Source: Bdellovibrionales bacterium
Lineage (GTDB): Bacteria; Bdellovibrionota; Bdellovibrionia; Bdellovibrionales; JAGQZY01
Reading direction: 5' to 3'
NCBI GenBank assembly: GCA_020435205.1
Contig: JAGQZY010000022.1
Location: 1 to 35,854 of the forward strand
DNA length: 35,854 nt
In this document: positions 1-35,854 of the stretch, in pieces
Layout: each line of letters begins with the position of its first letter
Numbering within the stretch: the first letter of the stretch is position 1
The notes under the pieces: generated by a model
Databases searched by the model: none
What the model was told of the DNA's origin: nothing
Seen by the model: the letters and a program-made list of their open reading frames with translations, nothing else
Program-made: the position numbers and the translations under genes

Positions 1-842
1 TCAAGAATCTCAATGGATTCAATTTGATTATGACGCTCAAGCTGGTCGGCAATTTCACGGCTATCAAAATCTCCATGAATTTTACCGAGAGGGATGTACC
101 CCAAGGCCAGCTTTGGATCAAAGATATCCATGTCCCATTTTTCTTTTAGCCATGTTGCCATTTGGTCTTTCTGACTATCCCCGCTGCTATCGCCCCAAAA
201 AAAGAGTTTAGCCCCTGCTTTATAGTTATACTGAGGGACAGGCCGTTGTTCCACTTTTTGCCAAAAAGCCACCGCAGGAGGAACTCCTGTAACCCCATAG
301 TCCAAATAGAGCCAACCTTGCTTTTGCTCTAAGGTAAATAATTGGTAATCACTTTCTTCAAAGGCCCAATTTGTTGGGTCCATGAACAGGGCATCAACAT
401 GAAATTTTCCAGGCTCGGCATAGATGCCCTCATAGCGATGGATCAATACATTGACATAAATCAGTGCTTCAACCATTTCGTGGGGCGCGGACCGTGAAGT
501 GAACTCGGGCCTTGGACTTAAAAATTCAAACTCCTCATGGAGTTTCATGAGATCCTCGTGGGTCATGTCAGGGTAAGTGGAACCCTTTATCCAGGGTTCG
601 CCTTTTGGCGCAAAGGAATTGACGATATCTATATTCCTCTGCATTTCTTCACGAATATTTTTTTCGTTTGTAAAACGCTGCCCATAGAAATGGTCTTGCC
701 GAATCTTTTGATTGCGATTCAACTCGTACTGCAGAACCTGTAGCCATCGTTCGCGAAAATCTCCTTCAAAAACATCATAGGTGAGTGAAAATTTTGACGT
801 GCTGTCAAGGTCTCTAAAATTGTAACGAACTTGATAGGCCAT
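1..842 (-). CDS. Hypothetical protein, 3' end cut by window edge
   Basis: An open frame runs leftward from an ATG at 842 to the window edge without a stop, giving 280 codons. It begins MAYQVRYNFRDLDSTSKFSL and continues with mixed charged and aromatic sequence, including WIKGSTYPDMTHEDLMKLH and HRYEGIYAEPGKFHVDALF. An AAGGTGG ribosome-binding site lies just before the ATG. There is no signal peptide or membrane segment at the start, so it is probably cytoplasmic. I do not recognise the family. It is divergent from the exported-protein gene at 1028, with about 185 bases between them. Coding is supported by the uninterrupted frame, the ribosome-binding site and natural-looking composition. The opposite-strand frame at 537-743 is a shadow. 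Confidence 0.8.
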   Translation of the reverse strand, partial: MAYQVRYNFRDLDSTSKFSLTYDVFEGDFRERWLQVLQYELNRNQKIRQDHFYGQRFTNEKNIREEMQRNIDIVNSFAPKGEPWIKGSTYPDMTHEDLMKLHEEFEFLSPRPEFTSRSAPHEMVEALIYVNVLIHRYEGIYAEPGKFHVDALFMDPTNWAFEESDYQLFTLEQKQGWLYLDYGVTGVPPAVAFWQKVEQRPVPQYNYKAGAKLFFWGDSSGDSQKDQMATWLKEKWDMDIFDPKLALGYIPLGKIHGDFDSREIADQLERHNQIESIEIL

Positions 843-1027
843 GGACCACCTTCGCGGAAAGGCTGTTAAACGAGGGAATTGGGGTAAAATGATAAAAAGC
901 TAGAATCATGGGGTCAAGAGACAGGTGGGAGTCTGCTAGCGTTAGACAATATGGCTAAAATCTGTAAAAGCCCCTCGACTCTTGGGACCATTTTTCATAA
1001 AAGAAAGCCAACATTCAAGGGGGAGAT

Positions 1028-1708
1028 ATGAGACTGATTCTAGTCCTAATTTCTATTTTATCGATGAGCGTCGCTTCTGCGGCCGTTATTAACCAACCAG
1101 CCTATGATTTAGAGCAGCATTATTTGGGCATCTCTAAAATTTTAGCCGATGAACATGAGAAAAGCGCCTGTGGTGGCGATATAGAGGTCTACACTGCCAA
1201 CGTTGTGGATTCTGTGCGTAAGGCCCGTGAGTACTTCGATTATAATTATGACTGGAACAAAGCCTATGGGCGTTTATTCACCATAGACCCAGTCGTCACC
1301 CATTCACTGGCAACGACTTTGGCTCTCAAAGACATCATGCACATGTTGGATTTCAATAAGCCTCAGACCATTGCCCACGCTTTGAATCGAGTGATCATGT
1401 GGGGGCCGGCTCCAGGAGCCTATGGCAATATGACCTACCTGCAGTTCGGGCAAAATGGTAAACTGGTTTTTGCTGAACTGGTTTTTGACAACAATGGTGA
1501 CTATTATTGGGTCTATAGTGGTGGATCTTTTGCGGTTCGATATAATGTGGACATCACTATTGATGTGACTGTCGGTGGTTCCACTCGGTCTTATTACCTC
1601 AAAAAGGATTTCCACACCAACATGTGGAACATGGTGCCTGTGGTAAACCCTGTGGCCAATCCCTACTTTGAAGGTTTCGTGGACTATCCTTCTGAGTGCG
1701 AAGCATAA
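1028..1708 (+). CDS. Exported protein of unknown function
   Basis: This encodes 226 residues with a clear Sec signal peptide (MRLILVLISILSMSVASA, cleavage probably near residue 18-19), so the product is periplasmic, outer-membrane-associated or secreted. A GGGGGAG ribosome-binding site precedes the ATG. The mature part has an N-terminal helical half (residues 25-125) and a C-terminal half rich in Tyr, Val, Gly and Asn that looks like beta strands (for example GDYYWVYSGGSFAVRYNVDI). Two cysteines, near residues 48 and 224, could form a disulfide. No domain is recognised. The radical-SAM gene starts 49 bases downstream on the same strand, so the two may be co-transcribed. The opposite-strand frame at 1304-1615 is a shadow. 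Confidence 0.85.
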   Translation: MRLILVLISILSMSVASAAVINQPAYDLEQHYLGISKILADEHEKSACGGDIEVYTANVVDSVRKAREYFDYNYDWNKAYGRLFTIDPVVTHSLATTLALKDIMHMLDFNKPQTIAHALNRVIMWGPAPGAYGNMTYLQFGQNGKLVFAELVFDNNGDYYWVYSGGSFAVRYNVDITIDVTVGGSTRSYYLKKDFHTNMWNMVPVVNPVANPYFEGFVDYPSECEA

Positions 1709-1743
1709 TTCTGAAAATTTTGCCTTTTCTGCCTATGGGGTGC

Positions 1744-1758
1744 TAGCCTCGTAGGCTA
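1744..1758 (+). promoter_or_regulatory. Small hairpin abutting the radical-SAM start codon
   Basis: TAGCCT-CGT-AGGCTA is a perfect 6-bp stem with a 3-base loop. Its last base is the A of the ATG at 1758. No Shine-Dalgarno sequence is present in the usual window, so this stem occupies the place where the ribosome would bind. It could modulate translation or could be chance. Confidence 0.35.
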
Positions 1759-2975
1759 TGGGCTCAGCTGACCTAAAAAATCCTAAATCCAGTTTTTGCA
1801 TATTGCCATTTGTTGGCATGTCGATCATGAGCGGTGGACAGAACAAGCCCTGTTGCAAGTTTCGGGACTGGAATGATCAGGACTTAGCCCAAGAAAAAAA
1901 TCTTTCTGAAATCTACCAGTCTGGCTATTACAAAACTTTGCGACAACAGTTCCTTAGTGGTGAGCGACCACAGACCTGTATCCGTTGCTGGGAGGATGAG
2001 GCCAACGGCATCCCATCCTTTCGCCAGACGCGAAACGAATACTATGGGGAGCTTTTTGATGATGAGGTTATCAAACAGCCAAGGGTAAAAATCTTAGAAT
2101 ATGGCTTTGGCAATGCCTGTAATGCAGCTTGCATCACCTGTGAATCCCCTTCGAGCAGCCAGTGGTATAAGGATGATAAAGCTCTTGCTGAAAATCCAAA
2201 GACAAAACGTTTAAACCGCCCCGTGGAAAAACCCATCCGCCAAACCTATGATTGGTCTGATGAGGATTTTAAAAATCTGCGCAGACTTTATTACACCTTT
2301 CACGAAAGCCTGCTTTCCCCGGAGCTCAAGCGTCATCTGCAAAGGATTGTGAACTTGGGCGTGGCTCCTGAGGTGCAAATCGTTTTAAGTACCAACGGGA
2401 CCAACATTCCAGAGCCAGAGTTTTTACAATTGCTGACTCAATTTAAAAAAGTCATTTTACAAATATCGATCGATGGACTTTATGAACAAAACGATTATAT
2501 TCGCTACCCCTTAAAGTGGCCCGATGTGGAAAGTGGTGTGCAGTTCTGGAGGAAGGTCTCTGAGGCCCATCCAAACATTCGTCCTATGATGAGAGCAACG
2601 ATCAGTATCTATAACTTTGCAGGAATTAAAGATTTGATCGAATGGTGGCAGGGCACCATGGGTGCGGGAGCGAAATATAGTTTGGGTCACTGCAGCCATC
2701 CCCAGTATCTCAATGCCTCTATTTTGCCAAAACTCATTAAGGATCACTATTTAAAGAATAGCGCCTTGCCAGAGCGAGTTCGAAAAATTCTTACGGCTCA
2801 AAATCCTTCGATAAAAGATAGGGAACAACATCTCCTCAACCAATTTTATGCTTATACAAGATTTTTAGATCTGCGCCGTGGCCTAAGCTTTAAAAAAACC
2901 TTTCCAAATCTTTTTGAACAACTCAAAAGCGACAGCAATATTTTTGACACCGTCAAAAGCTTAGACAGTCTTTGA
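1758..2975 (+). CDS. Radical SAM protein with N-terminal twitch/SPASM-like cysteines
   Basis: This 405-residue protein carries the radical-SAM signature CNAACITC (CX3CX2C) near residues 119-126, which would bind the [4Fe-4S] cluster that cleaves S-adenosylmethionine. An earlier set of cysteines (FCILPF near residue 13, CC near 33, CIRC near 74-77) resembles a twitch/SPASM auxiliary-cluster region placed before the core. That arrangement is known in a poorly characterised group of radical-SAM proteins. LSTNG and QISIDG fit the later strands of the radical-SAM barrel. The start is fixed by an in-frame TAG at 1752-1754 and by the need to keep FCILPF. There is no obvious ribosome-binding site. 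The substrate is unknown, and no peptide precursor gene is evident nearby. Confidence 0.85.
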   Translation: MGSADLKNPKSSFCILPFVGMSIMSGGQNKPCCKFRDWNDQDLAQEKNLSEIYQSGYYKTLRQQFLSGERPQTCIRCWEDEANGIPSFRQTRNEYYGELFDDEVIKQPRVKILEYGFGNACNAACITCESPSSSQWYKDDKALAENPKTKRLNRPVEKPIRQTYDWSDEDFKNLRRLYYTFHESLLSPELKRHLQRIVNLGVAPEVQIVLSTNGTNIPEPEFLQLLTQFKKVILQISIDGLYEQNDYIRYPLKWPDVESGVQFWRKVSEAHPNIRPMMRATISIYNFAGIKDLIEWWQGTMGAGAKYSLGHCSHPQYLNASILPKLIKDHYLKNSALPERVRKILTAQNPSIKDREQHLLNQFYAYTRFLDLRRGLSFKKTFPNLFEQLKSDSNIFDTVKSLDSL

Positions 2976-3181
2976 GATTCAAGTTTTCTTTATTGGTGAG
3001 GGTTTCCGGTCGGCTCATTAAAGATTAGACATCCCATAATTTTTTCCGGGAATTTTTTTCATGGTCACTTTTGCAAATAGATGTCTTAGGTTAATTTCAT
3101 GGAAACGCTGAAAATAATAAATTTAGGGTTTAGGGATCGAAATTAAAACATGACGTAACCAATACGATAAGGAGATCCCCT

Positions 3182-4555
3182 ATGAAGAAGCCCTTTAAGC
3201 TCTTGCTTGCGCCGATGCTACTTGCATCCCTAGCAGCCTGCGAAAGTTCCTCAAACCTGCCTGGTCCCGACTCTGATGATCTGAGATCAACTGTGGAATC
3301 CAGGAACAGCTTTATTCCTAATACTTTGGAGCAAAAATCAAGCTCCATCCAATCTGAGCTTAAGGAAATTCTTAATTGTAAAGAGGCTTCTACCAATAAA
3401 CGCCTTGAAAAAGAAAAATTCTCTGTGACATGGACAGTGTTGTCTCGAAGTCAGAATAAATACAATGGCCCTACTGTTGTTCAGTCTACGGACAACACAT
3501 ATAGTACAGAAGATGAAGGTAATACCTATACTGAATCGAGTCGTATTGGACGTTGGACGATTGAAGGAGACTCCATTCTAACCAAGGGCCCCATTGGTTA
3601 TAAGGACATTTGTTCCAAGTCTGACGGCTGTGACAAAGAAAAAAGAAAGTGGACAGAAGGTACTGGTGTTTACAAAATTCAACTCCTCAGCCACGCTAAC
3701 CGAGCCTACGAACAAAAATCCATTGAAATGGGTGGAACAAACTGTTCTCTATCTAACTCAGAAGTGGATAGTGCTACCGTAGTGCAAGGCACTTATCGCA
3801 TCATGGGTGAGGACAGAAAAGCTATGCTCCATAAAGTTGTGGCTAAAGGAGATATCTATTGCTCTTCTAGTAACTACTATAACGATGACAAGAAAGTTTA
3901 CATTGGTAAAGGTGTACAAATTAGCAAGATGATTGTCTTAGCAGATAGCTTTCCTCAGCCATTAAGATCTCGAAACACAGAAGACGAATTTTTTAATCCC
4001 CCGGTTGACCACATGGGCTTAAGCGGCGCATGTAGTAGAACCATCGTTTTTTCTGGAGAAGAAGTGACGATGAATGGTGAGCGCATTAGTGGGTCCTCTT
4101 CTGAGCTATTGGAAGTGAAAATTGATGGTAAAGTAGAGGCTCTTGAAGAATGGAAAAAATCTAGAGAAGACGGTTTGCAGACCATCGCTCGCCTTGAAGA
4201 TGAAAAGGAAAGAGCCAGAATCAACTTAAGACAGTCTGAAGCTGCCCATGATAAGGCAAAAACGGATGCTGACACCCTAGGACGAGAAGCTCGTCGTTTA
4301 GACAATGAAGCTGTTGAGGCGGAAACTGATCGCGATCGAGTTCTTGCTGATCCTAATGCAACGGAAGACCAAAAAGTGGATGCTCGCACCAAGGCCATCG
4401 ACAAAAGGCGTTTAGCTGCGAAAGCACAAACGGATAAAGAAGCTGCTGATCAACATGTGATTAGTACAGAAGCTGCAAAAAACCGCGCTGACTCTGCATT
4501 GAGTGATGCGGAAAGAGCTTTGGACAGTTTTAAAGCTAAGCACAGTGATCTATAA
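3182..4555 (+). CDS. Lipoprotein with long C-terminal coiled coil
   Basis: This 457-residue protein starts with a lipoprotein signal peptide ending in the lipobox LAAC, with Cys20 as the lipidated residue. AAGGAG precedes the ATG. Residues 20-310 are Ser/Thr/Asn-rich with several paired cysteines (around CSKSDGC and CSSSNYY), consistent with a disulfide-stabilised periplasmic domain of unknown fold. Residues about 325-457 form a highly charged, Ala/Glu/Lys/Arg-rich heptad-like coiled coil (for example RINLRQSEAAHDKAKTDAD). It may therefore be an envelope lipoprotein with a spacer or oligomerisation arm. The gene stands alone between an intergenic gap of about 200 bases and a strong terminator. 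The frames at 3594-3782 and 3955-4404 are shadows. Confidence 0.85.
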   Translation: MKKPFKLLLAPMLLASLAACESSSNLPGPDSDDLRSTVESRNSFIPNTLEQKSSSIQSELKEILNCKEASTNKRLEKEKFSVTWTVLSRSQNKYNGPTVVQSTDNTYSTEDEGNTYTESSRIGRWTIEGDSILTKGPIGYKDICSKSDGCDKEKRKWTEGTGVYKIQLLSHANRAYEQKSIEMGGTNCSLSNSEVDSATVVQGTYRIMGEDRKAMLHKVVAKGDIYCSSSNYYNDDKKVYIGKGVQISKMIVLADSFPQPLRSRNTEDEFFNPPVDHMGLSGACSRTIVFSGEEVTMNGERISGSSSELLEVKIDGKVEALEEWKKSREDGLQTIARLEDEKERARINLRQSEAAHDKAKTDADTLGREARRLDNEAVEAETDRDRVLADPNATEDQKVDARTKAIDKRRLAAKAQTDKEAADQHVISTEAAKNRADSALSDAERALDSFKAKHSDL

Positions 4556-4582
4556 CTAAGTAGACACTATTCAGAATAAAGA

Positions 4583-4615
4583 AAAAGGAGCCTCCCCCCA
4601 ATAGAGGCTCCTTTT
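4583..4615. terminator. Bidirectional Rho-independent terminator
   Basis: AAAAGGAGCCTC pairs with GAGGCTCCTTTT around a 9-base loop. It ends in a run of eight T on the plus strand and has an A run on the 5' side. It lies between two convergent genes (the lipoprotein at 3182 and the TPR-like gene at 4645), so it can stop transcription from both sides. Confidence 0.9.
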
Positions 4616-4644
4616 TTTTGAGACTTCGAATTGAAAAGATTGGC

Positions 4645-5319
4645 CTAAGAAGCCAATTGTTGTTTGTAAAGCGCGACCTTGTCGGGATCGGTTTCATTCT
4701 GCAAACAAATGCCAAAAGCCTCTTGAGCCTTTGAGCGAAACCCAGAGCGATTGTAGGCAAAGCCTAAGCAAGCCCAAGCTTTATTCATGTTGGGATGGTC
4801 GAGGACAACTTCCTCAAGCAGGTCGATAGCTCTGGCTCCATCAATGTTTTTCCAAAATAAATGATGGGCCAAAATAAAACGGGCTTCGCTTTCTACCACG
4901 GAGGCATATGTGAGAGTTTGCAGAGCACGCTGTCCCCGTTGGTAATCCCCTTCACTGAGCCATTGGTAGGCTTCGAGAAGGCGCACCCACTCAATCACCT
5001 CAGGATGCGCTGGGTCGTTAAGGGCCGCCTGTTTTACCCAAGGACAACATTTCTGTATATCCTCGCTTTTGAAAAACTCAACCTGGGCACCCAACAAAAA
5101 AAGCTGAGGATCTTCAATGAGATCGTGCTGTTCGCTGATGATCAGATCAATGAGGTCTTCGCAGGTCGACCATTCGCCGGAAGCGAAAAGGCTTTTCAAC
5201 TGGCCCATGAGCGATTGCGGGCAAGAGTGCCGCTTCAGAAATGACCGAGCCGTGTCTTTGATGAACCCCTCTGACGCCGGCTCGAGGTATGCAAGTATGT
5301 CCGTTTGTTTGGTCCCCAT
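4645..5319 (-). CDS. TPR-like helical-repeat protein
   Basis: The chosen start is the ATG at 5319, preceded by GGGGGGAG at good spacing. An ATG 57 bases upstream lacks a comparable site. The product is 224 residues with no signal peptide and is predicted almost all helical. The C-terminal third (roughly residues 150-220) has tetratricopeptide-like pairs of helices, for example NKAWACLGFAYNRSGFRSKA followed by a second helix, so a scaffold or protein-binding role is likely. No enzymatic motif is visible. The gene is convergent with the lipoprotein gene and shares its terminator. The exact partner or process is unknown. Confidence 0.8.
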   Translation of the reverse strand: MGTKQTDILAYLEPASEGFIKDTARSFLKRHSCPQSLMGQLKSLFASGEWSTCEDLIDLIISEQHDLIEDPQLFLLGAQVEFFKSEDIQKCCPWVKQAALNDPAHPEVIEWVRLLEAYQWLSEGDYQRGQRALQTLTYASVVESEARFILAHHLFWKNIDGARAIDLLEEVVLDHPNMNKAWACLGFAYNRSGFRSKAQEAFGICLQNETDPDKVALYKQQLAS

Positions 5320-5636
5320 TTTTCTCCCCCCAGAAAAAAATAATTCCCCAATTATTTTTAGGTACCATTTTGGCACCTGAAGAACTTTTCATTTTTCTAG
5401 CCAATTTTGTAAAGAGATAAATTCTTATACTCAGTATAGCATTTCCTTCTGGAATTTTTTTTATCAGGCCGGACCCATGTCTGTGCTGGGTAAAGCCATA
5501 TTTCCTAGTGAGTTTAGCCCTTTAAATAGCCATGTAATCTTTACAAAAAAACCGGACTCCTGCAGAGAATTATGCCTTACATTATAGGTAAATTTTTTCT
5601 AAAACATGAGGGTACATTTTATCCGGGGAGAGCCTT
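5320..5636. other. Intergenic region upstream of two divergent genes
   Basis: These 317 bases separate the leftward TPR-like gene from rmuC and should hold both promoters. I could not fix a convincing -35/-10 pair for either gene. A perfect 13-bp palindrome, TATACT-C-AGTATA, lies at 5426-5438, and an imperfect dyad (AGGTACC/GGCACCT) lies near 5360-5378. Either could be an operator. No small gene or RNA is evident. Confidence 0.5.
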
Positions 5637-6833
5637 TTGGAATCCATTGTCATTCTTTTTGCCGCACTGGGCTGGTTACTGTTCCTGTCTTTATTAGTGG
5701 TTTGGTTTCGCCATTACCGCAGTCTGATTCAGGTTCGTGAACAATTAAAAAGCAAAGAAGTCGAAGCCGAGTTCCAAAAGGCAGCATTGGTGCAGTTGAA
5801 AGACGAGATGAAGGGAACTTTTGAGAGTTTAGCTCAACAAACTTTGAAAGGTTCTAATGAGCAATTTTTAAAAATGGCAGAATTGCGTCTCAACCAGCAA
5901 AGTGAGTCAGCTCTTCATAATTTTGATAAAAGAAAAATGGAAATTAATAATATTGTTGAGCCACTTAAAGACACCTTGGGACAATTTTATAAAGAAGTGC
6001 AATCGATGGAGAAAGAGCGCCAGCGCTCCTACGCATTGGTGGAAACCGAGATAAAAAAAGTGGTGGAAAACAGTGCTGAGCTGTCAAAGGAAACACGAGC
6101 TCTTAAAGATGCTCTCAAAAAGCCCCACGTGCGGGGGCGCTGGGGCGAAGTCCAATTAAAAAATTGTGTAGAGCTGGCCGGCATGTCCGAATACGCCGAT
6201 GTGAGTTTCCAAGATTCTACTGATATTGATGGCAAACGCCTGATCCCAGACATGATTGTGAATATGCCAGGGGGGCGCAAAGTCATCGTGGATGCTAAAA
6301 CACCCATAGATGCCTTTTTATCATCATTAGAGGCCGACACCGAAGAACTCCGCAATGCCGAAATGCTTCGCCATGGAAAGCAGGTCAAAGAGCATGTGAA
6401 AAAACTATCTTTGAAAGCTTATGGTGAGGTTTTTGAAGATAGTGCCGACTTTACAGTGATGTTTCTACCCAATGAATCTTTTTTGTATGCTGCTCTAGAA
6501 ACCCAGCCTGACTTGGTTGAATATGCCATGGAGAAAAAGATTCTTTTAGCGACTCCTCCCACATTGGTTGGCCTACTTAAAGTGATTCGCTACGGTTGGA
6601 ACGAAGATAAGCTGGCAAAGAATGCCGAAGAGATTTCAAAAATTGGAACTGAGCTACATAAACGTCTTTCTGACTTTGTGGAAACCTTTGTGGATATCGG
6701 CAAAAGCATTGATTCTGCTCAAAAGAAGTACCAACAAGGGCTCAATCGACTCAATTCTCGGGTTCTCGTACAAGCCAAAAAGATGGAATCCCTTGGGGCC
6801 AAGAGCCATAAAGAGCTTCCGCTAGATCACTAA
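5637..6833 (+). CDS. rmuC: RmuC family DNA recombination protein
   Basis: This 398-residue protein has the RmuC layout. There is one N-terminal membrane helix (residues about 4-25, ending WFRHYRSL), a coiled coil (about 30-130), and then the RmuC domain. Hallmarks include KPHVRGRWGEVQLKN, PDMIVNMPGG, VIVDAKTPIDAF, MFLPNESFLYAALE and LLATPPTLVGLLKVI. RmuC has a nuclease-like fold and in Escherichia coli limits inversions at short inverted repeats. The start is a TTG with GGGGAGAG upstream, and the membrane helix begins immediately after it. The gene appears to be a single-gene unit. It is followed by an intergenic gap of about 200 bases that contains a 17-bp repeat. Confidence 0.93.
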   Translation: MESIVILFAALGWLLFLSLLVVWFRHYRSLIQVREQLKSKEVEAEFQKAALVQLKDEMKGTFESLAQQTLKGSNEQFLKMAELRLNQQSESALHNFDKRKMEINNIVEPLKDTLGQFYKEVQSMEKERQRSYALVETEIKKVVENSAELSKETRALKDALKKPHVRGRWGEVQLKNCVELAGMSEYADVSFQDSTDIDGKRLIPDMIVNMPGGRKVIVDAKTPIDAFLSSLEADTEELRNAEMLRHGKQVKEHVKKLSLKAYGEVFEDSADFTVMFLPNESFLYAALETQPDLVEYAMEKKILLATPPTLVGLLKVIRYGWNEDKLAKNAEEISKIGTELHKRLSDFVETFVDIGKSIDSAQKKYQQGLNRLNSRVLVQAKKMESLGAKSHKELPLDH

Positions 6834-6845
6834 TTCATCCACTTT

Positions 6846-6862
6846 GTTTCAAAGTGAGACAA
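6846..6862 (+). repeat. 17-bp dyad element, copy 1
   Basis: GTTTCAAAGTGAGACAA is identical to the sequence at 24188-24204. It contains a near-perfect inverted repeat, GTTTCA-AAG-TGAGAC. It lies 12 bases after the rmuC stop and about 120 bases upstream of the sigma-28-like promoter of the exported-protein operon. Here it also overlaps a second hairpin, CACTTTG-TTT-CAAAGTG (6840-6856), whose left arm the other copy lacks. Confidence 0.6.
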
Positions 6863-6984
6863 CAATTCTACTTTTTTAGCAGCTTCTTCAAAAACGAATT
6901 ATAATAAGGAGTGTGGGAAAGCTGCTCAATTTTATTCAGCTTTTTAAAAAAACAGCATTCTCAGAAAGTATGGTCGGCTTGGCC

Positions 6985-7012
6985 TAAAGTTTAGGGGACT
7001 TTAGACCGATAG
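6985..7012 (+). promoter_or_regulatory. Sigma-28 (FliA)-like promoter
   Basis: TAAAGTTT at 6985-6992 matches the enterobacterial FliA -35 consensus exactly. ACCGATAG at 7005-7012 matches six of eight positions of GCCGATAA. The spacer is 12 bases rather than the usual 11. Transcription would start near 7018-7020, leaving a short leader that keeps the AAGGGGGG ribosome-binding site before the GTG at 7038. Confidence 0.55.
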
Positions 7013-7037
7013 ATAATATAGACGCAAGGGGGGATCT

Positions 7038-7976
7038 GTGAAACTTGCGATATTGATAATCTTAATACCAACCTTGAGTTTGGGTGCCGGCCTGACCGAC
7101 GGTGATAACGTATTTGATACAGGAACTAACACGGGTACGGTAGACACCACTCCGCTACCGGCCGACAATGGCACCAATTTGGACACTGGCAATGATGGAA
7201 ACCTCGATAGCGTGGGGACGATGACCGAAACCGATTCTGGTGGTCGTATGAATGCCTCTCAATCCAAAGATGACTCTGGCAGTACACAAATGCTTGGCAT
7301 GATCATGGGTGCTATGTTTGCGGCCATGTGTGGTCCTCACAATCCTGCGGCTTGTGTGATGTCAGCTCTTTCTTTTATGGACGCCCTTGCATCTGGAAAA
7401 AACAAAGGGAACTCTATTGATTTTGAAAATAGTTTATCCCCAGATGGGACACCCTTGCCTGGCACCGAAAATGCTAGCGTTGAAGAGGCAAAAAAGCAGT
7501 TAGCAGCCCTTAAGAGTAAAGGCTTTGTTGCTAATGCGGATGGCTCGGTGACCGGACCTGATGGTACTCAGTATACTGCTGAAGATATGGCCTCTGCAGA
7601 AGATATGATGGCTAAGGGTATGTCGCCAGTTCAGGCTGCCGCAGGTATGGACGCTCTCGATAAAGTCAAAGATGAAGCCTCTGGTGCGCTCGACAAAGAA
7701 GTGAGCGATGCCAAAAAGAAAATTGCTAAAGCTGCTGCAAGTGGGGCCAGTGGTGGCGGTGGTTCAGGTAACGCAGCCACAATTATTATTGAAGATAGCG
7801 CTGACAAGGATCCCAACAAAACAAAGGGGAGAGGGCCAGCGAGCGAACTTGCCAAATTTTCAAAAAACTTTGGCGGTACGCCAATTGGAATTGCTCTTGC
7901 CGATATTTTCACAATTGTAAGAGAAAAATATAAAGAAAAAGATAAACAAAGCCAATTCATTAACAAAGAGTTTTGA
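7038..7976 (+). CDS. Exported low-complexity protein, first gene of a secreted-protein pair
   Basis: This 312-residue protein has a Sec signal peptide (MKLAILIILIPTLSLGAG). The start is GTG, with GGGGGG in the ribosome-binding position. After an Asp/Asn/Thr/Gly-rich segment comes a hydrophobic, Met/Ala-rich stretch with two cysteines (MLGMIMGAMFAAMCGP, residues about 90-105). A charged helical region follows, then a Gly/Ser linker (SGASGGGGSGN). The C-terminal block contains GRGPASELAKF and DIFTIVREKYKEK. That block shares GRGPAS and a D-(I/M)-(F/W)-x-(I/V)-x3-Y-K pattern with the next gene. The family is not recognised. One base separates it from the 7978 gene, so the two form an operon. Opposite-strand frames here are shadows. 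Confidence 0.85.
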   Translation: MKLAILIILIPTLSLGAGLTDGDNVFDTGTNTGTVDTTPLPADNGTNLDTGNDGNLDSVGTMTETDSGGRMNASQSKDDSGSTQMLGMIMGAMFAAMCGPHNPAACVMSALSFMDALASGKNKGNSIDFENSLSPDGTPLPGTENASVEEAKKQLAALKSKGFVANADGSVTGPDGTQYTAEDMASAEDMMAKGMSPVQAAAGMDALDKVKDEASGALDKEVSDAKKKIAKAAASGASGGGGSGNAATIIIEDSADKDPNKTKGRGPASELAKFSKNFGGTPIGIALADIFTIVREKYKEKDKQSQFINKEF

Positions 7977-7977
7977 T

Positions 7978-9111
7978 ATGAAAAATATGGGTCGACAAAT
8001 TTTAAGTGTAGTTTTATTAGCTTCCATGACTTTGCCTTTCCCAGCAATGGCAGATTCTGGATCAACAGACAAAAGCGGTGATTGTAACAAGTGGCTGCAA
8101 TCGGACTTAGATAAGGCATGTAAAGATAATCCTGCGATGAAAAACGGCCAAAACCAGCTCTCGAATGGAAAGGCTTTTATGAATGGTGGTAGTCAGATGA
8201 AAGACACCACGAAACAAACGACGACAGCGACGCAGCAAGGTGTTGCTGATGTACAAAAAGCCACATCCGAGTGTAAAGAGGCTGCACAAAAATGTGCGAT
8301 GGCCTGTGCTCACTCCATGCCGATCGAACAGGCTCAGCAAAAGGTGAATCAATGTATCGAGAAGAAAGATCAACAGGTAGCAAAGAATGATGGCATTTTG
8401 CAACAGCTCATGCAACTTCTCCAGGCGCTTGCTGGCCTCATGCAACAGCTCAATGGTGGTGGTGAAGACTCTACAGGTGAAGAGCCAAAACTTGCCGATG
8501 CTGCTGATGAAGATATGTGTAAAGAGGGTAACTCTTTGGGCATTGACCCCAAAAACTTGATTCAATGTGCGGGGACTTCTGATCCCATCGCTCGTCGTGG
8601 TGGGTTGAATGGCTCTACGGGTGTCCCAAGCACTGATGGTGGTGCCTACAATTCTTTATTAAATCCTTCTAATGCGGGCGAGCCTGGCGGCACTGATCAG
8701 GGTGTTAAAGCCGCAGGAGCAAATAGTAATAATTCGGGCGCAGGTGGCGCATTAGGTGCCTTTGGTTCGAGTGGTTCTAGTGATGGCTCGGCTTCTAGTG
8801 ATGGTGCTATTCAAAAAGCGAGTGCAGACATTGGCAGTGGATTTGGTGGCGGTGCTGGCGGCGGTTTTGGCAGTTTTGCTGGCGGCGGCGGCGGTCGAAC
8901 GAGTAGCGGTGGTCTTGCCTACGGCAGTAGTTTTTCTGACCCTTCAGCAAAGCCCGGAGCCGGCCTTAACAAGCGATTTGGTCTACCTAATAGCGGTGGT
9001 CGTGGTCCGGCTTCTGTAGGAGATGCCACCAATGGTCCTTTCCAAGATATGTGGGGAGTGATAACGAAAACTTATAAAAAGACTTCAGAGTCTATGTTCC
9101 ATCAGGAATAA
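7978..9111 (+). CDS. Exported glycine-rich, cysteine-containing protein
   Basis: This 377-residue protein has a signal peptide cleaved near AMADSGS. Residues about 30-125 are helical with several cysteines (CKEAAQKCAMACAHS is one cluster). A Gln/Leu-rich amphipathic stretch (LMQLLQALAGLMQQLNGGG) follows. Residues about 200-330 are a Gly/Ser/Ala-rich low-complexity region with runs of GGG. The C-terminal block has GRGPASVGD and DMWGVITKTYKK, which resembles the end of the 7038 protein. The start codon lies 1 base after the upstream stop, so the genes are translationally linked. The last 10 bases overlap the convergent anmK gene. The overall look is of a surface or secreted structural protein. 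No known domain is recognised. Confidence 0.85.
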   Translation: MKNMGRQILSVVLLASMTLPFPAMADSGSTDKSGDCNKWLQSDLDKACKDNPAMKNGQNQLSNGKAFMNGGSQMKDTTKQTTTATQQGVADVQKATSECKEAAQKCAMACAHSMPIEQAQQKVNQCIEKKDQQVAKNDGILQQLMQLLQALAGLMQQLNGGGEDSTGEEPKLADAADEDMCKEGNSLGIDPKNLIQCAGTSDPIARRGGLNGSTGVPSTDGGAYNSLLNPSNAGEPGGTDQGVKAAGANSNNSGAGGALGAFGSSGSSDGSASSDGAIQKASADIGSGFGGGAGGGFGSFAGGGGGRTSSGGLAYGSSFSDPSAKPGAGLNKRFGLPNSGGRGPASVGDATNGPFQDMWGVITKTYKKTSESMFHQE

Positions 9112-10193
9112 ACACTTCCCAGTAAAACCTTCTGTTCTGCCCCAGTAACCTGGGGTAGATGCACTTTTCGATTTAAAAAACGAGCCAAAGCCAAAAAGGC
9201 GATGAGGCTTCCTTCAAAGGCTTGGCTTGGCCATCCAAGCGCTTCGGAATTCAAAATTTCACAATCTGGTAAATGAAAGCCAATGCGTTCCATGAGGTAA
9301 GAGTTTTGTACACCTCCTCCGTAAAAATAAATCACCGGAGGTGTTTGCGGGCAAAGCTTTAAATAGGAGCTGGCAATAGAGGTTGCGGTCAGTTCGCAAA
9401 GCGTGGCCATTTGGTCTTCAAAGCTGAGTTTTTTAAATCCGATTCCTCCAAACTCATTAATGAAAGACAAGTTAAACTCTTCCCGCCCACAGCTCTTAGG
9501 AGGCTTTCTTTTAAAATAGGGGTGTTTTAGCATCGCCCGTACAATTTGAGGGTGGGGAAGACCACGGCTAGCAAAAATCCCATTGCGATCAAAGGCCTTA
9601 TTTTTTTTATTTTGGATCCACAAATCCATTAAAATATTGGCGGGGCCCGTATCAAAAGCCACCACATGGTTTGCGTTAAAGTAGCTAAGATTTGAAATTC
9701 CGCCCAAGTTGTGGAAGGCAAAGTTCTTTAACCCTTCAATCTGCCCCAGTTGTTTTTGGAAAAATGGTGCAAAAGGTGCGCCCTCTCCCCCTTGGGCGAT
9801 ATCTGCAGATCGAAAATCAAAAACCACGGGTCCCACCTGATGCAAAGAGGTTGGACATCCAATTTGCAAAGTGGCTCTTCGGCCCTGGTGGTGAACGGTC
9901 TGTCCATGCAAGCCGATCAGGTCCCACTTCCAATTAGCCGGCAGTTGTTGAATTTGCTTTTCATAGAGTTCGCCAAGGTCATAGTGAAGCAAAGATAAAT
10001 CATAGGTGGTTAATTTGTTATTAGCTGCCGCTAGCAAGCGAGAGCGAAGGTTTTTAGGTATCGACATTTGCTGGTGGCCTAGAAAACGGATCTGTGAAAA
10101 ATCCTCGCGCCCACGAATAAGGCAATAGTCAATAGCATCAATACTCGTCCCATTCATAATTCCAAGGACGTTATAGGTTTTTTTTGTGGGCAT
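9102..10193 (-). CDS. anmK: Anhydro-N-acetylmuramic acid kinase (AnmK)
   Basis: AnmK opens the 1,6-anhydro ring of anhydroMurNAc and phosphorylates it to MurNAc-6-phosphate, in cytoplasmic peptidoglycan recycling. The 363-residue length fits the family. The N-terminal ATP-binding loop is GIMNGTSIDAID, where most members have MSGTSLDGID. IGLHGQTVHH and VAFDTGPANILMD supply the sugar-binding region and the likely catalytic Asp. FYGGGVQNSYLMERI near the C-terminus is also typical. It is the last gene of a three-gene leftward operon, 12 bases after the nucleotidyltransferase gene, and its 3' end overlaps the convergent 7978 gene by 10 bases. In a MurNAc-salvage operon its product would have to be dephosphorylated before AmgK could act, as in Pseudomonas. 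Confidence 0.93.
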   Translation of the reverse strand: MPTKKTYNVLGIMNGTSIDAIDYCLIRGREDFSQIRFLGHQQMSIPKNLRSRLLAAANNKLTTYDLSLLHYDLGELYEKQIQQLPANWKWDLIGLHGQTVHHQGRRATLQIGCPTSLHQVGPVVFDFRSADIAQGGEGAPFAPFFQKQLGQIEGLKNFAFHNLGGISNLSYFNANHVVAFDTGPANILMDLWIQNKKNKAFDRNGIFASRGLPHPQIVRAMLKHPYFKRKPPKSCGREEFNLSFINEFGGIGFKKLSFEDQMATLCELTATSIASSYLKLCPQTPPVIYFYGGGVQNSYLMERIGFHLPDCEILNSEALGWPSQAFEGSLIAFLALARFLNRKVHLPQVTGAEQKVLLGSVYS

Positions 10194-10205
10194 GGGGAAA
10201 ACCTC

Positions 10206-11207
10206 TCAAGGGTTGGCAAAAATAAATTGATCTTTATAGAGCTCGCCACCCTTGAGTTGAGCCCCTTTTTCACAAATTACATTCTTTAACTCTACTTTTG
10301 GACCAATAGAGACATCTTCGTCAATCACCACAGCACCAGACCATTTTAAATCATGGGGTAGATCCATTCCTTTTGGTTTCATTAAAGCATTAGTGCCAAC
10401 CTGGATCACTTCCATGGGATTCAGTTGGTAAAACCTGTGAATAGCCTTTAAATAGGGCGTTTCCTGGTATTGTAAAAGACAAACTCTTGTGGCCTCAATG
10501 AGTTCTTTCCAGTTGCCAGACTCAAACCATTGGCAGTCAGAAATATGGTAGGTCGTGACTTTTTCACCATGGGCGATGGCCTCTTTAAGGATTGGGTAAA
10601 AAATGTGACTTTCGCCTTCAGGTAAAAAATCAAGAATCCGTCGCGAAAAGATTTTATACCCAGTATAGTGGACAGCGGTCCCAGGTGTGGTTTCATCGCC
10701 GACACCAATATCTAAGACCTTTCCGCTATCATCAACCCATAAAGCTCCTTGACCTTTGCGTGAAGCGGGTAAATCACAGGTCAGCAATGTGCATAATGCT
10801 GCATCTGCCGTAAATTGTTCCCTTAAGTGGAGGAGCGCCTGTGCATCTGAGGGGATAAGCAGTTCATCGCCATTTGCGATTAAAAAGGCATCTTCATTTT
10901 TTAAAAATCCTTTAGCGTTTGCAATAGCCCCGCCACTGCCAAGAAGCTCTGCAGTTTCATCTAAAAGCTCATGCTGTTCACAAAATGGAAATAAAGAGCC
11001 AATGTCTTTGAGTAAGCGCTTTGGGAGGTGATGGTAGTTAAATAAAAAATTTTGAAATCCAGCCTGATAGGCTAAATAAAAACCATAATCCACCATAGGA
11101 AGGTTTAGAAATGGTAAGCTAGGCTTAGGAAGGCTGTCAGTAAAGGGCCTCAGGCGAGACCCAACGCCAGCTGTTAACAAAAATGCTGTGGTTATAGGTT
11201 TTCCCAT
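10206..11207 (-). CDS. murU: MurU-like sugar-1-phosphate nucleotidyltransferase
   Basis: This 333-residue protein belongs to the NTP-transferase superfamily. The N-terminal nucleotide-binding signature is LTAGVGSRLRPFTDSLPKP (residues about 12-30), NGDELLI supplies the metal-binding Asp, and FESGNWKELIEA matches the family's C-terminal catalytic-domain motif. Its position between an AmgK-like kinase and anmK suggests it makes UDP-MurNAc from MurNAc-1-phosphate, as MurU does. It is about 100 residues longer than Pseudomonas MurU. The extra C-terminal part (VVIDEDVSIGPKVELKNVI) looks like left-handed beta-helix repeats, as in GDP-mannose-type pyrophosphorylases. The superfamily is certain and the substrate is inferred from context. 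It overlaps the upstream kinase gene by 16 bases. Confidence 0.8.
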   Translation of the reverse strand: MGKPITTAFLLTAGVGSRLRPFTDSLPKPSLPFLNLPMVDYGFYLAYQAGFQNFLFNYHHLPKRLLKDIGSLFPFCEQHELLDETAELLGSGGAIANAKGFLKNEDAFLIANGDELLIPSDAQALLHLREQFTADAALCTLLTCDLPASRKGQGALWVDDSGKVLDIGVGDETTPGTAVHYTGYKIFSRRILDFLPEGESHIFYPILKEAIAHGEKVTTYHISDCQWFESGNWKELIEATRVCLLQYQETPYLKAIHRFYQLNPMEVIQVGTNALMKPKGMDLPHDLKWSGAVVIDEDVSIGPKVELKNVICEKGAQLKGGELYKDQFIFANP

Positions 11208-12199
11208 CGGTCGCGACAGTCCTCGATCATTACCTTCAGTGGTGAATAGTTAGGATGATTTTGTAAGATACTCAAAACTCGTTCTAAGGTTTCAGGAATA
11301 TAATGGAGATAGCGGTCATCATTTCGTAACATTTTAAAACTAGCAAAACTTCCACAAGCCTTGAAACACCTTTGGATGGCTTGGACATCATAAAAATGCA
11401 GAAACTCGTCTTTGCTCATATTAAGATCTTTAAAATAGGGAAAATTATTAATGTAGTAGCCCATCATCTGTTCAACCGAAGATGGACTGAGGTTGACGTA
11501 GGAGTCATAAAATAAGCTCACTAAGTCATAGACTGGTGGGCCCAAGCGGGCATCTTGAAAATCGATTAATACGACCTCGTCGTAACGTATCATAACGTTT
11601 CTTGAGTGAAAGTCCCTATGGCAGATGACCTGGGGACTGGAGTAAAGCTTTTCGCAAATAGAAGTAAAGGTAGTTTCCAGTTGGCCTTTTTGGTTTGCTG
11701 ATAGGTTAATCTGCAATAAACCTTCGAGTAAGTTTTTGCGGGCATAGTTAAGTTCCCACAAAAGTTTTTCTACAGAGAACTCAATGGCAAAGGCTGTACA
11801 ATCCGCTGTTGTATGTGGTTCAAATTGAAGATTGTGAATTTTAATAAGTTCATCTAAGGTTTTCATATAAAAAGGTAGAACCAAGTCTTGTTTTTGGAAT
11901 TCCCAAAAACGACGCTCTAGGGTCAGGTCGCCAAGATCTTCTAGCAAAAAGAGACCCTGTGTCTGATCGAAGCTATAAACTTGGGGGACGCGAATTTGAT
12001 TTGTATTAAAATACTTTTGAACAGAGAGGAAAGGAAATGTCTCAGGCTGTTCAAAGGGGTCCCATTCCATAAGAACCCAGGCCTTGTCCCCAGAAAGAAC
12101 TCGATAGTAACGGCGGCTGGAAGCATCACCGGCCAATGGCAAAACTTTGTAGTCTTCTCTTTTAAGCTCAGTTTTTAAAAAGTTGGCAAAGCAATCCAT
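11192..12199 (-). CDS. amgK: AmgK-like N-acetylmuramate kinase (aminoglycoside phosphotransferase fold)
   Basis: This 335-residue kinase has the aminoglycoside-phosphotransferase fold. The N-terminal loop LAGDASSRRYYRVL closely resembles the GDAS(F)RRYFR hallmark of AmgK. ICHRDFHSRNVMI is the catalytic loop (Asp in HRD, Asn for metal), and LIDFQDA is the second metal-binding Asp motif. AmgK phosphorylates MurNAc and GlcNAc at the anomeric carbon, giving the substrate for MurU. It is the first gene of the leftward amgK-murU-anmK operon. The ATG at 12199 has no strong ribosome-binding site. Another member of the phosphotransferase family is possible, but the loop and neighbours favour AmgK. Confidence 0.85.
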   Translation of the reverse strand: MDCFANFLKTELKREDYKVLPLAGDASSRRYYRVLSGDKAWVLMEWDPFEQPETFPFLSVQKYFNTNQIRVPQVYSFDQTQGLFLLEDLGDLTLERRFWEFQKQDLVLPFYMKTLDELIKIHNLQFEPHTTADCTAFAIEFSVEKLLWELNYARKNLLEGLLQINLSANQKGQLETTFTSICEKLYSSPQVICHRDFHSRNVMIRYDEVVLIDFQDARLGPPVYDLVSLFYDSYVNLSPSSVEQMMGYYINNFPYFKDLNMSKDEFLHFYDVQAIQRCFKACGSFASFKMLRNDDRYLHYIPETLERVLSILQNHPNYSPLKVMIEDCRDRWENL

Positions 12200-12278
12200 A
12201 GGGAAAGTCTAACGGAAATCCACCAGCTTGGCTGCAATTTTAAAAAACGCATCTGGTCGTAAACAGAGTCATGATGAT

Positions 12279-13211
12279 TTAATGAATGCGATCCGATGAT
12301 GGACCCAATGGCAAGAAATAAAGACTCTCTTGCTCTTTGTCTCTATAGCTCCACGGTTTTTCATCTTTGTGGTGAAACAAGAGAAAGTGAGCCTGAGCTC
12401 TTGGCGATACTTTAGTATTGGCCTTATAAAAATTAAATAGGGGCTTGAGCTCCTCAAGTTGTCCTTCAGGAGGATTTTCACTAGTGACGATAACGAAAGG
12501 TTTCTTTCCCGTCACTTTTCTCAGCGCTAAGATGTTTTCATGAAGTCGCTGTTGTTTTGCTAGATCCAGTAGATCTATGTCCGGAATAAAAATGGTGATT
12601 TGCGAGTAACTCATCCAATATTCGCGATCCCGCCAAATAAGATCAGGAATTTCTTTGGCATTAATAAAGGCCCAATTGGAAACCCAATCGTGGACAGAAT
12701 AGGCAATTTGATTAGCTAAAGAAGGTTGCGCTCCACAAATCCAAATAGGTTCCAATGAGGGTTGCCTGCGCAACTGAACATTTTTCTTTTGAATGATCGG
12801 TGCCTCAGGCTTCTTTTTGAACATCAGCAAGTTATTGGGAGCGCTGTGAGCAATATGCAATGCCGTTTCTGTTCTTTCCAGAGTATTACTTTTATCAGTG
12901 AGCTCTAGGTGCTCTGCCATTGTTAGTTGCAGAAAACTAGCCATCTCGCCAAAAACAACAGCATCCTTGTTTTCGACGGGTGATACCACGGCTAAGGCCT
13001 GCAACTCCTGCTTTTGATTAAAAATAGGAAAGGTCACTTGTTTGAGGCTCGTCGAATAGACAAAGGACGAAGTCGTGGGACGCACAAAAGAAGGTTTTAC
13101 CTTCAATTGGTGCGCCCACTGAATACTCAATTGAGTTTCATACCTTCTCACAAAAATAGATCGAATCTGACTAATGACATCGTCCACGGTTCCCATATCC
13201 TCCGCCACCAC
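12279..13211 (-). CDS. Degenerate sigma-54-activator-like protein, probably without ATPase activity
   Basis: This 310-residue cytoplasmic protein is of uncertain family. Residues about 35-110 look like a small sensory (GAF/PAS-type) domain ending in a linker helix. Residues about 165-280 follow the outline of an AAA+ activator domain. IWICGAQPSLANQIAYSV sits where Walker A should be but lacks the G-x4-GK-S/T pattern. ITIFIPDIDLLDLAKQQRL resembles Walker B and the following helix. FVIVTSENP resembles sensor I. There is no GAFTGA loop and no C-terminal helix-turn-helix. The neighbouring upstream gene encodes a true sigma-54 activator. The frame opens with GTG at 13211, and an ATG five codons later (13196) is an alternative start. 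The AAA+ relationship is my own motif reading and needs a profile search. Confidence 0.7.
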   Translation of the reverse strand: MVAEDMGTVDDVISQIRSIFVRRYETQLSIQWAHQLKVKPSFVRPTTSSFVYSTSLKQVTFPIFNQKQELQALAVVSPVENKDAVVFGEMASFLQLTMAEHLELTDKSNTLERTETALHIAHSAPNNLLMFKKKPEAPIIQKKNVQLRRQPSLEPIWICGAQPSLANQIAYSVHDWVSNWAFINAKEIPDLIWRDREYWMSYSQITIFIPDIDLLDLAKQQRLHENILALRKVTGKKPFVIVTSENPPEGQLEELKPLFNFYKANTKVSPRAQAHFLLFHHKDEKPWSYRDKEQESLYFLPLGPSSDRIH

Positions 13212-13214
13212 TTA

Positions 13215-13254
13215 TTACAATTCTTGTGCCGAAAATGGGCGCAAGCCATTGTAA
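13215..13254 (-). promoter_or_regulatory. Long dyad/hairpin just before the start of the 12279-13211 gene
   Basis: The outer arms TTACAAT (13215-13221) and ATTGTAA (13248-13254) pair perfectly. Inner segments CTTG/CAAG and GCC/GGC continue the stem with single mismatches. The structure ends a few bases before the start codon. It could be an operator, an mRNA structure that controls translation, or a weak attenuator. Confidence 0.45.
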
Positions 13255-13377
13255 ATTATACTGAAATTCACTAAAAATGGTGGGGCAAAACGACGAAAAA
13301 ACACCAGTTATTTTATAGATTTATAATTGTGGCCGAAGCGACAAAAGGCATTTTTATCGAAATTACAGGAATGACAA

Positions 13378-13399
13378 AAGGGTGGTCGGGACCACCCTT
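13378..13399 (-). terminator. Rho-independent terminator of the sigma-54 activator gene
   Basis: Read leftward, AAGGGTGGT pairs with ACCACCCTT around a 4-base loop and is followed by TTTTG. It lies about 50 bases past the stop of the activator gene (13452-15014), so that gene and the 12279 gene are likely separate units. Confidence 0.75.
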
Positions 13400-13451
13400 C
13401 AGAGAAAAATTACAGTAGCGACTATAATTTCCACAAGGAATTGTTGGATGA

Positions 13452-15014
13452 TTAATCCATTTTGCGAAGCTTGCGCTTATCAAGGCCGTACTTTTCAACC
13501 TTCATAATAAGACCGGCACGACTGATGCCAAGTTCTTTGGCCAGCTTGGATTTGTTCCAGCCAGTGCGTCGAAGCCCTTCTTTAATCAACTGAAGCTCTA
13601 GATCCTCAATGGCATCTTTTAATTTGCCAGTCACCCGAGTGCCCTGAACTTTCGTTTTTTGGCCACCCTCGATAATTTTAGGTGAAAGCATATCGGCGGT
13701 GATCTTAGTCTCTTCACCACTAAGGACGACAATTCTTTCCATTTCGTTTTGAAGCTCGCGAACGTTACCGGGCCAGTGATAGTCATATAGTTTTTCAAGG
13801 GCACGTTTCGTTAATACTCGCTTACCAATCCCAGCTCTTTTACAAGCCAAGTCAATAAAGAATTCAGCAAGTAACGGAATATCCTCTTTTCTTTCGCGAA
13901 GAGGAGGAACGCGCAGGTTAATAACGTTGAGACGATAGAATAAATCTTCGCGGAAAGCCCCGGACTCAACCATTTCGCGAAGGTTTCGGTTGGTTGCTGC
14001 AACCACGCGAACATCAACTTTGCGACTTTCTAGTGCACCCACCGGGGTAAATGTTCCCTCTTGTAAAACACGGAGGAGCTTCACTTGCATTTGCGGGGAG
14101 GTGTCACCAATCTCATCAAGGAAAAAAGTTCCTTTATCAGCAATTTCAAAAAGACCTTTTTTATCTTTATGGGCTCCGGTAAAAGACCCTTTAACATGTC
14201 CAAAAAGTTCTGATTCAAGAAGATTATCGTTAAAAGCAGAGCAGTTTTGAATAACAAAAGGCTTATTCGATCGCGAGGAATTGTAGTGAATGGATTTTGC
14301 GATGAGTTCCTTACCTGTACCGTTTTCCCCTTGAATAAGTACGGTACTGTCGGCACCTTTAATTTTATCCAAAAGAGCGTACAGACTCTGCATAGCTTTT
14401 GATTTACCAATCATATTATCGTACTTGTATCGACTTCCTAACTCTTTGTTGAGTTCGCGAATGCGCTCCTCACGACTGGTGATCTCAAGGTGCAATGTTA
14501 CGATCTCTCTAGAGACGAGGTCGACAAGATCAATAAAGTGGGCGCGCTCGTTATCGTCTAGAAAGCGAATTTTTGAAACAGAAAAATCAATAGCATCTCG
14601 GGTTTCTCCGAGGGCGCTTAAGCGATCTCGGACCTCATCCAAGCGGTTAGTTTCAGAGGTGTCTTTGATAAAACCCATACCGACGACGGTGCCCATAAAT
14701 TCGCCATCTATGGTGATAGGGAAAATAGCCATATCTAAACCAGAAGTGGACCACTTGCGAATGGCAAACCGGTTATCGGAGTTTCTAAGATCGTTAATTG
14801 AAGCAGAAACCTCTTCAGAAAGAGTTTGGCGAGCGACCTCTTTATTAAGAAATTTGACTACGCAAGGGTTGATTAGATCTGCGCCGGAATCCTTATAGCC
14901 GCGGAGTTCACCCTTCTCATCGGTGAAAACCACGTCGATGTTCCACCAAGAGGAAAGAATCATTTTTAATTTTTTGATCACATGAATATGTTCAAATTCA
15001 TCCCAATTGATCAT
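13452..15014 (-). CDS. Sigma-54-dependent transcriptional activator (NtrC/Fis family)
   Basis: This 520-residue enhancer-binding protein has three parts. The N-terminal sensory region (about 1-190) may be PocR-like, with no phosphoacceptor receiver domain visible. The AAA+ domain has Walker A GENGTGKE, the sigma-54 contact loop GSFTGA (usually GAFTGA), Walker B FFLDEIGD, sensor VVAATNRN and arginine-finger region FREDLFYRLNVI. The C-terminal Fis-type helix-turn-helix includes NKSKLAKELGISRAGLIMKV. The ATG at 15014 is chosen because AAGGAG lies 7 bases upstream. An ATG 33 bases earlier has no such site. It would drive RNA polymerase-sigma-54 promoters elsewhere, since no clear target promoter was found here. 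It is divergent from the ABC exporter gene. Confidence 0.93.
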   Translation of the reverse strand: MINWDEFEHIHVIKKLKMILSSWWNIDVVFTDEKGELRGYKDSGADLINPCVVKFLNKEVARQTLSEEVSASINDLRNSDNRFAIRKWSTSGLDMAIFPITIDGEFMGTVVGMGFIKDTSETNRLDEVRDRLSALGETRDAIDFSVSKIRFLDDNERAHFIDLVDLVSREIVTLHLEITSREERIRELNKELGSRYKYDNMIGKSKAMQSLYALLDKIKGADSTVLIQGENGTGKELIAKSIHYNSSRSNKPFVIQNCSAFNDNLLESELFGHVKGSFTGAHKDKKGLFEIADKGTFFLDEIGDTSPQMQVKLLRVLQEGTFTPVGALESRKVDVRVVAATNRNLREMVESGAFREDLFYRLNVINLRVPPLRERKEDIPLLAEFFIDLACKRAGIGKRVLTKRALEKLYDYHWPGNVRELQNEMERIVVLSGEETKITADMLSPKIIEGGQKTKVQGTRVTGKLKDAIEDLELQLIKEGLRRTGWNKSKLAKELGISRAGLIMKVEKYGLDKRKLRKMD

Positions 15015-15236
15015 CGAAAAACTCCTTGAAGGTATAAAACTGTACACTTACTTATCGTCAAATAAGTCGACAACTTTATAGCTTTGCGAAGAATTTAGTC
15101 ACAGAATCTAAGTCATTGAATTTACTTATAAAAATGTGGCTGCCGTCTAAAGTAAAGTGACCCATTTTGGGAACTGTCAAAAGCACAGTCAAAAACTCGC
15201 TTGATGTTCCTCGGGAATTTTGACAAGTTGTTTGAC

Positions 15237-17045
15237 ATGGATATGTCCTGGACCCGCCTTTGGCCAATCGCAAAACGCTACAAAGGCACAATCATTTTAG
15301 CCTTGGCTTTAGGGGTTGCCCTTGGCCAGTTTTCGGTACTTCTGCCTATTCTTGCCCAGCTGATTATCGCTAGCTTCGAGAAAAAGGCATTATTAGATAT
15401 TCCAGTGGTGCAAAAATTTGTAAAGCATATGGACATCGACACCACCATCGCTATTTTTCAATGGAGTCATGAGGACATTGCACTTTATGTGGCTCTTTGC
15501 TTTCCAATTTATTATTTGGTTTACGGCATTCTACGCTATTACCACTTTTATCTTGTGAAATTTGTTGGTGAGAAGGTTATATCTGATATTCGCGTTCTCC
15601 TCATGGAGAAGTTTATGGATATGGATGTGATGTACCTTGGCCGACAAGAAAAGGGTTCCGGCGGAATGCTTAGCCGCATTTTGAATGATACCCTCGTTCT
15701 GCAACAGGGCTTGCAGTTTTATGCGGATCTTATTCGCGAACCACTGATAGGCCTCTTCCTTATTGGCTATATGTTTTATCTCAATTGGCAGATCACCTTG
15801 GCCGCCTTTATCTTTTTACCAGTTTTTATGGGCGTCATCCGTTATGTGAGCAAAAGCCTACGTAAGTTTGGTCACCAGAGCCAAGAGTCACTAGAAGAGG
15901 TGACGAAGACCTTAAAAGAAGGGATGGATGGTGTGCGTGTGATTCAATCCTTTAATCTACAGGAGCGAGTCAAAAACAAATTTAGTGAACAGGTGGATCA
16001 CTATTTAAATAAGCGTAAAAAAATTATTAAACGAGAGGAGCTAGGCAGCCCCATCAACGAATGGTTTGCCTCAGTCCTCGTCTGTGGGATCTGCTTATTT
16101 ATGGCCCAGCAAATCTGGACTGGGCAGGCCGACGTAGGAGGCTTTATTGCCTTTTTAGTGGCCGCAGGGATGTTAGATAAGCCAGTTAAAAAATCTCAGC
16201 AAGCTATCATCCGCGTCCAACAAAATATTGTTTCATTAGAAAGACTCGGAGAAATCCTCGACAGTCATTCCGCCGTGCAAGAGCCGGAACAACCCCAAGA
16301 ATTTCCTGAAGAGTGGCAAGAGATTGAGTTTCAAGGAGTGACTTTTTCCTATGAAGACATGCCCGTACTCAAAAACATAAATTTGACTATAAAGCGTGGT
16401 GAGGTTGTAGCTTTTGTGGGAGCCAGTGGCTCGGGAAAGTCAACGCTGGTTGGGCTTATCCAAAGGTTTTTCGACCCACAACAGGGTACTATCCTGATTG
16501 GCGGAGTGGATATTAAAAAGTTACGTACCTCGGACCTGAGGCGACATATTGGTTATGTCACCCAGGACGTATTCTTATTTGATGACACCGTGGAAAATAA
16601 CATTTGGTTCGGTGACACCCGTCGAGATAAATCTGAGGTGGTTGCGGCTGCAGAGGTAGCTAATGCCAAGGGATTTATTGATCAGACCCCTGGTGGTTTT
16701 CAGGCTAAAGTGGGTGAACGTGGAGGAAAGTTTTCTGGTGGGGAAAAGCAGCGCTTAAGTATTGCCCGTGCCGTTTTTAAAAACCCTCCCATCCTTGTGC
16801 TTGATGAAGCCACCAGTGCCCTTGATTCAGCCAGTGAGCAAGAGGTGCAAAAAGGCATTCAAAGTCTTATCAAGGGGCGGACGGCCATGGTTATCGCTCA
16901 CCGACTTTCAACCATCATGAATAGTGATCGAATATTGGTGATGAAGGGTGGCCAGATTGTAGAAGAGGGAGACCACAGAAGCCTTCTTGCTCAGCAGGGC
17001 GAGTACGCCCACTTTTATAGCCTGCAAGCCCCAGCAGGGGTTTAG
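15237..17045 (+). CDS. MsbA-type ABC exporter (fused membrane and ATPase domains)
   Basis: This half-transporter of about 600 residues has six membrane segments in the first 300 residues and a nucleotide-binding domain in the last 250. Visible motifs are Walker A GASGSGKST, Q-loop region YVTQDVFLFDDTV, signature FSGGEKQRLSIARAV, Walker B ILVLDEATSALD and H-loop AHRLST. It would work as a dimer in the inner membrane to export a lipid or other hydrophobic substrate. Lipid A-core (MsbA role) is a reasonable guess but is not proven by sequence. Start choice is uncertain. In-frame TTG and ATG codons at 15201/15204 add 11-12 residues, and no start has a strong ribosome-binding site. The chosen ATG puts the usual short basic segment before the first helix. 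Confidence 0.88.
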   Translation: MDMSWTRLWPIAKRYKGTIILALALGVALGQFSVLLPILAQLIIASFEKKALLDIPVVQKFVKHMDIDTTIAIFQWSHEDIALYVALCFPIYYLVYGILRYYHFYLVKFVGEKVISDIRVLLMEKFMDMDVMYLGRQEKGSGGMLSRILNDTLVLQQGLQFYADLIREPLIGLFLIGYMFYLNWQITLAAFIFLPVFMGVIRYVSKSLRKFGHQSQESLEEVTKTLKEGMDGVRVIQSFNLQERVKNKFSEQVDHYLNKRKKIIKREELGSPINEWFASVLVCGICLFMAQQIWTGQADVGGFIAFLVAAGMLDKPVKKSQQAIIRVQQNIVSLERLGEILDSHSAVQEPEQPQEFPEEWQEIEFQGVTFSYEDMPVLKNINLTIKRGEVVAFVGASGSGKSTLVGLIQRFFDPQQGTILIGGVDIKKLRTSDLRRHIGYVTQDVFLFDDTVENNIWFGDTRRDKSEVVAAAEVANAKGFIDQTPGGFQAKVGERGGKFSGGEKQRLSIARAVFKNPPILVLDEATSALDSASEQEVQKGIQSLIKGRTAMVIAHRLSTIMNSDRILVMKGGQIVEEGDHRSLLAQQGEYAHFYSLQAPAGV

Positions 17046-17056
17046 GTCCATTTTGT

Positions 17057-17080
17057 CAAAAAATTGGTAATCATTTTTTG
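17057..17080 (+). terminator. Possible weak AT-rich terminator hairpin
   Basis: CAAAAAAT and ATTTTTTG form a perfect 8-bp inverted repeat around TGGTAATC, 11 bases after the ABC exporter stop. The stem is nearly all A-T, so it is a weak candidate. Confidence 0.3.
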
Positions 17081-17188
17081 TCATTTCTACAGGTTCCTCT
17101 AATTTTCCCCGGATTTGACCCCGAGCCCTGTATTATTGGCGCAGTTAATAAAAACGGACATAAAACCCCAAAACTCAAGGAGTTATTA

Positions 17189-17617
17189 ATGAGAGTATTA
17201 GTCCTTTTAGCCACATTTCTTTGCTTCCAACAAGCCTTTGCGGGTTCCATGGCTGGAAACTTAATGAAAACCAAATTAGATAACATCCAAAAAACTCAAG
17301 ACAAATGTGTTCAAGGTGCCCTTGGCAACGATGTTCTTTATGCTTGTGTTGAAAAATCAAACACTGACTTGAGCGTAGCTATGGCGGAGATTTCTGCAGC
17401 TTTTCTCGGGGCTTTCCCTGAGCAAATACTCAAATTGGCCGATTCATCAAAAAAATGGGCTGATTATGCTACAGCCACATGCGATTTATCTACCGCCTTT
17501 TATAATCAAGGGACGACAAGTTATCAGCGCATTTACCTGGGTTGTGAGAACAATAAAATTCGTGAGCGAGTATTAGAATTGATCGAGATCTACGACACAT
17601 ATCTCGAAAACCAATAA
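17189..17617 (+). CDS. Small exported LprI-like (DUF1311-type) protein
   Basis: The start is the ATG at 17189 with AAGGAG six bases upstream. A longer in-frame extension to 17078 lacks a ribosome-binding site and would bury the signal peptide. The 142-residue product has a signal peptide cleaved near AFAGS. The mature protein has four spaced cysteines (DKC, YAC, ATC, LGC) and the pattern KKWADYATATC ... YLGCENNKIRERVLEL. This resembles the LprI/DUF1311 family (Trp, Cys, Cys, Arg spacing), some members of which inhibit lysozyme. The family call rests on motif reading. A periplasmic role linked to muramidase activity would be notable in a wall-digesting predator. The stop lies one base from the convergent uvrA stop. 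Confidence 0.8.
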   Translation: MRVLVLLATFLCFQQAFAGSMAGNLMKTKLDNIQKTQDKCVQGALGNDVLYACVEKSNTDLSVAMAEISAAFLGAFPEQILKLADSSKKWADYATATCDLSTAFYNQGTTSYQRIYLGCENNKIRERVLELIEIYDTYLENQ

Positions 17618-17618
17618 T

Positions 17619-20420
17619 CTAAAGTTTTAAATATTCTTTTAAAAAGTGGCCCGTATGAGTTTTTTTGCGGGTCATTTCTAATGGGGAGCCGGCGGCAACA
17701 ATTTTACCCCCTTCGGTGCCTGCCTCGGGACCCAAATCAATAATATAATCAGACTGAGCCATAACTTCGGTATTGTGCTCGATAAGCAAAACGCTGCCGC
17801 CGGTATCGACAATTTGGTGAAGAATGGCCATGAGCATTTGCACTTCACGAAAGTGAAGGCCTGTAGTGGGTTCATCCAAAATATAAAGCGTGGCCTTTTG
17901 CTGAGTTTTATATAGCTCGCGGGCGACTTTAATCCTTTGGGATTCACCGCCACTGAGGGTTGAGGAGCTTTGACCTAGGGTGAGGTAATCAAGACCGACT
18001 TGTTTTAAAAAGCTTAGGGGCTTTCGAATATTTGGGTAGGACACAAAGAAGTCCATAGCTTCATTTACGGTCATGTCCAGCACATCGATAATGTTCCGGC
18101 CTCGATATTTGACGTCTAGAATTTCGCGACGAAACTTTTTGCCGTCACAAGATTGGCAAACGCGCTGAATATCATCCATAAAAACCATATCAATGGTTTC
18201 AAAGCCCATCCCTTTACAAACGGGGCAGCGCCCACCATTAACGTTCAAGCTAAATATACCAGGCCCATAACCACGTTCTTTGGCAATTTGCGTGCTCGCA
18301 AAAATATCGCGGATAATGTCATAAATTTTTAAATAAGTGGCCGGGTTGGATCGGGCTGATTTACCAACGGGAGATTGATCGATATGCAGAACATTTTTAA
18401 TATATTGGGTCCCGCTTAGTTTTTTGTAGGGTTCGCCGCGCATATACTCTAAACCCAGTTCTGTCATTAAAGCGGGATAAAGAGTTTCTGTAATGAGGGT
18501 GGACTTTCCCGAGCCACTGACACCAGTAACAGTGACAATTCTATTGAGTGGAATTTTTAAATTTATATTTTTTAAGTTGCGTCCAGTGCATCCACTCATC
18601 TCGATGAGGTATCGATAGTCTTTTATTTGCACTGGTCGGGGTGAGTAAATTTCTTTACGTTTCTCTGTTAAAAACTGATTGGTGTTGGATTCTTTGCAGG
18701 TCAAAAAGTGATCATGGTCACCGCTATAAATAACCGTTCCACCTTTGTAGCCAGAGCCAGGACCCATTTCAATGATGTAATCACTGTTAGCAATCACATC
18801 CTGATCGTGTTCCACGACAACTAGGGTATTCCCCAGCTCTTTTAAGCCCTTGAGCTGTTGGATCAAGCGATCATTATCTCTTGGATGCAAGCCAATGGTG
18901 GGTTCATCCAGTACGTATAAGGTTTGCGAAAGTCCCATACCCAGTTGCTTAGCCAAGAGCAGTCTTTGAAATTCACCTCCAGAAAGGCTGCGAGTTTGCC
19001 GAGCTAAAGTGAGGTAGTGGACCCCGATGCCGTCAAGAAATCCTAAGCGTGATACCAGTTGTTGATAAATGTCTTTAGTGGTCTCTTGTTCGCCCGGAGT
19101 TAGTTTTAAGGATTTAAGGCTTTGCAATAGATCTCTAAGTGTGAGTTCAGACATCTCATGAATCGTGAGCCCACCTATTTTAATATGGTGGGCATAATCT
19201 TTGAGTCTTGAGCCGTTGCATGTAGGGCAAGGGAAGGCCGTCTTGAAGCGGGCAAGAAAAACGCGAACATGCATTTTATATTTTTTCGTCTCTAGGTGTT
19301 CAAAATAACCTCTCACTCCAAAAAACTCAGAGTTCCCCTCCCACAAAAGGTCCTTAGTTTTTTTGGGAAGTTTTTCCCAAGGCATTTCCGTGTTGATCTT
19401 TTTCTTTTTACAAAAGTTCATTAACTTTCTGCGAGCACGAGCTGCGCTTGGCATAAAGAAAGGATGAATGGCACCCTCTTGTATGGAAAGAGTGGGATTG
19501 GGGACCACCTTAGCCTCGTCTAAATCCAAAAGGTTGCCAAAACCGTTACAATGTTCGCAGGCCCCCACGGGAGAGTTGAAGCTAAATAATTGCGGGGAAA
19601 GATTGGGGAAAGTGTAATGGCAGTCAGAACAAGACAAACTTTCGCTAAAATGCCAAGCCTCATTATCCGTCGATAGTAGAATCAGTCGCCCACTCATCGC
19701 CTCGTTGTATTTAACAAAGGCATCGTAGGCTTGTTTAAAGGAGTCCACCAGTCGCCCACGATCTTCTTCTTGGATAGCCACACGATCAATGACAAGATAA
19801 AATTCTTTGGTGGGGACATCAGTGATTTTGCTTTTAACTGTGAGTTCTTTTTGTTCGTATTTGATGTTTTTACCGCGTCCTCCCTTAATGAGAATGCGTT
19901 GGTATCCATCGGACATTAATGATTTTAACAGGTCCCCTTTTTTAAAGCGGCGGTGGCCACCAATAGCAACAGCAATATAGGCTCGTTTTCCGCTCCACTT
20001 TTCAATGGCTTGATCCGCAATAGACGTTGGTGGTTCTTGATGAATCTCGCCATGGCCATTGGGACAATGGGCCCGACCGAGCTTTGCAAAGAGTAGCCTT
20101 AAATACTCAATCACTTCACTGGTAGTGCCAACCGTAGAGCGACTATTTTTAATGGTGTTTTTTTGTTCTAATGCAATCGCCGGTGGAATGTTTTGTATGC
20201 TTTCTAGTAGGGGCTTTGGGGCTTGGTTTAAAAACTGCCGAGCGTAACTTGATAAACTTTCAATGTAGCGCCGCTGCCCTTCAGCAAATAAAGTCTCGAA
20301 CGCCAAAGAACTTTTTCCAGATCCGCTTGGACCGCAAACTACGGTGAAGGAGTTAATTGGAATATCTACATCGATGGACTTAAGGTTGTTTTGGCAAACG
20401 CCGCGCAGTTCAATTTGCAT
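17619..20420 (-). CDS. uvrA: Excinuclease ABC subunit A (UvrA)
   Basis: UvrA is the damage-sensing ATPase of nucleotide excision repair. It dimerises, loads UvrB at lesions and then leaves. The 933-residue length is normal. Two ABC-type ATPase modules are visible. The first has Walker A CGPSGSGKSS, signature RSLSGGEFQRLLLAKQL and Walker B YVLDEPTIGLH. The second has GVSGSGKST, LSGGESQRIKVARELY and YILDEPTTGLH. Zinc-binding cysteine pairs are CSDC/CEHC in the first half and CPVC/CQSC in the second. The ATG at 20420 has no strong ribosome-binding site, but MQIELRGVCQNNLKSIDV is the expected N-terminus. Its 3' end almost touches the convergent LprI-like gene, leaving no space for a terminator. 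Confidence 0.97.
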   Translation of the reverse strand: MQIELRGVCQNNLKSIDVDIPINSFTVVCGPSGSGKSSLAFETLFAEGQRRYIESLSSYARQFLNQAPKPLLESIQNIPPAIALEQKNTIKNSRSTVGTTSEVIEYLRLLFAKLGRAHCPNGHGEIHQEPPTSIADQAIEKWSGKRAYIAVAIGGHRRFKKGDLLKSLMSDGYQRILIKGGRGKNIKYEQKELTVKSKITDVPTKEFYLVIDRVAIQEEDRGRLVDSFKQAYDAFVKYNEAMSGRLILLSTDNEAWHFSESLSCSDCHYTFPNLSPQLFSFNSPVGACEHCNGFGNLLDLDEAKVVPNPTLSIQEGAIHPFFMPSAARARRKLMNFCKKKKINTEMPWEKLPKKTKDLLWEGNSEFFGVRGYFEHLETKKYKMHVRVFLARFKTAFPCPTCNGSRLKDYAHHIKIGGLTIHEMSELTLRDLLQSLKSLKLTPGEQETTKDIYQQLVSRLGFLDGIGVHYLTLARQTRSLSGGEFQRLLLAKQLGMGLSQTLYVLDEPTIGLHPRDNDRLIQQLKGLKELGNTLVVVEHDQDVIANSDYIIEMGPGSGYKGGTVIYSGDHDHFLTCKESNTNQFLTEKRKEIYSPRPVQIKDYRYLIEMSGCTGRNLKNINLKIPLNRIVTVTGVSGSGKSTLITETLYPALMTELGLEYMRGEPYKKLSGTQYIKNVLHIDQSPVGKSARSNPATYLKIYDIIRDIFASTQIAKERGYGPGIFSLNVNGGRCPVCKGMGFETIDMVFMDDIQRVCQSCDGKKFRREILDVKYRGRNIIDVLDMTVNEAMDFFVSYPNIRKPLSFLKQVGLDYLTLGQSSSTLSGGESQRIKVARELYKTQQKATLYILDEPTTGLHFREVQMLMAILHQIVDTGGSVLLIEHNTEVMAQSDYIIDLGPEAGTEGGKIVAAGSPLEMTRKKTHTGHFLKEYLKL

Positions 20421-20487
20421 CGGGCCAGATTAATCGAATTTGCAGGTCGTCGATAGTTTTTTTTCCGTCAACGCGGAATTTAAGACG

Positions 20488-20510
20488 TCAGGGGCAAATA
20501 AGGCCCCTGA
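20488..20510 (-). terminator. GC-rich hairpin after the PBP1A gene
   Basis: TCAGGGGC and GCCCCTGA form a perfect 8-bp stem around a 7-base loop, 10 bases past the PBP1A stop and 68 bases before the uvrA start. No clear T run follows in either direction, so it may be a weak terminator, an attenuator or an mRNA-stabilising hairpin. Confidence 0.4.
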
Positions 20511-20520
20511 GGATTGAAAT

Positions 20521-23223
20521 TTAAAACTCTTCTCGATAGAAATCAGTTTTATCTTCTTCTTCTTGGCGCTCAATTTGCTCATCGCCTTCGGCGCCGGGTT
20601 CGGTGCCTGTGCGAAAGGCTTGCCGCACCACTTCGTGGCTACTGGCAGAAGCCAAGCGCCCAGTTTCGTTATCAATATTGGCAAAGACAATATCATTAGG
20701 AATGGGAAAGGCCTCCTTAGAGGTTCCATTGAGGAGAGGTTCCATATAATCTAACCAAATAGGTAGAGCAGCTCTGCCGCCAGCTTCCCCTCGCCCTAAA
20801 GTCTTTTCTTGATCAAAGCCAACCCATACGCCCCCAATCAGATTGGGCGTGTAACCCATAAACCAGGCATCATAGTAACCATTGGTGGTTCCTGTTTTCG
20901 CGGCGACTTCGCGCCCCAGTCGACGAGCGCGGACACCAGTCCCTCCGGGTTCATTCACGGCTGCTTGTAAGATTGTCGTCACCAAAAATGCGGTTTGTGG
21001 GGAAATCAGTTGATCGGGGTCATTGAAAAAGAAGGGCGAAACTCGTTGAGTTTCATCATCTTGAGCCATCATCTTCTTTTCATATTGCTCTCGTTTTTCT
21101 AGGAACTCTTGTTTAAGCTTTGCAATATCCTCTTTGAAATGCAGATCAAAAGAGACTTCTTGAGCAAGGGAGTTTCCGTCGCGGTCTTTGATTTCATGAA
21201 TAATGAGGGGGCGGATGTTTTTTCCAAGTTTTGCAAAAACAGAAAAAACTTTTGTCATTTCATAAAGGCTTACACCGCTGGAGCCGAGGGCAAGAGACAT
21301 ATCCATATTCAATGGGCTAAATATTCCTAAGCGTCTAGCGTATTCGGCAACAAAAGAAACCCCTGTTTTCTCAAGAACACGGATCGTTGGAGTGTTGAGG
21401 GACTTTTTTAAAGCATTTCTTAGCAGAATGTCGCCGGTGAAGCGCCCAGCATAGTTGCCAGGCTTCCACACTTTGACTTCTTCCTCATTCATCTGCCCTT
21501 CTTCGTCAGATTTGCCTTCGGGCTTGGCCTCATCCTCTTTTGTTTCGGTGGTCTGATTGTAAACAATAGGGGCCCCCATAATGGGGGTGGCTGGGGTTAG
21601 GCCTCGATCCAGGCCTGCGGCATAAACGATGGGTTTGAAAGAAGACCCGGTTTGTCTACGTGCCTGATAAGTTCGGTTGAGTTTTGTTTCTCGGAAATCT
21701 GAGCCGCCGACCATGGCGATAATATCATCAGATTCAAGATCAAAAGAAAGTAGAGCGGCTTGTGCTCGTGGCTCTTGTTCTAGCTCCAACTCAGCGTAGT
21801 CGCCAAGATCTTCCGTTGGTTTTTCTTTACGAGAAATGCGTTTTCCAGTTTTAGCGACCACTTTAACATCAATGACATCACCGACCTTTAGAGCTTTTGA
21901 AGGTTTGTCGATATGAAGGTACTCACCATAAGTCTTTTCGGGGTCCACTGGGCGAGCCCAGGCCATTCCCTCCAAGGGAATAACCCCTTGAGCCTCTGCA
22001 AACTTAACAAAGACGAGTTCGTGTTTATCATCTACTTTGGTTACAATAGCCTCTACGATATCACCCACCTTCATGTAGGGAGGAAGATTGGAGGTCGTTT
22101 GTCCTGTGTCGTTTTTTTCCTGGAAAAAAGCGAACTCACCATATTCATTGGTGGAACCGTCAGCAAAAACTTCAAAGGTGTCATAGGCTTCATCGATAAG
22201 TCGGTTTCTCTCGGTGGTGAGGATATTCTGCACATCTTCTTGATTGGATAGCTCTATGTTCTTTTTTGCGCCTCGGTAACCTTGTCGTTTATCAAGATCT
22301 CGCAGACCTTTTCTTACGGCGGTCTGTGCCAATTTTTGTGCTTTGAAATCAAGGCTACTGTAGACCTTAATTCCTTTATTCAAAACAACATCTTCCCCAA
22401 GTTCTGAAACTAAAAGTTGGCGGATCGTTTCGACAAAATAGGGGGCTACTTCCTTGTACTTTTTAATACGATAAACCTTTAATGTCTCATTGGCCGCGAC
22501 ATCGTGTTGATCTTGGGTGATCCGTCCGGTTTCGAGCATTCGGCGCAGTACATAGAGTTGGCGAGTTTTAGCGCGCTGGGGATTAGCGACGATATTGAAA
22601 GCACTAGGAGCCTTGGGTGCTCCAGCAAGAACCGCCATCTCGGCAATAGAAAGATCTTGAACCTTTTTTCTAAAAAAGGTTTCGGCAGCGGAGACAATGC
22701 CGTAAGCGCCCTGACCAAAATAAATTTGGTTGAGATAAAGGTAAAGAATGTTCTCTTTAGACAAATGCTTTTCCATGCGCCGAGCCAGAATGGCCTCTTT
22801 CAATTTTCGAGAGTAGGTCTTTTCAGAGCTCAAAAATAAAGTTCGTGCAGCCTGCTGAGTGATCGTCGAGGCCCCCTGTGACCGACTTCCCGAGGTGAGG
22901 TTTGCCAGAACTGCGCGAAAAATTCCTTTAAAGTTAAAACCATTGTGTTCAAAAAAATCGGAATCTTCTGCAGATAAAAAGGCACTGATAAAGTCCTTGG
23001 GGATTTCCTCAAATGGGATGAGCTTGCGGTTTTCTCGAAAGAATTCGCCAATCTTTTCTCCGTTGCGAGCATAGACTTCACTGACCAGTAAAGGGTCATA
23101 GTCCTCTACAGAAAATAGCTCAGGAAGCTGACTTGCGTAATAAAAGTAAATGCCCGTGCCAGAGAAAAGCCCGACTATGGTCAATATGGATCCTACAATG
23201 AAGAGTTTTTTGAAGTTTGTCAT
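20521..23223 (-). CDS. mrcA: Class A penicillin-binding protein 1A (bifunctional peptidoglycan synthase)
   Basis: This enzyme of about 900 residues polymerises and cross-links peptidoglycan in the periplasm. After one N-terminal membrane helix comes the GT51 glycosyltransferase domain, with AEDSDFFEHNGFNFKGI, GASTITQQAARTLFL and LNQIYFGQGAYGI. A middle OB-like insert follows (KVGDIVEAIVTKVDD), as in other PBP1A proteins. The transpeptidase domain has catalytic Ser in SSFKP (SxxK), SLN (SxN) and KTGTT (KTG box). The C-terminus is Glu/Asp-rich. The ATG at 23223 gives the expected MTNFKKLF start before the membrane helix. An ATG 54 bases upstream opens the frame further but lacks family support. 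It lies downstream of the terminator of the 23331 gene, so it is probably transcribed on its own. Confidence 0.95.
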   Translation of the reverse strand: MTNFKKLFIVGSILTIVGLFSGTGIYFYYASQLPELFSVEDYDPLLVSEVYARNGEKIGEFFRENRKLIPFEEIPKDFISAFLSAEDSDFFEHNGFNFKGIFRAVLANLTSGSRSQGASTITQQAARTLFLSSEKTYSRKLKEAILARRMEKHLSKENILYLYLNQIYFGQGAYGIVSAAETFFRKKVQDLSIAEMAVLAGAPKAPSAFNIVANPQRAKTRQLYVLRRMLETGRITQDQHDVAANETLKVYRIKKYKEVAPYFVETIRQLLVSELGEDVVLNKGIKVYSSLDFKAQKLAQTAVRKGLRDLDKRQGYRGAKKNIELSNQEDVQNILTTERNRLIDEAYDTFEVFADGSTNEYGEFAFFQEKNDTGQTTSNLPPYMKVGDIVEAIVTKVDDKHELVFVKFAEAQGVIPLEGMAWARPVDPEKTYGEYLHIDKPSKALKVGDVIDVKVVAKTGKRISRKEKPTEDLGDYAELELEQEPRAQAALLSFDLESDDIIAMVGGSDFRETKLNRTYQARRQTGSSFKPIVYAAGLDRGLTPATPIMGAPIVYNQTTETKEDEAKPEGKSDEEGQMNEEEVKVWKPGNYAGRFTGDILLRNALKKSLNTPTIRVLEKTGVSFVAEYARRLGIFSPLNMDMSLALGSSGVSLYEMTKVFSVFAKLGKNIRPLIIHEIKDRDGNSLAQEVSFDLHFKEDIAKLKQEFLEKREQYEKKMMAQDDETQRVSPFFFNDPDQLISPQTAFLVTTILQAAVNEPGGTGVRARRLGREVAAKTGTTNGYYDAWFMGYTPNLIGGVWVGFDQEKTLGRGEAGGRAALPIWLDYMEPLLNGTSKEAFPIPNDIVFANIDNETGRLASASSHEVVRQAFRTGTEPGAEGDEQIERQEEEDKTDFYREEF

Positions 23224-23277
23224 AGCTAGACATTTTAAGGAATAAAGCCGGCCTTGTCCATGCCTCAATCGGTGCAA

Positions 23278-23302
23278 AAAAAGACCCGGGGAGGGTCTTT
23301 TT
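23278..23302 (-). terminator. Rho-independent terminator of the 23331-24110 gene
   Basis: AAAAAGACCC and GGGTCTTTTT form a 10-bp stem around a 5-base loop. Read leftward it ends in a run of seven T, 29 bases past the stop of the exported coiled-coil gene. The symmetric A/T tails would let it work in both directions. Confidence 0.88.
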
Positions 23303-23330
23303 CATTCTAATTTTAATCAAAAAAATCAGA

Positions 23331-24110
23331 TTAAAGAGAGGTGTTGCTGTTGGCTGAACTTCCGCCCCCACCAAGGCCAGTTAAGCAGGACAAAAGTGCA
23401 CCCATGACATTTTGCCTAGCGGCAGCAGCAGCGCCCGCCATGGCCTTGCCGTGAATGTAGCGAATCATGGCTTCCTGGTAGTCTCTTAGGGCCATCGCAT
23501 CCTGACAGTTCTTGGTGATGAGGTCTTGAATCATTGATGTTTGCAAGTGAAGCTCTTTGAGAGCCTCCATGGCATGTTTAGACTTGTTTTCCTCTTTTTC
23601 GATTTCATTTTGCAGTTGTGCATTGAGCAGCTTGACTTGGTCAAGATACAAGTCGTCCCTTACGCAACGATTGAAAAAATTCTGCCAAGCCTCACCAACG
23701 CGAGCATTAAATCCAGATAAAGTGGTTACATCGGAATGGGGTGTGTTGTAAGCAACACCACGGTATTTTTCGTATTCATCATTGGCCTTTTTCTTACACT
23801 CCGCCTTCATTTTTAATAGATTGCTACGATGTTTGAGTTCCACCGAACGAATGTTGGTGCGCTCCTCGCGAATGGTTCGCTCGTGATCAAATTTTTGTTT
23901 TCGGTAATCGATAAAAGCCTTTTGCAATTCGTTGCGACAGTTTTTAGTGGTTTCAAAGCGTTTTTCTGCAGCTTCCATTAGGTTTTTTGCGTATTGGGTT
24001 TCCAATTGAACCTTTTGGGAAGTTCCTTGGGACATGGCGCTTCCGATATTGCAAGCCATGGCTGGTAAACTCATAACAATAGCAATGAATGATAAAATAA
24101 ATACTCTCAT
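23331..24110 (-). CDS. Exported coiled-coil protein of unknown function
   Basis: This 259-residue protein has a Sec signal peptide ending AMAC (cleavage probably just before the Cys). The Cys raises the possibility of a lipoprotein, but the lipobox is poor. GGGGGAAAC precedes the ATG. Residues about 25-215 are charged alpha-helix with heptad character and scattered cysteines (KNCRNEL, KAECKKKA, NRCVRDD, KNCQDAM), so disulfide-linked coiled coils are plausible. An Ala-rich hydrophobic stretch follows (AMAGAAAAARQNVMGALLSC), then a short tail containing GGGG. The overall plan resembles the two exported proteins at 7038-9111, and its upstream region holds the second copy of the 17-bp element. 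The family is not recognised. Confidence 0.85.
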   Translation of the reverse strand: MRVFILSFIAIVMSLPAMACNIGSAMSQGTSQKVQLETQYAKNLMEAAEKRFETTKNCRNELQKAFIDYRKQKFDHERTIREERTNIRSVELKHRSNLLKMKAECKKKANDEYEKYRGVAYNTPHSDVTTLSGFNARVGEAWQNFFNRCVRDDLYLDQVKLLNAQLQNEIEKEENKSKHAMEALKELHLQTSMIQDLITKNCQDAMALRDYQEAMIRYIHGKAMAGAAAAARQNVMGALLSCLTGLGGGGSSANSNTSL

Positions 24111-24157
24111 GTTTCCCCCGGCATCCCTCTATTTTTGGATGACCCTTTAAGTATAAC

Positions 24158-24184
24158 GTATCGGATATAAACACGGCAAATTGA
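24158..24184 (-). promoter_or_regulatory. Sigma-28 (FliA)-like promoter of the 23331-24110 gene
   Basis: Read leftward, TCAATTTG is followed, after exactly 11 bases, by TCCGATAC (FliA consensus TAAAGTTT-N11-GCCGATAA). The -10 element matches at six of eight positions and the -35 element at five. The predicted start leaves a leader of about 40 bases before the ATG at 24110. Confidence 0.45.
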
Positions 24185-24187
24185 CCC

Positions 24188-24204
24188 GTTTCAAAGTGAG
24201 ACAA
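24188..24204 (-). repeat. 17-bp dyad element, copy 2
   Basis: This is an exact second copy of the sequence at 6846-6862. Read toward the gene it serves, it is TTGTCTCACTTTGAAAC and ends three bases upstream of the -35 element of the sigma-28-like promoter, a typical activator-site position. A related half-site, TGTCTCA, occurs at 24589-24595. Confidence 0.6.
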
Positions 24205-24224
24205 AGGCTACGAAAATAGAGGGG

Positions 24225-24440
24225 TTAGAGCAAAAAGACCCAATTTTGTAGGGACCAAAGGCCACCCACTAGGAAGCAAATCTGGCCTAAAACCCGATGA
24301 CCAAAAAACCATTGGCTCAGTTCAGGGGGTAGGTTTTTTTCTGCAACCTCGCGGAGGTGGGGGATGGAAGTGGCAAGGGACATCACCAGCCCGTAACAAA
24401 AAACAAAAAAAGGAAAGTAAAAATCAAGGTTTTGTGTCAT
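24225..24440 (-). CDS. Small membrane protein of unknown function
   Basis: The ATG at 24440 has GAGGAG six bases upstream, which favours it over the longer in-frame start at 24500. The product has 71 residues and two hydrophobic segments: FPFFVFCYGLVMSLATSI near the start and ICFLVGGLWSLQNWVFLL at the very end. A polar stretch (PHLREVAEKNLPPELSQW) joins them. It would be a two-helix inner-membrane protein. No family is recognised. It is divergent from xseA and lies upstream of the 23331 gene, with the 17-bp element between them. Confidence 0.6.
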   Translation of the reverse strand: MTQNLDFYFPFFVFCYGLVMSLATSIPHLREVAEKNLPPELSQWFFGHRVLGQICFLVGGLWSLQNWVFLL

Positions 24441-24995
24441 GGATTCTCCTCGGTTTTTTATCCACAAAGCTTGAGCGAGAGGGGGTGATCCCAAGCACAA
24501 GTCCTAGAGATTCGCAAGGGGGCAAAAGCGGGGCCAATTAAAAAATTCTTAAAAAAGCCACAAAACCGTCAATCAGTCTGGAGCGGCCTGTCTCATTGGA
24601 TTGTTCAATTGAAAATTCGATGACCTTTGCGAGGGTCTTTGTTATTATGATGAAGTAGTTCTGTGGTGCGTATGTTGAGAATACAGAAATCCTACAATTA
24701 TTAAATTGGGGGCTGTCGCTGGCGATGGTGAGCAGGCCCGGTTTCGACCCGGGAAGCCTAAAATCGTTAAATGGCCACCCACCTAGAGAAATTGGGATTT
24801 CGGATTCTCCAGGCACTCACAGAACTTATTTTTTCCTTTCTTTTTGATCCCATTTTTGATCTATTACTCGCCATGGCAGATAAACCAACGACATCTTCGT
24901 CGGGGCGGTGGAGCCATCTCCTTAAAGAGATTCCCAATCATGCCCCAGCGGCAAAATCCCCAGCCCCTTTACCTCCTGAGCCCCTAGGTGAAGAA
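24441..24995. other. Long upstream region of xseA with a GC-rich hairpin
   Basis: These 555 bases precede the preferred xseA start. A strong hairpin lies at 24734-24759: CCCGG and CCGGG around loop TTTCGAC, with AGG/CCT pairing outside. A small TCGC/GCGA stem lies just before it (24716-24725). A TGTCTCA half-site lies at 24589. The frame of xseA is open back to an ATG at 24771, so 24771-24995 may instead encode an N-terminal extension with a hydrophobic stretch and a Pro/Ala-rich part. I could not assign the hairpin to a known RNA family. Confidence 0.4.
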
Positions 24996-26333
24996 ATGAG
25001 TGACTTGGAGCCAGAAGTTTACTCTGTTTCACAAATCAATAAGCTTGTTAAAAAGCAATTGGAAGGAAACTTTAATTCGATTTGGATTCAAGGCGAAATT
25101 TCCAATTTCAAAGCCCATACCTCGGGCCATCACTACTTCAGCTTGAAAGATGACAAAGCTCAAATTAGTGCTGTGATGTTCAAGGGTTTTAACTCTCGCT
25201 TAAAATTTCGGCCAGAAAGCGGAATGGAAGTTATCGTCAAAGGCCGCATCACGGTTTATGAGCCACGAGGAAGTTACCAAATTTTTTGCGAATCCATGGA
25301 GCCAGTGGGTGCGGGGGCCTTACAAAAAGCTTTTGAACAGCTAAAGGCAAAGCTACAAGCTGAGGGTCTTTTTGAAGTCAGTCGGAAAAAAGCATTGCCA
25401 ACTCACCCTCAAAGAATAGGGGTCGTGACGTCCCCTACAGGTGCTGCCATTCAAGATATTTTGAACGTTCTGAAAAGAAGAAGCCGGCGGGCCCAAGTTT
25501 TTGTTATCCCGGCGAGGGTCCAGGGCGCGGGCTCAGCCCAAGAAGTGGTGAGCGGGATTGAGCTGGCCAATCGGTGGGGGCAACTCGATGTTCTTATTGT
25601 TGGGCGTGGGGGAGGGTCTATTGAAGATTTATGGTCTTTTAACGAAGAGATTGTGGCAAGAGCAATTGTTGCTAGCCACATTCCAGTGATTTCGGCTGTT
25701 GGTCATGAGGTGGACTTTACTATTTCAGATTTTGTCGCTGATTTGCGAGCGCCGACACCTTCTGCTGCGGCAGAAGTGGTAGCGCAAAGTGAGGAGCAGT
25801 TGCTTGAAAAACTAAAGTTTTTCACCAAATCTTTGCGTATAGGTGTCTATCAATTATTAGAAAATTATCGAAAGCAAACCCAATTTCTGAGTCGTCAGCT
25901 CATTGATCCGCGCAAATATTTGCAAGACTGTCTGTTGAGATGTGATGATTGGACCCAACGCCTGTTGCAAACTATGGGGCGGCAGATTCAACACAAAAGA
26001 ATGCAGATTCGCTTGAACCAATCTCGCCTAATCAGTCCTGAACAAATTTTGCGTGAGTTAAAAAAGCAAGCCGCGAACCTCAGTAAATTATTAGCTCTTG
26101 CTGTGCAATCCCAAATTAAGAGTTCTCGGCACCATTGGCAACAGGCGACGGGCCTGCTCGACAGCCTTTCTCCCTTGCGAGTTGTGGATCGCGGTTATGG
26201 AATTGTAAGAAAGGACCAACAGTTGGTGGCTGACGTTTCTCAGTTGAAACAGGGAGATTCCGTTGAAGTGGAGTTGCGGGATGGTTTTTTTGTTTCTGAA
26301 ATCATAAATGTGAAAAGAAAGGATAAAAAATGA
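24996..26333 (+). CDS. xseA: Exodeoxyribonuclease VII large subunit
   Basis: The large catalytic subunit of exonuclease VII degrades single-stranded DNA from both ends, in complex with XseB. An N-terminal OB-fold starts at VYSVSQINKLVKKQLEGNF and includes IQGEISN and HHYFSLKD. The catalytic domain has GVVTSPTGAAIQDI, GRGGGSIEDLWSFNEE and SAVGHEVDFTISDF, and a coiled-coil C-terminal half follows. I chose the ATG at 24996 because AGGTGA lies four bases upstream and the resulting 445 residues match the usual length. ATGs at 24873 and 24771 give longer proteins without ribosome-binding sites. The stop overlaps the xseB start (ATGA), so they are translationally coupled. Confidence 0.95.
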   Translation: MSDLEPEVYSVSQINKLVKKQLEGNFNSIWIQGEISNFKAHTSGHHYFSLKDDKAQISAVMFKGFNSRLKFRPESGMEVIVKGRITVYEPRGSYQIFCESMEPVGAGALQKAFEQLKAKLQAEGLFEVSRKKALPTHPQRIGVVTSPTGAAIQDILNVLKRRSRRAQVFVIPARVQGAGSAQEVVSGIELANRWGQLDVLIVGRGGGSIEDLWSFNEEIVARAIVASHIPVISAVGHEVDFTISDFVADLRAPTPSAAAEVVAQSEEQLLEKLKFFTKSLRIGVYQLLENYRKQTQFLSRQLIDPRKYLQDCLLRCDDWTQRLLQTMGRQIQHKRMQIRLNQSRLISPEQILRELKKQAANLSKLLALAVQSQIKSSRHHWQQATGLLDSLSPLRVVDRGYGIVRKDQQLVADVSQLKQGDSVEVELRDGFFVSEIINVKRKDKK

Positions 26334-26554
26334 GTTTTGAAAAAAAACTAACACGATTAGAAGAGATCGTCCAAAAAATGGAGGGCGGTGAATTATCCTT
26401 GGACCAATCCCTCAAGCTGTTTGAGGAAGGTGTAAAGCTGTCAAGAGACTGCAACAAAGAGCTCAACGACGCTGAACAAAAAGTAAAAAAACTCGTCGGT
26501 GTCGACGCTCAGGGCGAACCCATTCTGGAAGATTTTAAAGAAGAAGATTCATGA
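26330..26554 (+). CDS. xseB: Exodeoxyribonuclease VII small subunit
   Basis: This 74-residue helical protein matches XseB throughout. FEKKLTRLEEIVQKMEGGEL is the first helix, and LSLDQSLKLFEEGVKLSRDC contains the conserved SLxxFEEGxxLxxxC motif. Several copies wrap the XseA coiled coil to make active exonuclease VII. Its start overlaps xseA and its stop overlaps ispA, each by the four bases ATGA, so it is inside one tightly coupled operon. The C-terminal tail is acidic. Confidence 0.95.
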   Translation: MSFEKKLTRLEEIVQKMEGGELSLDQSLKLFEEGVKLSRDCNKELNDAEQKVKKLVGVDAQGEPILEDFKEEDS

Positions 26555-27375
26555 GTGAACTATTGAAGTCCGACAAGGATTTTTTTGACCACCAATTGCA
26601 TTTGGTCATGGAGGCGCGCTCGCAGAGCAGCCCTAAGGTGTCACCACTCAATAGGGCAATCACTTATAGTTTGTTTACTGGTGGCAAAAGGTTTAGACCC
26701 CTCCTTTGTATTGCTGCAGGCGAAGCCATGGGACTCAATCGAGAGCAAGTGTTTCCTGTTGCTGCCGCCGTGGAACTGATTCACTCCTACTCTTTGGTTC
26801 ATGATGACCTCCCCTGTTTAGATAATGATACTGAACGCAGGGGCCAACCAACCACTCATATCCAGTTTGGTGAAAGTTTAGCTTTGCTAGCGGGAGATGC
26901 TTTGTTGACGGAGGCATTTGCATTTTTAGCCGATCTACCAAGTTCAGTGATTGGGTCTGTGGTGCGAAGCTTAGTGACTAATTCGGGATGGATGGGAATG
27001 GTGCAGGGCCAGGTTTTAGATATTGGTGAGGGGGCTAAAGTTAAAACTCTAGATGACCTCATTCATTTACACCAGTTAAAAACAGGGGGACTCATAGCCT
27101 TTTGTTTGCAGGGGCCAGCACTATTGGCGGATCAATCGGATGTTGCTTTTTGGGAGTTGGGCCGCGATATAGGCTTAGCTTTTCAAATTAAGGATGACCT
27201 TCTCGATGCTGAAGATAATGACGAGATGAGCTTTGTGAAGTTTTTAGGTTTTCATGAGGCCGAAAGTTATCTGGAAAAACTCAGCCACTCCATTTCTGAT
27301 CGTATGGAAGATCTTGGCCTCAACACGGACAAAATGAATGCCCTTATCCAGTTTAATCTGCAAAGAAGGCAATGA
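26551..27375 (+). CDS. ispA: Polyprenyl (farnesyl/geranyl) diphosphate synthase
   Basis: This 274-residue trans-prenyltransferase would condense isopentenyl diphosphate with allylic diphosphates to make farnesyl diphosphate, the precursor of undecaprenyl carrier and quinone side chains. The first Asp-rich motif is VHDDLPCLDND and the second is FQIKDDLLDAED. GGKRFRPLL at the N-terminus and the helix HSYSLVHDD are typical. The two residues between Asp pairs in the first motif (CL) and the bulk before it fit short-chain (C15) enzymes, but product length is inferred. It overlaps xseB upstream and tlyA downstream, each by four bases. dxs, often found between ispA and tlyA, is absent. Confidence 0.93.
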   Translation: MSELLKSDKDFFDHQLHLVMEARSQSSPKVSPLNRAITYSLFTGGKRFRPLLCIAAGEAMGLNREQVFPVAAAVELIHSYSLVHDDLPCLDNDTERRGQPTTHIQFGESLALLAGDALLTEAFAFLADLPSSVIGSVVRSLVTNSGWMGMVQGQVLDIGEGAKVKTLDDLIHLHQLKTGGLIAFCLQGPALLADQSDVAFWELGRDIGLAFQIKDDLLDAEDNDEMSFVKFLGFHEAESYLEKLSHSISDRMEDLGLNTDKMNALIQFNLQRRQ

Positions 27376-28154
27376 GTCGGCAAAGGGTTGATAAGTTTTT
27401 AATGGAAATGTTTCCCCAATGGAGTCGCTCAAGAGTCCAGGACCTCATCCAGCGCAGACAAATCTCTTTTTTGATGCCTGGCCATGGTTGGCAGGTGCTG
27501 GATAGAGCCTCGCTGAAAGTTCATCCGGAGGAAGCAAAACTTTGGCAGTGGAAAACGGAAGAAGATTCAGATTTTGTATCTCGAGGCGCATTGAAGCTCC
27601 AGGGTGCTGTGGAATGTTTTAATTTGAATGTGGCTGGTGGGCTTGCTCTTGATATTGGCTTATCGACTGGGGGATTTAGTCACTTTCTCATCAGTCAGGG
27701 GATCAAAAAGGTCTTGGGGGTAGATGTGGGGCGCGGTCAACTGCATGAGAGCTTGCAAAGCCACCCCAAGCTCCTCTGGGCAGATAAAATTAATGCTAGA
27801 GAGCCCATCCCAACCGATCTTCTTACTTCATTTTTTGTTAGTGAAGATTTTGGTTTTGATTGGATCGTTATTGATGTTTCTTTTATTTCCTTAGAAAAAA
27901 TTATACCTCAGCTACCAGCACTGACTAAAAAAGGGGGACAAATCATCGCCCTTGTTAAACCACAGTTTGAACTCAGTAAACAGTCTCTCAACCGAAAGGG
28001 CGTAGTCCGCGACCCAAGTGTTTATCCCCAGGTCCTGGAAAAAATCAGTGTCGCTTTTGAACAAAATACGTTAAAAGTGATAAACACATGCGAATCGCCC
28101 ATCGAGGGAGAAAATGGCAACAAAGAGTTTTTTATCTTGGCACAAAAACATTAG
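27372..28154 (+). CDS. tlyA: TlyA family rRNA 2'-O-methyltransferase
   Basis: This 260-residue protein has an N-terminal S4 RNA-binding domain (MSRQRVDKFLMEMFPQWSRS) and an FtsJ-type methyltransferase domain. FVSRGALKL holds the first catalytic Lys. LDIGLSTGGFSHFL is the S-adenosylmethionine loop. IDVSFISLEKI holds the catalytic Asp and ALVKPQFEL the second Lys, and the C-terminal SPIEGENGNKEFFI is typical. In mycobacteria TlyA methylates 16S and 23S rRNA 2'-hydroxyls and confers capreomycin sensitivity. The old name hemolysin A is misleading. The start overlaps ispA by four bases, and the last 41 bases overlap the next gene. Confidence 0.94.
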   Translation: MSRQRVDKFLMEMFPQWSRSRVQDLIQRRQISFLMPGHGWQVLDRASLKVHPEEAKLWQWKTEEDSDFVSRGALKLQGAVECFNLNVAGGLALDIGLSTGGFSHFLISQGIKKVLGVDVGRGQLHESLQSHPKLLWADKINAREPIPTDLLTSFFVSEDFGFDWIVIDVSFISLEKIIPQLPALTKKGGQIIALVKPQFELSKQSLNRKGVVRDPSVYPQVLEKISVAFEQNTLKVINTCESPIEGENGNKEFFILAQKH

Positions 28155-29085
28155 CTTCATTATAGCCTTTCTATTTTTAACTTCTTGCGCCTCTTTGCAG
28201 GACCACGTAAAAACCAAACATGAAGGGCCTCAAATTGAAGAAAAGGAAGTGGAGCTTCCAAATCCCTACGATCCAGCAACCAATGAGCCTGTCATCAAAG
28301 ATAGCACTCTGGTGAGTCGCAAAGCACCAAAGCTTGGGGTTATCCTTGGTGGTGGTGGCGTCTTGACCTACGCCCAAATTGGAGTTTTGCGTGAGCTTGA
28401 TCGGCAAAAAATTCCAGTTCATTCTATTGCCGGAATCGAGTGGGGGGCCTTGGTCGGCGGAGCCTACGCTAAGAGTGGGCGCTCTCACGAAGTGGAGTGG
28501 CAGATGCTGAAACTCCCGTTTAAAAAATTTACCGAGAGCGGATTCTTTTCCTCTGGTCAGCAGAGTATCTCTGTTAATGAAATGTCTGACTTTTTATCGG
28601 GCTTGTTTGGTAACGAGCGATTGGAAAATGCAAAAGTTCCCTTCTCTTGCCCATACATCCATATTGGCAAGGGGACGACTCGGCTCAGCTCCCGTGGATT
28701 TTTTAAAAATGTAATGAAGGCCTGTTGGCCTCACCCTCCCCACTTCCGAGTGGATGCGGTGGCCGCCAACCTTATGGGTGTGCAAAAAGCTGTGACCCAG
28801 CTCCGTAAAGCCGGTGCCGAAGTGATTTTGTATGTGGATGTTTTACAAGACAATTTGCTAATGGACCAAAATTTGCGCAAGAAGAGGCCTTACGACGCCT
28901 TGATGTGGTTGGAAGTGCGTGAACAAGTTCAAAATCTTAGAATGCTCGGTATTAATGAAGTGATGTCTTTACCTCTCAGCGGAGGTAGCTTAACTTCTTA
29001 TGATTCTATGCGCTCCTTAGTAAGAATGGGTCAGCTGAAAAGTCGAGGATTTATTGAAAATATGGCGAAACGTTATGGTTACTAG
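28114..29085 (+). CDS. Patatin-like lipoprotein lacking the catalytic serine
   Basis: This 323-residue protein has a lipoprotein signal (LTSC, Cys25) and a patatin/RssA-type fold. LGVILGGGGVLTYAQIGVL (residues about 74-92) is the oxyanion-hole loop and first helix. The next segment aligns to the nucleophile elbow, where GxSxG is replaced by GIEWG (residues 107-111), so Ser becomes Glu109. Further on, FRVDAVAANL aligns to the usual VDGG(L/V)xNN, so the dyad Asp (Asp214) is kept but the following Gly is lost. It is therefore likely a non-hydrolytic member that binds lipid or protein at the envelope. GAGGGAGAAA precedes the ATG, inside the tlyA 3' end. The last bases overlap the aminopeptidase gene. 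Confidence 0.82.
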   Translation: MATKSFLSWHKNISFIIAFLFLTSCASLQDHVKTKHEGPQIEEKEVELPNPYDPATNEPVIKDSTLVSRKAPKLGVILGGGGVLTYAQIGVLRELDRQKIPVHSIAGIEWGALVGGAYAKSGRSHEVEWQMLKLPFKKFTESGFFSSGQQSISVNEMSDFLSGLFGNERLENAKVPFSCPYIHIGKGTTRLSSRGFFKNVMKACWPHPPHFRVDAVAANLMGVQKAVTQLRKAGAEVILYVDVLQDNLLMDQNLRKKRPYDALMWLEVREQVQNLRMLGINEVMSLPLSGGSLTSYDSMRSLVRMGQLKSRGFIENMAKRYGY

Positions 29086-30379
29086 AACATTTGAAGATCT
29101 TCAAATTTTTGCAAAACGAAGAAAGAAGTTAGCCTCACTTGCGGGAGGCGAAGTGTTGGTTCTTTTCTCGGGCAAAGATCAACACCTTGGGGCTTTCCGT
29201 GCAGATAGCCACTTTGTTTATTTGACTGGTTTTGAAGAGCCCGAAGCCTGTGCTGTGATTCGTCCTGGGTTGGATCCTGAATTTGTCCTTTTTGTCAGAC
29301 CCAAAGATGCAGTGATGGAGACATGGGAGGGTTATCGCCATGGTCCTGAAGGAACTAAAGATATTTATGCTTGTGATCAATCCTTTTCTATTCATGAGCT
29401 CAGCAAAAAGCTTCCTGAATTACTGAAGGACGCGAAAAGCATATATTTTGACTTGGGAAAAAATCCAGATCACGACAGGATGCTTTTAGAGGCACGAAGA
29501 CAGGCTCCGCTCCTCAACCGACGAAGTGGACAACCACCTGTACCCATACGAGATCCCAAGGATATTTTGGCTCCTTTGCGAGTGATCAAATCACCACAAG
29601 AAATTGAGTGGATGCGAGAGGCTTGCCAACTTTCCGTTAAAGCTCATCAAGCCTGTATGAAAATGGCAAAACCAGACATGAATGAAAAGCAAATCCATGG
29701 CTGTCTCATGTTTCATTTTTTTGATCAGCTGGCGCAACAAGAGGCCTATTCTTCGATTGTCGCTTCAGGGCCTAACGCCACGGTTTTGCATTACCGCGAT
29801 AACAATAGAGTTATGGAAGATGGTGATCTTCTTCTCATTGATGCTGGAGCTCAAAAATATTTTCTCAATGCTGATATCACCAGAACCTTCCCGGTCAATG
29901 GAAAGTTTACTGAACCTCAAAAGCAGATTTACCAGTCAGTGCTCGACTGTCAAAAAAAGTTGATTCCTTTGATGCAGCCTGGTTTCTCCTTGGTAGAGCT
30001 GCAAGATAAAGCCATTGCCATTCTCACTGAGGCTCTTGTCGAATTGAACCTTCTTAGTGGTTCTATCAAAGATCTCATTGCGGATAAAAAATACCAAAAA
30101 TATTATCCCCATGGGATTGGCCATTATCTCGGTATGGATGTGCACGACGTGGGGTTATCAAAACAAGATGACAAACCTGTGCCATTGGAAAGTGGTATGG
30201 TAGTGACTATGGAGCCAGGGCTCTATATCCCCCTTGACGACCCAGAAGCGCCGTTGGAGTTTCGAGGTATTGGTGTTCGCATTGAAGATGATGTCTTGAT
30301 TACGGATAAAGATCCCGAAGTTCTCACAGCTGGTTTAGTTAAAGAGGTCAAGGATGTCGAAGCTCTTTGCCAGTCTTAA
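29075..30379 (+). CDS. pepP: Xaa-Pro aminopeptidase (aminopeptidase P)
   Basis: This is a manganese-dependent peptidase that removes N-terminal residues before proline. An AMP_N domain (residues about 1-135) is followed by the pita-bread catalytic domain. Metal ligands are seen in LLIDAGAQ, NADITRTFP, HGIGHYLGMDVHD, VTMEPGLY and GVRIEDDVLIT. Length fits E. coli PepP (about 440). The chosen ATG at 29075 gives MVTRTFEDLQIFAKRR and overlaps the previous gene by 11 bases. A TTG at 29054 extends the frame by seven residues without better support. No signal peptide is present, so it is cytoplasmic. Its stop lies three bases from the stop of the convergent HAD gene. Confidence 0.94.
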   Translation: MVTRTFEDLQIFAKRRKKLASLAGGEVLVLFSGKDQHLGAFRADSHFVYLTGFEEPEACAVIRPGLDPEFVLFVRPKDAVMETWEGYRHGPEGTKDIYACDQSFSIHELSKKLPELLKDAKSIYFDLGKNPDHDRMLLEARRQAPLLNRRSGQPPVPIRDPKDILAPLRVIKSPQEIEWMREACQLSVKAHQACMKMAKPDMNEKQIHGCLMFHFFDQLAQQEAYSSIVASGPNATVLHYRDNNRVMEDGDLLLIDAGAQKYFLNADITRTFPVNGKFTEPQKQIYQSVLDCQKKLIPLMQPGFSLVELQDKAIAILTEALVELNLLSGSIKDLIADKKYQKYYPHGIGHYLGMDVHDVGLSKQDDKPVPLESGMVVTMEPGLYIPLDDPEAPLEFRGIGVRIEDDVLITDKDPEVLTAGLVKEVKDVEALCQS

Positions 30380-30382
30380 TAT

Positions 30383-31141
30383 TTAGGTCTTAAAAAAATG
30401 GTGAGTGGGCCAGCCCATCTCCAAAGCATGCTTTAAGAGCCGAGACTCCTCTTCGAAAAGGCCATTTTCTATAGTTTGGGTTTGTACGGCCAGCCTTGCG
30501 CAAGCGCTACTTTCCAAAAGAGAAATATCTCCGTAGGTGTTGCCGGCACAAAAAATAGGAGCCACCCCATTGGTATGTTTTAGGAGAGTTTGTGCTTTGC
30601 CTTCACGCCAGGTGATCCAGCCGTCTTGCTCGTCGCCAACGATGCCCTGATCATCAATTTTTGTGCGAATACCAAGAACATGTTGACTATCCACGCCCAC
30701 CATTTGAGCAGCGGGTTCAACCGCCCACTGGACTGAGGCGGTTACGATATAAACGGTAATTCCTTGATCCTTCAACCAAGAAATCCAATCCTTTTGACTT
30801 TGAAAAACTTTAGCACCTCCCCTTTCCACAGCTTCAGCGGCCCAAGTCTTTACGTTATTGATGGGTTGTCCTTTATTGATTTGGGCGAGCCACAGATAGG
30901 CCTTTACTGGGTCGACCGCCTTGGTGCTTTCATAGTAGTGCCAAGGGTCGACATTTTTGAGGGATTCTAAATGACAGTGGTCGATTTCATATTGGAAAAA
31001 TTGCTCACCAAGATCATTGTTCCAAAGCGTGCCGTCGGCATCAAAGGCAGCGTAATAAGGGCCAGTATTTTTTTCCATAAAATTGGTGATTTGGTTCTTG
31101 AATTGATCGAGAAGTGACGCTTGAAAGGGATGGCTTTCCAT
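30383..31141 (-). CDS. HAD superfamily phosphatase (PSPase-like)
   Basis: This 252-residue cytoplasmic enzyme has the haloacid-dehalogenase motifs. Motif I is AAFDADGTLWNND, with the nucleophilic Asp and the acid/base Asp two residues later. Motif II is YIVTAS. The motif III Lys is probably in REGKAQTLL. Motif IV is GNTYGDISLL, where the usual GDSxxD is GNTxGD. A helical cap lies between motifs I and II, as in subfamily IB (phosphoserine phosphatase-like). The substrate is unknown. It is a single leftward gene between two rightward operons and is convergent with pepP. Confidence 0.88.
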   Translation of the reverse strand: MESHPFQASLLDQFKNQITNFMEKNTGPYYAAFDADGTLWNNDLGEQFFQYEIDHCHLESLKNVDPWHYYESTKAVDPVKAYLWLAQINKGQPINNVKTWAAEAVERGGAKVFQSQKDWISWLKDQGITVYIVTASVQWAVEPAAQMVGVDSQHVLGIRTKIDDQGIVGDEQDGWITWREGKAQTLLKHTNGVAPIFCAGNTYGDISLLESSACARLAVQTQTIENGLFEEESRLLKHALEMGWPTHHFFKT

Positions 31142-31224
31142 AGGATGATCATAGCCAAATCGACTTGCCGCTGTCTAGTACTTAAGCTATGTCATAGTTA
31201 AGAAGTGGTTAAAAGGTGGTTGTT

Positions 31225-31677
31225 TTGGAAATTCAAATTCTCAATTCCAGTCACATTCCAGAGCTTATTCAATGGGAAAAAGCTCGTATGATCTCCCAAG
31301 GAATGTCTGAAGCCGAGGTTGAGATGCTAAGCTGGCAAAGCTCGTGGCGTGAGGAGTCTCTTGAACACTATGCCCAATTGGGGTGGAGTTTTGTGGCGGC
31401 GGACTCTAGCCAAGTGAGTGGCTATCTGTTGGCGCAGCCATTTCTTTTTATGAATGGATGGACGCAGAGCCTGTGGGTGGATCGATTGAGCTTTGAAATT
31501 GTCGATGTGGGTCATCAACTTTTTGACACCATTCTTCGCTGGGCAAAGACGAAACATTTACAAAAAGTTTTGGCGAATTCTAATGACGGCGAGTGGGCAA
31601 GTATTACCCAAAAGTTCCCAACCAGCCAAGAAGGGCACTTTCTTCATTTCTCAACCACGAAATTGAGTGAGGACTAA
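31225..31677 (+). CDS. GNAT-like acetyltransferase
   Basis: This protein of about 150 residues has features of the GNAT fold. There is an N-terminal helix-rich part, a central strand (WSFVAADSSQVSGYLLAQP) and a strand-helix unit (LWVDRLSF ... GHQLFDTILRWAKTKH) like the acetyl-CoA-binding region. The classic Q/RxxGxG/A loop is not obvious, so the call is tentative. A TTG at 31225 has AAGGTG six bases upstream. The frame is also open from a GTG at 31216, which overlaps that ribosome-binding site and is less likely. The gene ends three bases before glpD, so they form an operon. The substrate is unknown. Confidence 0.7.
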   Translation: MEIQILNSSHIPELIQWEKARMISQGMSEAEVEMLSWQSSWREESLEHYAQLGWSFVAADSSQVSGYLLAQPFLFMNGWTQSLWVDRLSFEIVDVGHQLFDTILRWAKTKHLQKVLANSNDGEWASITQKFPTSQEGHFLHFSTTKLSED

Positions 31678-31680
31678 GTT

Positions 31681-33345
31681 TTGAGTTTTTCAGCCTTGGA
31701 TCGCCATCAACATATCCAAAACTTGCAGGAACAGTCATTTGATTTAGCGATCATTGGTGGAGGGATTAACGGTGCCGGGATTGCTCGTGATGCTGCTTCT
31801 CGTGGTCTAAAGGTGGCTTTAGTCGAAGCCAAAGATTATGCCATTGGGACGAGTTCTCGCTCGAGCAAACTGATTCACGGGGGCATTCGTTACCTTGAAA
31901 ATCTGGAGTTTTCTTTGGTTTTTGAAGCCCTCGCAGAAAGAGCCCATCTGTTTGAAATGGCCCCCCATCTGGTGCACCCTCTTCGCTTTGTCATTCCTGT
32001 ATACCAAAGCTCAAGGGTTGGGTTTTGGAAAATGGCTGCGGGCATGTGGCTCTATGACTTGTTGGCTTTGTTTGAAACTCCCAAAATGCATGAAAGACAT
32101 AGTCCCGAAGACCTCAAAGAGATTATGCCAATACTCGACCGTCGTGAGTTGGTTGGAGCTCTTGAGTATTCAGATGCCTACATGGATGATGATCGTCTTG
32201 TCATTGAGACTTTGCGTGACGCTGTTCGCATGGGTGCTCAATCCGCTAACTACTGCCAAGTCATTGGGGCCAATCGCCAGGGCAATATTATTCAATCCCT
32301 TCAGGTTCGAGACGAACTTTCGGGAAAGACTTTTTCGCTCAAAGCTCGGCAGTTTATAGGGTCCCTAGGCCCTTGGACGGACATAGTTGGCGCTCAGCTA
32401 GACCCAGAATGGAAACCTAAATTGCGTCCCACGAAAGGAGTGCATCTTATTTTTCCAAAAGAGCGCTTACCTTTGGATCGAGCTGTCGTTATGGCTGTGG
32501 AGAAGCGAATTATTTTTGTGATCCCTCGCCATGAAATGGTGATCGTGGGTACTACCGATACAGATTACAATAAAAATCCTTATGATGTTTCCGTCGATTG
32601 GAAGGATGTCGAGTACCTTTTGAGTTCGCTCAACCATTATTTTCCTAAATTGAATCTTAAAGTGGATGATATTGTAGCGAGTTACAGTGGTGTGCGTCCT
32701 TTAGTGAATGATGGTTCTGATACGGAAGGCAAGACCAGCCGAGAACACAGCCTTTTTTCTGATGGTGACAACCTAAGTTTTATTGCCGGAGGCAAGTATA
32801 CCACCTACCGCCTAATGGCTGAGCAAGCAGTGGATTTTGTTTTGGCTAAAATGCCTTTTGATTATCGTATGAAATTTTCAAGGTCCAATACTCAAGGCCC
32901 CATCAATGACCAAGTTTCCGTTATAGAATATCAGCGGACGAAGGATCAAATTAAAGATCTCAGTGAAAGCTTTGGTTTTTCTCCTTCGATTGTTGAAAAC
33001 TTGGTGGATAGGCATGGTGGAGAAGCGATTCAGCTTCTCCAATTGATGTCCGAAAAGTTTCATCAAGGCCAAGAAGATGAGGCTATGTGGATGGCTGAAG
33101 CTCATTTTGCGATTGAAGAGACCTGTTGCCTAGCTTTGAAGGATTTTTACTGGCGCAGGACCCCCTTATTTTTGTCGAATAAAAACCACGGACTCAAGTA
33201 TTTAGATGGTATTGCGGCTGTCTTTGCTAAAATGCTGAAGTGGGATGCGCAAGAGGTCGACAGACAAAAGAAGGAGCTTCTGTCAGAAATCAATAAAGAG
33301 ATGGCGTGGAAATTTACCTACGAAGATTCTTCAGAGCAGACATAA
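31681..33345 (+). CDS. glpD: Aerobic glycerol-3-phosphate dehydrogenase (FAD)
   Basis: This 554-residue flavoprotein oxidises sn-glycerol 3-phosphate to dihydroxyacetone phosphate and passes electrons to the quinone pool at the inner membrane. The FAD-binding motif is AIIGGGINGAGIARDAASRG. The GlpD signature GTSSRSSKLIHGGIRYLE follows, and later YSGVRPLVND and FIAGGKYTTYR are typical. A C-terminal helical domain occupies the last 150 residues. The start is TTG with GTGAGG upstream. It follows the GNAT-like gene by three bases. The last 32 bases overlap the convergent SCP2-like gene. In a predator it could channel glycerol phosphate from prey phospholipids, but that is inference. Confidence 0.95.
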   Translation: MSFSALDRHQHIQNLQEQSFDLAIIGGGINGAGIARDAASRGLKVALVEAKDYAIGTSSRSSKLIHGGIRYLENLEFSLVFEALAERAHLFEMAPHLVHPLRFVIPVYQSSRVGFWKMAAGMWLYDLLALFETPKMHERHSPEDLKEIMPILDRRELVGALEYSDAYMDDDRLVIETLRDAVRMGAQSANYCQVIGANRQGNIIQSLQVRDELSGKTFSLKARQFIGSLGPWTDIVGAQLDPEWKPKLRPTKGVHLIFPKERLPLDRAVVMAVEKRIIFVIPRHEMVIVGTTDTDYNKNPYDVSVDWKDVEYLLSSLNHYFPKLNLKVDDIVASYSGVRPLVNDGSDTEGKTSREHSLFSDGDNLSFIAGGKYTTYRLMAEQAVDFVLAKMPFDYRMKFSRSNTQGPINDQVSVIEYQRTKDQIKDLSESFGFSPSIVENLVDRHGGEAIQLLQLMSEKFHQGQEDEAMWMAEAHFAIEETCCLALKDFYWRRTPLFLSNKNHGLKYLDGIAAVFAKMLKWDAQEVDRQKKELLSEINKEMAWKFTYEDSSEQT

Positions 33346-33769
33346 TTTTTCCGATGTCACTCAAATCATATTTTCGCAGCTCTTGTAAGAACTCCTGACC
33401 TCCAATTTTGAGGAGCTCTAAATAACCTTTACGTGGAAGTTGTAGGATGGATCCTGGCATGCGAACAGTGACATCTTGGGCTACAATTTCTTTGAGAAGC
33501 TTCACACCTAATTGTCCAGGAGTGAGGCCCTTTTCGGCGATGAGAGTGGAAATGGCAGCTGGTGTAGCCTCAAAAACGAAGTCAGGGTGCAATGCCTCAC
33601 CAGACTCAACGACAAGTTCACTGGCGTTCTTAGCCACCCGAACGGAGTGACTGCCTCCGACAACAATAGAAATCTCCGCGGAGTTCTTCATCACAGCCAA
33701 GGATTTCTGGCAGGCCGGGTCTGTTTGCAAAAAACTCACTAAATTTTCAATCAATTGCTTGGCTTCCAT
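33314..33769 (-). CDS. SCP2-like sterol/lipid-binding domain protein
   Basis: The chosen ATG at 33769 gives 151 residues. The frame is open to 33886, but the extension is Arg/Pro-rich and looks non-coding. AAGAG precedes the ATG. The middle region (EISIVVGGSHSVRVAK, FEATPAAISTLIAEKGLTPG, DVTVRMPGSILQLPRKGY) has the strand-helix order of the SCP-2 domain. Such domains bind lipids or act as small helpers of other enzymes. No signal peptide is seen, so it should be cytoplasmic. The family call is tentative. Its last 32 bases overlap the end of glpD. Confidence 0.7.
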   Translation of the reverse strand: MEAKQLIENLVSFLQTDPACQKSLAVMKNSAEISIVVGGSHSVRVAKNASELVVESGEALHPDFVFEATPAAISTLIAEKGLTPGQLGVKLLKEIVAQDVTVRMPGSILQLPRKGYLELLKIGGQEFLQELRKYDLSDIGKIMSALKNLRR

Positions 33770-33909
33770 AAAACTCTTAGCACAATAACGGTCCTTGCGC
33801 TGAATTTCTACCAAGGAGATCGAGGAGCTAACTTGTCGGCGCACCGCAATAACAAAAGAGCGGGGGGGTCTCCACAAAGGAGGCAAATTCTAGTGGCTAA
33901 CCTCTCGTA

Positions 33910-35006
<1,097 letters not shown>

Positions 35007-35017
35007 AGGGGGACTTG

Positions 35018-35854
35018 GTGGCCAAAAGGAACAAGCGTCAATCCCTCCGACAGTTGGTATTTACCTGGTTCCTTCTTTTCACATTGTTGCCCTTGATCGT
35101 TTTGGCATTTGTCGTACAAATGCAATATCAAAAAAGTATCAATCAGCAGATCAAGGATCGGTTGACTATCCATGTTCGAGAATTGGAAAGCTTATTTTCC
35201 AGAGATCGCAACGAGATGGAAGAGTTTTTAAACTCGGTAGTTACGGATAATTCTATTGTTTATTACCTTAGTACCCTTGAGGTGGAAGCGCTAAAATCAA
35301 CCCTAACAGACAAAATTGCTCGCTACTCTCAAAAAAAGGTAAAAGTCTATACCCATGCTGGCCAATTGATTGTTCATTTCCACGACACCTATCAGTCCAT
35401 TCATGGTGGCGAGGATGTTCCTTTTGCTCTTCGAGAAAAACTGGAAACAGAAAGTAAAATTAATAGGGTTCTTTTTGAAAGGAAAGGCGATGAAACTCTA
35501 CTGACCCTATCGATCATTCAAAAAATTGTGGGTGTGCAGGATAGAACTGTTGGTTATGTTGAAGCCGTGATTCCAGTTGACCTGCAGTTGCTTGGGCGCA
35601 TGAATCGTGCCGTTGGCGCTGAAATTGTTTTTTTTGATTCTAGCGGAAGAGTTTTACTGGGAACTTTACCCAGTGAAGTAGAAAAGTATGATCTTGGTGA
35701 TAGATTTTTACGTGGGCAAAATAGTTTTTTTGAATTTTCAGTTTTAGGCATTCCCTATGCCTTTATCTCCACAGCAATGAGTTGGGGCGGGATGGAGTTT
35801 CTTATTGGGGTCGGGTCATCCAAGGAGGCCGCCGAAGCCAACATTCGCAAGGTC
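35018..35854 (+). CDS. Membrane sensor protein, 3' end cut by window edge
   Basis: An open frame runs from GTG at 35018 to the window edge (279 codons). AGGGGG lies five bases before this GTG. A TTG at 35015 is too close to it. A basic N-terminus (VAKRNKRQSLRQL) is followed by one membrane helix (FLLFTLLPLIVLAFVV) and then about 230 residues of periplasmic-type sequence. That stretch begins with a helix (INQQIKDRLTIHVRELESLF) and then has mixed alpha/beta sequence such as EAVIPVDLQLLG and EIVFFDSSGRVLLGTL, resembling a double-PAS (dCache-like) sensor. The output domain lies outside the window. A histidine kinase, diguanylate cyclase or chemoreceptor is possible. It immediately follows mreB. 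Confidence 0.75.
   Translation, partial: MAKRNKRQSLRQLVFTWFLLFTLLPLIVLAFVVQMQYQKSINQQIKDRLTIHVRELESLFSRDRNEMEEFLNSVVTDNSIVYYLSTLEVEALKSTLTDKIARYSQKKVKVYTHAGQLIVHFHDTYQSIHGGEDVPFALREKLETESKINRVLFERKGDETLLTLSIIQKIVGVQDRTVGYVEAVIPVDLQLLGRMNRAVGAEIVFFDSSGRVLLGTLPSEVEKYDLGDRFLRGQNSFFEFSVLGIPYAFISTAMSWGGMEFLIGVGSSKEAAEANIRKV

Follow-up and report, generated by a model that had tools for sequence, protein, structure and literature searches.

A probable FliA promoter with N16 spacing ahead of the counterparts of Bd0150 and Bd0149 in a second family of the Bdellovibrionales

Attack-phase promoters of Bdellovibrio bacteriovorus are reported to share the FliA-type consensus TTAAG-N16-CCGATA, found in 92 out of 140 cases (PMC3627812), and the flp1/TAD promoter of strain HD100 is reported as FliA-responsive in E. 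coli (PMC5430801). The promoter Pbd0149 of the same strain also carries a FliA motif; it is described as robust in attack-phase cells, with an activity that stays flat for about 4 h once the cells are mixed with prey and is slow to rise (PMC12622784). Biofilm-forming strains are reported with a mutated Bd0149 (PMC11323537), and a transposon mutant of Bd0150 is listed in class 1, i.e., without attachment, killing and rounding, where it is grouped with TadC and PilT mutants (PMC6561027). In the literature on Bd0148, Bd0149 and Bd0150, no publication was found that connects the promoter, the biofilm mutation and the attachment mutant, and the main text of a proteome study mentions none of the three proteins (PMC12546842). 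The locus described here joins these three separate HD100 observations into one conserved operon.

This locus lies in a stretch of 35,854 nucleotides (contig JAGQZY010000022.1, hereafter the window) from a Bdellovibrionales bacterium, and its features are collected in Table 1. Taken as a whole, it is best explained as a FliA (sigma-28) promoter with N16 spacing that drives attack-phase counterparts of Bd0150 and Bd0149, a reading we consider probable; that it adds a further example of a known FliA control system is well supported. The sequence-only reading had proposed a two-gene operon of secreted proteins, which is borne out, as gene 2 starts 1 nt past the stop of gene 1 and both N-termini resemble Sec signal peptides by inspection.

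Table 1. Coordinates of the operon, its upstream elements and the adjoining marker gene (positions in the window).
Feature	Position	Strand	Basis or remark
Palindrome TGTTTCAAAGTGAGACA, candidate operator	6845..6861		sequence match, 1 mismatch to TGTCTCANNNTGAGACA
Sigma-70-like site TTAGCA-N18-TATAAT, possible second promoter	6876..6905	+	10/12
Sigma-28 -35 element TAAAGTTT	6985..6992	+	8/8 against the consensus
12-nt spacer AGGGGACTTTAG	6993..7004	+	between -35 and -10
Sigma-28 -10 element ACCGATAG	7005..7012	+	6/8; core CCGATA intact, 6/6
Predicted transcription start (approximate)	7018..7020	+	usual -10 to +1 distance
Putative ribosome-binding site AAGGGGGG	7026..7033	+	sequence inspection
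Gene 1, exported protein of 312 aa, corresponding to Bd0150 of HD100	7038..7976	+	profile, synteny
Gene 2, Gly-rich exported protein of 377 aa, corresponding to Bd0149 of HD100	7978..9111	+	profile, synteny
AnmK (anhydro-MurNAc kinase)	9102..10193	-	first gene of peptidoglycan-recycling cluster; synteny marker

The E. coli sigma-28 consensus is TAAAGTTT-N11-GCCGATAA. Direct reading of positions 6985-7012 confirms the earlier counts of eight matching positions in the -35 element and six out of eight in the -10 element, where ACCGATAG lacks the G and the A that flank the consensus core. The box TAAAGTTT-N12-ACCGATAG ends 26 bp ahead of the GTG at 7038, inside the 204-bp gap that separates this codon from the end of rmuC at 6833. 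No other stretch of the window matches the N12 form with up to two mismatches; at up to three, two matches occur vs. 0.55 expected. When the gap was resampled with a Markov model, an equally good match with a spacer of 11 or 12 arose in about 1 of 10,000 trials. The spacer and its neighbors also fit an extended pattern, TWAAG-N7-GACYTTNG-N-CCGA, which recurs at orthologous and flagellin promoters and was composed with the window's own site in view. A perfect 7-bp inverted repeat, CTAAAGT-N7-ACTTTAG, spans the -35 element and the spacer (6984..7004); by eye, it is absent from the boxes of the relatives. A second FliA-like site, TAAAGTTG-N11-GACGATAA with two mismatches, occurs on the minus strand at 15052-15078, directly ahead of a sigma-54 activator gene (13452-15047) whose HD100 counterpart has a similar site.

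The spacer had been described as one base longer than consensus. This is correct with respect to the E. coli form, but not as a weakness: a defect in spacing is ruled out, given that N16 is common among Bdellovibrionales (in relatives of the operon, in related genomes and at HD100 flp1). In the window's own genome, TAAAG-N(4..30)-CCGATA gives 56 matches, of which eight fall at N15 and five at N16, the spacing of the window, while 25 further spacings share the remaining 43 (P ~6e-5 for N15 and N16 together). As the total of 56 is level with that of the reversed control (60), only the peak in spacing is informative. Raw pattern counts were rejected as evidence, TAAAN(13,17)CCGATA being no commoner in the genome than its reversed control (47 vs. 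71). Across 59 genomes, TAAAGTTT-N(2..30)-CCGATA occurs 136 times, with 23 matches at N12, 17 at N13 (the window's spacing) and the remaining 96 distributed among 27 further spacings (mean 3.6). Of the 17 N13 matches, three are nearly identical copies from a single genome; with these and the window itself set aside, 13 are left (P 9e-5). Flagellin genes with a recognizable box have N15 in the nearest relatives of the window, and further flagellins in Bdellovibrionaceae have N16 plus the GACYTTNG element. At two further loci (L178 and L180), subtilase genes are preceded by a FliA-type box whose spacer fits the extended pattern, and one of these subtilases also has a PilZ domain.

The attack-phase FliA promoters of B. 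bacteriovorus resemble the box in the window in their -35 and -10 elements, N16 spacing, short leader and exported product. They differ in their -35 sequence (TTAAG, vs. TAAAG in the window), and the window belongs to an organism of another family. Since this family is part of the same order, we infer attack-phase control by orthology, and both transcription and stage specificity of the operon are to be read in this sense. The HD100 flp1/TAD promoter shares TAAAG-N16-CCGATA at about 50 bp from the start codon and has a similar imperfect palindrome upstream, whereas its spacer sequence is another one and it drives pilin and Tad genes. In gene content, the likeness is with bd0149-bd0150 itself, where counterpart genes follow an N16 FliA box ahead of the first gene and the spacer contains the GACTTT element. 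The differences are a swapped gene order (gene 1 comes first in the window), the HD100 box being TTAAG-N16-CCGAAA with CCGAAA as its -10, and the upstream neighbor, which is a TadE/G-like gene in HD100 and rmuC in the window.

The correspondence with Bd0149 and Bd0150 draws on synteny, profiles and a published codon. Gene 1 is found at E 2e-29 with a profile built without the window's family, and gene 2 at E 4.6e-8 with a profile built without the window's genus; once the whole family is omitted, the profile gives no match for gene 2. The pair lies beside genes for AnmK, an NTP transferase (MurU-like) and an AmgK-like protein, while its HD100 counterpart is surrounded by MurU-, AmgK-, NamZ- and NagZ-like genes (by inspection), such that both share peptidoglycan-recycling surroundings. 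In HD100, a 101-aa ORF spans 96873-97178, such that its c.127 falls at 97052 and agrees with the published Bd0108 breakpoint, and the relative of gene 2 (134263-135723) has GGT as codon 256, as required by the Bd0149 mutation c.767G>T (G256V) reported there (PMC11323537). Glycine occupies codon 256 in two out of 33 nearby ORFs of at least 256 aa, and of these two, the gene 2 relative alone also has a FliA-like box upstream. From these agreements, we infer that gene 2 is the counterpart of Bd0149 and that the next ORF, the relative of gene 1, is Bd0150. Neither protein has a significant family match at Pfam or NCBIfam cut-offs, Tad domains included, and gene 1 matched no solved structure among the PDB sequences. 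The AlphaFold models (pLDDT 43.6 and 37.7) are too poor for a fold search. A lone paralogue of gene 1 is present in the same genome (L063:3779-4606, contig G000:C18), with no gene 2 partner on the stretch of contig seen.

Relatives of gene 1 were found in 12 of 19 genomes around the window and in 35 of 41 genomes of the Bdellovibrio family. This amounts to 46 genomes, one being common to both sets, of which 42 were scored (G064, G071, G066 and G075 were left out). A relative of gene 2 partners gene 1 in most genomes that have gene 1; the order is gene 1-gene 2 in the window's family and gene 2-gene 1 elsewhere. For each scored genome, the 160 bp ahead of the first gene of the pair were searched for T[AT]AAG-N15/16-CCGAT[AG], allowing one mismatch. 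A FliA-like box precedes the operon in 19 out of 42 genomes, compared to 6 of 149 control genes (Fisher 5e-10, a value that overstates independence since the genomes are related), and the N16 form precedes it in 18 vs. 3. This contrast is conservative, as the controls include some likely true FliA promoters, e.g., the one before the sigma-54 activator. In the remaining 23 genomes, no box within one mismatch is present ahead of the operon, and FliA control is thus not universal for it. The FliA gene itself is encoded in the window's genome (TIGR02479 over cut-off; G000:C156:51153-51827). With the -35 element, the -10 core, the lineage spacing and the FliA gene all in place, the site is assigned to the sigma-28 class, for which a FliA-dependent start about 7 nt past the -10 is predicted. 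The claim that a sigma-28-like promoter places these genes in the attack phase thereby gains support from the FliA gene, the N16 boxes at orthologous operons, flp1 and Pbd0149, and FliA control of this operon is indicated beyond the Bdellovibrio family.

The absence of the box from those 23 relatives would also suit a different origin of the transcript, in which the sigma-70-like site of Table 1 or read-through from rmuC mainly drives the operon, which would leave the FliA-like box as a relic or a chance match. The sigma-70-like site lies within the gap, matches at 10 of 12 positions, and no terminator is listed in the gap after rmuC. Such matches are frequent, however, with eight in 2.5 kb vs. 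3.0 expected, whereas the FliA spacing and position are conserved in distant genomes and the chance of a FliA box in the gap is about 1e-4; we consider this explanation improbable.

Under the FliA reading, RNA polymerase with FliA would begin near 7019 in motile cells and yield an mRNA with a short leader that encodes the two exported proteins. If HD100 is taken as a guide, the operon would be expressed in the motile, prey-seeking stage and fall silent when FliA is off. The exported proteins may then act at the cell surface in attachment to prey or surfaces, perhaps together with the Tad (type IVb) pilus. This link to the pilus is suggested because a TadE/G-like gene (PF13400) precedes the pair in many relatives. 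Relatives of this gene occur in 19 out of 19 genomes; in the window's genome, it is located several kb away from the core of the Tad locus and not before the pair, and the Tad locus of this genome has no such FliA box within one mismatch. Taken alone, the surface role of the two proteins is a possibility that we rate somewhat short of probable. FliA control is classically flagellar, and the proteins could accordingly be related to the flagellum or its sheath rather than serve as attachment factors, with FliA control being real nonetheless. Gene 2 does show a weak match to FlgN, but at E 0.041 it is below cut-off and this identity was rejected. Both the reported placement of the Bd0150 mutant beside TadC and PilT mutants with regard to attachment (PMC6561027) and the Tad-type neighbor of the pair in many relatives speak against a flagellar function, which we regard as improbable.

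Upstream of the box, the palindrome is possibly a candidate operator of an undescribed regulator. Two matches at up to three mismatches occur in the window vs. 1.4 expected, which on its own is within chance. Within 300 bp upstream of the operon, TGTCTCA-N3-TGAGACA is present at up to three mismatches in 39 of 42 genomes (17 of 144 controls) and at up to two in 24 of 42 (5 of 144 controls), a wider distribution than that of the FliA box. Among 19 genomes, 18 have the exact core, with 138 copies altogether, compared to two copies of the reversed control. These numbers would fit a main switch formed by the palindrome and its regulator, with FliA being optional in some lineages. Yet the distance between palindrome and FliA box varies from touching to more than 120 bp, a FliA box is nearby at only seven of the 40 exact sites examined (28 of which are intergenic), and some sites could be RNA hairpins located where the upstream gene ends. 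We consider such a palindrome-led switch possible but on balance unlikely. Several sites sit between divergent genes, which favors a DNA operator over a 3' hairpin, and the flanking genes often look exported, although a crude test gives a modest contrast (29/46 vs. 49/119, P 0.015). Tentatively, palindrome and FliA may form two layers of control over an order-wide surface attachment system, with the operator lying before many genes for exported proteins; the palindrome offers a candidate operator through which exported proteins of this order may be regulated. Among publications that mention Bdellovibrio together with the half-site sequence, none deals with the palindrome, as judged by title. 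A second TGTCTCA-N3-TGAGACA-like site is located at 24187-24203 of the window.
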